This document shows positions 1 to 64,000 of a stretch of DNA of 64,000 nt, piece after piece. Source of the stretch: Mesorhizobium sp. B2-8-5 (GTDB taxonomy: Bacteria; Pseudomonadota; Alphaproteobacteria; Rhizobiales; Rhizobiaceae); contig NZ_CP083951.1 in NCBI RefSeq assembly GCF_006440675.2, positions 5,427,501 through 5,491,500 of the forward strand, in the 5' to 3' direction. A program made the position numbers and the translations under genes. How positions within the stretch are numbered: the first letter of the stretch is position 1; each line of letters begins with the position of its first letter. The notes under the pieces were generated by a model that worked only from the letters and a program-made list of their open reading frames with translations, was not told where the DNA came from and did not search any database.

Positions 1-2
1 TG

Positions 3-602
3 CATGATTTCATCGCGGCCTGGCGCGAGCGCGAGCCCAGCTGGTTCAACGCGCCCGTGCCGACATTCCTGCCGCCGGAAGGCGAAGATTCAGTCCGCCT
101 GCTGATTGTCGGGCTGGCGCCCGGCCTGCGCGGCGCCAACCGCACGGGACGCCCCTTCACCGGCGACTATGCCGGCGATCTGCTCTACGGCACGATGATC
201 GCGCATGGCCTGGCGCGCGGCGAGTTCAAGGCGCGGCCGGATGATGGGCTCCAGCTTATCGGCACGGCCATCACCAATGCGGTGCGCTGCGTGCCGCCGG
301 AGAACAAGCCGGTTGGCGCCGAGATCGCCACCTGCCGGACCTTTCTGAAGCCGACCATCGCGCGCTTTCCCAATCTCAGCGCCATACTGACGCTGGGCTC
401 GATCGCGCATCAGTCGACGGTGCGGGCATTGGGCGAGCGCGTGGCGGCCGTTCCGTTCCGCCATGGCGGCCGGCAGCAGGCCGGCGGCATCGCGCTGTTT
501 TCCAGCTATCACTGCTCGCGCTACAACACCAATACGGGCGTGCTGACACAGGAGATGTTCGTCAATGTGTTCAAGGAGATTGCGGCGTTCCTGAAGACCT
601 AG
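3..602 (+). CDS. Uracil-DNA glycosylase, family 5 (UDGb), 5'-truncated by window edge
   Basis: Base-excision repair enzyme that removes uracil (and in this family often other deaminated bases) from DNA. The reading frame is open from base 3 and begins HDFIAAWREREPSWFNAPVP, so the start codon lies to the left of the window; the GTG at 57 is internal. Visible family motifs are GLAPGLRGANRTGRPFTGD (substrate-binding loop) and, near the end, SYHCSRYNTNTG, which corresponds to the H-P-S-x-x-N-x-x-T-G region of UDG superfamily members. About 200 codons are present, close to a full enzyme. A second, unrelated-class UDG (family 4) is encoded at 34868-35800. Confidence 0.85.
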   Translation, partial: HDFIAAWREREPSWFNAPVPTFLPPEGEDSVRLLIVGLAPGLRGANRTGRPFTGDYAGDLLYGTMIAHGLARGEFKARPDDGLQLIGTAITNAVRCVPPENKPVGAEIATCRTFLKPTIARFPNLSAILTLGSIAHQSTVRALGERVAAVPFRHGGRQQAGGIALFSSYHCSRYNTNTGVLTQEMFVNVFKEIAAFLKT

Positions 603-634
603 ATTCAGGCGCCCTGGAGTAATCCCGCGCCCAT

Positions 635-1108
635 TCATACCGGCAGCAGCGCATCCGGCTTCACCTCGCCGATCGAGGCGTAAGTGTGCGTCTCCTTCAC
701 TCCGGGCAACGGTAGGATGACCCGGGTCAGAAAATCCTGATAGGCGGCCATTTCCGAGATACGCGCCTTTACCAGATAGTCGAAGCCGCCCACGACCATA
801 TGGCATTCCAGCACCTCAGGCGCCTTGATCACCGCTTCGGCGAAGCGTTCGAAGATATGAGGCGCCGTGTGATCGAGGCGTACCTCGATGAAGACGAGTG
901 TGCCGCGGCCGATCTTGGCGGGATCGAGCACGGCCCTGACCGCGATGATGTAGCCTTCCCGAAACAGCCGCTTCACCCGCTGGCTCGTGCCGGTCGGCGA
1001 CAGGCCGACACGCGCCGCCAGATCAAGCGTGGTGCGACGCCCATCCTCCTGCAGCAGCCGAAGAAGATTGCGGTCGATCGCGTCGAGGTCGCTTGCTTCA
1101 GGATTCAC
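635..1108 (-). CDS. Lrp/AsnC-family transcriptional regulator
   Basis: 157-residue regulator with the standard two-part Lrp layout: an N-terminal winged helix-turn-helix (about residues 8-67, including DLAARVGLSPTGTSQRVKRL) and a C-terminal RAM ligand/oligomerisation domain (about 70-150, with LECHMVVGGFDYLVKA). Lrp proteins sense amino acids and control transport or metabolism. The gene is transcribed away from the EamA-type exporter starting at 1253, leaving a 144-bp shared promoter region; by the usual logic of divergent pairs it may control that exporter. The ligand cannot be told from sequence. Confidence 0.9.
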   Translation of the reverse strand: MNPEASDLDAIDRNLLRLLQEDGRRTTLDLAARVGLSPTGTSQRVKRLFREGYIIAVRAVLDPAKIGRGTLVFIEVRLDHTAPHIFERFAEAVIKAPEVLECHMVVGGFDYLVKARISEMAAYQDFLTRVILPLPGVKETHTYASIGEVKPDALLPV

Positions 1109-1252
1109 TTCAGAACTGCCTTTCCAATGTGAATTCCACTACCGTTTTCCAAAATAAGTGTATTTCAACGCAGAGAGCTGAACAATAGTCTGCGCTTTCG
1201 CCGCAGCGGTGGAGACAGTCTTCACCTCCGACGACCTTATGGGTGGCAAGTC

Positions 1253-2176
1253 GTGGCAGACGCAGATGACGCAGGGAACACGAGACTGGCGATTATCGCC
1301 GGCCTCACCATGATCGGCATCTACGCTATCCAATTCGTCGCTGCTCGCTTCAGCCTGCGAGAACACCTGACGGCGACAGATTTGGCCGTTTTGCGCTTTG
1401 GCGGCGCGGGGGTGGTCTTTCTGCCGATCGTCTGGCGCAGCGGCTTCGCCCCCATGAGGGCGCTGGGCTGGCGACGGGCTCTGGCGTTGGCGGCATTGGC
1501 AGGTTTGCCTTATCCGCTGATCATCAATTGGGGCCTGACCTATGCGCCTGCCGCCCACGCGGCCGCGCTCTGTCCTGCGTCGATCGTCTTCTTTTCGTCC
1601 CTGCTGTCGCGCGTCTTCTTCGACGACGGCGGTTCTCAACGACGGACAATCGGCGTCGGCGCGATCATCGCCGGGCTGTTGCTGTTCATCGCCGCGGCGC
1701 GTGGCGGCACCGGCGGCGCCCTGATCGGCGACGTGCTGTTCATCGGATCGGGCCTCATGTTTTCGACTTATGCCGTTCTCGTGAGGCTATGGCGTGCCGA
1801 TCCGGTCACGGCGACGGCCGCGGTAGTAACCCTGTCGTGCCTGCCGTTGCCGGTTCTCCATCTCTTGGCGCCAAGCCATATCCATGCCGCGTCGGCTACG
1901 GAGATCGTCAGCCAGATCGTGATCCAAGGGATTCTGGCCGGCGCGGCGGCCATGTTCCTCTACACCTACATCGTCCGGCAAATGGGGCCGCAGGCGGCGT
2001 CCCTGTTCCTGCCCGGCATACCGATCGCGACGGTGATTGTCGGCATGGCAGTGCTCGGCGAAACGCCGATGACGATCCAGTTCGCAGCCATCGCGATCAT
2101 GGCAGCGGGAATGGCCTTCTCGGCGACCGGAAGACCCAGTGCCAGCGCAAGCCTGAATGTACCGGCGTCAGGCTGA
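1253..2176 (+). CDS. DMT-superfamily (EamA) transporter
   Basis: 307-residue inner-membrane protein made of two EamA repeats (about residues 12-145 and 155-290) rich in hydrophobic helices, about ten in all, as usual for drug/metabolite exporters. Typical segments are GLTYAPAAHAAALCPASIVF in the first half and FLPGIPIATVIVGMAVLGET in the second. The start is taken as GTG at 1253. It lies divergently from the Lrp-type regulator at 635-1108, which suggests export of an amino acid or related metabolite. A second, unlinked EamA transporter is at 36732-37679. Confidence 0.85.
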   Translation: MADADDAGNTRLAIIAGLTMIGIYAIQFVAARFSLREHLTATDLAVLRFGGAGVVFLPIVWRSGFAPMRALGWRRALALAALAGLPYPLIINWGLTYAPAAHAAALCPASIVFFSSLLSRVFFDDGGSQRRTIGVGAIIAGLLLFIAAARGGTGGALIGDVLFIGSGLMFSTYAVLVRLWRADPVTATAAVVTLSCLPLPVLHLLAPSHIHAASATEIVSQIVIQGILAGAAAMFLYTYIVRQMGPQAASLFLPGIPIATVIVGMAVLGETPMTIQFAAIAIMAAGMAFSATGRPSASASLNVPASG

Positions 2177-2242
2177 TCGTGAGACTTTTCAGCGATATAC
2201 GCAAAACGCCGCAGAAACAGATTCGAGGCTGCCGCCGGGCAC

Positions 2243-2953
2243 TCACGGCGTCGGCGCAAACAACTCCGCCAGCGTCCCGCGGCTGCCCTTCAAAACGTTG
2301 AGATCGACATCGCCTTCGATGCCGTCGACGTGGCCCATATTGTGATATTGCCAGTAGATCCAGTCGTTCCCGCGTGGCCTGATCGCCAGTGACCGCAGCC
2401 AGTGCTGGCGCGCGATGATGCTGCCGGAATAGGCGTCGGCCGCCTCGTCGGTCAGATAGAAAATCGCCTGCTTGCCGAACGCCGTCTCGACCGGGCCGAG
2501 GAAGGCGGCGAGCTCGGCGTTCAACTGTTCGGGAGACGGACGCTGCGGGCAGTTGCCGCCGAACTCGATGTCGACCACCGGCGGCAGAAGCGGCTCGCCG
2601 CGCGGCACCACCGCAATGAAGTTCCTCGCCTGGTCGGCGCCAGGGCGGCAGAAGGTGAAGAAATGATAGGCGCCGACCGCCAGGCCGGCCGCGCGGGCCT
2701 CGCGCAGGTTGGTTGCGAATTGGGTATCGACATGGGTGCCGCCTTCGGTTGCCTTGATGATCGCGAAGGCGACATCGTCTGCCGCGACGCGTTGCCAGTC
2801 GATCTTGCCCTGATGGTGGGAGACGTCGATGCCTCGGATCGGGAACTCCGCGCGGTCCGGCGAAAAGCCACGGAACCACAAATAGGCGCCTGCCACGACG
2901 GCGCAGGCGACAACCACGCCGGCAAGGCCCCAGAAAACAATCCGCTTCCCCAA
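2243..2953 (-). CDS. Glycoside hydrolase family 25 (lysozyme-like muramidase), membrane anchored
   Basis: GH25 enzymes cleave the beta-1,4 bond between MurNAc and GlcNAc in peptidoglycan. A membrane helix (RIVFWGLAGVVVACAVVAGA) at the N terminus is followed by the catalytic domain starting GIDVSHHQGKIDW, with the acidic active-site strand PVVDIEFGG further on. The frame can be opened from a TTG at 3064, but that codon lies inside an intergenic repeat (3061-3104), so the TTG at 2953, just before the membrane helix and preceded by GGGGACAGG, is preferred (236 residues). It is the third gene of a minus-strand group after dapA and smpB. Confidence 0.82.
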   Translation of the reverse strand: MGKRIVFWGLAGVVVACAVVAGAYLWFRGFSPDRAEFPIRGIDVSHHQGKIDWQRVAADDVAFAIIKATEGGTHVDTQFATNLREARAAGLAVGAYHFFTFCRPGADQARNFIAVVPRGEPLLPPVVDIEFGGNCPQRPSPEQLNAELAAFLGPVETAFGKQAIFYLTDEAADAYSGSIIARQHWLRSLAIRPRGNDWIYWQYHNMGHVDGIEGDVDLNVLKGSRGTLAELFAPTP

Positions 2954-3060
2954 GACCTGTCCCCGTCGGAAGGTGAGAATTGCGCCGGACCAGAGAGCCG
3001 GCCGGTGGCTTTTTTCAGGTGGCCTGTTTCCACCGGCGGCGAAAGCTCTTTTGTTTTGAC

Positions 3061-3104
3061 GCAATTCCGAACGGAAAACCGCTATGCACTTTTCCTGGAA
3101 TTGC
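3061..3104. repeat. Repeat family A, copy 1 (44 bp)
   Basis: Imperfect palindrome framed by GCAATTCC and GGAATTGC with the internal blocks CGGAAAACCG and CACTTTTCCT. Near-identical copies occur at 37729-37772 (opposite orientation) and 57953-57995. It lies between the smpB stop codon and the GH25 gene. Elements of this type are dispersed in Rhizobiales genomes. Confidence 0.85.
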
Positions 3105-3105
3105 T

Positions 3106-3585
3106 TTAGCCGCGTTCTTTCAGCAGCCGGCCCTTTTCGCGCGACCAGTCGCGCTGCTTTTCGGTCTCGCGCTTGTCGTGCAATTTCTTGCCCCGGGCGA
3201 TCGCCAGCAGCAGCTTGGCACGGCCGCGGTCGTTGAAATAGATTTTCAGCGGCACCAGCGTCATGCCTTCGCGCTCGACGCTTTGCGAGAGCTTGGCCAT
3301 CTCGCGCTTCGAGACCAGCAGTTTGCGGCGGCGGCGCGGCTCGTGGTTGAAGCGGTTGGCCTGCAGATATTCCGGCAGATAGGAGTTGATCAGCCAGATC
3401 TCGCCGCCTTCGGCCGAGGCATAGCTCTCCTGGATGTTGGCCTGGCCCTGGCGCAGCGACTTGACCTCGGTGCCGGTCAGCACCAAGCCGGTCTCGATCG
3501 TGTCGAGCACCTCATAGGAAAAGCGCGCCTTGCGGTTTTCGGCGACCGTCCTGTTGTTGGGGTCGGCTTTCTTGACTTGATTCAT
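3106..3585 (-). CDS. smpB: SsrA-binding protein SmpB
   Basis: 159 residues, the normal SmpB length. SmpB binds tmRNA and brings it to stalled ribosomes for trans-translation. Signature stretches include [39 protein letters not shown] and the basic C-terminal tail [20 protein letters not shown] that enters the mRNA channel. It starts 25 bp after the dapA stop codon in the same direction, so the two are probably co-transcribed, an arrangement common in alphaproteobacteria. The tmRNA gene itself is not in the window. Confidence 0.97.
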
Positions 3586-3610
3586 AATGCGGAGAGGTGG
3601 CGCCTCATTC

Positions 3611-4501
3611 CTAATTAATCAAGCCGGCGTGCTTGAGCGCCGCGTCGATCTTTTGCGCGGTCGAAACCTCGACCGTCACCAGCGGCGAGCGCACCACGTT
3701 CTCGATCCTGCCCAGCTTCGACAACGCGTATTTCGACCCGGAAACACCGGGCTCCATGAAGATCGCCTCGTGGAGCGGCAGTAGCCGATCCTGCAGGTCG
3801 AGCGCCTTGGCGCTGTCGCCGGAGAGTGTCGCTTCCTGGAATTCGGCACAGAGCCGTGGCGCGACATTCGAGGTGACCGAAATGCAGCCGACACCGCCAT
3901 GGGCGTTGAAGCCGAGGGCGGATGCATCCTCGCCGGAGAGCTGGATGAAATCCTCGCCGCAGTGCATGCGCTGATAGGAGACGCGCTCGACCTTGCCGGT
4001 CGCGTCCTTGACGCCGGCGATGTTCTTGAAGTCGTGGCGCAGCCTGCCCATCGTCTCCGGCGTCATGTCGATCACCGAACGCGGTGGGATGTTGTAGATG
4101 ATGATCGGCAGCCTGGTCGCCCTGGCTACGGCGGCGAAATGCTCATAGAGTCCGCGCTGCGTGGGCTTGTTGTAATAGGGCGTGACCACCAGCGCTGCAT
4201 CGGCGCCGGCCTTTTCGGCGTATTGAACCAGCCCGACCGCTTCCTCGGTGTTGTTGGAGCCCGCGCCGGCCACGACGGGCACCCTGCCCTTGGCCACCTC
4301 GATGCAGACCTTGACGACCTGACGGTGCTCCTCATGCGACAGCGTCGGCGACTCGCCGGTCGTGCCGACGGGAACGAGACCCTTGGTGCCTTCGGCGATC
4401 TGCCATTCGACAAACGAGCGAAAGGCTTTCTCGTCGAAGCGCCCGCTCTTTTCGAACGGTGTCACAAGCGCAGTCAGCGAGCCTCTCAGCATGTCGTCCA
4501 A
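3611..4501 (-). CDS. dapA: 4-hydroxy-tetrahydrodipicolinate synthase DapA
   Basis: First committed enzyme of lysine and meso-diaminopimelate synthesis: condenses pyruvate with aspartate-4-semialdehyde. 296 residues forming one TIM barrel. Visible motifs are [11 protein letters not shown] near residue 45, [18 protein letters not shown] around 130, [12 protein letters not shown], and IAGVKDATG, whose lysine (about residue 165) forms the Schiff base with pyruvate. The gene is divergent from the lytic transglycosylase at 4959, so both genes of this locus feed or recycle cell-wall material. The 457-bp gap between them holds several palindromic repeats. Confidence 0.96.
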
Positions 4502-4526
4502 ACTCCTTGGAACTTTGTCGGTTTAT

Positions 4527-4571
4527 GCGTGTCGTCGTCCCAAAACCGGTTCCCACTTTTGGGCGACATGC
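4527..4571. repeat. Repeat family B, copy 1 (45 bp)
   Basis: Palindromic element with the core CCCAAAACCGGTTCCCACTT followed by TTGGGCGACATGC. Two further copies are arranged in tandem at 48413-48457 and 48468-48512. It sits in the dapA promoter region. Confidence 0.85.
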
Positions 4572-4671
4572 ATCGGTGTTCATTAGATCGGTTGGTTGCG
4601 CGCCTTCTACCCGAAAGCGAAGCCGCGCACCATAGTCTCGACATGGTTCAGCGGCAAGCATCGGCGTAGTG

Positions 4672-4749
4672 CCAGTGTCGTGGTTTTCGATGTTCGCCAG
4701 ACGTTGATATCAGGCTCGGGGCGAACATCGAAAACCAAAACGACACTGG
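4672..4749. repeat. Long palindrome IR1 between dapA and the lytic transglycosylase
   Basis: Arms of 27 and 30 bp: CCAGTGTCG then TGGTTTTCGATGTTCGCC on the left, and GGCGAACATCGAAAACCA, AAA, CGACACTGG on the right. The only interruption is a 3-base AAA bulge. The 21-base spacer contains TTGATATCAGGC. The transcript would fold into one long hairpin. Its partner IR2 starts 12 bp further on. Confidence 0.9.
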
Positions 4750-4761
4750 ATTCGACAGTTG

Positions 4762-4839
4762 GCTGGTGTCCCTGCGATTCTGAAATTCGCGCCGCGCCCG
4801 ATATCAAGGTCATGCGAATTTCAGAATCGGGACACCAGC
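4762..4839. repeat. Long palindrome IR2, partner of IR1
   Basis: Arms of 29 and 26 bp: GCTGGTGTCC, CTG, CGATTCTGAAATTCGC on the left and GCGAATTTCAGAATCG, GGACACCAGC on the right, again with a single 3-base bulge. Read on the minus strand, its spacer contains TTGATATCGGGC, almost the same as the IR1 spacer, although the arms are different in sequence. Same overall length (78 bp) as IR1. Confidence 0.9.
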
Positions 4840-4958
4840 AAGCGCAATTCGAACGGCCTCGATAACCTTTTGTTTACGAGCCCTTCACGACCTAAGTTTA
4901 GGCTTCGCATCGGGTTCTCAAATGCCCGCGCCTGCTGACGATGTGCTAGGATCGTAAA

Positions 4959-6992
4959 ATGCCGACGAGGCGGCCCCATCTTTTCGCGCTTTTGGGCGCG
5001 ATCGTCGCGCTGATGCCCACCGTGGCGATCGGCGGCAGCGTCGATGTGCGCGCGACGGCCTCGATTCCGGTGCCCGATGCGCCGCAGGCGCCGGGCCAGA
5101 TGTCGACCGCCCCCGACATAGCGCAACTGAAGAGCGGGCTCGATGCGCTCGCCGCCAACAACATCGCCGGCGCGCGCAATGCGCGCGACACGCTGCCCGC
5201 CACCTCGCTCGACCGGCACATCCTTGCCTGGGCGATCGCGCTTTACGGCGGCGATCAGGTGCCGAGCGGCGAGATCGCCGACGCGGCCAAGATGCTGCCG
5301 GGATGGCCCGGCACGATCGCGTTGCGCAAGAACAGCGAGCGCGCGCTCTATCGCGAGAACCCGCCGCCGCAAGTGGTGGTGCAGGCCTTCGGCCGCAGCC
5401 AGCCGCTGACGCCCGAGGGTGTGATCATTCTTGCCCGCTCGCAGATGGCGCTGGGCAACCAGGCCGCGGCGCGCGCGGTGCTGGTGCCGTTCTGGCGCAC
5501 CGAGAAGCTGGAAGCAAAGGACGAGGCGACCGTCATCAAGGAGTTCGGCGCGCTGATCCCGGCGGCCGACCATCGCTACCGCATGGAGCGCATGTTCTAT
5601 GCCGACCGGCCGTCCTCGGCGCTGAGGGTCGCTGGCCTCGCCGGCGCACAGCCCCTGGCGGATGCCTGGGCGGCTGCCGACAAGGGCGACAAGAACGCCG
5701 CCAAGCTGTTGAAGGCGGTGCCCGCGGCGCAGCGCTCGGCCGGCTATTTCTTCGCCGAGGCGGAATATCTGCGCAAGCAGCAGAAATTCGCCGATGCCGC
5801 TGCTGTCGTGATGAAGGCGCCGACCGATCGCGATTCGCTGGTCGACCCCGACGCCTGGTGGGTCGAACGCCGCGTGCTGTCGCGTGAACTGGTCGACCAG
5901 GGCGACATGAAGACCGCCTACAAGATCGTCTCCATGCACGCCGCCGAGAGCCCGCTGAACGCCGCCGAAGCCGAATTCCACGCCGGCTGGTATGCATTGC
6001 GCGGCCTCAACGACCCAGCGACCGCCGCCGGGCATTTCACGCGCATCACCGAATTCGCCCAGGGACCGGTGTCGCTGTCGCGCGCCTATTACTGGCTCGG
6101 CCGCGCGGCGGAAGTCGGCGGCCCAGGCAACGCCAAGGATTATTTCACGCGTGCGGCCGGCTACGGCACGACCTTCTACGGCCAGCTCGCGGGCGAGCGC
6201 GTGGGCTTGAGAACGCTCAACATCGTCTATCCGAAACCGAGTGCCGCCGACCGACAGAGCTTTGACAACCGAGAAGCAGTCGGCGCGATCAAGCGGCTGC
6301 AGGAAGCAGGCTACGACCGCTACGCCGAGACGCTCTACCGCGACCTTGCCGGGCAGCTGACCAGTCCGGGCGAACTGGCGCTGCTTGCGGTGCTGGCCGA
6401 AAAGCAGGGCAACCATTTCATGGCGCTGAAGGTCGGCAAGATCGCCGCCCAGCGCGGCATCGATGTCGGCGCGCTGTCGCATCCGCTGGGTGTCATTCCC
6501 GATTCGGCCAACATTTCGGGGTCCGGCAAGGCGCTCGCCTACGCCATCGCCCGCCAGGAAAGCGAGTTCAATATCGGCGCCGTTTCCAGCGCCGGCGCGC
6601 GCGGCCTGCTGCAGCTGATGCCGGGCACCGCCAAGCAGTTGGCGAAGAAGGCCGGCATGACCTTTTCGCAGGCGCGGCTGACGACCGATGCCGGCTACAA
6701 CGCGACGCTGGGCTCGGCCTTCCTCGGCGAACAGCTCGACCGCTTCGGTGGCTCCTATGTGCTCACCTTCGCCGGCTACAATGCCGGCCCGAACCGCGCC
6801 GCCCAATGGGCGGTGAAATACGGCGATCCGCGCGGCAAGGGCATCGATGCGGTCGTCGACTGGATCGAGCGGATTCCCTACACGGAAACAAGAAGTTACG
6901 TGCAGCGCGTGATGGAGAATTATGAGGTTTATAAGATGCGTATTTCAGGGAAATACGACATCGTGGGCGACCTCGTGAACGGGCGCAGCTGA
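4959..6992 (+). CDS. Soluble lytic murein transglycosylase (Slt family)
   Basis: 677-residue periplasmic enzyme that cleaves peptidoglycan glycan strands with formation of 1,6-anhydro-MurNAc. It has a signal peptide (HLFALLGAIVALMPTVAIGG), a long alpha-helical superhelix typical of Slt70, and a C-terminal SLT domain from about residue 520. The motif ARQESEFNIGAVSSAGARGL places the catalytic glutamate at about residue 534; LLQLMPGTA and FAGYNAGPNRA complete the SLT signature. Length is close to E. coli Slt70. It is divergent from dapA across a repeat-filled gap, and its 3' end is followed directly by another palindromic repeat. Confidence 0.92.
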   Translation: MPTRRPHLFALLGAIVALMPTVAIGGSVDVRATASIPVPDAPQAPGQMSTAPDIAQLKSGLDALAANNIAGARNARDTLPATSLDRHILAWAIALYGGDQVPSGEIADAAKMLPGWPGTIALRKNSERALYRENPPPQVVVQAFGRSQPLTPEGVIILARSQMALGNQAAARAVLVPFWRTEKLEAKDEATVIKEFGALIPAADHRYRMERMFYADRPSSALRVAGLAGAQPLADAWAAADKGDKNAAKLLKAVPAAQRSAGYFFAEAEYLRKQQKFADAAAVVMKAPTDRDSLVDPDAWWVERRVLSRELVDQGDMKTAYKIVSMHAAESPLNAAEAEFHAGWYALRGLNDPATAAGHFTRITEFAQGPVSLSRAYYWLGRAAEVGGPGNAKDYFTRAAGYGTTFYGQLAGERVGLRTLNIVYPKPSAADRQSFDNREAVGAIKRLQEAGYDRYAETLYRDLAGQLTSPGELALLAVLAEKQGNHFMALKVGKIAAQRGIDVGALSHPLGVIPDSANISGSGKALAYAIARQESEFNIGAVSSAGARGLLQLMPGTAKQLAKKAGMTFSQARLTTDAGYNATLGSAFLGEQLDRFGGSYVLTFAGYNAGPNRAAQWAVKYGDPRGKGIDAVVDWIERIPYTETRSYVQRVMENYEVYKMRISGKYDIVGDLVNGRS

Positions 6993-6999
6993 AGTCTTT

Positions 7000-7130
7000 C
7001 CTTCTCCCCTTGTGGGCCTGTTGCGTTCCAGGAAACGCCGACGTCTCACTCCGCTGGAACACCCTCATCCGTCTCGGCGCTGACGCGCCGATCCACCTTC
7101 TCCCGCAAAGGGCCCGCAAGGGGAGAAGGG
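7000..7130. repeat. Palindromic intergenic repeat downstream of the transglycosylase gene
   Basis: 131-bp element whose ends are inverted: CCTTCTCCCCTTGTGGGCC on the left and GGGCCCGCAAGGGGAGAAGG on the right, with ACCCTCATCCGTCTCGGCGC and its near complement inside. It fills most of the gap to the hydrolase gene at 7202 and could also stop transcription. Confidence 0.75.
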
Positions 7131-7201
7131 AAGAACTCCCTATTTGACGATCCCTGCCCTCGCCTGTAGCTGTCGATCACCCAGCGAGGAGCGGCATTGC
7201 G

Positions 7202-8101
7202 ATGGCGAGCGACGAAGGTTTCTCCGACTTCTTTTATCCCGCGCCCGACGGCCTAAAGCTTCATGCGCGGATCTATGGCGAACCGAATGCCAAGGGCTGC
7301 CCGGTAGTCTGCCTGCCCGGCCTCACCCGCAATGCGCGCGACTTTCATGAACTCGCGATCCATCTTTCCAGGAAAACGGAGAGCCCCCGGAAAGTCATTG
7401 CCTTCGACTACCGCGGCCGCGGGCAATCCGGCCACGATCCCGATATCGGCCACTATAATGTCGGGGTCGAAGCCGGCGACGTGCTTGCCGGGCTGTCTGC
7501 GCTCGGCATCGAACAGGCCGCCTTCGTCGGCACGTCGCGTGGCGGCCTGATCATCCATGTGCTCGGCGCGTTGAAGCCGGCCGTACTAAGGGCCGTCGTC
7601 CTGAACGACATCGGCCCGGTGATCGAGGCGGAAGGCCTCGCCCATATCCGCTCCTATCTCGACCGTGCGCCGAAACCGAAGACCTTCGCCGAGGCGGTCG
7701 CGGCCCAGCGGCGCGTGCACGGCGCCGATTTCCCGGCGCTCACCGACGCCGACTGGGCGCGGATGGTCCGGGCGATCTGCCGCGAAACGGATGCCGGCTG
7801 GGTGCCGGATTTCGATCCGGCCCTGGTCGACACGCTGGCCGGCATCGATTTCAGCAAGCCGTTGCCGGATCTGTGGCCGCAGTTCGACGCGCTCGCCGCC
7901 ATTCCACTGCTCGCCATTCGCGGCGCAAACTCGAAACTGCTTTCCACGGCGACGCTTCAAGCGATGCAGGAGCGGCACCCCGGCATGGAACAGATCACCG
8001 TCGAAGGCCAGGGCCACGCGCCCTTCCTCGAAACCGGTGACTTGCCTGGAAAGATTGCCGCATTCCTCTATCGGATCGAATGTCGAGTAGAAATGAAATA
8101 A
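7202..8101 (+). CDS. Alpha/beta-fold hydrolase
   Basis: 299-residue cytosolic hydrolase without a signal peptide. The fold markers are present: YRGRGQSGHDPDI after strand 4, the nucleophile elbow GTSRGGLI with Ser at about residue 112, and a C-terminal GQGHAPFLE with the catalytic histidine. Such proteins cleave esters, lactones, epoxides or thioesters, and the substrate cannot be read from the sequence. It stands alone between a repeat element and the oppositely transcribed recombinase gene. Start ATG 7202 is preceded by GAGGAGCGG. Confidence 0.85.
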   Translation: MASDEGFSDFFYPAPDGLKLHARIYGEPNAKGCPVVCLPGLTRNARDFHELAIHLSRKTESPRKVIAFDYRGRGQSGHDPDIGHYNVGVEAGDVLAGLSALGIEQAAFVGTSRGGLIIHVLGALKPAVLRAVVLNDIGPVIEAEGLAHIRSYLDRAPKPKTFAEAVAAQRRVHGADFPALTDADWARMVRAICRETDAGWVPDFDPALVDTLAGIDFSKPLPDLWPQFDALAAIPLLAIRGANSKLLSTATLQAMQERHPGMEQITVEGQGHAPFLETGDLPGKIAAFLYRIECRVEMK

Positions 8102-8129
8102 AGCCCGAGACTATGTCAGTCCCGGGCTT
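8101..8129. terminator. Hairpin between convergent hydrolase and recombinase genes
   Basis: AAGCCCGAGACT and AGTCCCGGGCTT form a 12-bp stem with one mismatch and a 5-base loop. It overlaps the hydrolase stop codon and lies between two convergent genes. There is no clear T-run on either side, so termination is plausible but not certain. Confidence 0.4.
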
Positions 8130-8178
8130 ACCATCCAAATATAGATTTGCGCATGCCGGCGGGAGCGATCCGCTCGGT

Positions 8179-9255
8179 CTACTCGCCTTTCGAGCGCTTG
8201 CGGGGCGCCTTGGCCGGTTCCGGCCGTTTCGCTTTCCGAGACGGCGAGGCAGAGGTCGGCGTCGTGAGGGGCGAAGCGAAGACGGAGGCTTCGGCCGAGC
8301 GGGACGACGATTCGTCGCCGCGCGGTTTCTCGAGAACGACGACACAGCCATCGAGATCGTTGGTGGCCAGATGCGCGTACCGCATGGTCATCGACAAGGT
8401 CTGATGGCCCAGCCACATCTGGACGCGCCTTATGTCGATACCGCCCTGGACCAGACGTGAAGCGCAAGTGTGACGCAGGATATGCGGCACCACCTGTTCG
8501 TCGGCGCCGAGACCGACTTCCGTCTTCGCCTCGTTCCAGATGGCCCGGTACTGCGCCTGTGTGAGCTTGGTGAACGGGCCTTTCGGCCGGCGTCCTTCCG
8601 TGTTCGGCGGCAGCTTGATGACTTCCTTGACGCGCTCGGTCATCGGAATGGTGCGACTGCGGCCGGACTTGGTGATCCAGAAGGAGACCCGGTGTTCCTG
8701 GATGTCGTTCCAGATCAGGCCGAGCGCCTCGCCGAGGCGGCAGCCGGTATCGACCAGGAAGATGGAAAGCCTGTAGGCATCCTCGCTGCGGCTCCTGATC
8801 GCCGCGAACAGCCTCGCTTCTTCGTCCCTTTCGAGGAAGCGAATCCGTCCCGCCCGCTCCTTCTGGCGGCGGAATTCGGGCAGGCTGTGGATATCTCCCA
8901 TCTTATGCGCCTTACGCAGCAATTTGCTGAGGGCAGCCATCTTGCGATTGATGGTTGCGTTGCTGTTGCCGCGCTGGCGCAATGTACCGATAAGATTGTC
9001 CAGGGTGTTCTGGTCGAAGGTGCTGAAACGCTCTCCCAGAAGGATCTCGTCTATTTCACCGATGAACGAGCTAACATTGTATTTATGCCGCCCATCATCC
9101 CAGAGTATATCTCGATAAGCTGCGAAAAGCTCTCCGATCCTATACGACTTTACTTCTCGGATCTTGTTGTAGGTGTATCGAAAGTTCGAATTCTGAGAAG
9201 AAAATACCGCAAAATGACCAGAGGGCTCACCCTCTTGAACCGCTTCGTTCGACAT
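8179..9255 (-). CDS. Tyrosine recombinase / phage-type integrase
   Basis: Site-specific recombinase with an N-terminal SAM-like DNA-binding region (SFIGEIDEILLGERF through RKMAALSKLLRKAHK) and a complete catalytic domain: Arg in TGCRLGEALGL, Lys in TKSGRSRTIPM, HxxR in HILRHTCAS, a second His in WLGHQT, and the nucleophile Tyr in MRYAHL. The C terminus is a basic, low-complexity tail (SRKAKRPEPAKAPRKRSK). The frame stays open to a start at 9375, but the ATG at 9255, preceded by AGGGGG, fits the family better. No phage or island genes accompany it. The N-terminal part is AT-richer than its surroundings, suggesting acquisition. Confidence 0.88.
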   Translation of the reverse strand: MSNEAVQEGEPSGHFAVFSSQNSNFRYTYNKIREVKSYRIGELFAAYRDILWDDGRHKYNVSSFIGEIDEILLGERFSTFDQNTLDNLIGTLRQRGNSNATINRKMAALSKLLRKAHKMGDIHSLPEFRRQKERAGRIRFLERDEEARLFAAIRSRSEDAYRLSIFLVDTGCRLGEALGLIWNDIQEHRVSFWITKSGRSRTIPMTERVKEVIKLPPNTEGRRPKGPFTKLTQAQYRAIWNEAKTEVGLGADEQVVPHILRHTCASRLVQGGIDIRRVQMWLGHQTLSMTMRYAHLATNDLDGCVVVLEKPRGDESSSRSAEASVFASPLTTPTSASPSRKAKRPEPAKAPRKRSKGE

Positions 9256-9437
9256 TTTAGCCACACCCCCTGTGGTTAAGGGACCAGCCCTAACCGCTTG
9301 AGAGTGTCCTTTCAAGAGTTTTCGAATCTCATCGACGATCTCATCCGCCAGCGCGGAACCCACAAGATCGATCAACAGACCCGATCAGCTTACCGTTTCA
9401 CCCCCATCCTTTCGTTTGAATTGCCGCAACCGCGGAA

Positions 9438-9473
9438 AACAAAAACGGCCCGGGCGAGGAAGCGCCCGGGCCG
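9438..9473 (-). terminator. Rho-independent terminator of the left porin gene
   Basis: An 11-bp perfect GC-rich stem (CGGCCCGGGCG / CGCCCGGGCCG) with a 6-base loop is followed on the minus strand by TTTTTGTTTT. It lies 25 bp after the porin stop codon. Confidence 0.92.
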
Positions 9474-9498
9474 GATTTCACCTGTAGGGTTCCAGCCC

Positions 9499-10635
9499 TT
9501 AGAAGTCGCGCTGGAAGCGGACGAAGCCGCCGAGAGCGTTCTTCTTGCCGGGAGCGATGTTCGTCCAGTTGTAACCGTTGTTGTCGTGGTCGTTGTGAGC
9601 CCAGTCGAGTTCGGTGATGACCGAGAAGCCGGGAACGATCGTGTAGGCAACGTTCGCCGCGAGACCGAATTCCTTGGCTTCGTCATACGAAACCTGGAGG
9701 TTGAACGAGGTCTTCTCGTTGAACTTGTAGGTGCCACCGCCCCACACAGCCCAGTTACCGCCCCACGGCTTGTAGAAGTTGCGCGGAGCGTTGTCGTCGG
9801 TGCCGTAGCCGCCGATGACGAACAGCGAGAAGGCGTCGTTGACGTTCACGTCCAAGCGAACCTTGCCGGCCCACTCTTCCCAGTTGCTGTTGTAAGCGAC
9901 GACACCGCTGATGCCGCCCCAGCCCTGCGTCCACTTCACGCCGCCGACGATATGCGGCACGTAGCTGTCGATGAGCTCGCTGCCCTCGAACGTCTGGGCG
10001 CCGTCAGTGGTACGAGGGCTTGCGTCGTGATAGCCACCGTAGGAATTGCCCTCTTCAAACGAGACAATGGCCGAGAAGCCGTTGCCAGCATCAAAGGTGT
10101 AGCTGATCAGGTTGGTGTCGAAGCCGCCGTAAGGAACGATCGTATCGTTGATAACCGAGCCGGCATAACCCTGGAAGGTGTCGAAGGCCGATTCGTCAGC
10201 GCCGATGCGCAGACCACCGAGCTGAACCCAAGCAAAGTGGGTATTGACCGACGAAGCGCCGTCGCTGAAGTCGAAACGCGTCTCGGTGTAGGTCTTCAAG
10301 GTGCCGAGTTCGGTTTCCTGACCAGTCCAGGTCTTCAGAGCGAAGCGGGCGTTCTTATGCCACGAACGCTGCGAGTCGCCATCCATGACGTCGGTGGTGC
10401 CGCGACCCGTGAACGAGCCCCGCTCGCCAGCCGAGGCGTCGTAGCGGACATAGCCGCCGATGCGCAGGCAGGTCTCGGTGCCCGGGATGTAGAAGTAGCC
10501 GGCGCCGTACACGTCGCAGATCTTGACGTATTCAGCCGGTTCCGGCTCGGCGACGGTCACCGCGTCGGCGGCGCGAGCACCGGAAACTGCGACCAGAGCC
10601 GCAGCTGAGCCGAGAAGAAGGCTCTTGATGTTCAT
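9499..10635 (-). CDS. Outer-membrane porin, Porin_2 family (left copy)
   Basis: Trimeric beta-barrel porin of the Rhizobiales type, 378 residues from the ATG at 10635, which follows a strong TGGAGGTCAG ribosome site. Signal peptide MNIKSLLLGSAAALVAVSGA ends at ARA; the mature start AEPEPAEYVKICDVYGAGYF and the disulfide pair in ICDVYGAGYFYIPGTETCLR are typical. The C terminus ends GGFVRFQRDF, the terminal phenylalanine being the signal for outer-membrane insertion. It has its own terminator. Its first 200 or so bases are almost identical to those of the right copy at 11453, in inverted orientation across tRNA-Ser. Confidence 0.95.
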   Translation of the reverse strand: MNIKSLLLGSAAALVAVSGARAADAVTVAEPEPAEYVKICDVYGAGYFYIPGTETCLRIGGYVRYDASAGERGSFTGRGTTDVMDGDSQRSWHKNARFALKTWTGQETELGTLKTYTETRFDFSDGASSVNTHFAWVQLGGLRIGADESAFDTFQGYAGSVINDTIVPYGGFDTNLISYTFDAGNGFSAIVSFEEGNSYGGYHDASPRTTDGAQTFEGSELIDSYVPHIVGGVKWTQGWGGISGVVAYNSNWEEWAGKVRLDVNVNDAFSLFVIGGYGTDDNAPRNFYKPWGGNWAVWGGGTYKFNEKTSFNLQVSYDEAKEFGLAANVAYTIVPGFSVITELDWAHNDHDNNGYNWTNIAPGKKNALGGFVRFQRDF

Positions 10636-11025
10636 TTTCTGACCTCCAGTCAAAAGTTAAAAAACGGGTCTGGGTATTTTTTGCTGAAGGACAGCGTTCC
10701 CTGCCCCATCCCCACTACCGAAAAAGATGCGCACCGCGCCGCTCCTTCGAAGCTGACATTACCCATGAGCCGGCGCCGTTCAACCAGGATCGTACCGCCG
10801 CAAGCGCTGTCCGGACGCTATCCCCCAGGGTTGTTGCACAAATGACACGATTTGGCCTCACTCCGAAAGCTCTCGTTAACCATTGCGGTCCGCGCGGCCT
10901 TCGAATCCCGCCGATTTCGGCGATCAGCTGGCTGCATTACGGCGGCCTGGCGAGTCGCCATGCCGGGTTGTTGCCGCAGAATCGCCTTGCGAGGGAAGGT
11001 TTGTCGCGCGCTGCGCGAGGGAAGA

Positions 11026-11116
11026 TGGCGGAGAGGATGGGATTCGAACCCACGAGAAGCTTTTGACCTCTACTCCCTTAGCAGGGGAGCGCCTTCGACC
11101 ACTCGGCCACCTCTCC
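11026..11116 (-). tRNA. tRNA-Ser (anticodon GCU)
   Basis: 91-nt gene with encoded CCA. The acceptor stem pairs GGAGAGG (5' end, 11110-11116) with CCTCTCC (11030-11036), the discriminator is G at 11029 and CCA is encoded at 11026-11028. D-arm TGGCCGAGTGG, anticodon GCT at 11080-11082 within CCCCTGCTAAGGG, a long variable arm as required for a class II serine tRNA, and T-loop GGTTCGAATCC. It reads AGC/AGU codons. It lies in the gap between the two head-to-head porin genes. Confidence 0.96.
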
Positions 11117-11452
11117 GTCGCGCCGCTGGATAAAGAAAAGCGCGGGCACAATCAACAAGCCGGCGCCATATTCGCCGAAAAATCCTTTGGCCGGCAGCTG
11201 CGGACGGAGGGCGCCGTCCCGGCATGACATCGAATCATGAGCGGCGGATCGGGGCTTGCGTAGCCTTTCGAGCGGGCCCGACGACTTCATTCCAATTCCG
11301 TCGCATGTCCGGCAACCGGACCCGCAATCGCTCGGGCAAATACCTCTGGCTTCTCTGTTTAAGGTGAAAAATATAGCAATAACAAAATCTTGACGGTGAT
11401 TTCAGCCGAGGGCGCCTATCGCTTCCGTCCGATTCTGACTGGAGGTCAGAAA

Positions 11453-12634
11453 ATGAACATCAAGAGCCTTCTTCTCGGCTCAGCTGCGGCTCTGGTCGCA
11501 GTTTCCGGTGCTCGCGCCGCCGACGCGGTGACCGTCGCCGAGCCGGAACCGGCCGAATACGTCAAGATCTGCGACGTGTACGGCTCCGGCTACTTCTACA
11601 TCCCGGGCACCGAGACCTGCCTGCGCATCGGCGGCTATGTCCGTTATGACGCCGGCTTCGGCGACGTTGGCACGTTCACCGGCGCACGCGCCGACGATGT
11701 CGTCACCGGCAAGAACCAGGGCACCTGGTACAAAGACGCCCGCTTCACGCTGAAGACCTGGACCGGCCAGGAAACGGAACTCGGCACGTTGAAGACCTAC
11801 ACCGAAACGCGGATGAATTTCCAAAATCACCCGTTCAACAACTACGGGGATAATGCTGCTGAAAACAGCTTCGACATGCACTTCGCCTGGATTCAGCTTG
11901 GCGGCTTGCGTGTAGGCTTGGACGAATCGGCATTCGATACGTTCGTCGGCTACGCCGGTAACGTCGTCAACGACACCATCGTTCCCTATGGCGGGTTCAA
12001 GACCGGTGTCGTTCAGTACTACTTCGACGCCGGCAACGGTTTCTCGGCGATGGCCTCTCTCGAAGAAGGTTCGGGCGGCGGTGCACAGACCCCCAATGTT
12101 ACGGGAGGTTATGGCTATGGCGTCGGCACGATCGACAGCTACGTTCCGCACATCGTCGGTGGCTTGAAGTACACGCAGGGCTGGGGTGATATCGTCGGCG
12201 TCGTCGCCTATGACAGCAACTACGAATACGTCTCGGGCAAGGTCCGCCTGGACGTGAACGTGACCAACGAACTGTCGCTGTTCGGCATGTTCGGCTATGC
12301 CAGCGAGGGCAAGCTCAACGACACATCGGCAGTCGCATTCGCGAACGGTCGTGGCTTCTACAAGCCGTGGGGCGGCAACTGGGCCTTCTGGGCTGGCGGC
12401 ACCTACAAGTTCAGCGACAAGGCCTCGTTCAACCTTCAGGTGTCTGGTGATCAGTGGAAGGATTACGCGATCGCGGCCAATATTGCCTACACCGTCGTCC
12501 CTGGCCTGACGGTCACGCCCGAAGTTGACTACCAGCACGTTGGTTCGGATGCTTTCGACCACGGCAACGTTTGGGCTGGCGCCACGAAGAAGAACGCCGT
12601 CGGCGCGATCATCCGCTTCCAGCGCGATTTCTAA
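11453..12634 (+). CDS. Outer-membrane porin, Porin_2 family (right copy)
   Basis: 393-residue beta-barrel porin, paralogue of the gene at 9499-10635. The start at ATG 11453 is set by the same GGAGGTCAG ribosome site; the open frame upstream to 11390 is ignored. Signal peptide and first 60 codons match the left copy almost base for base, after which the proteins diverge in the surface loops (for example the insertions NFQNHPFNNYGDNAAENS and GSGGGAQTPNVTGGYG) while barrel strands such as VPHIVGGLKYTQGWG and FYKPWGGNWAFWAGGTYKF stay alike. It ends AIIRFQRDF. Followed by a strong terminator. Confidence 0.95.
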   Translation: MNIKSLLLGSAAALVAVSGARAADAVTVAEPEPAEYVKICDVYGSGYFYIPGTETCLRIGGYVRYDAGFGDVGTFTGARADDVVTGKNQGTWYKDARFTLKTWTGQETELGTLKTYTETRMNFQNHPFNNYGDNAAENSFDMHFAWIQLGGLRVGLDESAFDTFVGYAGNVVNDTIVPYGGFKTGVVQYYFDAGNGFSAMASLEEGSGGGAQTPNVTGGYGYGVGTIDSYVPHIVGGLKYTQGWGDIVGVVAYDSNYEYVSGKVRLDVNVTNELSLFGMFGYASEGKLNDTSAVAFANGRGFYKPWGGNWAFWAGGTYKFSDKASFNLQVSGDQWKDYAIAANIAYTVVPGLTVTPEVDYQHVGSDAFDHGNVWAGATKKNAVGAIIRFQRDF

Positions 12635-12657
12635 GACCAGATATTTCGGGGAGACAA

Positions 12658-12694
12658 GAGAACCCGGCGGGCAACCGCCGGGTTCTCTTTTTTT
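12658..12694 (+). terminator. Rho-independent terminator of the right porin gene
   Basis: Perfect 13-bp stem GAGAACCCGGCGG / CCGCCGGGTTCTC around a GCAA loop, followed by seven T residues. Confidence 0.95.
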
Positions 12695-12857
12695 GTTTGA
12701 TGGGTATCGAGATCCAAGAACCGCTGCGCAGTTCGGATGTTGCACCAGCCGTGTATCCGAGGCGCCGTTTGGCGTTCGACCTGATTGCGCCGCAGCGCGG
12801 TGGAAAGCTTTAAAAATTCCGGGGAGACGGCGGGGCAGCCGCACCCCGTGATCGAAG
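12695..12857. other. Gap with no recognised gene
   Basis: About 160 bp between the porin terminator and the 3' end of the first sulfotransferase gene. Short open frames cross it on both strands but none has a convincing start or family match. No repeat was recognised. Confidence 0.5.
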
Positions 12858-14537
12858 TCAAACGTCGGCGAGGTCGCTCAACGCTTCGATCAAAGGCTGG
12901 ATCTGACTTTCGTAATTCTTCCAGCGCTTCACCGACGATTTGTAGATCGGCTGACGAACCTGCCAGCGGCTGGGCGTGGTGACCGCCCCTTCCCTGTCGA
13001 AGAAGCGCAGGCACGCGTCATCCCAAGGCAGGCCGAGATGATCGATGAGCCGGCGCGACTGTGCCTCTTGATCCTCGACGAGCGTCTCATAGCGATTTTC
13101 AAAGATACGGCCTGGGAAAACCTCGTTCCAGTGACGCATCAAGCGGTCATATTCCCGATAGTACAGGCCGAGTGCCCGCAGGTCTGCATTGTAGCTGTGT
13201 GCCGAGTTGAAGGGGAGGACATAGCATGACACGCAATTGTCGATGGCGTCGCGGCGGCAGTGAATGATGCGCGCATTGGGAAACAGAAGGGCGATAAGAC
13301 CGATCAGCTCAAAATTGTGCGGCTCCTTGTCGACGACGCGGAGCGCAGCAGGCGCCCGTTCTCTGAGGTAGGACAGATGCTCTTCGGCCAGCGTCCTGGT
13401 CAGTTCCGGCGTAAGGGAATTGACGGGCTTGCTCAAATCTTCTGCCGACGATTTGAGGTCGATTGCGTTTGCTACCCGTCTTAGTTTTTCAAGTTCTCCC
13501 GCGCCATGAACTCCGGGATGACTGGCCAGGATCTGTTCCGTCAGAGTCGTTCCGGAACGGGGCATGCCAACCACGAACACAGGGAGATCGGAAGGATCGC
13601 CAAGGCCGGACGCCGCGGCAAACAGGCCAGGCGTGAAGATTTCAATCATCGAGTCCACGAAACGACGATACTGATCGATGTCGAACCTGTAGCCGGCGAC
13701 CTGCTTGGCCTTGTTGAAATGGTCGAATGCTTCCGCATAGCGCTTGAGGTCGTTCTGCACTTTGCCGGCGGCGTAATGAAGGCTCTGCGCCGCCTCCGCG
13801 TTAAGCCCCGGACTGTCGAGTTCGCGAACGATCGATCGAAGTTCCGGAGGCTCTTCGGTAAACCTCCGGCTCTGCACGAGCTCGTAGTAAGCAGCCGCTG
13901 CGTCGACGCGGCGTTCGATCGCCTCTTTGAGATAGGCGCCGGCCTCGTCCATACGCCCAAGACCAGTGAGCGCAGCAGCCATTCCGGTCCGCGCCTTGGG
14001 GTGATCACGGTTGATCTTCAGCGCCTTCTCATAAAGCGCCAATGCCAGGTCGGGCTTGTCGAACTGGGTATAAACACGCCCCAAGGCGCACAGGGCCTCC
14101 ACAAGATCGGGCTGTATTACCAAGGCATGCTGGATGTATTTGATCGCGGCCGAGAATTCACTCAGCTTCGCATAGGTCTCGCCGAAGCTAAGGTGGTAGT
14201 ATGGGTTTCCAGGCTCCTCTGCGACCGCGCGCGCGAAATAGCGCAGAGCCGCCTCATCGTCATAGCCCAGACAAAGCGTGCCCATGATGTACAGGGCCAA
14301 CGGATGGTTTGGCGTCCGCGCCAGCACTTCAAGGCATAAGTCCTGTGCTTCACCAAGCCGTTTGGCTTGTTGATGCTCATAGGCTTTCTTCAGCAGCGCG
14401 TCATCGGCCTGTGCACGTGCGAACGAATTTGTCTTCGGTGGAGCCGGCCGCGGCGGACTTGCCTGGAGCCATCTGGACTTCGGCGTGGCGCCGGATTTGA
14501 GGTGTTTGGACCAAGCGGGCGGCAGACGATTGTTCAT
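12858..14537 (-). CDS. TPR-sulfotransferase, copy 1
   Basis: 559-residue cytosolic protein with N-terminal tetratricopeptide repeats (about residues 50-220, e.g. ALYIMGTLCLGYDDEAALRY and ALCALGRVYTQFDKPDLALA) and a C-terminal sulfotransferase domain that uses PAPS. The 5'-phosphosulfate loop is VVGMPRSGTTLTEQILASHP; a second conserved block is ARIIHCRRDAIDNCVSCYVL. The start is set at ATG 14537 (MNNRLPPAWSKH) because the neighbouring paralogue begins MNNRLPPAWAKH; the frame extends to 14606 but that part is unlikely to be translated. The acceptor is unknown. Tandem duplicate of the next gene, 65 bp away. Confidence 0.88.
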   Translation of the reverse strand: MNNRLPPAWSKHLKSGATPKSRWLQASPPRPAPPKTNSFARAQADDALLKKAYEHQQAKRLGEAQDLCLEVLARTPNHPLALYIMGTLCLGYDDEAALRYFARAVAEEPGNPYYHLSFGETYAKLSEFSAAIKYIQHALVIQPDLVEALCALGRVYTQFDKPDLALALYEKALKINRDHPKARTGMAAALTGLGRMDEAGAYLKEAIERRVDAAAAYYELVQSRRFTEEPPELRSIVRELDSPGLNAEAAQSLHYAAGKVQNDLKRYAEAFDHFNKAKQVAGYRFDIDQYRRFVDSMIEIFTPGLFAAASGLGDPSDLPVFVVGMPRSGTTLTEQILASHPGVHGAGELEKLRRVANAIDLKSSAEDLSKPVNSLTPELTRTLAEEHLSYLRERAPAALRVVDKEPHNFELIGLIALLFPNARIIHCRRDAIDNCVSCYVLPFNSAHSYNADLRALGLYYREYDRLMRHWNEVFPGRIFENRYETLVEDQEAQSRRLIDHLGLPWDDACLRFFDREGAVTTPSRWQVRQPIYKSSVKRWKNYESQIQPLIEALSDLADV

Positions 14538-14602
14538 CGCATCTGCTAGCAATAAGTACCGATGGAATCCAGTCAAAGCTCGGTGAGCAGCGGGCCCGTC
14601 GT

Positions 14603-16285
14603 TCAAATATCCGCGAGATCGCCAAGCGCCTCGATCAGCGGCTGAATTTCGTTTTCGTAGTTCTTCCAGCGCTTGACCGACGTTTTGTAGATCGGTTGCC
14701 TGACCTGCCAGCGGCTCGCCGTGGTCACAGAGCCCTCCCTGTCAAAAAAGCGCAGGCAGGCATCGTCCCACGGCAATCCAATGTAATCAATGAGGCGTCG
14801 CGATTGTGCCTCCTGGTCGTCGACGAGCATCTCATAGCGACTCTCGAAGATGCGGCCCGGAAGCACCTCGTTCCAATGTCGCATCAAGCGGTCATATTCG
14901 CGATAGTAGAGGCCGAGGGTTCTCAGATCATCGCTATAACTGTGATAACCGTTGAAGGGCAGAACGAAACAGGAAACGCAATTGTCGATGGCATCGCGAC
15001 GGCAGTGAATGATGCGCGCCTTGGGAAAGAGCAAGCCGATAAGGCCGATCAGCTCAAAATTGTGCGGCATCTTGTCGACGATACGCAGCGCGGTGGCGGA
15101 ACGTTCCGCGAGATAGGACAAATGCTCCCTGGCCAGCGTTTTCGACAGCTCCGGCGTGATCGAATCGACAAGGCCGTTCAACTTTCCAGCAAATGAGGGC
15201 TTGAGCCCGATGGCATTCGCAACCCGCCCCAATTTGGCAAGCTCCCCCGCGCCATAGACATCGGGATGACTGCCCAGGATCTGTTCTGTCAGCGTCGTTC
15301 CAGAGCGGGGCATGCCAACCACGAAAACCGGCACTTCGGAAGGATTACCAAAGCTGCGCTCGGCGGCGGCAAACAAACCCGGTGTGAAGAGCTCGATCAG
15401 CGCGTCGACCCACCGACGATATCGGTCGATGTCGAATGGTTGAGAGGCCTGTTTCCCCTTCCGGAAATGATCGAAGGCTTCACCATAGCGTTTGAGATCA
15501 TTCAGCACCTTGCCGGCGGCATGGTGGAGCAGCCGAGCGCCGTCCGGTCCGAGTTTCGCATTGCCAAGTTCATGAAGAATGGAGCGGAGTTCTGGAGGCT
15601 CGTTGGTGAACTTTCGCGTCTGCGCAAGACGGTAATAGGCGCCCGGCAGGTCGATGCGCCGCTCTATTGCCTGGTTCAGACAGGCGGCGGCTTCATCCAT
15701 GCGGCCCACGCTGCTCAGGGCATTGGCTAGCCCCACTCTGATCTCGGGATGATCGGGGTCGATTTTCAGCGCTTTCTCGTAAAGCGGCAAAGCCAGATCT
15801 GGCTTATCGGATTCCACATAAGTGCGTCCCAAGGCACAGAGCGCCGCGACAAGATCAGGCTGCAGCTCCATGGCGTATCGCATATGCTCGATCGCCGGCG
15901 AGTGTTCGCCGACCTTAAGATAGGCCTCTCCCAAGCTGAGGTGATAGTAGGCGTTGCGCGGCTCCTCCGCGATGGCGCGGGCGAAATATTGCAACGCCGT
16001 CTCGTCGTCATAACCCAGGCATATGGTTCCCATCATAAAAAGGGCGCGCGGGTAATTCGGCGTGCGCGCCAGAACCTGCAGGCACAGATCCTGAGCCTGC
16101 TTCGGACGCTTGGCCTGCTTATGCTCATAAGCCTGCTTCAGCAGCAGGTCGTCGGACTGCGCGCGCGCGTCCGGTTTCGATGGATTCGCCTGCGGCGATC
16201 CGGGCCTGAGCGCCGGAGCGGATGGCTTGGGTACCGGACCGGACTTGATATGCTTGGCCCAGGCGGGCGGCAGACGGTTGTTCAT
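14603..16285 (-). CDS. TPR-sulfotransferase, copy 2
   Basis: 560 residues, same layout as copy 1: low-complexity N-terminal linker, TPR array (about residues 50-220), then a sulfotransferase domain with PAPS loop VVGMPRSGTTLTEQILGSHP and the conserved ARIIHCRRDAIDNCVSCFVL. It is upstream of copy 1 and 65 bp from its start, so both are likely transcribed together. Proteins of this class in bacteria sulfate carbohydrates, lipids or peptides; none of the flanking genes names a substrate. High similarity along the full length points to a local tandem duplication. Confidence 0.88.
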   Translation of the reverse strand: MNNRLPPAWAKHIKSGPVPKPSAPALRPGSPQANPSKPDARAQSDDLLLKQAYEHKQAKRPKQAQDLCLQVLARTPNYPRALFMMGTICLGYDDETALQYFARAIAEEPRNAYYHLSLGEAYLKVGEHSPAIEHMRYAMELQPDLVAALCALGRTYVESDKPDLALPLYEKALKIDPDHPEIRVGLANALSSVGRMDEAAACLNQAIERRIDLPGAYYRLAQTRKFTNEPPELRSILHELGNAKLGPDGARLLHHAAGKVLNDLKRYGEAFDHFRKGKQASQPFDIDRYRRWVDALIELFTPGLFAAAERSFGNPSEVPVFVVGMPRSGTTLTEQILGSHPDVYGAGELAKLGRVANAIGLKPSFAGKLNGLVDSITPELSKTLAREHLSYLAERSATALRIVDKMPHNFELIGLIGLLFPKARIIHCRRDAIDNCVSCFVLPFNGYHSYSDDLRTLGLYYREYDRLMRHWNEVLPGRIFESRYEMLVDDQEAQSRRLIDYIGLPWDDACLRFFDREGSVTTASRWQVRQPIYKTSVKRWKNYENEIQPLIEALGDLADI

Positions 16286-16420
16286 AGCGCTTCGCTAGCA
16301 AAAGAAGCCGCCGGAATCCAGCCCGCGCGAGACCATGCCCCGCCGACGGGTCCCCTGCCCTGCTTGCACCGGCCGGGGGATCACGCTAGCAAGAACGCCC
16401 CTTCCACGCGAGCTTTTGCC

Positions 16421-17533
16421 ATGCGCCAGCGCCCGTCCCTCACGCCGATCATCGGCGCGCTTCCCACCACGGTTCCGTTCGTCGGCCCGGAGGCACAGGA
16501 GCGCGAGCGCGGCCGGCCTTTCCGCGCCCGCATCGGCGCTAATGAAAGCAGTTTCGGGCCTTCGCCGCGCGTCATCGCCCGCATGGAAAGCGTCGCCCGC
16601 GACCAGTGGATGTATTGCGATCCAGACAATTACGAGCTGAAGGTGGCGGCCGCCGCGCATCACAAGGTGGCCGTCGAAAACGTGGTCGTGGGCGAAGGCA
16701 TCGACGGCCTGCTTGGCCTGGTGGCGCGCATGTATGTCGGGCCCGGCGAAGCCGTGGTCACCTCGCTTGGCGCCTACCCCACCTTCAATTTCCATATCGC
16801 CGGCGTCGGCGGCCGCCTGGTGACAGTGCCCTATGCTAACGACAAGGAAGACCTGGACGGGCTCCTCGCCAAGGTCGCCAGCGAAAAGGCGCCGCTGGTC
16901 TATCTCTCCAATCCCGATAATCCGATGGGAAGCTGGTGGGAGGCGCCGGATGTCGTCCGCTTCATCGCAGCGCTGCCGGAAACCACCATGCTGGTGCTCG
17001 ACGAGGCCTATGGCGAGCTGGGACCGGCCTCGGCGCTGCCGGCGATCGATGTTGCGCGGCCGAACGTCATCCGCATGCGCACCTTCTCCAAGGCTTACGG
17101 CCTGGCCGGCATACGCTGCGGCTACGCCGTCGCGGAGGCGGAGGTGATCCGCGACTTCGAAAAGATCCGCAACCATTATGGCGTCAGCCGCATGGCGCAG
17201 GTCGCAGGCCTCGAGGCGCTTGCCGACCAGGATTACCTGCGCTCGGTCGTGGCGCGGGTGGCGGCAGGCCGTGAGCGTATTTCAGCCATTGCCAGGCAGA
17301 ACGGCCTGAAGCCGTTGCTGTCTGCGACCAATTTCGTCACCATCGACTGCGGCCGCGACGGCGCCTTCGCGCTGAAGGTGATGCAGAACCTTTTGTCGCG
17401 CGACGTGTTCATCCGCAAGCCGATGGTGCCGGTGCTCGACCGCTGCATAAGAGTCAGCGTCGGGCTTGACCACGAACTCGACATCTTCGCCGAGGAACTG
17501 CCCGGCGCCCTGGCAGCGGCGCGGGGTAATTAA
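16421..17533 (+). CDS. PLP-dependent aminotransferase, HisC-like (fold type I)
   Basis: 370-residue aminotransferase of the class I/II, histidinol-phosphate aminotransferase-like group. Key features are the substrate-binding RIGANESSFGPSPR near the N terminus, VYLSNPDNPMGSWW, VLDEAYGEL with the aspartate that holds the pyridine nitrogen, and RTFSKAYGLAGIRCGYA, whose lysine binds PLP. The frame is open for 670 bp upstream, but that part runs antisense to the sulfotransferase gene; the start is placed at ATG 16421. The true amino donor and acceptor are uncertain, since HisC-like paralogues are common and no other histidine gene is near. Confidence 0.85.
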   Translation: MRQRPSLTPIIGALPTTVPFVGPEAQERERGRPFRARIGANESSFGPSPRVIARMESVARDQWMYCDPDNYELKVAAAAHHKVAVENVVVGEGIDGLLGLVARMYVGPGEAVVTSLGAYPTFNFHIAGVGGRLVTVPYANDKEDLDGLLAKVASEKAPLVYLSNPDNPMGSWWEAPDVVRFIAALPETTMLVLDEAYGELGPASALPAIDVARPNVIRMRTFSKAYGLAGIRCGYAVAEAEVIRDFEKIRNHYGVSRMAQVAGLEALADQDYLRSVVARVAAGRERISAIARQNGLKPLLSATNFVTIDCGRDGAFALKVMQNLLSRDVFIRKPMVPVLDRCIRVSVGLDHELDIFAEELPGALAAARGN

Positions 17534-17617
17534 ATTCCATCGCATCTGACGGCGTCCAGCCTGTTGCCTTTGGCTGGTCCTGTGCCAGATTCCGGCAAGA
17601 TGCATGGAGCGTAAGCG

Positions 17618-17899
17618 ATGCTGGGCGAGCAGCGGGCCGTTCGGGTGCGCATTTCCGGCAAGGTTCAAGGTGTGAGCTACCGTGTCTGGACGCGCGGCGA
17701 AGCCATGCGCCTCGGACTGACGGGTTGGGTGCGCAACGAGCGCGACGGCTCGGTCGCCGCGCTGATTGCCGGCGCCGATGCCGATGTCACGGCGATGATC
17801 GAACGCCTGTGGCAAGGGCCGCGGGGCGCGCTCGTCTCGAAGGTCGAGATCGAGGAAGCGTCCGACGCCGCGCCTGTGGATTTCAGGATCATCGTCTAG
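17618..17899 (+). CDS. Acylphosphatase
   Basis: 93-residue enzyme that hydrolyses acyl phosphates such as carbamoyl- and acetyl-phosphate. The signature [20 protein letters not shown] contains the phosphate-binding loop and the catalytic arginine; [19 protein letters not shown] holds the conserved asparagine. Length is typical. It lies 84 bp after the aminotransferase in the same direction and may share its transcript. Confidence 0.93.
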
Positions 17900-17952
17900 T
17901 CTCATTTCGCCTCCGCAAGCCAGGGGCGGGCGGCGAGCGCATGAGGTGTCTT

Positions 17953-17982
17953 GAATTAATTGAACGTTCGTTTTATTAATTC
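17953..17982. promoter_or_regulatory. Candidate TetR operator upstream of the leucine-catabolic cluster
   Basis: Inverted repeat GAATTAAT (17953-17960) and ATTAATTC (17975-17982), with GAACGTTC inside it, in an AT-rich patch 15 bp before the TetR start codon. TetR proteins usually bind such palindromes over their own promoter. The assignment is inferred from position and symmetry. Confidence 0.55.
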
Positions 17983-17996
17983 TGCTGGAGGCGAAC

Positions 17997-18644
17997 ATGG
18001 CGCGCACCACAGGTTCCGACGGGGAAAAAACCGAAGCGGCCGTCCGTGAGGCGGCGGTCAGCCTGATCGCGCGCCTCGGCTACGAGGCGATGTCGATGCG
18101 GCAGCTGGCGGCGGAGGTCGGCGTGCAGGCGGCCGCGCTCTATCGGTATTTCCCGACCAAGGAGGACCTTCTGTTCACATTGATGCGTGAGCATATGGAA
18201 GGCCTGCTCAAGGCTTGGGAAGCCGCGCGGCCGGCGAGCGCTGATCCGGTCACCCGCCTTGCCGCCTATGTCGAGAACCACATCGCCTTCCACATAGAGC
18301 GGCGTCACGCCACCCATCTCTCCAATATGGAATTGCGCAGCCTCTCGCATGAAAGGCTGACGCAGATCCTCAAGATGCGCACGACCTATGAGAAGGAGCT
18401 GCGCACGATCCTGCGCGACGGCGCCGAGGCCGGTGTCTTTCAGGTCGACGATACCGGGCTCACCGCCATGGCGCTGATCCAGATGATGACCGGCGTCATC
18501 GTCTGGTTCCGGCCGGGCGAGCGGCTGTCGATCGCTGAAGTCACGGCATCATATCTTTCGATGACAATGCGCCTGGTCGGCGCGACAATCAGCCATGGCA
18601 CCGCGCGTCCTTCCGGGCGCGCCAGGGACGCCGTGGCACTCTGA
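17997..18644 (+). CDS. TetR/AcrR-family regulator of the isovaleryl-CoA cluster
   Basis: 215 residues with an N-terminal helix-turn-helix (MSMRQLAAEVGVQAAALYRYFPTKEDLL) and a helical ligand-binding C-terminal part. It stands at the head of the ivd-mccB-mccA cluster, 48 bp before ivd and in the same direction, so it most likely represses this operon, with an acyl-CoA or acid of leucine breakdown as inducer; that role is inference from position. A palindromic site lies directly upstream of its start. Confidence 0.88.
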   Translation: MARTTGSDGEKTEAAVREAAVSLIARLGYEAMSMRQLAAEVGVQAAALYRYFPTKEDLLFTLMREHMEGLLKAWEAARPASADPVTRLAAYVENHIAFHIERRHATHLSNMELRSLSHERLTQILKMRTTYEKELRTILRDGAEAGVFQVDDTGLTAMALIQMMTGVIVWFRPGERLSIAEVTASYLSMTMRLVGATISHGTARPSGRARDAVAL

Positions 18645-18692
18645 TACAGGCATGATCTCCGCGAAGACCGGGCGTGCGCAGGGAGGAACGGC

Positions 18693-19856
18693 ATGTACAC
18701 GAATACGCTGAACTTCGGACTTGATCCCGACATCGAGGCGCTGCGCGATACCGTGCGGCGCTTCGCCCAGGACAGGATCGCACCGATCGCGGCCGAGATC
18801 GACCGCTCCAACGAGTTTCCCGCGCATCTGTGGGTCGAGCTCGGCGCGCTCGGCCTGCTCGGTATCACCGCCGACCCCGATTTCGGCGGGACCGGCATGA
18901 ATTATCTCGCGCATGTCGTGGCGATGGAGGAGATTTCGCGCGCATCGGCCTCGGTCGGCCTCTCCTACGGCGCGCATTCGAACCTCTGCGTCAACCAGAT
19001 CAACCGCTGGGCCACCCCGGCGCAGAAGGAGAAGTACCTGCCTGCCCTTTGCTCGGGCGAGACGGTCGGCGCGCTGGCGATGTCGGAACCAGGCGCCGGC
19101 TCGGACGTGGTGTCGCTCAGGCTGCGCGCCGAAAAGCGCAACGACCGCTATGTGCTCAACGGCTCGAAAATGTGGATCACGAACGGCCCCGACGCCGGAA
19201 CGATGGTGGTCTATGCCAAGACCGATCCGGACCGCCATTCGCGCGGCATCACGGCCTTCATCGTCGAAAAGACGATGGCCGGCTTCTCAGTCGCGCAGAA
19301 GCTGGACAAGCTCGGCATGCGCGGCTCCAACACCGGCGAGCTGGTGTTCGAAAATGTCGAGGTGCCGTTCGAGAATGTGCTGCATGAGGAAGGGCGCGGT
19401 GTCGAGGTGCTGATGTCGGGGCTCGACTATGAGCGCGCAGTGCTCTCCGGCGGGCCGATCGGGCTGATGGCGGCCTGCCTCGACGTCGCTGTGCCTTACG
19501 TGCATGAGCGCAAACAGTTCGGCCAGCCGATCGGTACGTTCCAGCTGGTGCAGGGCAAGCTCGCCGACATGTACTCGACGATGAATGCCGCGCGGGCCTA
19601 CGTCTATGCGGTGGCCGCCGCCTGCGACCGCGGCGAGACCTCGCGCAAGGACGCCGCAGGCTGCGTACTCTTCGCGGCCGAGAAAGCGACGCAGATGGCG
19701 CTCGACGCCATCCAGTTGCTCGGCGGCAATGGCTACATCAACGACTATCCGACGGGACGGCTGCTGCGCGACGCCAAGCTCTACGAGATCGGCGCCGGCA
19801 CCAGCGAGATCCGCCGCTGGCTGATCGGGCGCGAGATCATGGCGGAGGGGGTGTGA
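18693..19856 (+). CDS. ivd: Isovaleryl-CoA dehydrogenase
   Basis: 387-residue FAD acyl-CoA dehydrogenase that oxidises isovaleryl-CoA to 3-methylcrotonyl-CoA in leucine degradation. Typical blocks are [39 protein letters not shown], and [20 protein letters not shown] near the C terminus. The catalytic glutamate is in [13 protein letters not shown] (about residue 247); this internal position is the mark of isovaleryl-CoA dehydrogenase as opposed to short- and medium-chain enzymes. Electrons pass by ETF to the ETF-QO encoded at 32096-33775. Its stop codon overlaps the mccB start. Ribosome site GGGAGGA precedes the ATG. Confidence 0.94.
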
Positions 19857-21466
19857 CAGTGACGACGCTTCAAACCCAGATCTCCCCCGCCTCCGACACA
19901 TTCCGCGCCAACGCCGAGCGTATGCGCGCGCTGGTCGCCGACATCGCCGAGAAGGCGGCAGGCGTCGAGCGCGGCGGCTCCGACGAGGCGCGTGAGCGCC
20001 ACCAGGGTCGCGGCAAACTCTTGCCGCGCGAGCGGCTGGCGCAACTGCTCGACACCGGCTCGCCCTTCCTCGAGGTCGGCCAGTTCGCGGCATGGTCGAT
20101 GTATGGCGAGGACATTCCGTCTGCGGGCATCATCACCGGCGTCGGCCGCGTCGAAGGCCGGGAAGTGATGGTCGTCGTCAACGACGCCACGGTGAAGGGG
20201 GGCACCTATTATCCGCTGACGGTGAAGAAGCACCTGCGCGCGCAGGAGATCGCGCTGCAGAACAATTTGCCTTGCGTCTATCTGGTCGACAGCGGCGGCG
20301 CCAATCTGCCCAACCAGGACGAGGTCTTCCCCGACCGCGAGCATTTCGGCCGCATCTTCTACAACCAGGCCAACATGTCGGCGGCGGGCATCCCGCAGAT
20401 CGCCTGCGTCATGGGTTCGTGCACGGCGGGCGGCGCCTATGTGCCGGCGATGTCGGACGAGACGATCATGGTGCGCAACCAGGCGACCATTTTTCTCGGC
20501 GGCCCGCCGCTGGTGAAGGCCGCGACCGGCGAGGATGTCAGCGCCGAGGAGCTCGGCGGCGCCGATGTCCACACCAGGCTTTCCGGCGTCGCCGACCACT
20601 ACGCCATGGACGACGAGCACGCCTTGGCCATTTGCCGGCGCATCGTCCGGAACCTGAATCGGAACAAGGCCCTAAGCCTGAATTTGCAGAAGCCGATTCT
20701 ACCGCTTTACGATCCGCAGGAACTCTACGGCATCGTGCCGACGGATCTGCGTCAGCCCTATGACGTGCGCGAGGTGATCGCGCGTCTCGTCGACGGTTCG
20801 GAGTTCGACGAGTTCAAGCAAAACTACGGCACGACGTTGGTCACCGGCTTTGCCCATCTGCACGGCATGCCGGTCGGCATCATCGGCAACAATGGCGTGC
20901 TCTTCTCGGAAAGCGCGCTGAAGGGCGCGCATTTCATCGAGCTCTGCTGCCAGCGCGGCATCCCGCTGGTCTTCCTGCAGAACATCACCGGCTTCATGGT
21001 CGGGCGAAAATACGAGGCCGGCGGCATCGCCAAGGACGGCGCCAAGCTGGTGATGGCGGTCGCCACCGCGAAGGTGCCGAAGCTCACCGTGATCATCGGC
21101 GGTTCCTTCGGCGCCGGCAATTACGGCATGTGCGGCCGCGCCTATTCGCCCCGCTTCCTGTGGATGTGGCCCAACGCGCGTATCTCGGTGATGGGCGGCG
21201 AGCAGGCGGCGACGGTGCTCGCCATGGTCAAGCGCGAGGGCATCGAGCGCAAGGGCGGTGAATGGAGCGCCGACGAGGAAGCGAAGTTCAGGAAGCCGAT
21301 CCTGATGAAATACGAGCATGAGGGCCACCCGCTCTACTCCTCGGCGCGGCTCTGGGACGACGGCATCATCGATCCGGCCAGGACCCGTGAAGTGCTGGCG
21401 CTCAGCCTTTCGGCGGCGCTCAATGCCGGCATCGAGGCGACGAAATTCGGCGTGTTCAGGATGTGA
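19853..21466 (+). CDS. mccB: 3-methylcrotonyl-CoA carboxylase, carboxyltransferase (beta) subunit
   Basis: 537 residues, full length for the family. It transfers CO2 from carboxybiotin on MccA to 3-methylcrotonyl-CoA. The N-terminal carboxyltransferase half contains [19 protein letters not shown] and [20 protein letters not shown], the C-terminal half [20 protein letters not shown] and [20 protein letters not shown]. The GTG start at 19853 overlaps the ivd stop by 4 bp (GTGA), and an alternative GTG lies at 19859. Direct neighbour of ivd, as in known leucine-catabolic operons. Confidence 0.94.
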
Positions 21467-22362
21467 GAGACAAATGGGAGGAACGCTTGACTGACTTATT
21501 GGAGCTGGAGCCAAAGGAGCACCACAGAACAATTGATCTTGTCGCAAGAGCTGGCGTCAACGTTGACGACTGGGCAAATTTTAAAGGGGGGGTCGAGAAA
21601 GCCGCAGCTAATCCGAAATATTGTTACGAATGGTCTTTTGTAGAGGTCGGAAAGGTCGTTGTCTTAAACCTTTGGTTCGACCACATGCTTGTGAGGAACG
21701 GACTCACACTTCAAGAGCATAATCAACGCGCTCGATCCCAAGGCCCTTCTTCATCAAACAAAGAACGCATCTGGAAGGCTCGCGCAGCTCGCATGGACGA
21801 GGCGATCCGAACTGCCTACGACGATGGGCTACCCATTAGAGTTATCATCTGCAGTGGCAGCATGCGGACTAGGGAAACCCCAGACGCTGATGCGTCCAAG
21901 GTGAAAAAACGGCTGCTTGATCCCGTGGCTTGGGCAGTTACTGCCTACGATCCATCAACCGGCCAATGCACTATAGCGCGCGGCGCCACCCCGAGACTTC
22001 ATGTGACTTCACTTCCGGATGCGGAACTCGAAGGATTTGAAGGGGCGATAAAGAGAGCTTTCGTCCGTCATCGGCACCGTGAGAGAGAGTTGAGAGCTAA
22101 CAAAATCGATGCCGCGATGAAAGCCAACAAAGGCCGGCTTATTTGCGAGGTTCCTAATTGCGGCTTTGACTTCTTTGAAGTCTATGGCGCGATCGGCCAG
22201 GGTTATGCCCAAGTGCATCATAAGATACCCATCTCCTCGGCGCCGCCCGGAGGGATGTCGGTTAGGTTGGATGACCTAGCGATTGTGTGTGCGAATTGCC
22301 ACGCGATGATTCATCACCGTGGGGGCTGCCGTCCCCTCCACGGCCTTATTCCAGAAAGATAG
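21463..22362 (+). CDS. HNH-endonuclease-domain protein inside the leucine operon
   Basis: Protein of up to 299 residues. The C-terminal HNH nuclease domain shows CEVPNC, then QVHHKIPIS (HH at about 252-253), then [14 protein letters not shown], giving the zinc-type cysteine pairs and catalytic histidines. The N-terminal 200 residues (e.g. [20 protein letters not shown]) are not a family I can name. A GTG at 21463 overlaps the mccB stop (GTGA), but TTG 21487 has GGGAGG five bases before it and may be the true start. Base composition is near 50% GC against about 65% around it, a sign of transfer. It could be a restriction-type nuclease; function is not established. Confidence 0.8.
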
Positions 22363-22370
22363 CAAGTTTC

Positions 22371-22901
22371 ATGGGCGCTCTCGGCGACAGGATCCGCATC
22401 CACACCGGCGACATCACCAGGCTCGCGGTCGATGCCATCGTCAACGCCGCCAATTCATCGCTGCTGGGTGGCGGCGGCGTCGACGGGGCCATCCATCGCG
22501 CGGCAGGGCCGGAGTTGGTCGCCGAATGCCGCATGCTGCATGGTTGCAAGACCGGTGACGCCAAGCTGACCAAGGGTTACCGGCTGCCGGCGCGCTATGT
22601 CATCCACACGGTGGGGCCGGTCTGGCAAGGCGGCGGCAAAGGCGAGGCGGAGCTGCTCGCCTCCTGCTATAGGCGTTCGCTCGAAATCGCCCGCGACCAT
22701 GACTGTCGCACCATCGCCTTCCCGGCGATCTCGACCGGCATTTACCGCTTTCCCAAGGACGAAGCGACCGGGATCGCTGTTGGTGCCGTAAGCGCCTTCC
22801 TGGGGCAAAATGCGCTGCCGGATACGGTTACTTTCTGCTGCTTCGACGAGCAGACGGCGGAGTTATATCGGCAGGCCGTTGCGGCCATTGGGGAGAGCTG
22901 A
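22371..22901 (+). CDS. Macrodomain protein, O-acetyl-ADP-ribose deacetylase type
   Basis: 176-residue single macrodomain of the YmdB/MacroD class, which binds ADP-ribose and hydrolyses O-acetyl-ADP-ribose or mono-ADP-ribosylation. Key blocks: [20 protein letters not shown] (ligand-binding Asn and glycine loop), [15 protein letters not shown], and [19 protein letters not shown] 22371 is 8 bp after the HNH stop codon; a longer open frame to 22287 overlaps that gene and is not used. It is in the same direction as its neighbours but has no known part in leucine breakdown. Confidence 0.92.
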
Positions 22902-22964
22902 TCTTGGAGCAAAAGGCTCAGTACAGGCAAATTCAGATGATCAGCTGGAGAGGCTGGCGGGACA

Positions 22965-23124
22965 GCGCCCCCCTCTGTCCTGCCGGACATCTCCCCCTCT
23001 TGGGGGGAGATCGGACGTCACGACGGCTTTCGCCAATCGCTATCGTTGAAAAGAGAGCGGCTGCGCCAAAGCTGCCAATCTCCCCCCTAGTGGGGGAGAT
23101 GTCCGGCAGGACAGAGGGGGGCGC
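22965..23124. repeat. Repeat family D: 160-bp element with perfect 32-bp inverted ends
   Basis: The arms 22965-22996 and 23093-23124 are exact reverse complements (GCGCCCCCCTCTGTCCTGCC then GGACATCTCCCC on the left), separated by 96 bp that contain GGAGATCGGACGTCACGACG. Related blocks recur at 35801-35850 and 40567-40715. The element lies inside the operon between the macrodomain gene and mccA. Confidence 0.92.
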
Positions 23125-23172
23125 GAAGGTATGCCGTCGTCGCCCGAGACACACCCTGGCTGCGGAGGCTCC

Positions 23173-25137
23173 ATGTTCGGCAAGATCCTGATCGCCAACC
23201 GCGGCGAGATCGCCTGCCGCGTCATCCGCACCGCCCGCAAGCTCGGCGTGCGCACCGTTGCCGTCTATTCCGATGCGGACGCCAAGGCCCTGCACGTCGA
23301 GATGGCCGACGAGGCGGTGCATATCGGCCCCTCGCCCGTCGGCGAGAGCTACCTGCGCGGCGACAGGATCGTGGCGGCGGCGCTCGCCACCGGCGCCGAG
23401 GCCATCCACCCCGGCTACGGCTTCCTGTCGGAAAACCCCGATTTCGTCGACCGGGTGACGGCGGCAGGCCTTGTCTTCATCGGCCCTTCCGCCGCCTCGA
23501 TCCGCGCCATGGGCTTGAAGGACGCCGCCAAGCGGCTGATGGAAACAGCCGGCGTGCCGGTGGTGCCCGGCTATCACGGCGAGGCGCAGGAAATCGTGCT
23601 GCTTGCCTCCAAAGCGAGCGAGATCGGCTATCCCGTTCTGATCAAGGCGCGGGCCGGCGGCGGCGGCAAGGGCATGCGGCGCGTCGACCACCCCGACGAT
23701 TTCTCGGAGGCGCTTTCCGGCGCGCGGCGCGAAGCGAAAGCGGCGTTCGGCGACGATCGCGTGCTGGTGGAAAAATATGTCGACAAGCCGCGTCACATCG
23801 AAGTGCAGGTGTTCGGCGACAATTTCGGCAATGCCGTGCATCTTTTCGAACGCGACTGCTCGGCGCAGCGCCGCCACCAGAAGGTGATCGAGGAGGCGCC
23901 CGCCCCCGGCATGACGCCGGCGCTGCGCAAGGCGATGACGGAGGCGGCCGTGAAGGCCGCCAAGGCGATCAATTATTCGGGCGCCGGCACGATCGAGTTC
24001 ATCGTCGACGCCTCTCAGGGGCTCAAGGCCGACCGCTTCTGGTTCATGGAGATGAACACGCGGCTGCAAGTCGAACACCCCGTCACCGAGATGGTCACCG
24101 GCATCGATCTCGTCGAATGGCAGCTTCGCGTCGCGTCCGGCGAAAAACTGCCGAAAACGCAGGGCGAGATCGCGCTTGCCGGCCACGCTTTCGAGGCGCG
24201 CCTCTATGCCGAGGACGCCGCGAAAGGGTTTTTGCCGGCGACGGGCACGCTGCATCATCTCAAGTTCCCCGACGCTGCCCCGGAAGGCGCCGCGATGCGC
24301 ATCGAGACCGGCGTGCGCGCCGGCGATGCGATCTCGCCCTTCTACGACCCGATGATCGCCAAGCTGGTTGCGCACGGCGAGGACCGGGCCACGGCGCTCG
24401 GCGCGCTTCGCGATGCCCTCGCCCGGACCGAAGTCGCCGGCTCGACCGTCAACACCGCCTTCCTGGCGGCGCTCGCGGCCGACGCCGATTTCGCGGCCGG
24501 CGACGTCGATACCGGGCTGATCGGCCGGCATCAGGAGGCGCTCACCACCATTCCCGGGCCGGGCGACGAGACGATCGCCGCGGCGGCGCTGGCCGCGATG
24601 GATGCCGGCACGCCGGGTCCCGCCGCTGATCCCTGGTCCACGCTTTCCGGCTATGCGCATTTCCACACGCTGTCGCGCCGCATTCGCCTGCGCCATGGCG
24701 AGGAGAACATCCTGGCCAGGGTTTCGGCACGGCCGGACGGCCGCTTCCAGGTGGCGCTGGAGGCACCGCATGATGCGGTGAACACGCACGACTTGCGGAC
24801 CATGCCGCATGCCGCCCGCTGGCCCGGCCACGTCACCGTCTTCGAGGGCGCGGTCGGCTATACGTTCACGGTTCCCGATCCGCTTGCCAAGGCCGACGAG
24901 GCGGGTGCCGCCACAGCCAACCTGCGCGCGCCGATGCCGGGCCTGGTCAAGCTGGTGCGCGCCGCTGCGGGCGATGCCGTGATCAAGGGCCAGCCGCTCT
25001 TGATCCTCGAAGCCATGAAGATGGAGCATATGATCGCCGCCCCGCATGACGGCGTGATCGCCGAGATCGCGGCCGAGGGCGCACAGGTCAGCGACGGCAC
25101 GGTGCTGGTCCGGTTCGCGGAGGACGGCCAGAGCTGA
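23173..25137 (+). CDS. mccA: 3-methylcrotonyl-CoA carboxylase, biotin carboxylase (alpha) subunit
   Basis: 654 residues, start at ATG 23173 (MFGKILIANRGEIACRV). Biotin carboxylase domain about 1-450 with ATP-grasp motif KARAGGGGKGMRRVD and MEMNTRLQVEHPVTEM; a BT linker; and a C-terminal biotinyl domain with LILEAMKMEHMI, the biotinylated lysine at about residue 616. It carboxylates biotin using ATP and bicarbonate for MccB. The same fold occurs in propionyl- and acetyl-CoA carboxylases; the MCC call rests on linkage to ivd and mccB. It is separated from the upstream genes by a palindromic repeat and has no obvious ribosome site of the GGAGG type beyond GCGGAGGCTCC. Confidence 0.92.
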   Translation: MFGKILIANRGEIACRVIRTARKLGVRTVAVYSDADAKALHVEMADEAVHIGPSPVGESYLRGDRIVAAALATGAEAIHPGYGFLSENPDFVDRVTAAGLVFIGPSAASIRAMGLKDAAKRLMETAGVPVVPGYHGEAQEIVLLASKASEIGYPVLIKARAGGGGKGMRRVDHPDDFSEALSGARREAKAAFGDDRVLVEKYVDKPRHIEVQVFGDNFGNAVHLFERDCSAQRRHQKVIEEAPAPGMTPALRKAMTEAAVKAAKAINYSGAGTIEFIVDASQGLKADRFWFMEMNTRLQVEHPVTEMVTGIDLVEWQLRVASGEKLPKTQGEIALAGHAFEARLYAEDAAKGFLPATGTLHHLKFPDAAPEGAAMRIETGVRAGDAISPFYDPMIAKLVAHGEDRATALGALRDALARTEVAGSTVNTAFLAALAADADFAAGDVDTGLIGRHQEALTTIPGPGDETIAAAALAAMDAGTPGPAADPWSTLSGYAHFHTLSRRIRLRHGEENILARVSARPDGRFQVALEAPHDAVNTHDLRTMPHAARWPGHVTVFEGAVGYTFTVPDPLAKADEAGAATANLRAPMPGLVKLVRAAAGDAVIKGQPLLILEAMKMEHMIAAPHDGVIAEIAAEGAQVSDGTVLVRFAEDGQS

Positions 25138-25210
25138 AGTGCTGAATGGTAAATAGCTATGTCGGCGGGAGCCCCGGCCTCGCCTGTACGTCAATGCCAC
25201 GGCACAAACG

Positions 25211-25239
25211 AAAAATGGCCGGGACGAGCCCGGCCATTT
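25211..25239 (-). terminator. Rho-independent terminator after the branched-chain binding-protein gene
   Basis: An 11-bp perfect stem AAATGGCCGGG / CCCGGCCATTT with a 5-base loop; on the minus strand it ends in five T residues. It lies 20 bp past the stop codon and also separates this gene from the convergent mccA. Confidence 0.92.
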
Positions 25240-25258
25240 CCTCGATTGCGGAACCAAA

Positions 25259-26380
25259 TTACGGCTGGATCGGCGCGTATTTGCCGTCGTGCCACTGGTT
25301 GATGTCGTAGCTCGCGTTCTTCAGGTCGCCCTTCTCGTCGAAGACGACGTCGCCGACGACGGTGCTGATCGGCTTGCCGTCCTTGAGCGCCTCGGCCACC
25401 TTGCCCGGATCGTCAGTGCCGGCGCGCTTGACGCCTTCAGCCACGGCCTGGATCACCGCATAGGAGAACAGCGTGAAGCCTTCGGGCGTGAAGCCGCCGG
25501 CCTTAATCTTGGCGACGGCGTCCTTGGCTTCGGGCTTCGACTGCGGGTCCGACGGGAAGACGAACATGGTGCCTTCACCGGCCGGGCCGGCGACCTGCCA
25601 GAATTCCGGCGAGGCGATCGAGTCCGGCATGATCAGCTGGAACTTGACGTTCTGCTCGGCCGCCTGACGCAGGATCAGACCCGCCTCCGGGTGATAGCCG
25701 CCGAAATAGACGACGTCGGCCTTGAGTTCCTTCAGCTTGGTGACGAGAGCCGAATAGTCCTTCTCGCCGGCATTGATGCCTTCATAGTCGACTTCCTTGA
25801 GGCCGCCGGCATTCATCGTCGCCTTCACGGCATCGGCAACACCCTGGCCGTAGGCGCTCTTGTCGTGCAGGACGACAACGTTCTTGCCGGCGTATTTCTT
25901 GGCGATCCAAGGGCCGATGAAGGCGCCCTGCGCGTCGTCACGCGTGTAGAGGCGCATGATGGTCGGCCAGCCGGCCTTGGCCGCGGCATCGGTCAGCACC
26001 GGGTTGGACGAGGCGGGGCTCATCATCAGCGTGCCGGCTTCGGCATAGACGGCCGAGGCCGGAATGCTCGAGCCCGAGCAAGCATGACCGTCGACGAACT
26101 TGACGCCGTTGGCGACGATGCGGTTGGCGACCGAGACCGCCTGCTTCGGATCGCACTGGTCGTCCTCGATGTCGAGCTTGATCTGGGAGCCGTTGACGCC
26201 GCCAGCGGCATTGATCGCGTCGGCGGCAGCCTGCGCGCCCTGCTTGAACTGGTCACCGATGGTGGCGAGTTGGCCGGTCATCGGGCCGACCACCGAAATG
26301 GTGATGTCGTCGGCGAAGGCAACCGAGGCGCTCATCATCAGGCCAAATGCGGCCGCGCTCAAAATACCCAATTTTTTCAT
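25259..26380 (-). CDS. Branched-chain amino-acid ABC transporter, periplasmic binding protein
   Basis: 373-residue LivJ/LivK-type solute-binding protein. Start ATG 26380 begins the signal peptide MKKLGILSAAAFGLMMSASV, cleaved at AFA; the open frame continues to 26914 but that part has no signal or domain. Mature start DDITISVVGPMTGQLATIGD, then GVKFVDGHACSGSSIPASAV and VVVLHDKSAYGQGVADAVKA are typical. It delivers leucine, isoleucine or valine to a Liv permease encoded elsewhere. It is convergent with the leucine-degradation cluster, a reasonable functional link. Own terminator downstream. Confidence 0.93.
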   Translation of the reverse strand: MKKLGILSAAAFGLMMSASVAFADDITISVVGPMTGQLATIGDQFKQGAQAAADAINAAGGVNGSQIKLDIEDDQCDPKQAVSVANRIVANGVKFVDGHACSGSSIPASAVYAEAGTLMMSPASSNPVLTDAAAKAGWPTIMRLYTRDDAQGAFIGPWIAKKYAGKNVVVLHDKSAYGQGVADAVKATMNAGGLKEVDYEGINAGEKDYSALVTKLKELKADVVYFGGYHPEAGLILRQAAEQNVKFQLIMPDSIASPEFWQVAGPAGEGTMFVFPSDPQSKPEAKDAVAKIKAGGFTPEGFTLFSYAVIQAVAEGVKRAGTDDPGKVAEALKDGKPISTVVGDVVFDEKGDLKNASYDINQWHDGKYAPIQP

Positions 26381-26546
26381 GACTATAAGAACTCCTCCAC
26401 TTGCGCGCGCCGCTCCGGCCGCGCTTCTTCCACAGAGCCGGGACAATTTCACCCTTCGCCGAAACTGTCGAGAGCACAATGCGGAAGGTTTTGGTTCATT
26501 TAGGCGTGGATTTCTTGGGCCACGCGGCCGATTACCAAACGTAATG

Positions 26547-26591
26547 CAAAAAGCCGCGCCGGCCTTGTCCCGGCCGGTCGCGGCTTTTTTG
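26547..26591. terminator. Bidirectional terminator hairpin
   Basis: AAAAAGCCGCG, CCGGCC, loop, GGCCGG, CGCGGCTTTTTT: a long GC stem with A-runs on one side and T-runs on the other, so it works in either direction. It lies 160 bp past the 3' end of the Sel1-like gene, whose minus-strand transcript it would stop before reaching the binding-protein gene. The rest of 26381-26751 shows no gene. Confidence 0.8.
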
Positions 26592-26751
26592 CAATCGAGC
26601 TTCCCCGGCGCCCCCGCGCCTGAACCCCGCTCGCTTCCCTGTTTTTGCGTGGCTTCGGTTGTCTCAACCTGCCGCGTTCTCGTTCTTCTTGACCGGCCGT
26701 CTTTTCGCGGCCTTGTCCCAATGAATTTCCGAGCGCTGCGCGCGCTCAGGA

Positions 26752-27018
26752 TCAGTGCATCGTCATCCATTCGCGCGCTTCGCGCAGCGCCGTGGCGATC
26801 TCGACTTTCGACATGGTGGCCGACAGCTCCGAGCGCAGCTCGGCGGCGCGGGCCGAGCCCTTGATCGCGGCGATGTTGAACCATTTGTGGGCGGCGACGA
26901 CATCGGTCTCGCAATCGCGGCCGGTCGCATACATCATTCCCAGTTCGAAAAGAATGTCGGCCTGGGCAGTTGCCCCCATGGCGCCGAAGCCGTCTTCAAG
27001 CATTTCAAAGCGTGCCAT
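26752..27018 (-). CDS. Small Sel1-repeat-like protein
   Basis: 88 residues. The middle, ILFELGMMYATGRDCETDVVAAHKWFNIAAIKG, fits a Sel1-type TPR repeat (LGxMYAxGxGVxxDxxxAxxWFxxAA pattern), followed by a helical tail. Sel1 repeats mediate protein contacts. No signal peptide is visible, so it is probably cytosolic. It is a single-gene unit between the binding protein and the DUF2147 gene, with a terminator downstream. ATG 27018 follows AGACAGGGGATTGAA. Confidence 0.7.
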   Translation of the reverse strand: MARFEMLEDGFGAMGATAQADILFELGMMYATGRDCETDVVAAHKWFNIAAIKGSARAAELRSELSATMSKVEIATALREAREWMTMH

Positions 27019-27456
27019 TTCAATCCCCTGTCTGGCTCCCGAGAGCTGCCTCCTTTTCCCTTGGTATCCCTTTGGGGCGGGGCGCTCTTTCGATGCTTTC
27101 GAGGATGACGGCTGGCCTTGAATCCGTCGTTAAACGGCTTGCTTAATTTGAGGAAAACAAAGCTAAAACAAGAGGTAAACGCGAAAAACTGTTAAGCATG
27201 GGAATCCAGCGTTTCAGCCATTTTGCGTCAAATTCGATGAAAATTGCCGCGAGTGGAATCAAGACTTCGCTAACCACGGAAACCGAAGCGTTTTTCCGGT
27301 CCCGTTTATTTTCAGCCATCCGCGCGGCGAAAATCCTTGCAACCTTCCGTGGCGGCACCGCTTTTGTTTTGGCGGGAGCTGGATTAGCTTTACCTTTGCG
27401 TAAGGGGCAGGAAGGCGGACCGGAGCCCGCCGCAACCCCATAGGGAGGAGGACAAG
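27019..27456. other. 438-bp gap, AT-rich, no supported gene
   Basis: Short frames of about 70-80 codons cross it on both strands but lack ribosome sites and recognisable domains. It must hold the promoter of the DUF2147 gene; no clear boxes were identified. The AT-rich part is 27130-27300. Confidence 0.5.
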
Positions 27457-27798
27457 ATGTTTCGAAAGATGAGCCTGGCCCTGGCGGCCACCTTGATCAT
27501 GGCGGGCGCCGCATGGGCCGACCCGATCGAAGGCAGTTGGAAGACGCAATCCGGCGAGACGGCGACGATCGGCGGCGGCGGCTCGTTCTCCATCACGCTC
27601 AAGACCGGCAAATATGCCGGCAAGACGATCGGCTCGATGAAGGCGACTGGCGACAACAAATATGCCGGCAACATCACCGACCCGGCGAACGACAAGACCT
27701 ATTCCGGCAAGGCGACGCTCACGGGCACGACGCTCAAGATGAGCGGCTGCGTACTCGGCGGCCTGATCTGCAAGAGCCAGACCTGGCATAAGCTCTGA
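27457..27798 (+). CDS. DUF2147 family secreted protein
   Basis: 113 residues with a signal peptide (MSLALAATLIMAGAAWA) followed by the compact DUF2147 beta domain: IEGSWKTQSGETATIGGGGS, a central GKTIGSMKATGDNKYAGNIT, and the C-terminal LKMSGCVLGGLICKSQTWHK with two conserved cysteines. The function of the family is not known; the fold is lipocalin-like and periplasmic. The start has a good ribosome site (GGGAGGAGGAC). Followed by a short terminator. Confidence 0.9.
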   Translation: MFRKMSLALAATLIMAGAAWADPIEGSWKTQSGETATIGGGGSFSITLKTGKYAGKTIGSMKATGDNKYAGNITDPANDKTYSGKATLTGTTLKMSGCVLGGLICKSQTWHKL

Positions 27799-27824
27799 TC
27801 GCCAGATTCCAGATCATCCGAAAT

Positions 27825-27850
27825 GGGGCCGAACGGCCCCGTTTTCTTTT
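27825..27850 (+). terminator. Terminator after the DUF2147 gene
   Basis: GGGGCC / GGCCCC stem with GAAC loop followed by GTTTTCTTTT, 27 bp past the stop codon. Confidence 0.8.
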
Positions 27851-27996
27851 GGAGCGGCAGCGCTCCGCCGGACCGGCGCTGCGCCACCGGCACCTATTCA
27901 AGACCTCGTCAATCAATTTGAACCGCAGATGAATACCGGTCTCAGAACCGGTTCAGAGGCATTCCCGCATTCTCTCCCGCATCGAAGGAGAGAGAA

Positions 27997-28131
27997 ATGC
28001 TTGCCCGTCGCTTCACCATCGTCTGCCTGCTGATGAGCCTGTTCGGCATGTTCTTCGCCATCCTGGTGGCGGAGGCTGGCCACCCTATTCGCTCGTGGGA
28101 ACGGCCGGTGCCTGCATTGTCGGCTTCGTGA
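27997..28131 (+). CDS. Small membrane protein, possibly frameshifted
   Basis: 44 codons from ATG 27997, preceded by AAGGAGAGAGAA. It encodes one strong membrane helix (FTIVCLLMSLFGMFFAILVA) and then a tail of different character. If the frame is changed by one base near 28065-28080, the reading continues as PPYSLVGTAGACIVGFVNQF to a stop at 28148, giving a natural second membrane segment with a basic end. This suggests either a recent single-base indel that broke a two-helix small protein, or a sequencing error. No family is recognised. Confidence 0.45.
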   Translation: MLARRFTIVCLLMSLFGMFFAILVAEAGHPIRSWERPVPALSAS

Positions 28132-28196
28132 ACCAATTCAAGCGCTGAAACGACCAAGCTGGAAATCGACCAAGCTGAAAACCGGGGACCACCAAA

Positions 28197-28391
28197 ATGA
28201 ACCGCATCGCCGATAATGCAATGAAGATCCTTCGGCTGCTGCCACGGGCGACGCTCATCCTGATGCTGCTCGCCGCCCCGGTGCTGGCCGTGCCGATGAT
28301 GCGCGCCGACACCGGCAACAGGATCGAGGCACCGCTGCACAAGAACACCAGCGTAGGCTTCGTGCTGCTGATCAGCCTGCAGCGCGGATAA
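28197..28391 (+). CDS. Hypothetical small exported protein
   Basis: 64 codons with a signal-peptide-like segment (LLPRATLILMLLAAPVLAVP) and a second hydrophobic stretch at the end (VGFVLLISL). GGGGACCACC precedes the ATG. It is in the same direction as the small membrane protein gene before it. No family is recognised; it may not be a real gene. Confidence 0.3.
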   Translation: MNRIADNAMKILRLLPRATLILMLLAAPVLAVPMMRADTGNRIEAPLHKNTSVGFVLLISLQRG

Positions 28392-28589
28392 GGTGTGTCG
28401 ATATTCAGGTGAGGCCGGCCTGCGAAAGGCGGCTTCCGGTGCTCACATACCTTAAGTACGCTCCGCTCCGGCCTTCGCCGGCCGAAGCCCTCATAAATGT
28501 CTCCGTCCTATGAAGGCTACGGCCGGCGTAGGCCGGTTCTCGGAATCCACCGTTCTCGACTCGGGCCTGACCTGAATCTCGTCACACCT
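28391..28589. repeat. Repeat family C, copy 1 (about 200 bp palindrome)
   Basis: The ends are inverted: AGGTGTGTCGATATTCAGGT then GAGGCC on the left, and GGGCCTGACCTGAATCTCG then TCACACCT on the right. Inside are GGTGCTCAC and the block AAGTACGCTCCGCTCCGG. A shorter relative is at 34668-34806. It fills most of the 291-bp gap before the AMP nucleosidase gene. Confidence 0.85.
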
Positions 28590-28682
28590 TGAATCGGAGC
28601 GACAACAAAAAATCTCCAGCTGGGTCGCGGTTCCTGTCCGCTCACCCCTCCCAACCGCTCTTCCAAATCTCTATATTGAGCC

Positions 28683-30182
28683 ATGGAAAAGCGAATCTAC
28701 CCCCAAGCCATCGAATCGGTCGTCATGCCGGAGCCTTTCGGCAAGCAGAGTTTCCACGACGCAAAAAAGGCCGTCGCGGCGCTGCAGACGCTCTACGACC
28801 GCAACACCAAATTCCTGCGCGATTCCTTCGCCGCACTGGCGGCGGGCGGCGACGAGAGCAGGCGCTACCGGGCCTTCTATCCGCAGATCGGCGTCACCAC
28901 GACCTCGTTCAGCCAGGTCGACTCGCGCCAGGCCTATGGCCATATGCCGACGCCCGGGCATTTCGCCACCACGATCACCCAGCCGCAACTGTTCGAGAAC
29001 TATCTCATCGAGCAATTGAGGCTCATTATGCGCAATCACGGCGTGACGGTCACGGTGTCGGAATCGACCACGCCAATCCCGCTGCATTTCGCCTTCCTGG
29101 AAGGCACCTATGTCGACGGCGCGGCCGCCGAGCGCATCAAACGGCCGATCCGCGACCTGTTCGACGTGCCGGACCTCGACGGCACCGATGACCAGATCGC
29201 CAACGGCACATTCGAGGTGGCGTTCGGCGAGCCGCGGCCGCTGGCGCCGTTCACCGCGCAGCGCATCGATTATTCGCTGCACCGCATGACGCATTACACG
29301 GCGACCAGCCCGCAACATTTCCAGAATTTCGTGCTGTTCACCAATTACCAGTTCTACATCGACGAATTCGTGGCGCGGGCCCGCGAGTTGATGGCCAGTG
29401 GCGACAGCGGCTATGTCGAATTCATCGAACCCGGCAATGTCGTGACCCGGAACGGAGCAACAGAATCGGAAGGCACACCGCCGCAGCGCCTGCCGCAGAT
29501 GCCGGCCTACCATCTGAAGAAGCCCGGCCATGGCGGCATCACCATGGTCAATATCGGCGTCGGCCCATCCAACGCCAAGACCATCACCGACCATATCGCG
29601 GTGCTGAGGCCGCATGCGTGGGTCATGCTCGGCCATTGCGCCGGCCTGCGCAACACGCAGGCGCTGGGCGACTATGTGCTGGCGCATGCCTATGTGCGCG
29701 AGGACCATGTGCTCGACGACGACCTGCCGGTCTGGGTGCCGATCCCGCCCTTGGCCGAAATCCAGGTGGCGCTGCAGGAAGCGGTCGCCGAGGTGACCGG
29801 TTTGTCGGGCTACGACCTCAAGCGCATCATGCGCACCGGCACCGTCGCCACCATCGACAACCGCAACTGGGAGCTGCGGGACCAGCGCGGGCCGGTGCAG
29901 CGCCTGTCGCAGTCGCGCGCCATCGCGCTCGACATGGAATCGGCCACCATCGCCGCCAACGGCTTCCGCTTCCGCGTGCCTTACGGGACGCTGCTGTGCG
30001 TCTCCGACAAGCCGCTGCATGGCGAACTGAAGCTGCCCGGCATGGCGACCGAGTTCTACAAGCGGCAGGTGGCGCAGCATCTCACCATCGGCATCAAGGC
30101 GATGGAGAAACTGGCCGAGATGCCGATGGAGCGGTTGCATTCGCGCAAGCTGAGAAGCTTTTCCGAGACGGCGTTCCAGTAA
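28683..30182 (+). CDS. amn: AMP nucleosidase
   Basis: 499 residues, the usual length. The enzyme splits AMP into adenine and ribose 5-phosphate and controls the adenylate pool. The N-terminal AMP-nucleosidase regulatory domain (about 1-180, with VDSRQAYGHMPTPGHFATTI) is followed by a nucleoside-phosphorylase-like catalytic domain with INIGVGPSNAKTITDHIAVL-type text (MVNIGVGPSNAKTITDH), HAWVMLGHCAGLRNTQALGD and QSRAIALDMESATIAANGFR, the last holding the substrate-binding Met-Glu pair. It is monocistronic by appearance, with a 97-bp gap to the next gene. Confidence 0.95.
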   Translation: MEKRIYPQAIESVVMPEPFGKQSFHDAKKAVAALQTLYDRNTKFLRDSFAALAAGGDESRRYRAFYPQIGVTTTSFSQVDSRQAYGHMPTPGHFATTITQPQLFENYLIEQLRLIMRNHGVTVTVSESTTPIPLHFAFLEGTYVDGAAAERIKRPIRDLFDVPDLDGTDDQIANGTFEVAFGEPRPLAPFTAQRIDYSLHRMTHYTATSPQHFQNFVLFTNYQFYIDEFVARARELMASGDSGYVEFIEPGNVVTRNGATESEGTPPQRLPQMPAYHLKKPGHGGITMVNIGVGPSNAKTITDHIAVLRPHAWVMLGHCAGLRNTQALGDYVLAHAYVREDHVLDDDLPVWVPIPPLAEIQVALQEAVAEVTGLSGYDLKRIMRTGTVATIDNRNWELRDQRGPVQRLSQSRAIALDMESATIAANGFRFRVPYGTLLCVSDKPLHGELKLPGMATEFYKRQVAQHLTIGIKAMEKLAEMPMERLHSRKLRSFSETAFQ

Positions 30183-30270
30183 TCGCCAACTTTTGACCCG
30201 CGAGGCAATTCGTCGTCTTGCCCGGGCCGCAATTTGGCCGATAAGCGGTCCGAACGGATAGCCGGAGCGG

Positions 30271-31317
30271 TTGGAGCAAATGACAACGGGCGGCGCGCGC
30301 TTGAGCATGATGGCTCAGCTGACATTCCTGGCGATTATGGCATGCTCGGCCGCGCTGCTGGCCGGATTCTTCGGCGCGCTGCATCCGGCCTTCGATTCCT
30401 TCTCGCATTTCCGCATGCATCTGAGCGTGCTGACGGCCTTGCTCGCGCTGGCGCTGCTTGCCGGCCCCTACCGGCTGCAGGCGGTCGCGGCGCTGGTCTT
30501 CGCCATCGCCTGCTTCGCCACGACGACGAACGCGCTGCCAAGATTGTCGACGCAGCAGGCGGTCGCAAAGCCGGCCGACGGGATCGTCTATAGCCTGCTG
30601 CAGATAAACCTGCGCTTCAACAATCCGACGCCGAAGAAGGTGTTGTCGCTGATCGGCCGGACCAATCCGGACGTCATCACGCTCGACGAAGTGTCCGGGA
30701 TGTGGGCCACGGAGATCGGCTATATTGCCAGCGCCTATCCCTATCGGATCCTTTGCGACTATCCCAACGGCATATTCGGCGTCGCGTTGCTTTCGCGCCG
30801 TCCCTTCGCCGCCGGCACCGCGCCGCGTTGCGAGCCGCGCGGCGCGATGGCGACCGCCACGATCGATTTCGGCGGCATTCCGGTCAACGTCGCCGCGATC
30901 CATCTCAGCTGGCCGTGGCCGAAGGAGCAATACTGGCAGATCGGCGAACTGGCGGAACCGCTGGCCAGGCTCGGCGAGACCGCCATCATGGCCGGCGACT
31001 GCAACGCCGTGCCGTGGAGCGCGGCGGTGCGGCGGGTGGCGCGGCTTAGCGGCATGACGCTGATGCCGTCGGCCGGACCGACCTGGATCCACCGGACGTT
31101 GCCCGACGTCCTGCGCCGCTATGCGGGCCTGCCGATCGACCAGGTTTTCAGCAAGGGCGGGGTGACGATCCTGTCGTCGGTCCGAATGGAGGACACCGGC
31201 TCCGACCATCTGCCTGTGCTGGTCGAATTCACCCTGCGGTCCGACAGCAACGCGCCCGAGGACGAGCACAAGTCGGCGCTGGCGGCGAATGGCGCACCGG
31301 ACGAGCCGCGCAGCTGA
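30271..31317 (+). CDS. Endonuclease/exonuclease/phosphatase (EEP) family protein, membrane anchored
   Basis: Up to 348 residues. Two membrane helices at the N terminus (LTFLAIMACSAALLAGFF and LSVLTALLALALLAG) precede an EEP catalytic domain with INLRFNNPTPKKV, NPDVITLDEVSG (metal-binding Glu), MAGDCNAVPWS and GSDHLPVLVEF (catalytic Asp-His). Such proteins are metal-dependent phosphodiesterases acting outside the cytoplasm on nucleic acids or lipids. The start could be TTG 30271, ATG 30280 or ATG 30307; all keep the first helix. Confidence 0.85.
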   Translation: MEQMTTGGARLSMMAQLTFLAIMACSAALLAGFFGALHPAFDSFSHFRMHLSVLTALLALALLAGPYRLQAVAALVFAIACFATTTNALPRLSTQQAVAKPADGIVYSLLQINLRFNNPTPKKVLSLIGRTNPDVITLDEVSGMWATEIGYIASAYPYRILCDYPNGIFGVALLSRRPFAAGTAPRCEPRGAMATATIDFGGIPVNVAAIHLSWPWPKEQYWQIGELAEPLARLGETAIMAGDCNAVPWSAAVRRVARLSGMTLMPSAGPTWIHRTLPDVLRRYAGLPIDQVFSKGGVTILSSVRMEDTGSDHLPVLVEFTLRSDSNAPEDEHKSALAANGAPDEPRS

Positions 31318-31347
31318 CGCCCTCCTGATACGCGAACGGACTGAAGT

Positions 31348-31944
31348 TCAGTTCTTCCCCATCAACGCGTCGACCAGTTGCTCGACATGGCCGCCGTCGC
31401 GGTGCTCGCGCGCGTCGAAGGCATTCTGCCTGGCCTCGTAGTCGGCATAGATCGTGTCGATGCGGCGCCTGGCGTCCCAGCGAAGACCGGTGCAGAACCA
31501 GTTGTCTTGCCGCTCGAGCCCGGCGAGCGCCGTCTCGGTCGCCCGCATCATCTGCTTGGCGATGCGGCCATGGGTATGCTCGTGCTGGCGCACGCCGGCC
31601 ATGAAGCGATCCCAGCGCCTGCGCAGGACCGGACCGGACGGGGACATGCGGCGCGGAAACGTGTAGGTGATGTCGATCGTGCCGTTGGCCTGCCGCAGCC
31701 GGCAGATGCCATTGTCGCGCGTCACATCGAGCTTCCAATGCACAGCGTAGCCGGTCTCGGCGATGGCGCGCGTGGCATGGCCGTGCCTCGGCCCGAGGCC
31801 GTCCATCGCCTCGATCAGTTCCGCGCCGGTCTTGCCGGCGACGTCGTAGGTGCGCACATGCACGGTCAGCCTGGTGCCGGCGGAGGCGGCCCCGGACAAA
31901 AGCACGCCGGCAGCAGCTAATATCGCCAGGCTGATGCGCCGCAT
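31348..31944 (-). CDS. DUF922 predicted secreted zinc protease
   Basis: 198 residues from ATG 31944. Signal peptide RRISLAILAAAGVLLSGAAS, then a domain containing VRQHEHTHGRIAKQM, in which HEHTH matches the HExxH zinc-binding pattern that gives DUF922 its prediction as a protease. Conserved WCxG-like text (NWFCTGLRWDA) follows. The substrate is unknown and no activity has been shown for this copy. It is convergent with the EEP gene. Confidence 0.82.
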   Translation of the reverse strand: MRRISLAILAAAGVLLSGAASAGTRLTVHVRTYDVAGKTGAELIEAMDGLGPRHGHATRAIAETGYAVHWKLDVTRDNGICRLRQANGTIDITYTFPRRMSPSGPVLRRRWDRFMAGVRQHEHTHGRIAKQMMRATETALAGLERQDNWFCTGLRWDARRRIDTIYADYEARQNAFDAREHRDGGHVEQLVDALMGKN

Positions 31945-32095
31945 GTCCGCCTCCTTGTTCGGGGCGAAGCAGACCACACTCGGCGCGCGGCTTCAACGGC
32001 CTTGGCCGATAAGGCGCGGATCACACATGCGCCGGTAGACCGGGCCCTCGCCGGCTTTCTCTTTGGCGGCGGTCGAGACGGCCCGGTCGGGGCGA

Positions 32096-33775
32096 TCACA
32101 TCCCCTGATAAACCGGGCCCTCGCCGCCTTGTGGCGGCACCCAGTTGATGTTCTGGTTCGGATCCTTGATGTCGCAGGTCTTGCAGTGCACGCAGTTCTG
32201 CCCGTTGATGACGAAGAGCACGTCCTTGGCCGCCGGATCGGCGGCGGCGTTGCCGTCCTTGTCCACCCATTCATAGACGCCGGCCGGGCAGTAGCGGGTC
32301 GAGGGACCGGCGAAGACATCGTGCTCTGAACGCTGCTGCAGCGCCATGTCGGCGACGATCAGATGGGTCGGCTCGTTCTCCTCGTGGTTGGTGTTGGAAA
32401 GAAACACCGAGGAGAGCCGGTCGAAGGTCAGCACGCCATCCGGCTTCGGATAGGCGATCTTCTGATGCTTGGAGGCCGGCTCGAGCGTCGCATAGTCGGC
32501 CTTGCCATGCTTCATGGTTCCGAAGGGCGAAAAGCCGAACAGCGTGTTCAGCCACATGTCGAGACCGCCGATGCCGACGCCGACAATGGTGCCGAAGCGC
32601 GACCAGAGCGGCTTGACGTTGCGGACCTTCTTCAGGTCCTTGCCGATATCGGTGCCGCGCCAGGCTTCCTCATAGGAAGCGAGCTCGTCATTGGCACGGC
32701 CTCCGGCAATCGCCTCGGCCACATGCTCGGCCGCCAGCATGCCCGAGAGCACCGCGTTGTGCGAACCCTTGATGCGCGGCACGTTGACGAAGCCGGCAGC
32801 ACAGCCCATCAGCACGCCGCCCGGGAAGGACAGCTTCGGCACGGACTGCCAGCCGCCCTCGGTGATGGCGCGCGCGCCATAGCCGATGCGCTTGGCGCCC
32901 TGGAAGGTGCCGGCGATCGCCGGATGTGTCTTGAAGCGCTGGAACTCGTCGAAGGGTGAGAGATAGGGGTTCTTGTAGTTCAGGTGGACGACGAAGCCGA
33001 CCGCCACCTGGTTGTCCTCGAGATGGTAGAGGAAGGACCCACCGCCGGTCTTCATGTCGAGCGGCCAGCCGAAGGAATGCTGCACAAGACCCGGCTTGTG
33101 GTTCTCGGGCTTGACCTGCCAGAGCTCCTTGAGGCCGATGCCGAACTTGCCCGGCTCGCGGCCGTCGGCAAGCCGGTATTTGGCGATAAGCTGCTTGGAC
33201 AGCGAGCCGCGCGCGCCTTCGCCGATCAGCACGTATTTGCCTATCAGCGCCATGCCGGGCGCGTAAGCCGGGCCGTGCGTGCCGTCCTTCTCGACGCCCA
33301 TGTCGCCGGTGATGACGCCGGTGACGGCGCCGGCGTCGTTGTAGACGAGGCTTGCCGCGGCGAAGCCCGGATAGATCTCGACGCCCAGCGCCTCGGCCTT
33401 GGTCGCCAGCCAGCGACAGACATTGCCCAGCGAGACGATGTAATTGCCGTGGTTGTTCATCAGCGGCGGCATCAGGAAGTTGGGCAGGCGGAACGAGCCG
33501 GCAGGGCCAAGCACCAGGAAATGGTCCGCGGTCACAGGCGTCTTGAACGGATGATCGCCCTCCTCGCGCCAGCCGGGCAGCAGGCGGTCGATGCCGATCG
33601 GATCGACGACCGCACCCGACAGGATATGGGCGCCGACCTCGCCGCCCTTCTCCAGGACGACGACGGAAAGGTCCGGATTGAGCTGCTTCAGACGGATCGC
33701 GGCGGCAAGGCCGGCGGGACCCGCACCGACGATCACCACGTCGAATTCCATGCTCTCGCGTTCGATTTCGCTCAT
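32096..33775 (-). CDS. Electron-transfer flavoprotein:ubiquinone oxidoreductase (ETF-QO)
   Basis: 559 residues from ATG 33775. Inner-membrane-associated enzyme that passes electrons from ETF to ubiquinone. FAD site VVIVGAGPAGLAAAIRLKQL at the N terminus, membrane/quinone loop in the middle, and a C-terminal ferredoxin-like [4Fe-4S] site with CPAGVYEW and NCVHCKTCDIKDPNQNINWV. In this window it is the natural sink for electrons from isovaleryl-CoA dehydrogenase and from the dimethylglycine-dehydrogenase-like protein at 60552. The open frame reaches 33829, but the ATG at 33775 matches the usual N terminus. Confidence 0.95.
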   Translation of the reverse strand: MSEIERESMEFDVVIVGAGPAGLAAAIRLKQLNPDLSVVVLEKGGEVGAHILSGAVVDPIGIDRLLPGWREEGDHPFKTPVTADHFLVLGPAGSFRLPNFLMPPLMNNHGNYIVSLGNVCRWLATKAEALGVEIYPGFAAASLVYNDAGAVTGVITGDMGVEKDGTHGPAYAPGMALIGKYVLIGEGARGSLSKQLIAKYRLADGREPGKFGIGLKELWQVKPENHKPGLVQHSFGWPLDMKTGGGSFLYHLEDNQVAVGFVVHLNYKNPYLSPFDEFQRFKTHPAIAGTFQGAKRIGYGARAITEGGWQSVPKLSFPGGVLMGCAAGFVNVPRIKGSHNAVLSGMLAAEHVAEAIAGGRANDELASYEEAWRGTDIGKDLKKVRNVKPLWSRFGTIVGVGIGGLDMWLNTLFGFSPFGTMKHGKADYATLEPASKHQKIAYPKPDGVLTFDRLSSVFLSNTNHEENEPTHLIVADMALQQRSEHDVFAGPSTRYCPAGVYEWVDKDGNAAADPAAKDVLFVINGQNCVHCKTCDIKDPNQNINWVPPQGGEGPVYQGM

Positions 33776-34026
33776 CGGCCCCTCACTGGCTCGCCATGTT
33801 TTCGCATTGTGCTGGCTCACGCGCTGCATAGCGCATCAATTCGCGACGCGAAACCGGCGCTGACGTGACAACGCCGATTTCGACAAAAAGTCGCGGTTTT
33901 GCCTACGAAACGGTCGCCGCGCAGGCCATGGCCAAGCATAGGCCAGCGCCAATCGGATGGAAGGCCAGGCCGCGTCCGCATGTTTTTAATTGTTCGACGG
34001 CTTGGTTATCGGCAATACTTCGCACC

Positions 34027-34665
34027 ATGCGCAGTCCAGAGCCAGCCGGCTTTCCATCGAAGCGCTTACTCTTCACGCCAGGCATGGCCTGGCGCGCGGT
34101 TCTTCCACTCCTCTTTTTGTCCGTGCCGGCGGAGGCCGATCCGGTGAAGGTCTGGGCCACCGGCGCCTATTCCTTCTCCGACGAACTGGGCGGCTTCCGC
34201 ATCACGGGTGCTTCCGGCATCGGCACCAAGGAAGACCCGCTGATCATCAGGGAGGAACTGAACACGGCGACGCCGGTGACGCTGACGATCCGCGCGACCA
34301 AGCCGATCGAGCCATTCGGCAAGGCAGGCCAGGTCGCCAACGGCGTGATGTATATGCGCATCGACGTGCTCAACAACAGCGCCCTGCCCTGGGTGGAATT
34401 CCAGTTCGAGCTGCAGGAAATCCTCGACCAGCCAAGCGTGTTCGGCGACGGCCTTTCCTTCGACCAGCGCAACAAGACGCCCGACAACATCTGGTCGAGC
34501 AATTTCGCCGATTTCGACCGCCGGTTCGAACCCTATGACCAGCTGCTGTTCAAGAACGGCAAGGTCGACCCGCTGAAGGCGGCGACCTTCGACTTCCTGA
34601 TCACCGACTACACGCCGCGCTGGACGTTTTACATCGTGCAGGATCCGCGGATACCGACTGGGTGA
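34027..34665 (+). CDS. Hypothetical secreted protein
   Basis: 212 residues from ATG 34027; the frame is open further upstream to 33865. A hydrophobic signal segment (MAWRAVLPLLFLSVPAEA) precedes a mature part rich in beta structure with DPLIIREELNTATPVTLTIR and VLNNSALPWVEFQFELQEIL. No cysteines, repeats or catalytic motifs stand out. I do not recognise the family; it looks like a periplasmic protein conserved in Rhizobiales. The 3' end runs up against repeat family C, copy 2. Confidence 0.7.
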   Translation: MRSPEPAGFPSKRLLFTPGMAWRAVLPLLFLSVPAEADPVKVWATGAYSFSDELGGFRITGASGIGTKEDPLIIREELNTATPVTLTIRATKPIEPFGKAGQVANGVMYMRIDVLNNSALPWVEFQFELQEILDQPSVFGDGLSFDQRNKTPDNIWSSNFADFDRRFEPYDQLLFKNGKVDPLKAATFDFLITDYTPRWTFYIVQDPRIPTG

Positions 34666-34667
34666 AA

Positions 34668-34806
34668 GCATATCGATATTCAGGTCAGGCCGGCCTGCAA
34701 ATGGCGGTTTCCTGCGCTTCCGGTGCTCACGTACGAAAAGTACGCTCCGCTCCGGTTCTCGGAAACCACCATTTTCGACTCGGCCTGACCTGAATCTCGA
34801 CATGCT
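34668..34806. repeat. Repeat family C, copy 2 (139 bp)
   Basis: Inverted ends AGCATATCGATATTCAGGTC then AGGCCG, and CGGCCTGACCTGAATCTCG then ACATGCT; internal GGTGCTCACGTACGAAAAGT then ACGCTCCGCTCCGG. Shares ends and core with 28391-28589 but is shorter in the middle. Confidence 0.88.
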
Positions 34807-34867
34807 CCAATACAGGCGAGCGTGGCTTAACCTTGCAAATCGGCGCCGCGCGGACGATGGTGGCGCC

Positions 34868-35800
34868 ATGACTGCCGCCTCCCCCAGCACACCAGCCGAG
34901 ATCGCCGAACTGCTCGCCTTTTATGCCAGCGCCGGCGTTGACGAGGCGCTTGAAGACGCGCCGGTCAATCGGTTTGCCGAAGCGGCGGCGAAGTCGGTCG
35001 AACGCAGGGCTGCCGAGCGGACGCCAGCCGCGCCGCGTCGCGAGGCCGCGCCCGAGACCCGAACGGCATCCGGGAAGGGTCCGGAGCGGCCCCAGGCGCC
35101 CGAGCCACCAACGCCATCATCCGGCCTCGACGCGCGCAATATTCCGAACGCTCCGGCGCGCATGCCGGCCGCCACCGTTCCCGACGAGGCGCAGGCGCTG
35201 CTTGCCCGGCAACTGGCCGCAAGCGCCTCGACGCTCGAGGAACTGCGCCAGCACATGGCCGGCTTCGACGGCTGTAATCTCAAATTCACCGCCAAGAACC
35301 TCGTCTTCGCCGACGGCAATCCGAAAGCCGAGCTGATGCTGGTCGGCGAGGCGCCGGGCCGAGATGAGGACCTCGAAGGTCTGCCCTTTGTCGGCCGCTC
35401 CGGCCGGCTGCTCGACCGTATGCTCGCCGCTATCGGCCTCGACCGCAACTCGGCATATATCGCCAACGTCATTCCGTGGCGGCCGCCGGGCAACCGCACG
35501 CCGACACCGCACGAGACCGAAATCTGCCGGCCGTTCATCGAAAGGCAGATAGAACTGGTCAATCCCAAGGTGCTGGTCAATCTCGGCGGTCCGTCGGCCA
35601 AGACGCTGCTCAATACGACCGAGGGCATCCTGCGCCTGCGCGGCAACTGGCGGGTGCACACGACGGCGTCGGGCATAGCCATTCCGGCGATGCCGACGCT
35701 GCATCCGGCGTATCTGTTGAGAACGCCGGCGCACAAGAAGCTGGCCTGGCGGGATTTTCTCGAGGTCAAGGCGAAGTTGCGGGGGTTGGCGATTGGCTAA
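34868..35800 (+). CDS. Uracil-DNA glycosylase, family 4 (iron-sulfur type)
   Basis: 310 residues from ATG 34868. An N-terminal proline- and alanine-rich region of about 110 residues precedes the UDG domain: ELRQHMAGFDGCNLKFTAKN, LMLVGEAPGRDEDLEGLPFV and a C-terminal MPTLHPAYLLRTPAHKK with the H-P-A-Y-L-L motif. Family 4 enzymes carry a [4Fe-4S] cluster; here the N-terminal cluster motif shows a single cysteine (GCNLKFTA), so cluster binding should not be taken for granted. Function: removal of uracil from DNA. Confidence 0.88.
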   Translation: MTAASPSTPAEIAELLAFYASAGVDEALEDAPVNRFAEAAAKSVERRAAERTPAAPRREAAPETRTASGKGPERPQAPEPPTPSSGLDARNIPNAPARMPAATVPDEAQALLARQLAASASTLEELRQHMAGFDGCNLKFTAKNLVFADGNPKAELMLVGEAPGRDEDLEGLPFVGRSGRLLDRMLAAIGLDRNSAYIANVIPWRPPGNRTPTPHETEICRPFIERQIELVNPKVLVNLGGPSAKTLLNTTEGILRLRGNWRVHTTASGIAIPAMPTLHPAYLLRTPAHKKLAWRDFLEVKAKLRGLAIG

Positions 35801-35850
35801 TCTCCCCTTGTGGGGGAGATCGGACGTCGCCTCGGGCTTCGCCAATCTCC
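35801..35850. repeat. Repeat family D, partial copy
   Basis: TCTCCCCTTGTGGGGGAGAT, then CGGACGTCGCCTCGGGCTTC and GCCAATCTCC, the same text as the spacer of the element at 22965-23124, but without the 32-bp arms. Confidence 0.75.
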
Positions 35851-35914
35851 AAGACGGCAACCATAACCTCCCCGGTAATTGAAACGCTCCGCCCGCCGCC
35901 CTACTCATTCTCCC

Positions 35915-36727
35915 ATGACCACATCCGACCCTTCTGCCGGAAGCCTCATCCGCGAGTGGCGCACGCGGCGGCGCATGAGCCAGCTCGACCTCGCCATGGA
36001 GGCCGATATCTCGCAACGGCATCTCTCCTTCGTCGAAAGCGGCCGAGCCCAGCCTTCGCGCGACATGGTGCTGCATCTGGCCGAGCAGCTGTCGATTCCA
36101 CTGCGCCAACGCAATCAACTGTTGCTTGCCGCCGGCTTCGCGCCGAGCTTCAGCGAAAAGCCGCTGACCGATGCGACGCTGGCGCCGGCGCTTGCCGCCG
36201 TCGAGACTGTGCTCAAGGGCCACGAACCCTTCCCGGCGCTGGCGGTGGACCGGCACTGGAACCTCGTTTCGGCAAACACCGCGATTGCTCCGTTCCTCGC
36301 CGACATCTCCGAAGCATCGCTTCTCGCGCCGCCGGTCAATGTGCTGAGGCTCAGCCTGCATCCGGGCGGTGTGGCGCCGCGCATCGTCAATCTGGCGGAG
36401 TGGCGCGCGCATCTCATCGAGCGGCTGAAGCACCAGAACGACGCCACCGGCGACCCGGTGCTGATCGAGCTGGAGCGCGAATTGCGCACCTATCCGTCCG
36501 GCCTGAGGAGCAGCCGGCCGGCGCCGGTCGAACCGAGCGGCATCGTGCATCCGCTGCGGCTCGCGCATGGCGATCAGGTGCTGTCGTTCATCAGCACGAT
36601 CACGGTCTTCGGTACGCCGCTCGACGTCACGCTGTCGGAGCTGGCAATCGAATCTTTTTTCCCCGCGGATGAGCAGACAAGGACGGTGCTGGTGCGATTG
36701 GCGAAAGAGCGGGCGACCGCTTCGTAG
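35915..36727 (+). CDS. XRE-family regulator with MmyB-like ligand-binding domain
   Basis: 270 residues from ATG 35915. N-terminal helix-turn-helix (about 10-70: RMSQLDLAMEADISQRHLSF and ESGRAQPSRDMVLHLAEQL) followed by the MmyB-type PAS-like domain (about 95-265: VDRHWNLVSANTAIAPFL, LRLSLHPGGVAPRIVN, and a C-terminal FGTPLDVTLSELAIESFFP). Members usually control a nearby oxidoreductase or transporter. The next gene on the right is a convergent EamA transporter, so no target is obvious. Confidence 0.9.
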   Translation: MTTSDPSAGSLIREWRTRRRMSQLDLAMEADISQRHLSFVESGRAQPSRDMVLHLAEQLSIPLRQRNQLLLAAGFAPSFSEKPLTDATLAPALAAVETVLKGHEPFPALAVDRHWNLVSANTAIAPFLADISEASLLAPPVNVLRLSLHPGGVAPRIVNLAEWRAHLIERLKHQNDATGDPVLIELERELRTYPSGLRSSRPAPVEPSGIVHPLRLAHGDQVLSFISTITVFGTPLDVTLSELAIESFFPADEQTRTVLVRLAKERATAS

Positions 36728-36731
36728 GCCT

Positions 36732-37679
36732 TCACCCCTGCGGCGGCGTGGCCGTCCTGATGCGCGTGCGCTCGAGGCCCAGTTGCCGCTCGCGCCAGAT
36801 GATGAAGATACCGGCGGCGACCACGATCACGCCGCCCGCAAGGGTGTTCAGCGAGGTCACGTCGCCGAAGACGAAATAGCCGACGACGACGCCGAGGATC
36901 ATCGAGGTGTATTCGAAGGGCGCCACGACCGAGGCTTCGGCATGGCGGTAGGCCGCCGTCATCAGGATCTGGCCGAGCCCTCCGCAGAAGCCCGCGACAA
37001 CGAGGAGCGCGGCCTGCATCGGCGTCAGCGCCTGCCAGCCGAAGGGCAGCGTGAAGAGCGACAGCACTGAAGCGGTCGAGGAGAACCACAGCACGATGGT
37101 CGCCGTCTTCTCCGTCTGCACGAGATTGCGCACCAGAAGCATGGCGACCGCCGAGATCGCGGCAGCGATCAGCGCGGCCATGACGCCCAGCACCTCCTGG
37201 TCGTCGAGGCCTTCATCGGAATTGAGCAGCGTCAGTTCGGGCCAGGAGATGATCAGCACGCCGGCAAGGCCGACCGCGACCGCGCTCCAGCGGTAGACGC
37301 GGATCGTCTCGCCGAGGAAGAGCGAGGAGAACACGACGACCAGCAGCGGCTGGGCGTAGTTCAGCGTGATCGCTTCCGGCAGCGGCAGCCTGGTCAGCGC
37401 GAAGAAGCCGAGTCCCATGGCGCCGACGCCGACCACACCGCGCGCGACGTGGTTGAACGGCCGTCTCGTCGTGAATGCCGTGGCCAATTCACCCTTGAAG
37501 GCCAGGAAGGCGATGATCGGGAAGATGGCGAAGAAGGAGCGGAAGAAGACGATCTGCCCTGCGGGCACGTCGCCGGCCGCCTTGATGCAGGTTTGCATGC
37601 CGACGAAGACCGCCACCGAGACGATCTTCAGCGTAATGCCGCGCAGCGTATTGTGGCCGACGGCATGATCGACGGTCAT
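36732..37679 (-). CDS. DMT-superfamily (EamA) transporter
   Basis: 315 residues from ATG 37679 (MTVDHAVGHNTLRGITL). Ten or so hydrophobic helices arranged as two EamA repeats, e.g. ITLNYAQPLLVVVFSSLFLG and VVAPFEYTSMILGVVVGYFV. The frame is open to 37853, but it then runs through repeat family A, so the later ATG is preferred. Likely exporter of a small metabolite; the substrate is unknown. It converges on the XRE-family regulator with a gap of 4 bp. Confidence 0.85.
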   Translation of the reverse strand: MTVDHAVGHNTLRGITLKIVSVAVFVGMQTCIKAAGDVPAGQIVFFRSFFAIFPIIAFLAFKGELATAFTTRRPFNHVARGVVGVGAMGLGFFALTRLPLPEAITLNYAQPLLVVVFSSLFLGETIRVYRWSAVAVGLAGVLIISWPELTLLNSDEGLDDQEVLGVMAALIAAAISAVAMLLVRNLVQTEKTATIVLWFSSTASVLSLFTLPFGWQALTPMQAALLVVAGFCGGLGQILMTAAYRHAEASVVAPFEYTSMILGVVVGYFVFGDVTSLNTLAGGVIVVAAGIFIIWRERQLGLERTRIRTATPPQG

Positions 37680-37728
37680 CTTGCCTCGTAAGGATAGTCG
37701 GGAAACGAAGCCGCGAAATAGGCCAAGA

Positions 37729-37772
37729 GCAATTCCAGGAAAAGTGTGTAACGGTTTTCCGTCCGGAATTGC
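37729..37772. repeat. Repeat family A, copy 2 (44 bp, inverted)
   Basis: GCAATTCCAGGAAAAGTGTG followed by TAACGGTTTTCCGTCCGGAA then TTGC. Reverse orientation relative to the copies at 3061 and 57953. It lies in the divergent promoter region between the EamA gene and pepN. Confidence 0.88.
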
Positions 37773-37893
37773 GAAACACGACCTATGCCGCAGTTTTGTC
37801 GAGTGGCCGTTTCGTGTAAAGAGCGCGCACCTCAAAATTCTTGGACCAGCCAAGCTGGCTGGCCGGCCGAAATCAACAGGAAAAGCCTAAGGA

Positions 37894-40539
37894 ATGCGCA
37901 CAGATACCGGCCATGTCTTCAAGCTCGAAGACTATCGCCCCTGCGACTATCTCATCCCGAGGACCAGCCTCGACTTCCGCCTGTCGCCGGACGCGACCCA
38001 GGTGACCGCGCTGCTTACGATCGAGCGGCGCGCGGGCGTCGCCGCCTCGGCGCCGCTGGTGCTCGACGGCGACGGGCTGACGTTGCTCGGCGTTGCCGTC
38101 GACGGGCATACGCTTCCGGCCAGCGACTATGAGGCGACGCCTGACCGGCTGACGATCCTGAAACCGCCGGCGGCGCAGCGTTTCGAGCTGCGCCTGGAGA
38201 CGGAGATCGCGCCTTCGCGCAACGAGGCGCTGATGGGCCTTTATCGCTCCAACAACGTCTATTGCACGCAATGCGAGGCCGAGGGCTTTCGCCGCATCAC
38301 CTATTTCCTCGACCGTCCCGATATCCTGTCGGTCTACACGGTGCGCATCGAAGCGCCGCACAACGAGGCGCCGCTGCTGCTTTCGAACGGCAATCCTGTG
38401 GAGAGTGGCACGCTGGGCAGCGGCCGGCATTATGCGGTCTGGCACGACCCGTTCCCCAAACCCTCCTACCTTTTCGCGCTGGTGGCGGGCGCGCTTGGCA
38501 AGGTGGCGGGCAGCTTCACCACCATGTCCGGCCGCGAGGTCGAGCTCGGTATCTATGTGGAGCCCGGCAAGGAGCAGCTTGCCGGCTATGCGATGGACGC
38601 GCTGAAACGCTCGATGAAATGGGACGAGGAAGCCTTCGGCCGCGAATACGACCTCGACGTCTTCAATATCGTCGCCGTCTCCGACTTCAACATGGGCGCC
38701 ATGGAGAACAAGGGCCTCAACGTCTTCAACGACAAATATGTGCTGGCCGACGAGGAGACCGCGACCGATGCCGACTTCGCCAACATCGAGGCGATCATCG
38801 CGCATGAATACTTCCACAATTGGACTGGCAACAGAATCACTTGCCGCGACTGGTTCCAGCTCTGCCTGAAGGAAGGGCTGACGGTTTACCGCGACCACGA
38901 ATTCTCCGCCGACCAGCGCTCGCGGTCGGTGAAGCGCATCGCCGAGGTGCGCACGCTGCGCGCGCACCAGTTCCCGGAAGACCAGGGGCCGCTGGCGCAT
39001 CCGGTCAGGCCGCGACGCTACCGCGAGATCAACAACTTCTACACCGCGACCGTCTACGAGAAGGGTTCGGAAGTGGTGCGTATGATCCGCACCATCCTTG
39101 GGCCGGAAACCTTCCGTGCCGGCATGGACCTCTATTTCGAGCGGCATGACGGCGAGGCGGCGACCATCGAGGATTTCCTCAAAGTCTTCGAGGACGTTTC
39201 CGGCAAAGACCTCGCGCAATTCGCGCTCTGGTATCACCAGGCCGGCACACCGAACCTGACGGTAAGTTCCGCGCACAATGCGGCGGCAAAGGAGTTCATC
39301 CTGGAGATCGAGCAGTCGGTGCCGCCGACGCCGTCGGAAAGCCGCAAGCGGCTGATGCATATCCCGCTCGCCTTCGGCCTGGTCGGCGCCAACGGCAAGC
39401 CCGTCGCCTGGACTGCCGTCGAGGGCGCAATGGTGGATGACGGTGTCATCCATATCCGCAAACGTCGGCACACGGTGCGCTTCTCGGGTATTTCGCAACG
39501 GCCTTCGGTGTCGCTCAACCGCGGCTTCTCGGCGCCGATCACGCTTTCGGTGCAGCAGAAGGCCGACGACCAGTTCTTCCTCGCGGCGCATGACAGCGAC
39601 GCCTTCGCGCGCTGGCAGGCGTTCAACACGCTCTTGACCGATGCGCTGATCGCCGCCTTCCGCCAGATCCTCGGCGGCAAGGAGCCGGTGTTTGCGGCGC
39701 GGCTTGCCGAGCTTGCCGGCAGGATTGCCGGCGACGAGACGCTGGAGCCGGCCTACCGGGCGCTCGCGCTGTCGCTTCCCGGCGAAGCCGATATTGCCCG
39801 CGACATCGGCAAGGGCATCGACCCAGACGCCATCTTTGCCGCGCGCGAGGCGATGGCGCGGATGATCGCCGAGGCAAACCGCGAGGCCTTTCTGGCGCTT
39901 TATGAGAGCCTTGCCGACAAGGGTCCGTTCAGCCCGGACGCGGCGAGCGCCGGGCGCAGGGCGCTGCGCAACATCCTGCTCGACTATCTTTCGCTGCTGC
40001 CGGGCGGCGCGGGCCTCGCCGCAGGGCACTTCAATGCCGCCACCAACATGACCGACCGTGCGGCAGCGCTCGCCGTGCTGGCGCATCGCCATCCAGGCAC
40101 GGCCGAGGCCGAAGAGGCGCTGGCCGCCTTCGAGGCCCGCTATCGCGGCGACGCGCTGGTACTCGACAAATGGTTCCAGATCCAGGCCGGTGTGCCGGGC
40201 GCAAAGACCGTCGAGAAAGTGCGTGATCTCATGCGGCACCCAGCCTTCTCGATCGCCAACCCGAACCGGGTGCGTTCGCTGATCGGCACCTTCTCCAGCG
40301 CCAACCAGACCGGCTTCCACCGCCCCGACGGCGAAGGTTACCGCCTGTTTGCCGAGACGGTACTGGCGGTGGAGAAGCGCAATCCGCAGGTAGCCGCGCG
40401 GCTGGCGACGGCGCTCAGGTCCTGGCGCTCGCTGGAGCCTGGACGGCAGACCAAGGCCAGGCAGGCGCTGCTCGACATGGCGAAGACCGAGAATCTTTCG
40501 GCGGATCTGCGCGATATCGTGGAGCGGACACTGGCGTAA
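37894..40539 (+). CDS. pepN: Aminopeptidase N
   Basis: 881 residues, M1-family zinc aminopeptidase of the proteobacterial PepN type. The exopeptidase motif NMGAMENKGLNVFN and the zinc site HEYFHNWTGNRIT (His at about residue 304, catalytic Glu next to it) with the downstream EGLTVYRDHEF are all intact. The C-terminal half is the helical DUF3458 part that forms the cavity. It removes N-terminal residues from peptides in the cytosol during protein turnover. ATG 37894 follows AAGCCTAAGGA. Confidence 0.96.
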   Translation: MRTDTGHVFKLEDYRPCDYLIPRTSLDFRLSPDATQVTALLTIERRAGVAASAPLVLDGDGLTLLGVAVDGHTLPASDYEATPDRLTILKPPAAQRFELRLETEIAPSRNEALMGLYRSNNVYCTQCEAEGFRRITYFLDRPDILSVYTVRIEAPHNEAPLLLSNGNPVESGTLGSGRHYAVWHDPFPKPSYLFALVAGALGKVAGSFTTMSGREVELGIYVEPGKEQLAGYAMDALKRSMKWDEEAFGREYDLDVFNIVAVSDFNMGAMENKGLNVFNDKYVLADEETATDADFANIEAIIAHEYFHNWTGNRITCRDWFQLCLKEGLTVYRDHEFSADQRSRSVKRIAEVRTLRAHQFPEDQGPLAHPVRPRRYREINNFYTATVYEKGSEVVRMIRTILGPETFRAGMDLYFERHDGEAATIEDFLKVFEDVSGKDLAQFALWYHQAGTPNLTVSSAHNAAAKEFILEIEQSVPPTPSESRKRLMHIPLAFGLVGANGKPVAWTAVEGAMVDDGVIHIRKRRHTVRFSGISQRPSVSLNRGFSAPITLSVQQKADDQFFLAAHDSDAFARWQAFNTLLTDALIAAFRQILGGKEPVFAARLAELAGRIAGDETLEPAYRALALSLPGEADIARDIGKGIDPDAIFAAREAMARMIAEANREAFLALYESLADKGPFSPDAASAGRRALRNILLDYLSLLPGGAGLAAGHFNAATNMTDRAAALAVLAHRHPGTAEAEEALAAFEARYRGDALVLDKWFQIQAGVPGAKTVEKVRDLMRHPAFSIANPNRVRSLIGTFSSANQTGFHRPDGEGYRLFAETVLAVEKRNPQVAARLATALRSWRSLEPGRQTKARQALLDMAKTENLSADLRDIVERTLA

Positions 40540-40566
40540 TTAGCGATCTTCCCCTGGTGGGTCCTC

Positions 40567-40715
40567 GTGGGGGAGATGCCGGCAGGGCAGAGCGGGGCAT
40601 GAAGGATCGCGACGTTTGCTTCTCGCCCGAAAGCCAGATCTGACGAGTGCCGGCAATTGAGCAGTTGAGAGGTTGGCGCGACAGCGCCCCCTCTGGCCTG
40701 CCGGCCATCTCCCCC
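40567..40715. repeat. Repeat family D, diverged copy
   Basis: GTGGGGGAGATGCCGGCAGG with GCAGAGCGGGG on the left, and GCGCCCCCTCTGGCCTGCCG with GCCATCTCCCCCC on the right. Same plan as 22965-23124 but with mismatched arms. The sequence next to the right arm (TTGAGAGGTTGGCGCGACAG) also resembles the flank GGAGAGGCTGGCGGGACAGC at 22947. It occupies most of the 338-bp gap between pepN and the kinase gene. Confidence 0.8.
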
Positions 40716-40877
40716 CTTGTGGGACCCGGAGATCGGCTGTTCGGACGAATTTCAATCAACTTTTAATCTTTTTCGTCCGCGCCACTGGACAAGGCGAATC
40801 AGCTTTGATTCTTTACTGACGATTCGGGCGTGCGGCGTAGCCGGATCATCCATACGGCAGATCGGGGAGTGCCATTT

Positions 40878-43199
40878 ATGGCCAAGGCGGACGCGTGGGG
40901 CGCGCCCGGAGGGAAGGCTTTTGCGCATCGCAAGGCAAGGAGCGATGGACTTGCCGGCAATACGCGCCTGATCGCCGAACCCACTTATCAGCGGCTCCTG
41001 GCCGCCGAGCCGCTGCTGCGCCGGTCGATCCCGGCGCTGATCGTCGTTTTTCTCATCGTCATTGCCGCGCTGCGCTTCCTGTCGCTCATGAACGAGCATG
41101 ACGAGATCGAGCGCGACGCCAAGGCGGTGCTGGCGCTGGCCGCCGGACAGATGGCGCAGGCCGTCACCGCGGACCCCAGCGCGGCCGGCGCCAATGCCAT
41201 AAGCCTTCTGGAAAACACCAGCCGCCAAGGCGCCATGAGCCGCGCCCATGTGCTCGCCATCACCGACGCCAACTTCAAGGTCATCGCCGTTTCGCCGCTG
41301 TCGACGGGCTGGCAAGGCCGCACGCTCGACAGCCTCGTGCTGGGCGGCCAGCCGCTGTTCATGTTCGGCGACCGCGCCGGCGTGATGGATGTCAGCATCT
41401 CGGGACAGGACTGGTTCGCCGCCGTCAGCCTCGGCGGCGACCGCAAACATGCGGCCGCCGTGCTGGTGCCGCAGGAAGCGGTGTTCGACAGCTGGCGCAA
41501 GTCGATGTCGCTCAACGTCACGCTGTTCGTGCTGACGGCGGGCGTGCTGATCGTCATCCTCTACGCCTATTTCGGCCAGGCGGCGCGCGCCCAGGCGGCG
41601 GACCGCATCTATCTCGAAGCGCATCAGCGCATCGACATGGCGCTGGTGCGCGGCCGCTGCGGGTTGTGGGACTGGGACATGGTGCGCGGCAAGATGTACT
41701 GGTCGCGCTCGATGTACGACATGCTGGGCTATGAGCCCTGCGATACGATGCTCTCCTTCGGCGAGGTCGACGAGATCATCCACCCGGAAGACGGCGACCT
41801 GTTCGATCTCGCAAACCGGATCATCGAACGCGAGATCGACCATATCGACCAGGTTTTCCGCATGCGCCACGCCGACGGGCAATGGGTGTGGATGCGAGCC
41901 CGCGCCCAGGTGATCGACCCGGAGGCACCGGAGATCCAGCTGATCGGCATCGCCGTCGACGTCACCGAGCAGCGGCACTTGGCGCTGCGCTCGGAAGCGG
42001 CCGACATGCGGCTCAGGACCGCGATCGAGAATATCAACGAATCCTTCGTGCTGTGGGATGCCGCCGAACGGCTGATCATGTGCAATTCGAAGTTCCAGAA
42101 GGACAACGGGCTGTCGGACCGCGACGTGGTACCAGGCGCGACCCGCGATATGCTGGAGGAGCGCATGCTGGCCTTCGCGTCGGAGCGCAGGCTCGCCAAT
42201 GCCAATGGGCCGCAGGGCGGCGTCAGCTTGGAGCGCCAGCTTGCCGACGGCCGCTGGCTGCAGGTCAACGAGCTCAGGACCCGCGACGGCGGCGTCGTTT
42301 CCGTGGGCTCCGACATCACGCAGATCAAGCTGCACCAGGAAAAGCTGGTCGACAGCGAGCGCCGGCTGATGGCGACGATCCACGATCTCAGCCTGGCCCG
42401 CCGCGCCGAGGAGGAACGCGCCAGCGAACTGGTCGAGCTCAACCGCAAATACATGAAGGAAACCGAGCGCGCCGAGGCGGCCAATCGCGCCAAGTCGGAA
42501 TTCCTCGCCAACATGTCGCATGAATTGCGCACGCCGCTCAACGCCATCATCGGCTTCTCCGAGCTGATGCAGCAGGGCCTGTTCGGGCCGCTCGGCTCCG
42601 AGCGCTACGAGGAATACGCGACCGACATCAACGGCAGCGGCAAATATCTGCTCGGCGTCATCAACGATATCCTCGACATGTCGAAGATCGAAGCCGGCCA
42701 GTTCTCGCTCGACCGCGAGGAGATCGACCTCTGCCCGCTGATCAAGGAGACGGTGCGGGTGATCTCGCTGCAGGCGGCGGAAAAGTCGATCAATGTCGAG
42801 ACGCGCATCGCCGATGCGATGCGGCTTTATGCCGACCGCCGCGCGATCAAGCAGATCGCCATCAACCTGCTCTCCAACGCGGTGAAATTCACTGGACAGG
42901 GCGGCAAGATCACGGTCAGGGCGCGCAACACGTCCGGGGCGCTGCTGCTCACCATCGAGGACAATGGCTGCGGCATCCCCAAGCAGGCGCTGAGCAAGCT
43001 CGGCCGGCCGTTCGAGCAGGTGCAGAACCAGTTCTCCAAGAACCATACCGGCTCGGGCCTCGGGCTCGCCATCTCGCGCTCGCTGGCCGAATTGCAGGGC
43101 GGCGCGCTGAAGATCCGCTCGACCGAGGGTGTAGGCACCATCGTGTCGGTGCGCATTCCGCTGAAGAAGGCTCCGCCGACGGTGAAGGCAGCGGCCTAA
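40878..43199 (+). CDS. PAS-domain sensor histidine kinase
   Basis: 773 residues from ATG 40878. One membrane helix near the N terminus (IPALIVVFLIVIAALRFLSL) and another at about 220 (VTLFVLTAGVLIVILYAYF) enclose a periplasmic sensor region. Then come PAS domains (RCGLWDWDMVRGKMYWSRSM; ESFVLWDAAERLIMCNSKF), a coiled segment, the H-box MSHELRTPLNAIIGFSELMQ with the phospho-accepting His, and the ATPase with NLLSNAVKFTGQGG, IEDNGCGIP and TGSGLGLAIS. No response regulator lies next to it. Its stop codon overlaps that of convergent glnE by three bases. Confidence 0.92.
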   Translation: MAKADAWGAPGGKAFAHRKARSDGLAGNTRLIAEPTYQRLLAAEPLLRRSIPALIVVFLIVIAALRFLSLMNEHDEIERDAKAVLALAAGQMAQAVTADPSAAGANAISLLENTSRQGAMSRAHVLAITDANFKVIAVSPLSTGWQGRTLDSLVLGGQPLFMFGDRAGVMDVSISGQDWFAAVSLGGDRKHAAAVLVPQEAVFDSWRKSMSLNVTLFVLTAGVLIVILYAYFGQAARAQAADRIYLEAHQRIDMALVRGRCGLWDWDMVRGKMYWSRSMYDMLGYEPCDTMLSFGEVDEIIHPEDGDLFDLANRIIEREIDHIDQVFRMRHADGQWVWMRARAQVIDPEAPEIQLIGIAVDVTEQRHLALRSEAADMRLRTAIENINESFVLWDAAERLIMCNSKFQKDNGLSDRDVVPGATRDMLEERMLAFASERRLANANGPQGGVSLERQLADGRWLQVNELRTRDGGVVSVGSDITQIKLHQEKLVDSERRLMATIHDLSLARRAEEERASELVELNRKYMKETERAEAANRAKSEFLANMSHELRTPLNAIIGFSELMQQGLFGPLGSERYEEYATDINGSGKYLLGVINDILDMSKIEAGQFSLDREEIDLCPLIKETVRVISLQAAEKSINVETRIADAMRLYADRRAIKQIAINLLSNAVKFTGQGGKITVRARNTSGALLLTIEDNGCGIPKQALSKLGRPFEQVQNQFSKNHTGSGLGLAISRSLAELQGGALKIRSTEGVGTIVSVRIPLKKAPPTVKAAA

Positions 43200-46165
43200 T
43201 TCATCCCTCGTTGCGGCGCGCCCGCGCGCAGCAAATGGTCGAAGTCCTGCCTGACCTTTCGCGAAGTCTCCTTGAGATGTGCTTCCAGGACACCGAAATC
43301 CGGCAGGTCAGTGACCGCCAGAAGCAGATCCGAGAGTCCAGGCGGGACATCGTCGCGCTGGAACTCGCCGATGAGGCAAAGCCTGATCATCTGGGTCAGC
43401 GCCAGATAGAGCCGATAGGCCTCGCCAAGCTCTTCACGCACATCGGCTGAGGCGAAATCCGGAGAAAGCCGGGCCAAAATGTCGGCGGTCGCCGTGACCC
43501 GGCGGCCAGGCTCGATAGCGCCGGCGATGACCGCGACCTGGGCGATGAATTCGAGATCGATGAGCCCGCCCGGGATCAGCTTGATGTCCCAGAGGTCGCG
43601 CGGCGGCTTCTCCTTCTCGATCAGCGCCCGCATATCCGAGGCCTCGGCTTTCACCTTGGCGGCATTGCGCGGCTGCGCCAGCACCGCCGCCACCTCATCG
43701 TCGAGCTCGGCGCAGAGTTCGGCATCGCCGCCGACGGCGCGGGCCCGTGCCAGCGCCATGTGCTCCCAGGTCCAGGCATCCCGGCGCTGATATTTCTTGA
43801 ACGCATCGATATGGGTGGCGACCGGCCCCTTGTTGCCCGAGGGGCGCAGGCGCAGGTCCAACTCATAGAGCACGCCTTCGGCCGTCGGCGCCGAGACGGC
43901 GGCGATCAGGCGCTGCGTCATGCGGGTATAGTAATGCGAAGGCGCCAGCGGCTTTTCGCCGTCGGAGTCCTCGGCATCCGCGTCGTGGTCGTAGAGCAGG
44001 ATGAGATCGACATCCGAACCGGCCGTGAGTTCGCGGCTGCCGAGCTTGCCCATGCCGAGCAGGGCCACCCTGCCGCCGGCGATCCTGCCGTGGCGCAGCG
44101 CGAATTCGGCGATCACCGCGTTCAGCGCCGCCTCGATGGTGAGATCGGCGAGATCGGAGAAGGCGCGGCCGGCGCGCGCGGGATCGATCGAGCCGGCAAG
44201 CAGGCGCACGCCGATCAGGAATTTCTGCTCGGAGGCGAAGATGCGCAGGCGGTCGAGCACATCCTCATAGGCGCGATCGCCCTCGATGAAGGCGGCAAGC
44301 CGCGCCGAGAGATAGGCGCGGTCCGGCAGTTCGGTAAGCAGGGCCGGGTCGAGCAGGCCGTCGAAGACATGCGGGCGGCGGGTGATGATGGCAGCCAGCC
44401 TCGGTGCCGCGCCCATGATGGTCGCCATCAGCTTCAAGAGCGCCGGGTTCGATTGCAGCAGCGAGAAAAGCTGGATGCCCGCTGGCAGGCCGGCGAGGAA
44501 CTCGTCGAAGCGCATCAGCGCCTCGTCGGCGCGACGCGTCTGGCCGAAGGCTTTCAGCAAGGCCGGGGTCAGTTCGGTCAGCCTCTCGCGCGCCTCCGCC
44601 GACTGGGTGACGCGGTAGCGCCCGAAATGCCAGCCGCGGATGACGCGGCAGATGTCGCTCGGCCGCTGGAAGCCGAGGCCATGCAGCGTCTGCAGCGTAT
44701 CGGGATCGTCGACATCGCCGGTGAAGACCAGATTGCCGACGCCGGCCGAGAGCTCGGGTGCTGTCTCGAACAGCGCCGCGTAGTGGCGCTCGACCTGCTG
44801 CAGCGAGGCGCGGAAGGCCTGCGTGAATTCCGCCTCGCCGGCAAATCCCAGCATCAGCGCGATGCGTTTGAGCTCCTCGTCTTCTTCCGGCAGGACGTGC
44901 GTCTGCTCGTCAGCGACCATCTGGATGGCGTGCTCGACACGGCGCAGGAACCAGTACTGACGGGTGAGCGCATCGCGCGCGTCGGCGGTAATCCAGCCGC
45001 GCGCGGCAAGCGCTGCGAGCATCGGCACGGTCTCGCGGCCGCGCAGCTCCGGAAAGCGGCCGCCGGCGATGAGCTGCTGGGTCTGGACGAAGAACTCGAT
45101 CTCGCGGATGCCGCCGCGGCCAAGCTTGACGTTATGGCCCTTCACCGCGATCTCGCCATGGCCCTTGTGGGCATGGATCTGGCGCTTGATCGAATGGACA
45201 TCGGCGATCGCCGCATAGTCCATGTATTTGCGCCAGACATAGGGCTGCAATTCCTTGAGGAAGGCGGCGCCGGCAGCAAGATCGCCGGCAACCGGCCGCG
45301 CCTTGATCATGGCGGCGCGCTCCCAGTTCTGCCCGCGCGCCTCGTAATAGCGAAGCGCGGCCTCGACGGGGATCGCCAGCGGCGTCGAGCCCGGATCGGG
45401 GCGGAGCCTCAGATCGGTGCGGAAGACATAGCCATGCTCGGTGCGATCCTGCAGGATGCGCACGAGACGACGGGTAAGCCTGGAGAACAGCTCGGTCGCG
45501 TCGAGCGGATCGATGACGGCCGGCGCCTCCGGCTCGAAGAAGACGACGAGATCGATGTCGGAGGAAAAGTTCAGCTCATGCGCGCCGAGCTTGCCCATGC
45601 CGAGCAGGATCCAGCCTGAATCCCTGGCAGGCTCGGCCGGATGCGGTAGCTTGAGCTTGCCTTGCCGATGCGCGTCGAACAGCAGGAAATCGACGGCGGC
45701 GCATGTGCAGGCGTCGGCAAGATCGCTGAGCCGGCGCACCGTCACGGAGGTTTCCGCCTCGCCTGAAAGATCGGCCAGCGCGATCAGGAAATGCGCTTCG
45801 GTCTTCCATTGCCTGAGCGCCATCATCAGGCTCGCTTCCGAGGCGTCTTCCGCCTTGGCCGCGCCGCCGATCGCTTCGCCGATGGCATCGAGCCGCGCTT
45901 CGATCGTCAGGTCGAACAGCGTATCGAGGATCGCCGGCCGCCGGCGCGCCACGTCGCGCAGGAAGGGCGAGAGGTCGAAGACGGCCGCCAGCAGGTCCTG
46001 CAGCGGCCCCTCGCCCGCCAGGAACGCAGCGAGTCGGGAACACCCCTCATCCTCGGCGGCGTCGGCGATTTCCGACAATTCGCGCCGGGCATGTTTCGCG
46101 TCCAGGGGGCGGAGCGCCAGTGTCGGGCTAAGCCGGAATTCGGATTCGATTTTCTTCTTCGCCAT
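43196..46165 (-). CDS. glnE: Bifunctional glutamine-synthetase adenylyltransferase/adenylyl-removing enzyme
   Basis: 989 residues. Controls glutamine synthetase by adding or removing AMP in response to PII and glutamine. Two homologous nucleotidyltransferase halves: the N-terminal adenylyl-removing half has NFSSDIDLVVFFE and the C-terminal adenylylating half has TAGSDVDLILLYDHD, each followed by a PII-uridylyl-transferase-like helical domain. Full length. It is 12 bp after the upstream histidine kinase gene, so it is probably the last gene of the degP/regulator/kinase run, an order known from other rhizobia. Confidence 0.96.
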   Translation of the reverse strand: MAKKKIESEFRLSPTLALRPLDAKHARRELSEIADAAEDEGCSRLAAFLAGEGPLQDLLAAVFDLSPFLRDVARRRPAILDTLFDLTIEARLDAIGEAIGGAAKAEDASEASLMMALRQWKTEAHFLIALADLSGEAETSVTVRRLSDLADACTCAAVDFLLFDAHRQGKLKLPHPAEPARDSGWILLGMGKLGAHELNFSSDIDLVVFFEPEAPAVIDPLDATELFSRLTRRLVRILQDRTEHGYVFRTDLRLRPDPGSTPLAIPVEAALRYYEARGQNWERAAMIKARPVAGDLAAGAAFLKELQPYVWRKYMDYAAIADVHSIKRQIHAHKGHGEIAVKGHNVKLGRGGIREIEFFVQTQQLIAGGRFPELRGRETVPMLAALAARGWITADARDALTRQYWFLRRVEHAIQMVADEQTHVLPEEDEELKRIALMLGFAGEAEFTQAFRASLQQVERHYAALFETAPELSAGVGNLVFTGDVDDPDTLQTLHGLGFQRPSDICRVIRGWHFGRYRVTQSAEARERLTELTPALLKAFGQTRRADEALMRFDEFLAGLPAGIQLFSLLQSNPALLKLMATIMGAAPRLAAIITRRPHVFDGLLDPALLTELPDRAYLSARLAAFIEGDRAYEDVLDRLRIFASEQKFLIGVRLLAGSIDPARAGRAFSDLADLTIEAALNAVIAEFALRHGRIAGGRVALLGMGKLGSRELTAGSDVDLILLYDHDADAEDSDGEKPLAPSHYYTRMTQRLIAAVSAPTAEGVLYELDLRLRPSGNKGPVATHIDAFKKYQRRDAWTWEHMALARARAVGGDAELCAELDDEVAAVLAQPRNAAKVKAEASDMRALIEKEKPPRDLWDIKLIPGGLIDLEFIAQVAVIAGAIEPGRRVTATADILARLSPDFASADVREELGEAYRLYLALTQMIRLCLIGEFQRDDVPPGLSDLLLAVTDLPDFGVLEAHLKETSRKVRQDFDHLLRAGAPQRGMN

Positions 46166-46177
46166 TTATCCGCGCCA

Positions 46178-47671
46178 TCAATGCGTCTCCCGCAATGGGA
46201 AACTCATGACCACGGACAATCCGGGATTGGCGGGCAAAAGATCAAGCCTTCCGTTGTGGAAAGTCATGATTGCCTTGGCCAGGCTGAGACCCAGGCCCGA
46301 GCCCGGCTGCGAGCGGCTCTTTTCCAGGCGCACGAACCGCTCCGTGGCGCGGGCACGATCGGCGTCGTCCGGAATGCCGTGGCCGTTGTCGCTGACGGCA
46401 AGCTTGATCTCGTTGCCGAGGCGCTCCAGCGCCACACGCACTTTCGGCGTCTCGGCGGCGTCGGTCGAATATTTGATGGCGTTGTCGACGATGTTGGACA
46501 GCGCCTGGCCGATCAGTTCGCGGTTGCCGTTGATCGTAAAGGCCTCGGGCACGGTCGTTTCCAGCGCGACGCCCGCCTCTTCCGCCACCGGCTCGTAGAG
46601 TTCGACGACGTCGCTCACCGTCGCGGCGAGATCGACGGGACCGGTCTGTTCCGAGGAATAGCCAGCCTCCAGGCGCGAGATCATCAGGATGGCGTTGAAT
46701 GTCTTGATGAGCTGGTCGGACTCTGCGATCGTGCCTTCCAGCGCCTGACGGTAATCTTCCGTCTTGTGCCTGCCGGCGAGCGTCGCCTCGGCGCGGTTGC
46801 GCAGCCTGGTCAGCGGCGTCTTCAGATCATGGGCGATGTTGTCGGAGACCTGCTTCAGCCCCTCGTTCAGCATGGCGATCCTGGCCAGCATCGAATTGAG
46901 GTTTTCGGACAGGCGGTCGAATTCGTCGCCGGCGCCGGTGACCGGCAGCCGTCCGGACAAATCGCCGCCCATGATGCGGCGGCTGGCGTCCGAGACGCTG
47001 TCGATGCGCTTGAGCGCGGCGCGCCCGACAAAGAACCAGATCAGGATGCCGCCAAGCCCCATCATACCGAGCGCCAGAGTCAGCGCGCGGCTGATGACGG
47101 CGCGGAAGCGCTCGGGCTCGCCGAGGTCGCGGCCGACCAGCATGATCATCTGGTTGGGCAGTCTCAACACCAGCGCGATGGCGTTGTGGCCCTTTTCCCC
47201 CGTGGACTGGGGGCTGTTGCTGCCCTCGTTGGCCGGAGGCGTGGACTGGTCCGAACCGCCGCTGCGCAGCCGATCGAGCTCGCCCTCGCCGAAGCGCTGG
47301 TAGGAAAACGGTTCCGTCGTCCAGCCCTCGGTCTCTATGACCCCTGGCTCCAGGCTCTGCACATTGCCGGTCAGGATCTGGCCATTGGCGTCGGCGATCA
47401 GGTAAAGATTGGCGCCGGGCTGGCGCGAGCGGGCCTCGACGACGCGCACCAGCACCGGCAGGCCGCCGCGCTGATAGGCGCGGGCCAGGCCCAGCACCTC
47501 GTCGTTGATGGTCTCCTGCGTCTGCGCGGTCAGCATGCGCGCCGACAGCGACGTCATGTAGAAGACGAGCAGCACGGCGCAGAGCGCGAAAAGCAGCAGA
47601 TAGAGCGCCGAGAGCCGGGCCGCCGTCGTCTTCATGATGGCCGGCAGTGAGAGAGCCATCTGTGGCTTCAC
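46178..47671 (-). CDS. Two-component sensor histidine kinase (HAMP type)
   Basis: 497 residues. A first membrane helix (LSALYLLLFALCAVLLVFYM), a periplasmic region of about 140 residues, a second helix (LGMMGLGGILIWFFVG), HAMP, then HisKA with NIAHDLKTPLTRLRNRAEAT (His) and HATPase with ALSNIVDNAIKYS and GSGLGLSLAKAIM. The GTG start at 47671 overlaps the stop of the regulator gene (GTGA), so the two are translationally coupled; ATG 47659 is an alternative. The signal is not known. Partner of the regulator at 47668. Confidence 0.92.
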   Translation of the reverse strand: MKPQMALSLPAIMKTTAARLSALYLLLFALCAVLLVFYMTSLSARMLTAQTQETINDEVLGLARAYQRGGLPVLVRVVEARSRQPGANLYLIADANGQILTGNVQSLEPGVIETEGWTTEPFSYQRFGEGELDRLRSGGSDQSTPPANEGSNSPQSTGEKGHNAIALVLRLPNQMIMLVGRDLGEPERFRAVISRALTLALGMMGLGGILIWFFVGRAALKRIDSVSDASRRIMGGDLSGRLPVTGAGDEFDRLSENLNSMLARIAMLNEGLKQVSDNIAHDLKTPLTRLRNRAEATLAGRHKTEDYRQALEGTIAESDQLIKTFNAILMISRLEAGYSSEQTGPVDLAATVSDVVELYEPVAEEAGVALETTVPEAFTINGNRELIGQALSNIVDNAIKYSTDAAETPKVRVALERLGNEIKLAVSDNGHGIPDDADRARATERFVRLEKSRSQPGSGLGLSLAKAIMTFHNGRLDLLPANPGLSVVMSFPLRETH

Positions 47672-48342
47672 CCGCCCTTCAGCATGTAGCCGGCGCCGCG
47701 GATCGTGTGCAGGATCGGCTTGTCGAAGCCTTTTTCGATCTTGCCGCGCAGACGCGAGACGTGGACGTCGATGACATTGGTCTGCGGATCGAAGTGATAA
47801 TCCCAGACATTTTCCAGAAGCATGGTGCGCGTCACCACCTGCCCGGCATGGCGCATCAGATATTCGAGCAGGCGGAACTCGCGCGGCTGCAGCGTGATCT
47901 CGCGGCCGGCGCGCTTGACCGAATGCGACAGCCGGTCGAGCTCGAGATCGCCGACACGATAGACGGTCTCGGATTCGCGCGCGCTGGCGCGGCGGTTCAG
48001 CACCTCGACGCGGGCAAGCAATTCGGAAAAGGCATAGGGTTTGGTGAGGTAGTCGTCGCCGCCGGCGCGCAAGCCCGTGACGCGGTCGTCGACCTCGCCC
48101 AGCGCCGAAAGGATCAGCACCGGCGTGGTGTTGCCGCGCGAGCGAAGTGCGGCGATCACCGACAGGCCGTCACGGCGCGGCATCAGGCGGTCGACCACCA
48201 TCACGTCATAGTCGCCGGCATCGGCGAGCGCGAAGCCGGTCTCGCCGTCGCCGGCGACATGGGCGGTGTGGCCCGCCTCGGCGAAGGCTTTCTGCAAATA
48301 ATCCGCCGCCTCGCGATCGTCTTCCATGACGAGAATCTTCAT
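47668..48342 (-). CDS. OmpR/PhoB-type response regulator
   Basis: 224 residues from ATG 48342 (MKILVMEDDREAADYLQKAF). Receiver domain with the phosphorylated Asp in YDVMVVDRLMP and the conserved Lys in YLTKPYAFSEL; winged-helix DNA-binding domain with LTLQPREFRLLEYLMRHAGQ-type text and VHVSRLRGKIEKGF. The frame is open to 48510 but that part runs through tandem repeats and is not coding. It is coupled to the kinase gene that follows. Its place between degP and glnE matches the order in Sinorhizobium, from memory. Confidence 0.93.
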   Translation of the reverse strand: MKILVMEDDREAADYLQKAFAEAGHTAHVAGDGETGFALADAGDYDVMVVDRLMPRRDGLSVIAALRSRGNTTPVLILSALGEVDDRVTGLRAGGDDYLTKPYAFSELLARVEVLNRRASARESETVYRVGDLELDRLSHSVKRAGREITLQPREFRLLEYLMRHAGQVVTRTMLLENVWDYHFDPQTNVIDVHVSRLRGKIEKGFDKPILHTIRGAGYMLKGG

Positions 48343-48412
48343 GGGACCGTTATACGCGATTTCATCGGAAGTTTGAGAGGCAGTCATTCTTCGGGCCTTG
48401 CCTTCATTGGTC

Positions 48413-48512
48413 GCATGTCTTCTTCCCAAAACCGGCAACCACTTTTGGGCGACATGCATTTCGTTCCGCATGTCGTGATCCCAAAACCGGTGCCCACTTT
48501 TGGGCGACATGC
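48413..48512. repeat. Repeat family B, tandem copies 2 and 3
   Basis: Two 45-bp units, 48413-48457 and 48468-48512, in the same orientation and 10 bp apart. Each runs from GCATGTC through CCCAAAACCGG and CACTTTTGGGCGACATGC. They lie in the 311-bp gap between degP and the response-regulator gene, where no other gene is seen. Confidence 0.9.
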
Positions 48513-48653
48513 GATAAGCGGCAGCGGGTGATGGGAAACCCGCTGCCGCCAGGAGCGAAACACGGTGACTGACTTACGTGCTCGGCCCCATGTTTTCCCG
48601 GCGGCGGCTCGGGGGTGTTGATACCGCCGCAGGGAAAATCTGAACCTGAAATC

Positions 48654-50210
48654 TCAGCCCTTGCCGACTGGCAGCGCCACAAAACGGTTCGAGTCGTCGC
48701 GGGTGATCTGCATCAGCACCGCCTTGCGGCCGGCCTTGGCTGCATCGGCCATGGCCTTGGAGACGTCGTCGGTGGTGTTCACGTCGTTCGAATTGATCGA
48801 GGTGATGACGTCGCCGGGCTGGATGCCACGGTCGGCCGCGTCGCTGTCGGGATCGACGTCGGTGACCACGAGGCCCTTGCCGTTTTCCGCCTTGGTGACG
48901 GTCAGGCCGAGATCGGCCAGCGTGTCGGCCTTGGCGGCGGGCGCCGACTGCTTGTTGTTGTCGTCGTTCGAGGCCTGCTTGTCGCTTGCCGGCAACGTGC
49001 CGAGATCGACCTTGACCGTCTCGTTCTTGCCGCTGCGCCAGACGGTGACGTCGACCGATTTGCCCGGCGCGAATGCGCCGATCATGCGGGCGAGTTCCTT
49101 CGGCGAAGCGACATCCTTGCCGTCGACCTGGGTGATGACGTCGCCGGCGGCGATGCCCGCCTTCTTGCCCGGACCGGAATCCTGGGCGCTCGAGACCAGC
49201 GCGCCCTTGTCCGACTTCAGGCCGAGCGACTCCGCGATGTCGGAGGTGACCGGCTGGATCTCGACGCCGAGCCAGCCGCGCTGGACGGAGCCGCTCTTCA
49301 TCAGGTCCTGGACGACCTGCTTGGCGGTCGAGGCCGGGATGTCGAAGGCAATGCCGACGCTGCCCCCCGACGGCGAGAAGATGGCGGTGTTGATGCCGAT
49401 CACCTGGCCGTTGAGGTTGAAGGTCGGACCGCCCGAATTGCCGCGGTTGACCGAAGCATCGATCTGGATGAAGTCGTCATAGGGGCCGGCGCCGATGTCG
49501 CGGCCGCGAGCCGAGACGATGCCGGCGGTGACAGTGCCGCCGAGACCGAAGGGATTGCCGACCGCAACCACCCAGTCACCGATGCGAACCTTGGAGTCGT
49601 CGGCAAAGTCGACATAGGTGAACTTGTTGCCACCGCCATCGACCTTGAGCACGGCGAGATCGGTGCGCGGATCGGTGCCGATCAGCTTGGCGTCGAGTTC
49701 CTTGCCGTCATTAGTGACGACGCTGAAATCCGAGCCTTCCGAAACCACATGGTTGTTGGTGACGAGATAACCGTCTTCTGAGATGAAGAAGCCCGAGCCC
49801 TGAGCGACCGGACGCGGCTCGCCATTGCCATGGTCGCGATGGTTGAAGCGGCGCATGCCGAACTGGCCGCCCTGACCCTGGTCGCCGAAGCCGCGGAATT
49901 CCTTGAAGAAGCGGCGCAGCTGCGGATTGTCGGGCAGGTTATCGAAACCGTCCTGATCGTCCGAGCCGTTGTCGGCCGTCGGTTGGATCTTGGCCTTGAC
50001 CTTGACGCTGACGACCGCCGGCGAGACGTGCTCGACGACATCGGCGAAGCTCGGCATTTGCGGCGCTTCGACGCGCACGGCATCGGCCAGCACGGGGGCG
50101 GTGCCGGTGGCAAGCGCGCCTGCGCCGACCGCACCGATGACGGCCAGGGATGCGACGGCGGCCATCAGGCGCTTTCGGATGCGGGAATATGAATTGGGGG
50201 CGATATTCAT
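48654..50210 (-). CDS. degP: Periplasmic serine protease/chaperone DegP (Do family)
   Basis: 518 residues from ATG 50210. Signal segment (LMAAVASLAVIGAVGAGALA), then a trypsin-like domain with the triad His in YLVTNNHVVSE, Asp in RTDLAVLKVD and Ser in NRGNSGGPTFNLNG, and two PDZ domains (about 300-390 and 420-510). It degrades or refolds misfolded envelope proteins. In rhizobia a degP gene is linked to cycHJKL and feuPQ, exactly as here. The frame reaches 50255, but the ATG at 50210 gives a proper N terminus. Confidence 0.95.
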   Translation of the reverse strand: MNIAPNSYSRIRKRLMAAVASLAVIGAVGAGALATGTAPVLADAVRVEAPQMPSFADVVEHVSPAVVSVKVKAKIQPTADNGSDDQDGFDNLPDNPQLRRFFKEFRGFGDQGQGGQFGMRRFNHRDHGNGEPRPVAQGSGFFISEDGYLVTNNHVVSEGSDFSVVTNDGKELDAKLIGTDPRTDLAVLKVDGGGNKFTYVDFADDSKVRIGDWVVAVGNPFGLGGTVTAGIVSARGRDIGAGPYDDFIQIDASVNRGNSGGPTFNLNGQVIGINTAIFSPSGGSVGIAFDIPASTAKQVVQDLMKSGSVQRGWLGVEIQPVTSDIAESLGLKSDKGALVSSAQDSGPGKKAGIAAGDVITQVDGKDVASPKELARMIGAFAPGKSVDVTVWRSGKNETVKVDLGTLPASDKQASNDDNNKQSAPAAKADTLADLGLTVTKAENGKGLVVTDVDPDSDAADRGIQPGDVITSINSNDVNTTDDVSKAMADAAKAGRKAVLMQITRDDSNRFVALPVGKG

Positions 50211-50359
50211 GGGATTTCGTTTCCTCTTTCGAAGGGATGCGCTCAGGCGAAGCATCCTCGGGCAAGAGGATTAGAGAGCCGCACATTACGGCGCCATTTC
50301 CGGTACATGAAAGTTTTGTAATGTTGGCCGAGTTCGTCATAGCAGGGCGGAGCTCCGTC

Positions 50360-50512
50360 GCGCAGACCCTGGAAATCCATACCGTTACATTCGCCGAAGA
50401 GGGCAGCGGAGCAGAATTCTGGACCGCAGCGGCGCTTGGAAGTCACGGAATGGATTCTATGGTCTGCGCGCGTCGCTTCGCTCCTTGCTCCGCCATAGAA
50501 TGACGACCCGCG
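50360..50512. repeat. Repeat family E: imperfect palindrome upstream of degP
   Basis: CAGACCCTGGAAATCCATAC then CGTTAC on the left, and GTCACGGAATGGATTCTATG then GTCTG on the right, with a nested ATTCTATGG ... CCATAGAAT hairpin around CGCGCGTCGCTTCGCTCCTT. It occupies much of the 338-bp gap between degP and ccmH. No second copy is in this window. Confidence 0.7.
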
Positions 50513-50548
50513 AGCAGCCGTGGCCACTTATCGACGTCAGCGATGGCG

Positions 50549-51013
50549 CTAATCACTTAGCATCTTGTCCAGCGCCGCCTGTTCCTCGGCACTCAGGGTG
50601 CTACCCGATGCCGGGCGGCGCGAGCGGGCGTTGAGCACAATGAACAGGCCGCCGGCCAGAAGCAGAAGCACCGGCGTACCCCACAAAAGCGCGGTGCGCA
50701 GGCTGAAGCGCGGCTTGAGCAGCACGAACTCGCCATAGCGCGAAACGATATAGTCCATCACCTGCTGGTCGGTGTCGCCGGCAACGAGGCGCTGGCGCAC
50801 GAGGACGCGCAGGTCCCGGGCAAGATCGGCGTCGGACTCGTCGATCGACTGGTTCTGGCAGACCATGCAGCGCAGGCCTTCCGACAGCGCGCGCGCCCTC
50901 GCCTCCAATGCGGGGTCCTGCAGCACTTCATCCGGCTTCACCGCCTGGGCCGCGCCGGCGAAAAACAGCGCCAGCAACAGGACCAGCGGAACGAGCGAAA
51001 ACTTCGCCTTCAT
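50549..51013 (-). CDS. ccmH: Cytochrome c maturation protein CcmH (CycL)
   Basis: 154 residues. Signal peptide ([18 protein letters not shown]), then the periplasmic thiol domain with [20 protein letters not shown] (the CxxC that reduces apocytochrome c before heme attachment), and a C-terminal membrane helix ([20 protein letters not shown]). Its ATG overlaps the ccmF stop by 4 bp. Last gene of ccmI-ccmE-ccmF-ccmH, known in rhizobia as cycHJKL. Confidence 0.96.
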
Positions 51014-52998
51014 GTCGGGTTAGCCACGGCTGCGACCAGCTTGCGCCGCTTTGCCGGCGCGCCGACGCGCAGGCGACGGTCGAGCAGCGACATGGCGGCG
51101 CCCGCCATCATCACCAGTCCGCCGCCCCAGATCAGCGTCACCAGCGGCTTCCACCAGAGGCGCACGACGACGGAGCCGTCGTTGTTCTCGTCGCCGAGCG
51201 ACAGATAAAGCTGGCTCAACCCAATCGTCCTGATGCCGGACTCCGTCGTCACCGTCTGGCGCACCGGATAGAAGCGTTTCGCGGAGGTGATTGCGCCATC
51301 GGCGTTGCCGTCGGCGCCTACCAGCAGGAAGCGGCCGCGATCCTCGGTGAAATTCGGGCCTTTCTGCGGGGAGAGCCCTTCGAAGCGCAGCGTGTGGCCG
51401 GAGAGCTCCAGCGTCTCGCCGGGATGCATCGAGAGGATTTTCTCCGTGCCGAAGCAGAGCGTGCCGACAATGCCGAGCAAGGTCAGCCCGAGGCCGAGAT
51501 GCGCCAGCGCCGTGCCGAAGACGGAGCGCGGCAGGCCGGCGAAGCGGCGCAGCATGATGCCCGGCGCCACCGAGCCGAAACCGGATTTGACCGCAAGATC
51601 GGTCAGTGCGCCGGCGACCAGCCAGACGGCGAGGCCGACGCCGAGTGCCGCGAAGACCGAGGCGCCGTCGATGAACAGGCCAGTGACCAGCATTGCGGCG
51701 ATCGCCAGGGCGAAGGCGGCCATCAGCCGCTGCGAGGCGGCGATGACGTCGCCGCGCTTCCAGGCGAGCAAGGGGCCGAACGGCACGATCGCGAGCAGCG
51801 GCAGCATCAGCGGGCCGAAGGTCAGATCGAAGAACGGCGCGCCGACCGAGATCTTGCCGCCGGTGAGCGCCTCCAGCGCCAACGGGTAGAGCGTGCCGAC
51901 CAGCACCGTCGCCGTGGCGGTGGTGAGAAAGAGGTTGTTCAGCACCAGCGCGCCCTCGCGCGAGATCGGATGGAACAGGCCGCCCGCCGTCAGCCGTGAG
52001 GCGCGCAGCGCAAACAGCGCCAGCGAGCCGCCGATGAACAGCGTCAGGATGCACAGGATGAAGACGCCGCGCGCCGGATCGGTGGCGAAGGCGTGCACCG
52101 AGGTCAGCACGCCGGAACGCACTAGGAAAGTGCCGAGCAGCGACAGCGAGAAGGTCAGGATGGCGAGCAGCAGCGTCCAGATCTTCAGCGCCGAACGCTT
52201 CTCCATGACGATCGCCGAATGAAGCAGCGCGGTACCGGCGAGCCAGGGCATGAAGGAGGCGTTCTCGACCGGATCCCAGAACCAGAAGCCACCCCAGCCG
52301 AGCTCGTAATAGGCCCAGTAGGAACCCATGGCGATGCCGCCGGTAAGGAACATCCAGGCGACCAGTGTCCAGGGTCGCACCCAGCGTGCCCAGGAGGCGT
52401 CGATGCGCCCCTCGATCAGTGCGGCAACCGAAAAAGAGAAGCAGATCGAGAAGCCGACATAGCCGAGATAGAGCATCGGCGGATGGATAGCGAGGCCGAG
52501 ATCCTGCAGGATCGGATTAAGGTCGCGGCCCTCGATCGGCGCCGGGTTGAGGCGGATGAAAGGGTTGGATGTCGCCAGGATGAACAGGAAGAAGGCAGCG
52601 CCGATCATGCCCTGCACGGCCAGTACATTGGCCTTGAGCGTTGACGGCAGGTTGTTGCCGAAGACCGCGACCAGCGCGCCGAAGAAGGTCAGAATCAGCA
52701 CCCACAGCAGCATCGAGCCTTCGTGGTTCCCCCAGGTGCCGGTGATCTTGTAGATCATCGGCTGCAGCGAATGGGAGTTCTCCCACACGCTCGCCACCGA
52801 GAAGTCGGAGCCGGCATAGGCGCTGGCGAGGGCAGCGAAGGACAGCGCGGTCAACGCGAAGCCGGTGACCGTGACCGGACCGCCGACCGCCATCAAGCGC
52901 TGATTACCGGTGCGGGCGCCGACGAGCGGCACCAGCATCTGCACCAGCGACAGAGCGAAGGCCAGCACGAGCGCGAAATGTCCGGTCTCAACCATCAA
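51010..52998 (-). CDS. ccmF: Cytochrome c heme lyase subunit CcmF (CycK)
   Basis: 662 residues, polytopic inner-membrane protein with about 14 helices. The heme-handling WWD-like loop is present ([20 protein letters not shown]), along with conserved histidines such as those in [13 protein letters not shown] and [15 protein letters not shown]. It transfers heme from CcmE to apocytochrome c together with CcmH and CcmI. It overlaps ccmE (ATGA) and ccmH, so the operon is tightly coupled. Confidence 0.96.
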
Positions 52999-53435
52999 TT
53001 TGTGCTTTCTTGCCAGACGCCCTTGGCCTTCAGACCGTCGGCGACTTCCTTGGGCATGTAACGCTCGTCATGCTTGGCCAAAACGCTGTCGGCGACGAAC
53101 ACGCCATCCGGGCCGAAAGCGCCCTCGGTTATCACGCCCTGATCCTCGCGGAACAGGTCGGGCAGGATGCCGGTATAGGTGACCTTGACCGATTTCTGCT
53201 TGTCGGTGACCGAGAAGGCGACGGTGGCGCCCTGGCCGCGCACGACGGTGCCCTTCTCGACGAGACCGCCGAGCCGGATGCGTTGCCCGGGCGGCAAACT
53301 CGCCGTGGCGAGATCGGCCGGCATGTAGAAATAGGAGGCCTTCTGTCCAAGCGCATAGAAGGTGAGGCCGGCAGCGGCGCCGAGGAAAGCCAGCCCCGCC
53401 ACGATCACCGACAATCGCTTCTGCTTGCGCGTCAT
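52995..53435 (-). CDS. ccmE: Periplasmic heme chaperone CcmE (CycJ)
   Basis: 146 residues: N-terminal membrane anchor ([20 protein letters not shown]) and an OB-fold domain. The heme-binding histidine and the nearby tyrosine are in [13 protein letters not shown] (HxxxY). It accepts heme from the CcmABCD system and carries it to CcmF. The start is 4 bp after the ccmI stop. Confidence 0.96.
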
Positions 53436-53439
53436 TGCC

Positions 53440-54576
53440 TTACTCCGTCGCCGTTACGCCGAGCGAGGCGGCGAAGGCGGTGAATTTCCTGGCCTGTTCA
53501 CTGTCCGCCCCGAAGGCGGCGACAGCGCGGCCGAGCGCGGCCCGCGCCTGATCGGCCTTGCCAAGCACGACATAGGAACGGATGAGCCGCATCCATCCTT
53601 CCTCGTCACGGGGATTCTGCTTCAATTTGTCGTCCAACCCGGCGACCATGGTCTCGATCATCGCCTGCCGGTCCTGCGGCGACATCTGTTGCGCGGCTTC
53701 CACCTGCTGCGCATCCGGGCCGTTGGCCGGCGCGGCCTTGGCGACAGCCGGCTCGCCCGCCTCGGCAAGCGCCTGCTGAACGGCGTTGCGCCAGGGCGAA
53801 TCCGGCGCGAGCTGGCCGAGCATCTTTTGCCAGGCGGTGACGGCCTCGGCCTTCCTGCCTTCCTGGGCGAGGCCAACGCCCAAGTAGAAATTCGCCTTGG
53901 CGTTGGCCGGATCGAGCTTCAGGGCTGCCTCGAAGGCGCTTTGGGCATCGGCCGAAACGATGCCGCCGGCAGCATTGGCGATCGCCTCGCCGAGACCCGA
54001 CTGGCGCACGGCGCTGTCGCCGTCGAGGCGGATGGCGTTGCGATAAGCGGTCACGGCGTCAGGAAAGCGCTGCAGCCGAAGATAGATCGGCGCCAGCACA
54101 TCCCAGCCCTTGCCGTCCGACGGATTGGCGGCGAGATGGGCTTCGGCGCGGGCGACCAGTTCGTCGACCGAGGAATCGGCCGGGTTCTTGGCCAAACGTT
54201 CGGCCAGCGGCTGCGAGGGCAGATCGGGAGAACCGAGCATACCGTAGAGCCCCCAACTCAACAGGGGAACCGCAAGCACGGCCACGCTGGCGACCCATCT
54301 GGCGCCGCGCGCGGGCCTGGGCGTCGCCGCGCCCGGCTGCAAAGCCGCGCCCAGACGCAGGATGCGGCGGCCGATCTCGGCACGCGCCTCCTCGGCCTCG
54401 CCCGGCTGGATCAGGCCGCGCGCCATGTCGCGGTCGAGCTCGGAAAGCTGGTCGCGATAGACTTCGAGATCATGATCGCCGGCCGGCGACGCGCCCTTCA
54501 TGCCGCCGGTGAGCGGCAACAGCACCGCCAGGCTGGCGCCCAGCGTGAGGATTGCGGCTATGACCCAGAACAGCAT
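53440..54576 (-). CDS. ccmI: Cytochrome c maturation protein CcmI (CycH)
   Basis: 378 residues from ATG 54576 ([20 protein letters not shown]). Two membrane helices with an acidic and leucine-zipper-like cytoplasmic loop between them ([20 protein letters not shown]), then a periplasmic TPR domain ([40 protein letters not shown]) that captures apocytochrome c. First gene of the cyc operon. The frame is open to 54621, but the hydrophobic start at 54576 fits the family. Confidence 0.93.
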
Positions 54577-54680
54577 GCCTATTCCAATAGCGGCAGAGCC
54601 TTGCCCTGCCAACACGACCATCGTGCGACGCTTTGACGGCGGACGCCGTCGGCCGCAGGCCTAATTCCGTTCCAAAGCCG

Positions 54681-55118
54681 TCAGGTCAGCGGCGTCCAGC
54701 TGCCATCGGCGTTGCGGCAGGCGGTGCCGCGCGCGGTGACGCCCGCGCCGCTGGTATAGACGGTGTGGGTGTACTGGCGGCAATCCTGCGAGCCGACCCG
54801 GTAGGGCTGGGCGGCGACGACCTCGCCATAATGCGAGGAGTTGTCGCTCTTCCACGTCACTTTCTGGCCACTGGTGTTGTATTCCAGCGCCTTGTACTCC
54901 GCTTCCAGGCCTTTGCGCTTTTCGGCATCGCTGAGGCCCGAGCCGACCGATCCGCCGATAAGCCCGCCATTCATGGCCGAAACGATGCTGGTCGAGACCT
55001 TGCCGCCGGCGGGCGGCGTGGAAACAGGCGTGACCGGAGAGGTTGGACCGCCCCTGCCGAGCGTCGTGCAGCCGGAAACGGCGAGCAGGGCGGAAACGAG
55101 CGCGACGCGGATCTTCAT
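54681..55118 (-). CDS. RT0821/Lpp0805-like surface lipoprotein
   Basis: 145 residues from ATG 55118. The signal ends in a lipobox (LLAVSGC), so the mature protein is probably lipid-anchored. Then a threonine/proline-rich linker, a glycine-rich segment (AMNGGLIGGSVGSGLSDAEK) and a C-terminal domain CRQYTHTVYTSGAGVTARGT then ACRNADGSWTPL, the conserved end of a family of small alphaproteobacterial surface antigens of unknown function. It lies between feuQ and ccmI and interrupts the otherwise adjacent regulatory and cyc genes. Confidence 0.78.
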   Translation of the reverse strand: MKIRVALVSALLAVSGCTTLGRGGPTSPVTPVSTPPAGGKVSTSIVSAMNGGLIGGSVGSGLSDAEKRKGLEAEYKALEYNTSGQKVTWKSDNSSHYGEVVAAQPYRVGSQDCRQYTHTVYTSGAGVTARGTACRNADGSWTPLT

Positions 55119-55246
55119 GCCAACAACCGGTTCTCTTGAGCAGGATGAGCTGGGGGCTGCGTCATCGGGGAGGATATCGAGCCCATAGTGTTGACATTTG
55201 TCGGAAATTTGGCCGCCAGCCCTTGCTCGCAAATCGATAAAAAACA

Positions 55247-56674
55247 TCATTGAAGGCTCCGCAATCTCACCACCGCCCTCAAGCCGCCCATGCCGGACCG
55301 TTCCAGCGCCAGCGAGCCTCCATACTCGTTGACGAGGTCGGCGACAATGGCGAGCCCGAGCCCTGTTCCCGGCTTCGTCTCATCGAGTCTCTTGCCACGC
55401 TTCAACACCTCCCGCGCACTGTCCTCGGGAATGCCCGGGCCGTCATCCTCTATAACGATCTCAAACAGGTTGCCGCTTCCCGAAATAGTGGCGATCGTCA
55501 CGGCGACGGCGCCTTTAGCCCATTTCATCGCATTGTCGAGCAGATTGCCGAGCAGTTCCTCCAGATCCTCGCGCTCGCCGGCAAAGACGATCTCCGCCGA
55601 CGGCAGCGACAGGATCAGCTTGGATTGCGGGTTGAGTTTCCGCAGCACGCGCACCATGCGCTCGACCAGCGGCGAAACCGGCGTGCGGAAGACGACGCTG
55701 TCGCGCTGCGCGGCGACGCGGGCGCGCTGCAGATAGTGGTCGACCTGTTTCTGCATGGAGGCGGCCTGCTCGGCGATCAACTGACCCTTGGCGCCGCCAA
55801 GCGCCCGGCCCTCATTGATCAGCACGGCGAGCGGCGTCTTCAGCGAATGGGCAAGGTTGCCGACCTGGGTGCGCGAGCGCTCGACGATGCGCCGGTTGTT
55901 CTCGATCAACGCATTGGTCTCGTTGGCGAGCGGCTCGATCTCGGCCGGGAAGCTGCCGTCGAGCCGCTGGGCGGTGCCTTCGCGCACCATGGCCAGCGCA
56001 TTGCGGACCCGGCGCAAAGGCTGGAGACCCAAGAGGATGGCGATGGCGTTGATGGCGATCATGCCGACGCCGAACAGCGACAGATAGGTGAGCAGGCGGC
56101 GCTGGAAGCTGGCGATCTCCTGCTCGAGCTCGCTGTGATTGCCCATGACGCGGAAACGAGCGGCGCGGTTCTTCGCGTCCAGCACGAACTCGCTCTCGAA
56201 AACTTCGAGCTGCTCGCCCTTTATGCCCTCCATCGAATAGCTGCGCTGGAAGTTCGAGTTGAAGGGCACTTCCGCGACGCTCGGCGACAGGAGTGAAGTC
56301 GTCATCGAGGACGAATGGATTTCGCCATGCACGCCTTCGGAAGCAGGCTCGACCGACCAGTACCAGCCGGAATTCGGCTCGGAAAAGCGCAGGTCGCCGA
56401 GGTCGGGCGAGCCGGTCAGCGCGCCGTTGTCGGAAATGCCGACGGAACCGATCAGGTTGAACAGATGCGCCGAAAGCAGGCTGTCGAAGCCGCGTTCGCT
56501 GGCCTGGCGGTAAAGCGTGGTGATGAGGGTGAAGATGACGACCAGCGTCAGGATCGCCCAGATGGTGGAAAAGGCGATGACGCGGAAGGTCAGCGAGCGC
56601 GGCCAGAGCCGCAGCTTCGACAGCCCCGCGCCTATGGTTGGCTTCAGCGGTTCCGCGTCACGCCTCCGGCTCAC
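55247..56674 (-). CDS. feuQ: Sensor histidine kinase FeuQ
   Basis: 475 residues. First membrane helix (VIAFSTIWAILTLVVIFTLI), a periplasmic domain of about 140 residues, second helix (LTYLSLFGVGMIAINAIAIL), HAMP-like linker, a dimerisation helix with NLAHSLKTPLAVLINEGRAL (His) and an ATPase with LLGNLLDNAMKWAKGA and GTGLGLAIVADLV. The GTG start overlaps feuP by 17 bp. In rhizobia FeuPQ is linked to cycHJKL and is needed for high-affinity iron uptake (R. leguminosarum) or hypo-osmotic/symbiotic control of ndvA (S. meliloti). The name rests on the partner, the synteny and the layout. Confidence 0.88.
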   Translation of the reverse strand: MSRRRDAEPLKPTIGAGLSKLRLWPRSLTFRVIAFSTIWAILTLVVIFTLITTLYRQASERGFDSLLSAHLFNLIGSVGISDNGALTGSPDLGDLRFSEPNSGWYWSVEPASEGVHGEIHSSSMTTSLLSPSVAEVPFNSNFQRSYSMEGIKGEQLEVFESEFVLDAKNRAARFRVMGNHSELEQEIASFQRRLLTYLSLFGVGMIAINAIAILLGLQPLRRVRNALAMVREGTAQRLDGSFPAEIEPLANETNALIENNRRIVERSRTQVGNLAHSLKTPLAVLINEGRALGGAKGQLIAEQAASMQKQVDHYLQRARVAAQRDSVVFRTPVSPLVERMVRVLRKLNPQSKLILSLPSAEIVFAGEREDLEELLGNLLDNAMKWAKGAVAVTIATISGSGNLFEIVIEDDGPGIPEDSAREVLKRGKRLDETKPGTGLGLAIVADLVNEYGGSLALERSGMGGLRAVVRLRSLQ

Positions 56675-57323
56675 GCATGCGATAGCCCATGCCCCGCACG
56701 GTTTCGATCATGTCGATGCCCATCTTCTTGCGAAGTCGGCCGACAAACACCTCGATAGTGTTGGAATCGCGGTCGAAATCCTGGTCGTAGAGATGCTCGA
56801 CCAGTTCGGTGCGCGACACCACCTCGCCCATATGATGCATCAAGTAGGCGAGCAGCCGGAACTCGTGCGAGGTGAGTTTGAGCGGCACGCCGTTGACGTC
56901 GGCCTTGGACGCCTTGGTGTCGAGGCGCAGCGGCCCGCAAGTGAGCTCCGACGATGCATGGCCGGCCGCGCGGCGGATCAGCGCCCGCACCCGCGCCAGC
57001 ACTTCCTCGATGTGGAAGGGTTTGGTCACATAGTCGTCGGCGCCGGCGTCGATGCCGGCCACCTTGTCGCTCCAGCGGTCGCGCGCGGTCAGGATCAGCA
57101 CCGGCATCTTGCGGTCGCCGCGGCGCCAGCGCTCGACGACGCTGATGCCGTCCATCTGCGGCAGGCCGATATCGAGGACCACGGCATCGTAAGGCTCGGT
57201 CTCGCCAAGGAAGTGCCCCTCCTCGCCGTCATAGGCGCGGTCGACCACATAGCCGGCGTCGACCAGCGCGTCGGCCAGCTGCCGGTTGAGATCCTTGTCA
57301 TCCTCGACGACGAGCACGCGCAT
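56658..57323 (-). CDS. feuP: Response regulator FeuP
   Basis: 221-residue OmpR-family regulator: receiver domain with DAVVLDIGLPQMDGISVVER (phospho-Asp at about 51) and VTKPFHIEEVLARV (Lys), and winged-helix domain with LTSHEFRLLAYLMHHMGEVV and NTIEVFVGRLRKKMGIDMIE. The text RAYDGEEGHFLGETEPYDAV is characteristic of the FeuP branch. It is followed by feuQ with a 17-bp overlap. A small exported protein gene precedes it by 64 bp. Confidence 0.9.
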   Translation of the reverse strand: MRVLVVEDDKDLNRQLADALVDAGYVVDRAYDGEEGHFLGETEPYDAVVLDIGLPQMDGISVVERWRRGDRKMPVLILTARDRWSDKVAGIDAGADDYVTKPFHIEEVLARVRALIRRAAGHASSELTCGPLRLDTKASKADVNGVPLKLTSHEFRLLAYLMHHMGEVVSRTELVEHLYDQDFDRDSNTIEVFVGRLRKKMGIDMIETVRGMGYRMREPEA

Positions 57324-57387
57324 GGGTTGAAGCCTGTTGCTGGTTAGACGTATAGGCCGATTCCGCCGGCCTGGGAAACGAGTGAGG

Positions 57388-57687
57388 TCAGCTCATCGGG
57401 ACGACGATTTCCGAGCGGCGCGGACGCTGTCCGTCCTTGCCGGGGACCAGCACGACGATGACGCAGACCTGCTGGCCGCCCCGCGTCGCCTGCGAGGCCT
57501 TGGCCAGCGTGCCGCCATTCTGCGCGGCGACCTGCTGGCCGATGGCGTAGCAATCGCCGGCGACAAGCACGACCGGCTGGTCGACCGACGGGACGATGAC
57601 CGGCATTGCCGTCGTCTGCGACGCAAAGAGGCCGGCTGCGGCAAGCGCCAGCACTGCTTTGCGGAGATGGGAGCCAAGGTTGGTCAT
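57388..57687 (-). CDS. Small exported protein upstream of feuP, candidate FeuN
   Basis: 99 residues from ATG 57687 (GTG 57693 possible). Signal peptide SHLRKAVLALAAAGLFASQT then TAMP, followed by a compact domain with two cysteines (LVAGDCYAIGQQVAAQNGGT and GGQQVCVIVVLVPGK). It is the gene directly upstream of feuP in the same direction. In Sinorhizobium meliloti a small periplasmic protein, FeuN, encoded next to feuPQ, restrains the FeuQ kinase; position, size and export fit that role. The sequence match itself was not tested. Confidence 0.65.
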   Translation of the reverse strand: MTNLGSHLRKAVLALAAAGLFASQTTAMPVIVPSVDQPVVLVAGDCYAIGQQVAAQNGGTLAKASQATRGGQQVCVIVVLVPGKDGQRPRRSEIVVPMS

Positions 57688-57952
57688 GATCACGGTTCTA
57701 ACGCATATGGGCTGAACGTGAAATGAACGGTGAACAATCGAAAATCCATGCCCGCCATTCCCCTGCGCGAGACAAATGAATGCACCCTGTGACGCCAGTG
57801 CAGTCGCCAGGGGCTCCCTCAGGCCCCGGGTGCAAATTCATAGCCGGAAAATCAGTCGGCCCGCTACGCTTTTCGGGTGCGGATTCTCCATCCAGCCCTA
57901 GCGTTTCACCGTTTCATGGAAACGGCGAACCGCCCTATCTCTCTAATTTAAC

Positions 57953-57995
57953 GCAATTCCGGACGGAAAACCGATCACACTTTTCCTGGAATTGC
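57953..57995. repeat. Repeat family A, copy 3 (43 bp)
   Basis: GCAATTCCGGACGGAAAACC then GATCACACTTTTCCTGGAAT and TGC, same orientation as copy 1. It ends 38 bp before the SnoaL-like start codon. The remaining gap from 57688 contains a GGGGCTCC...GGCCCC hairpin but no gene. Confidence 0.88.
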
Positions 57996-58033
57996 TCCGG
58001 TGTAGGAACGCCGCACGACCATGGGAGCACGCG

Positions 58034-58420
58034 ATGACGCGCGAGGATATTGCCGATCTCTATCGGGGCTACATCGCCTGCCTGAACGACCAGGAGTGGG
58101 ACAATCTCGGCCGCTTCGTCGGCGACGAGGTGCAGTACAATGGCGAGACGATCGGGCTTTCGGGTTATCGCCGTATGCTGGAAGGCGATTTCGAGGCCAT
58201 TCCCGACCTGCGCTTCAACATCGAACTCCTGATTTCGGAGCCGCCGCGCGTGGCGGCGCGACTGCATTTCGACTGCCGGCCCAAGGGCGTGCTGTTCGGC
58301 CTGCCGGTGCACGGCAGGCGGGTTTCCTTCGCCGAGAACGTCTTCTACGAATTCCACGACCGACGGATTCGCGAGGTCTGGTCGGTCATCGACAAGGCCG
58401 CCATCCAGGCGCAGCTCTGA
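58034..58420 (+). CDS. SnoaL-like polyketide-cyclase/ester-cyclase fold protein
   Basis: 128 residues from ATG 58034. NTF2-like alpha+beta barrel: ADLYRGYIACLNDQEWDNLG at the start, GLSGYRRMLEGDFEAIPDLR with the conserved P-D-L segment, and VSFAENVFYEFHDRRIREVW near the end. Single-copy bacterial members act on small molecules in ways that are mostly unknown. It stands alone. The frame runs further upstream to 57992, inside repeat family A, which is unlikely to be coding. Confidence 0.85.
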   Translation: MTREDIADLYRGYIACLNDQEWDNLGRFVGDEVQYNGETIGLSGYRRMLEGDFEAIPDLRFNIELLISEPPRVAARLHFDCRPKGVLFGLPVHGRRVSFAENVFYEFHDRRIREVWSVIDKAAIQAQL

Positions 58421-58434
58421 GGTCCGCCAGCCTC

Positions 58435-58842
58435 TCAGGCGTCTTCCTGCGTCAAGGCGTGGAAGCGCAGCAATCCATGATGGACCGCAAGGTCCTCGTC
58501 ATAGCGCGCCTCGGCGAATTCCAGCGACAGGCGCGTCTGACCGCGCGAGCCGATGGAAAGTGCTGCGCCATCGAGGCGCGCCTTGATGCTGTCCATGATG
58601 AGGCGCGTCTCGGCCTCGCCTTGAGCCTTCGACCAGACGTGCAAGGTGATGAGTTGGTCGCCATCGTTGTCGGCGCCGGTGTCCAGGTCGAAGGCACTGG
58701 TACGGCCGTAGGTCACGTGTGGAAAGGCGGCCTTGTCGTTCGCCTGTTCGAGCAGGCCAGCGCCGCCGAGAAGCGCCGATAGCGACGCATCGGTCTTAAG
58801 CCTCAGGAACAAGGCCTGCATCAGATCGCCAGGCGCCGTCAT
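58435..58842 (-). CDS. DUF3168 phage head-tail / gene-transfer-agent-like protein, orphan
   Basis: 135 residues matching the DUF3168 family: LMQALFLRLKTDASLSALLG at the start, FPHVTYGRTSAFDLDTGADN, the central DQLITLHVWSKAQGEAETRL and a C-terminal segment around VHHGLLRFHAL. Members sit in tailed-phage and gene-transfer-agent structural operons, next to the head-tail joining proteins. Here no other phage gene is found within at least 5 kb on either side, so it is either a leftover or a recruited gene. Convergent with the SnoaL-like gene with a gap of 14 bp. Confidence 0.78.
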   Translation of the reverse strand: MTAPGDLMQALFLRLKTDASLSALLGGAGLLEQANDKAAFPHVTYGRTSAFDLDTGADNDGDQLITLHVWSKAQGEAETRLIMDSIKARLDGAALSIGSRGQTRLSLEFAEARYDEDLAVHHGLLRFHALTQEDA

Positions 58843-58985
58843 CTACCGTCCATCGCCAACACATGTCTCCGCGCCGCAGCCAATTCCGGCAACGTAGCCG
58901 CGCTCGCGATCCGATGCCAGATCGCGAATCGGTTTGACTATAGCGTGAAGGGCGAAGGTCTCGAATTTATTACGTTTTCGTCAAA

Positions 58986-60539
58986 TCATGAGACCGGAGC
59001 CGCGCCGCCTTCCTCGGTGCGCTTGGCAATGAACTCGTCGAGCACGCCCGCGGTGGCGGCAGCGGAGGCCGGCGGCTGGAAATCGGAAAGAATCCGCTTC
59101 CAGATGCCGGTCGCGCGCTCCGTGGCGGTCTTGCCGCCGGCTTGCGTCCAATTGCCGAAATTCGACCAGTCGGCCACCAGCGGCTCATAGAAGGCGGTGC
59201 GGTAGCGCGTCATGGTATGCGCCGCCGAGAAGAAATGCCCGCCGGGCTGCACTTCGGCGATGGCCTCGAAGCCGATCGCATCCTCGTCGCCCGGGGTCTT
59301 CGCGCAAAGCTCTGCGACCGTCTGCAAGGCTTCGATGTCGGTGATCAGCTTCTCGAGGGAAACGCTCAAACCGCCTTCCAGCCAGCCGGCGGCATGGATG
59401 CAGACGGTCGCGCCGGCCAGCACCGAGCCCCACAGCGCGAACTGCGTCTCGTGCGCTGCCTGCGCGTCGGAGATATTGGCGGCGCTGCCGCCGCCGGATC
59501 GCCATGGCAGGCCGGTGAAACGCGCAAGCTGGCCCGCGCCGAGCGTAGCCTTGACATGCTCCGGCGTGCCGAAGGCCGGCGCGCCCGACTTCATGTCGAC
59601 ATTGGAGGAGAAGGAACCATAGACCACAGGCGCGCCTGGGCGCGCGATCTGGGCGAGCGTCAGGCCCGCCAGCGCCTCGGCATGCTGCAGCGCCAGCGCG
59701 CCCGCGACCGTGATCGGCGCCATGGCGCCCGCCAGGCAAAAGGGCGTGATGATCGATATCTGGCCGGCGCGGGCGAAGTCGATGATGCCCTGCGCCATCG
59801 GAATGTCGAGCTGGCGCGGCGAGTTGGTGTTGATGACCGTGTAGCTATGGGCGCTGCCGGCAAACTCGTCTTCGGACAGGCCGCGCGCCAGCCGGATCAT
59901 CTCGAAACTGTCCTCGGCCTGCGGCGTGCCGCGGGCAAAGACGAAGGGCACCTTGTCGGACAGCGTCAGTTGCGCCCGGCCGGTGGCATAGTGGCGAAAG
60001 CGCGTGTCGACGTCCTGCGGCTCGACGCAGGGGCCGAGCATATGCAGCACGTCGAAATGCTGGATCAGCTTGATGAATTCCTCGAAGGCCTGGAGCGTGC
60101 CCGGCCGTCGGCCGCGCTCAAGATCGGTGACGTTCGGGGCGCCGGAGCCGGCCAGGAAGGTCATCGAGCCGAGCTCGAGCATCAGATCCCGCGAGCGGTC
60201 GCCGCCAAGGGCGGGAATCGCGCGCGGCGCCGCGGCAAGTGCTGCCTCGACCATGTCGCGGCCGATCCTGACCATCTGGCTGTCTTCGTCGACCAATGCG
60301 CCGGCCCTGGCGTAGATGGCGCGGGCCTCGGGCAGCAGCACCTTGATGCCGAGCTCCTCCAGCACGCGCAGCGCGGTAGCGTGGATCGCGGCGACCTGGT
60401 CGTCGGAAAAGATCGGCTGCGGCAGGAAGGGGTTCTTCAGCGACCGATAATTCGGATGCCGGCTAGACTCGCTGCCTGCCTCGCCGGTGCGTCCCCGCCG
60501 GCGCTCGCGCCTGAGATCACGTGCGGCCTCGTCAATCAT
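58986..60539 (-). CDS. MttB-family (trimethylamine methyltransferase-like) protein, non-pyrrolysine
   Basis: 517 residues of the COG5598 superfamily, TIM-barrel methyltransferases. Conserved text includes SDDQVAAIHATALRVLEELG, TVINTNSPRQLDIPMAQGII, AGAMAPITVAGALALQHAEA and YGSFSSNVDMKSGAPAFGTP. Archaeal MttB reads an amber codon as pyrrolysine; this frame has no internal stop, so it belongs to the non-Pyl group, whose characterised members demethylate quaternary amines such as glycine betaine or proline betaine. It lies 12 bp after the dehydrogenase gene and is probably co-transcribed with it. No corrinoid protein gene (MttC type) is in the window. Confidence 0.88.
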   Translation of the reverse strand: MIDEAARDLRRERRRGRTGEAGSESSRHPNYRSLKNPFLPQPIFSDDQVAAIHATALRVLEELGIKVLLPEARAIYARAGALVDEDSQMVRIGRDMVEAALAAAPRAIPALGGDRSRDLMLELGSMTFLAGSGAPNVTDLERGRRPGTLQAFEEFIKLIQHFDVLHMLGPCVEPQDVDTRFRHYATGRAQLTLSDKVPFVFARGTPQAEDSFEMIRLARGLSEDEFAGSAHSYTVINTNSPRQLDIPMAQGIIDFARAGQISIITPFCLAGAMAPITVAGALALQHAEALAGLTLAQIARPGAPVVYGSFSSNVDMKSGAPAFGTPEHVKATLGAGQLARFTGLPWRSGGGSAANISDAQAAHETQFALWGSVLAGATVCIHAAGWLEGGLSVSLEKLITDIEALQTVAELCAKTPGDEDAIGFEAIAEVQPGGHFFSAAHTMTRYRTAFYEPLVADWSNFGNWTQAGGKTATERATGIWKRILSDFQPPASAAATAGVLDEFIAKRTEEGGAAPVS

Positions 60540-60551
60540 GGCGGTTCCTCC

Positions 60552-62963
60552 TCATTGCCGCATCGCCTTGCCTTCAGCGTCGTAGGGCGAGCCCGCGATG
60601 ACGCGCGCCGGCCGTTCGACCCCGACAATGTGTACGGAAAGTTCCGTCCCCTCACCGGCGAAATCGTCATCGAGCAACGCCAGGGCGACGCTCTTGCCGA
60701 TCGTGTAGCCGTAGCCGCCGGAGGTGACGAAGCCGACGCGCCGGCCCTTGGACCAGACCGGCTCGAAGCCGCTGGCATCGGCGTCGACAGCGTCGACCTC
60801 AAGCGTCACGATCCGTCGCGAGACGCCCACCTCGCGCTCCTTGAGCGCGGCCTGGCGGCCGATGAAATCGCCCTTGTCGAAGGCGATGAAGCGGTCGAGC
60901 CCGGTCTGGCCGGGCGTGTAGCCTTGCGTGAATTCGCGCGACCAGATGCCGAAACTCTTTTCCAGCCTGAGCGAATTCAGCGCGTAATAGCCGATCTCGG
61001 CGAGGCCGAGGTCCTCGCCGGCGGCAAGCAGCGTCTCACGCAGGCTCGAATGCAGGGTGGTCGGGCAGTTGATCTCGAAGCCGAGCTCGCCGGCAATGGA
61101 CAGCCGCGCCACCCGGGCCCGCGCCATGCCGATGTCGAACACGCCGCAAGCCATGAACGGCAGGGTTTTGGCGGAGATGTCCTGATGGGTAGTGCGTTCG
61201 ACGATCCGGCGTGCGTTCGGACCGGTGACGAGGAAGCCGGACATGGCGTCCGAGATGTCGGTGATGGAGACGCCTTCGGCGATGTGCGCCTCGAACCAGC
61301 GCATGTGGAATTCGCGCAAATAGTAGGAGCCCATGATCCAGTATTCGCCGCCGGCCCAGTTGAGCACGGTGAGATCCCCCTTCAGCCGGCCGTCGGACCC
61401 AAGCATCGGCGCCAGCTTCGCGCGGCCGGGCTTCGGCAGCCGGCAGGCGAGCAGCCGGTCGAGCCAGGCCTCGGCGCCCGGGCCTGACACGGCATAGCGC
61501 GAGAAGGCCGTCGTATCGACGAGGCCGGCGGCGCGGCGGACCTGCAGCACCTCGTCGCCGACGATCTCGAAAGCGTTGGAGCGCTTCAGCGTCGTCTCCT
61601 CGCGGAATCCCATCGGCGCGAAGTAGGCCGGGATCTCCAGGCCCCAGGACGCCGTCCATTCGGCGCCGGCGGCGCTCATGCCGTCATAGGCGCCCGGACG
61701 CTTCAGCGGTCGGCCGGCAGGCAGGCGCTCGTTGGGGAAGGTCATGACGAAGCGGCGGGCATAGAACTGGCCCGTGGTTTGCCGCAGATACTCGCGGTTG
61801 GCGGCGAAGGCGCCATAGCGGGCGATGTCCATGCCGAAGATGTCGGCTTGCGGCTCGCCGTAGATCATCCACTCGGCCAGCGACTTGCCGACGCCGCCGC
61901 CCTGGCTGAAGCCGGCCATGACGCCGCAGGCGACCCAGTAGTTCTTCAGCCCCCTGACCGGGCCGACTAGCGGATTGCCGTCCGGCGTGAAGGTGAAGGC
62001 GCCGTTCACCCATTTGCGGATGCCGGCCTTCGCCAGGCAGGGGAAGCGCTGATAGGCCTTGGAGAGCTCCGGGCTGATGCGGTCGATGTCCTCGGGGATC
62101 AGCTCGATGCCGTAATCCCAGGGCGCGCCGTCCATGTTCCAGTGTTTCGGGTTCTGCTCGTAGACGCCGAGCAGCACGCCTTTGCGCTCCTGACGCAGGT
62201 AGGAGAAGCCGTCGAGATCGACGGCCAGGCCGAGCTCCTTGTCGAGGGCTGCGACTTCGGGAATGTCCTCGGTGACGAAATAATGGTGTTCCATCGGCGT
62301 CACCGGAAGGTCGACGCCGGCCATCAGCCCGACCTGCTTGGCCCACAGGCCGCCGGCATTGACGACATGCTCGGTGACGATCGTGCCCTTTTCGGTGACC
62401 ACGTCCCAGCCGCCATCGGCGCGCTGTTTCAGCTCGATGACGCGGTTGCGCAGGATCACATCGGCGCCGCGCTTCCTGGCGGCGCCGGCATAGGCGTGCG
62501 TGGTGCCATAAGGATCGAGATGGCCCTCGTTGGAATCATAGAGGCCGCCGAGCACGTCGCTGACATCGACGATCGGGCAGATCTCCTTGATCTCCTCGGG
62601 CGTTACCAGTCGGGCCGTCTCGATGCCGACGGACTGAAACACCGCCCAGGCCGATTTCAGCCATTCCCAGCGCTGCGGGTCGCTCGCCATGTTGACGCCG
62701 CCGGTCATGTGCAGGCCGGCATTCTGGCCCGACTCGGCCTCGATCTCGCGGTAGAGTTTGATCGTGTAGTCCTGCAGCGCCGCGACATTGGGATCGGCGT
62801 TGAGCGCGTGGAAGCCGGCGGCCGCATGCCAGGTCGAGCCAGCCGTCAGCTCGGCGCGCTCGATCAGCGCGACGTCGCTCCAGCCAAACCGCGTAAGATG
62901 GTAGAGCACCGAGGCGCCGACCACGCCTCCCCCGATGACGACTGCCCGGTAATGGGATTTCAC
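60552..62963 (-). CDS. Dimethylglycine/sarcosine dehydrogenase-like FAD protein with GcvT domain
   Basis: 803 residues from GTG 62963, which follows GGGAGAGG. The N-terminal DAO-type FAD domain (AVVIGGGVVGASVLYHLTRF) contains TAGSTWHAAAGFHAL, where the histidine corresponds to the one that holds FAD covalently in dimethylglycine dehydrogenase. The C-terminal GcvT-like folate domain (from about residue 420) has RRAAGLVDTTAFSRYAVSGP and LRLEKSFGIWSREFTQGYTP. Family members oxidise an N-methyl group and pass it to tetrahydrofolate. The partner MttB-like gene suggests a route for a methylated amine. The frame is open to 63011 but this would cover the operator. Confidence 0.92.
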   Translation of the reverse strand: MKSHYRAVVIGGGVVGASVLYHLTRFGWSDVALIERAELTAGSTWHAAAGFHALNADPNVAALQDYTIKLYREIEAESGQNAGLHMTGGVNMASDPQRWEWLKSAWAVFQSVGIETARLVTPEEIKEICPIVDVSDVLGGLYDSNEGHLDPYGTTHAYAGAARKRGADVILRNRVIELKQRADGGWDVVTEKGTIVTEHVVNAGGLWAKQVGLMAGVDLPVTPMEHHYFVTEDIPEVAALDKELGLAVDLDGFSYLRQERKGVLLGVYEQNPKHWNMDGAPWDYGIELIPEDIDRISPELSKAYQRFPCLAKAGIRKWVNGAFTFTPDGNPLVGPVRGLKNYWVACGVMAGFSQGGGVGKSLAEWMIYGEPQADIFGMDIARYGAFAANREYLRQTTGQFYARRFVMTFPNERLPAGRPLKRPGAYDGMSAAGAEWTASWGLEIPAYFAPMGFREETTLKRSNAFEIVGDEVLQVRRAAGLVDTTAFSRYAVSGPGAEAWLDRLLACRLPKPGRAKLAPMLGSDGRLKGDLTVLNWAGGEYWIMGSYYLREFHMRWFEAHIAEGVSITDISDAMSGFLVTGPNARRIVERTTHQDISAKTLPFMACGVFDIGMARARVARLSIAGELGFEINCPTTLHSSLRETLLAAGEDLGLAEIGYYALNSLRLEKSFGIWSREFTQGYTPGQTGLDRFIAFDKGDFIGRQAALKEREVGVSRRIVTLEVDAVDADASGFEPVWSKGRRVGFVTSGGYGYTIGKSVALALLDDDFAGEGTELSVHIVGVERPARVIAGSPYDAEGKAMRQ

Positions 62964-63003
62964 GAGCCTCTCCCTCTCGTTGGAGGCCCCACCAATATAC
63001 CTT

Positions 63004-63035
63004 CTGGACATATATGTCTAGACACTTCTGTCCAG
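63004..63035. promoter_or_regulatory. Double palindromic operator between the dehydrogenase and TetR genes
   Basis: Two overlapping 7-4-7 palindromes: CTGGACA-TATA-TGTCTAG (63004-63021) and CTAGACA-CTTC-TGTCCAG (63018-63035). They share the middle CTAG, so dyad centres are 14 bp apart. The position between divergent genes points to the adjacent TetR regulator binding here; this is inferred. Confidence 0.75.
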
Positions 63036-63074
63036 AGCTTGCGTTGCGTTTCGCGCCATGCCTATTGTGCGGCC

Positions 63075-63713
63075 ATGATCATGACCGCTCCCCAGGCCGA
63101 ACCGCCGCCCGGCAACGTCAAGGTGACGCGCTCCGACTGGATTAAACTGGCGCTCGATATGCTGATTTCAGACGGTATCGAGAGCGTGCGCGTGCTGACG
63201 CTCGGCCAGAAGCTCGGCGTGTCGCGCTCGAGCTTCTACTGGTATTTCAACAGCCGGCAGGACCTGCTCGACCAGTTGCTTGCGCATTGGCACGACACCA
63301 ACACCACGGCGATCGTCGAGCGTGCCCGCCGGCCGGCGGAGACCATCATCATGGGCGTGATGAACGTCTTCGAATGCTGGGCCGACGAGCGCCTGTTCGA
63401 CCCCAGGCTCGATTTCGCCGTTCGCGAATGGGCCAGGCGCGCGGCCGACGTGCGGCGCATGATCGACCAGGCCGACGACGAGCGCCTCAGCGCCATCCGC
63501 GACATGTACCGCCGGCACGGCTATGACGGCGAGGACGCCTTCATCCGCGCCCGCGTCCTCTATTACATGCAGATCGGCTATTATGTGCTCGACCTCAAGG
63601 AACCGGTCGAGGCGCGCGTCAGCCATCTCGCCGCCTATCTGCGTTCCTTCACCGGCCAGGAGCCGACCGAGGCGGATGTGGCGCATTTCATGCGCTTCAT
63701 CGCGGCGCGGTGA
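63075..63713 (+). CDS. TetR/AcrR-family regulator of the methylamine module
   Basis: 212 residues from ATG 63075 (ATG 63081 also possible). Helix-turn-helix ESVRVLTLGQKLGVSRSSFY then WYFNSRQDLLDQLLAHW at the N terminus and a helical ligand domain. It is divergent from the dehydrogenase/MttB pair, and the double palindrome lies 40 bp before its start. It most likely represses both directions until a methylated amine or a product appears. The frame is open far upstream (to 62142), but that stretch is antisense to the dehydrogenase gene. Confidence 0.9.
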   Translation: MIMTAPQAEPPPGNVKVTRSDWIKLALDMLISDGIESVRVLTLGQKLGVSRSSFYWYFNSRQDLLDQLLAHWHDTNTTAIVERARRPAETIIMGVMNVFECWADERLFDPRLDFAVREWARRAADVRRMIDQADDERLSAIRDMYRRHGYDGEDAFIRARVLYYMQIGYYVLDLKEPVEARVSHLAAYLRSFTGQEPTEADVAHFMRFIAAR

Positions 63714-63878
63714 TATGGTCTGCCGTCCACGGCCAGGGCGCAACCAATCAACAAAGCTTGCGCTGTTGCTTCGCTGCCCTTGTGAGCGATGCTAAAATGG
63801 TCGATTAGTCTTGCGGGGGAGGCGCCCGAAATTGCCATACAGTTTCCGGGCGAAAGTGCGTTGGGGCGGAAGTCTGGA

Positions 63879-64000
63879 ATGGCAAGTCCTTCGAAACCAA
63901 GCAAGAGAAGAGGCCGTATCGCTTCGGCGCTGCTCGCTGTGGACGCCTGGCTCGATTCCTCGCTCTACGAGATCGGTTTCAAGGCACGCGAATTCTGGGA
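63879..64000 (+). CDS. Penicillin-binding protein, transglycosylase type (5' end only)
   Basis: The first 40 codons: MASPSKPSKRRGRIASALLA then VDAWLDSSLYEIGFKAREFW. A basic start followed by ALLAVDAWLDSSLYE resembles the N-terminal cytoplasmic part of class A penicillin-binding proteins of Rhizobiales (peptidoglycan glycosyltransferase/transpeptidase). The catalytic part lies outside the window, so the call is tentative. Confidence 0.5.
   Translation, partial: MASPSKPSKRRGRIASALLAVDAWLDSSLYEIGFKAREFW

Follow-up and report, generated by a model that had tools for sequence, protein, structure and literature searches.

A mobile twin-hairpin element with covarying arms, inserted between dapA and a lytic transglycosylase gene in Mesorhizobium

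Results

Two inverted and diverged hairpins between dapA and a lytic transglycosylase gene

The window analysed here is a stretch of 64,000 nucleotides from the genome of Mesorhizobium sp. B2-8-5 (positions 5,427,501 to 5,491,500 of contig NZ_CP083951.1). It holds two long hairpins in the intergenic region between dapA and a lytic transglycosylase gene, which are transcribed divergently:

3611..4501, minus strand: dapA, dihydrodipicolinate synthase (Pfam DHDPS, E 4.7e-93)
4672..4749, plus strand: hairpin A, 78 nt, whose loop carries TTGATATC (pattern search and folding)
4672..4675, no strand: left CCAG, direct repeat and outer foot of hairpin A, single in the empty sites of sister genomes
4676..4834, no strand: element proper, 159 bp, starting with TG and ending with CA; with one CCAG, a 163-bp insertion
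4737..4739 (approximate), plus strand: 3-nt bulge on the inner arm of hairpin A, a side kept in the family (folding)
4750..4761, no strand: 12-nt spacer between the hairpins, its start overlapped by a GANTC site (GATTC)
4762..4839, minus strand: hairpin B, 78 nt, inverted with respect to A (folding and A/B alignment)
4773..4775 (approximate), minus strand: 3-nt bulge on the inner arm of hairpin B, a side kept in the family (folding)
4835..4838, no strand: right CCAG, direct repeat and outer foot of hairpin B (comparison of empty and occupied sites)
4959..6992, plus strand: lytic transglycosylase gene (Pfam SLT, E 3.2e-21)

The initial annotation had described two 78-nt palindromes 12 nt apart; coordinates, lengths and spacing were all correct, and both hairpins are far more stable than shuffled sequences, with folding energies 7.95 to 10.7 standard deviations under those of dinucleotide shuffles on either strand. 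It was equally right that each hairpin carries one 3-base bulge, both of which sit on the inner arm, and that the loops are alike in opposite orientation, TTGATATC(A/G)GGC being common to A and B; TTGATATCNGG occurs twice in the window against 0.08 expected. In contrast, the arms are not unrelated in sequence, as had been stated. When the hairpins were aligned in the same sense, 52 of 80 columns were identical, and a hand count from this alignment put the agreement at 34 of 54 positions in the arms and 18 of 24 in the loop. This agreement indicates that A and B are diverged relatives of one another rather than unrelated arms around a common loop. In the same genome a strict hairpin pattern matched nothing but the positions of A and B, which were also the sole strong matches of a covariance-model scan (next best E 0.007).

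The same intergenic region contains a short palindrome-like repeat, CCCAAAACCGGTTCCCACTTTTGGGCGACATGCA, at 4531-4575, and hairpins resembling it, GTCGCCC(C)AAAA...TTTTGGG(G)CGAC, were seen in relatives (L026, L028). A tyrosine recombinase-like gene (Pfam Phage_integrase) lies at 8179-9375 of the window, about 1.7 kb from a tRNA gene (11029-11116).

The twin hairpins are a single insertion

The region 4640-4860 was searched in 60 relatives, 36 of them Mesorhizobium. The same copy was present at this locus in G034 (96%) and G015 (92%), and nine relatives had an empty site (G032, G036, G023, G026, G011, G019, G030, G033 and G002), in which the left and right flank pieces overlap by 4-5 bp where they join. 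CCAG occurs once in these nine empty sites and twice, at both ends, in the occupied site, which defines an insertion of 163 bp, or of 159 bp (TG...CA) between the repeats. The two palindromes are one mobile element of about 163 bases, inserted at the window locus. Judged by its flanks, this copy is found in at least eight of 119 Mesorhizobium genomes (G000, G015, G034, G082, G083, G092, G095 and G111).

For 12 other twins from Mesorhizobium, the two flanks were joined and compared with the 119 genomes of the genus, and at least one spanning empty site was found for each of the 12. Precise empty sites, as expected of a MITE or other non-autonomous insertion, are thus present at the window and at all 12 further loci. 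Their letters come from other species and may have mutated there; with this reservation, the targets read CCAG at the window, CCGG at L069, TCGG at L084, CCCGG at L099, CTGG at L114, CCAG at L141, CCGT or CCG at L117, CCGA or CCCCAG at L136, CATG, CAAG or CTGG at L102, ACCGA or ACCAG at L079, and, at L129, where a single empty site was read, TCG (or CTCG if a C is shared), with no clear 4-nt target at L107 and L126. In G512, a genome of the same class whose three congeners are too diverged for most of 13 loci, relatives have CTAG at the insertion points of L299 and L347.

A dispersed family of constant architecture

A covariance model built from 11 hairpins found matches in 69 of the 119 Mesorhizobium genomes (E up to 0.01) and in 18 of 385 genomes of the class (E up to 1e-5), the window's own genome being counted in both. 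G512 alone gave 132 model matches, among 150 candidates scored, a palindrome being able to count on both strands. A pattern consisting of the feet only (CTAGTG, CACTAG) occurred in 10 of the 385 class genomes, although in G216 and G323 the letters suggest a chance match. A pattern scan of named genomes yielded 116 stretches, and the hosts of the 80 listed include Mesorhizobium, Bradyrhizobium, Bosea, Asticcacaulis, Hyphomicrobium, Magnetospira MAGs and others, together with one Phycisphaerales MAG. Searches of plasmids with three element queries returned 0, 0 and 10 records, and a phage search with one query returned none.

An arm-blind hairpin finder, which prefers near-perfect stems, delimited 131 twins in the collected loci, 103 of them distinct. 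Because these loci had been found with the Mesorhizobium-based model or with a pattern fixing TTCGAWGTTCGC arms, the set understates the variety of the arms. Two linked, inverted hairpins are the rule at the window and in all 103 distinct twins, with a length of 74-79 nt for hairpin A in 81 and for hairpin B in 82, and a spacer of 12-14 nt in 62. Of 172 bulges, mostly 3-4 nt long, 168 are on the inner arm (summed counts). From foot to foot the window twin measures 167 bp, and those of 18 loci 161-170 bp. Only some members of the family, 23 of the 103 twins, have GATATC in both loops.

Several variants of this architecture were observed. Short-loop relatives (L466-L471, L473 and L474) have loops of 3-6 nt and hairpins of 51-62 nt, some of these twins being clearly shorter than that of the window. 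G512 also carries single, bulge-free hairpins of 72-74 nt (L331, L333, L334, L338 and L339) in which the outer arm of A is joined to the outer arm of B; from their sequences they look like products of deletion between direct repeats of twins. The twin seen at L091 and L093 has its spacer split by some 90 bp of other, palindrome-rich sequence.

GANTC, a CcrM-type site, occurs in 85 of the 103 twins, with 103 sites in B arms, 34 in A arms and one in loops; the spacer region, taken as the spacer plus 6 nt of each arm, holds 51. At about 19 per kb these sites are dense in the B arms and the spacer, the loops being nearly free of them, and the movement of the element might be tied to methylation state.

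Arms covary and loops diverge

The initial annotation had suggested collecting further copies and looking for covariation of their arms. Copies there are, in 69 of the 119 Mesorhizobium genomes, and covariation is evident in five sets of orthologs (31 copies, whose counts share ancestry), where 22 compensated cells stand against 28 one-sided ones and 0.29 double changes were expected under independence. Over the same sets, arms differed at 74 of 3112 positions and loops at 92 of 1332; loops were more diverged than arms in eight of ten ortholog hairpin sets, about threefold when pooled. The exceptions were hairpin B of the window (loop 0.6%, arm 1.4%) and hairpin B of the L099 set. This divergence runs against the proposal of a conserved loop.

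A subfamily alignment of 33 distinct rows (A3), fitted to its own model, gave a covariation score of 0.513, compared with 0.181 when shuffled and at most 0.130 when slid. Its 851 cells include 184 with changes on both sides, eight with a change on one side and 44 unpaired. Two of the five measures applied to these rows showed no excess over shuffles, namely double-change pairs (16 versus 14.8) and further pair types (30 versus 32.6).

Selection on an RNA would favour G-T mismatches on the transcribed strand. The stems of 199 hairpins contain 26 G-T, 25 A-C and 31 other mismatches, that is, no excess of G-T over A-C, a balance also to be expected if both strands were transcribed equally. At the gathering threshold, Rfam recognised one tRNA elsewhere in the window and nothing on the hairpins. 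Nine sub-threshold Rfam matches did fall on them, eight to animal or plant microRNAs, as a long hairpin can give, and were discarded as evidence of an RNA family.

When A loops were compared with reversed B loops in 50 representatives, those of one twin resembled each other more than those of different twins did (p 0.0005). Kissing of the two loops was considered and set aside as an explanation: kinship within subfamilies can explain the likeness too, and inverted homology is indistinguishable from complementarity.

Feet, targets and rewriting

The tetranucleotides at the ends of the element, here called feet, were compared in 83 of the 103 distinct twins; the two were identical in 37 and different in 46, some of the latter possibly being mis-anchored. 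CTAG is the commonest, accounting for 83 of the 132 ends that fit YYRG. Thirteen twins have non-palindromic feet at both ends, which form direct repeats in 12 and an inverted repeat in one (eight to one by locus); such direct repeats are what target duplication gives, and a short direct target repeat as in MITEs is seen in those 12 and, as CCAG, at the window. In 139 of 194 hairpins (194 of 206 could be scored) the foot is fully paired with the inner arm.

At six loci (L069, L084, L099, L117, L129 and L136) neither foot matches the empty target. Nine of these 12 feet are CTAG; judged by eye, eight pair with the inner arm at four of four positions and the other four at two or three. That feet are unlike the target at six loci and fully paired in eight of 12 cases favours templated rewriting of DNA. 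The empty site equals both feet at the window and at L114, and one foot at L141, so rewriting is not seen there. Four G512 copies have an inner foot CTCG and an outer foot CTAG; together with the four mismatched feet among the 12, they indicate that pairing is not always restored.

At L433 of Roseibium algicola, the match (1501-1658) starts within the final codons of a gene for an SDR oxidoreductase (CDS end 1504), and the foot apparently holds the stop codon of that gene. Targeting of stop codons, hinted at by this copy and some G512 loci, received no support from the stop-codon reading frames of 83 twins (22, 18 and 13 in the three frames; a further 10 were ambiguous and 20 had no long frame).

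Candidates for the mobilising enzyme

Y1 transposases were found in four of 14 hosts, the window genome not among them, and in five of 14 control genomes. They were rejected as movers of the element, since no credible hairpin occurs at their loci, where the sole model match is partial (E 0.36). An autonomous version with a gene between two hairpins was likewise rejected: pairs 1.5-2.5 kb apart in G121, G076 and G072, inspected by eye, either enclose ORFs that do not look like transposases or are separate copies.

No transposase or parent IS with the same ends was found in the loci examined, which amount to a sample of loci rather than to whole genomes. At 49 loci searched with patterns from G512 arms, which are blind for G456, three short lone matches appeared, two without a hairpin and one in a decayed copy. 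Among 30 further loci (of 42 places), the match coincided with a hairpin in 23; four appeared decayed on visual inspection, and three (L446, L447 and L462) retained a single recognisable arm. Ten nearby ORFs showed no transposase domain, and six of them matched no Pfam family at all.

Discussion

How the element may move and keep its arms paired

Starting from the insertion, dispersal, constant architecture and arm covariation established above, we infer a mobilising enzyme and a copying of one arm from the other. In our opinion the element is probably a non-autonomous, MITE-like unit of about 160 bp moved by a transposase acting in trans, whose arms are kept complementary mainly by template switching. 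It would consist of a 75-78 nt hairpin present twice, the copies being inverted, diverged and linked by a short spacer, and would insert at C-Y-R-G-like tetranucleotides, leaving a tetranucleotide at each end through the action of a putative trans-acting transposase. Replication or repair synthesis would then switch template inside a hairpin, so that one arm serves as template for the other (quasipalindrome correction), a process that may also overwrite the target-derived tetranucleotides and thereby pair them with the inner arm. At the window and L114, where the inner arm matches the target, copying may go either way, or the source copy may already have matched. The persistence of the inner bulges counts against arm-copying, as templated correction should tend to remove them; they are probably retained as a requirement of the mobilising enzyme. 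A role for template switching in fixing and maintaining stems has been argued from RNA genes (PMC8794818).

Of the two possibilities raised by the initial annotation, a mobile palindrome family with arms rewritten together is well supported by the clean empty sites, the dispersed copies and the strong compensated change of the arms. The other, a structured element under selection, survives in part: recognition by a protein during transposition is possible, whereas the RNA version is weakened by the mismatch counts (26 G-T and 25 A-C), the lack of an Rfam family at the gathering threshold and the diverging loops. Pairing selected in a transcript, such as a small RNA, a terminator or an mRNA stabiliser, would suit the very stable folds, the strong covariation and the position of some copies at gene ends. 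We nevertheless regard it as very improbable, given the near equality of G-T and A-C (which like transcription of both strands would match too), the scarcity of one-sided steps (eight of 851 cells), the orthologous sites of relatives that lack copies and the silence of Rfam at the gathering threshold.

Two other explanations concern the way in which the element inserts. It could move as folded single-stranded DNA, following a logic like that of IS200/IS605 or attC sites: an enzyme would read the shape of the bulged hairpin, the foot would pick the target by pairing, and selection on shape would keep the arms complementary. Fixed stem lengths and a fixed inner-arm bulge combined with variable arm sequence suit such recognition of shape. 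Feet identical to the empty target at the window and L114, and the CTAG at the insertion point in relatives of L299 and L347, also speak for this explanation. However, the targets at L069, L084, L099, L117, L129 and L136 are unlike either foot, 10 of 14 hosts, the window genome among them, lack Y1 transposases, and five Y1 loci have no credible model match (one is partial, E 0.36), so that this explanation appears unlikely to us. Alternatively, the element would bring its own CTAG feet and replace the target tetranucleotide without duplicating it, in line with the predominance of CTAG (83 of 132 YYRG ends) and with the six loci whose feet are unlike the empty site. Set against this are the non-palindromic feet, which are direct rather than inverted in 12 of 13 twins, and the identity of feet and target at the window, and we judge it improbable.

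Relation to known repeats

No description of this element was recognised in the open-licence literature. Its likeliest known kin are the CIR, compared here by description and not by sequence; the name reportedly stands for Caulobacter CcrM-associated intergenic repeats, as they are said to have been called by Chen and Shapiro in 2003. The part of Delihas (2007; PMC2229807) devoted to them describes repeats of about 110 bp made of two hairpins and a linker, with GANTC at or in the terminal loop. According to that account, the features in common with our MITE-like twins are an alphaproteobacterial host, an intergenic location, two long linked hairpins, GANTC sites, TA at the termini and a mover that is not established. 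The differences from the same account are size, about 110 bp versus 167 bp from foot to foot here (161-170 in 18 loci), the short-loop relatives with hairpins of 51-62 nt being nearer to CIR, and the position of GANTC, at the terminal loop in CIR and, in the 103 twins, in one loop as opposed to 137 arm sites.

REPINs and GTAG/CGTC-tagged REP dimers (PMC3733652, PMC3116915) likewise combine two hairpins, frequently in inverted orientation and with a tetranucleotide conserved at the foot, and an inverted dimer with a CTAG-like tetranucleotide foot is what the present family has. Their hairpins measure 20-40 bp, compared with 75-78 nt here, where the foot is CTAG or a CYRG relative; moreover, the Y1 transposase that belongs to the REPIN/RAYT system is missing in 10 of our 14 hosts. 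Bacterial MITEs such as RUP and Correia are, like this element, small and non-autonomous with inverted ends and a short target repeat, in the passages of Delihas (2007; PMC2229807) that mention them. Unlike the MITEs of those passages, each end here is a full hairpin, and no parent IS with the same ends was found in the loci examined. Finally, template-switch (quasipalindrome) mutation, as treated in PMC8794818, accounts for simultaneous compensated changes of stems; what differs from the switching published there is that we propose it to act on a mobile element and even on nucleotides that stem from its target site.

Implications

A bolder reading, which is tentative and on balance doubtful, is that of a mobile element, dispersed across the class, identified by its shape and not by its sequence: the enzyme would read two hairpins, CTAG-like feet and inner bulges, and copying of arm from arm, at every insertion or in subsequent replication, would overwrite even the target of the host. 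If this were true, the arms would drift freely, their pairing being re-imposed by the copying process. Covariation is usually read as a sign of selected RNA structure. The DNA family described here combines strong covariation with nearly no G-U steps, seemingly extending to the nucleotides of the target site, which points to a mutational origin. It would caution against covariation alone in RNA discovery, would provide a natural system for the study of template switching in bacteria, and suggests a link among the CIR-like, REPIN-like and MITE-like repeats of Alphaproteobacteria.
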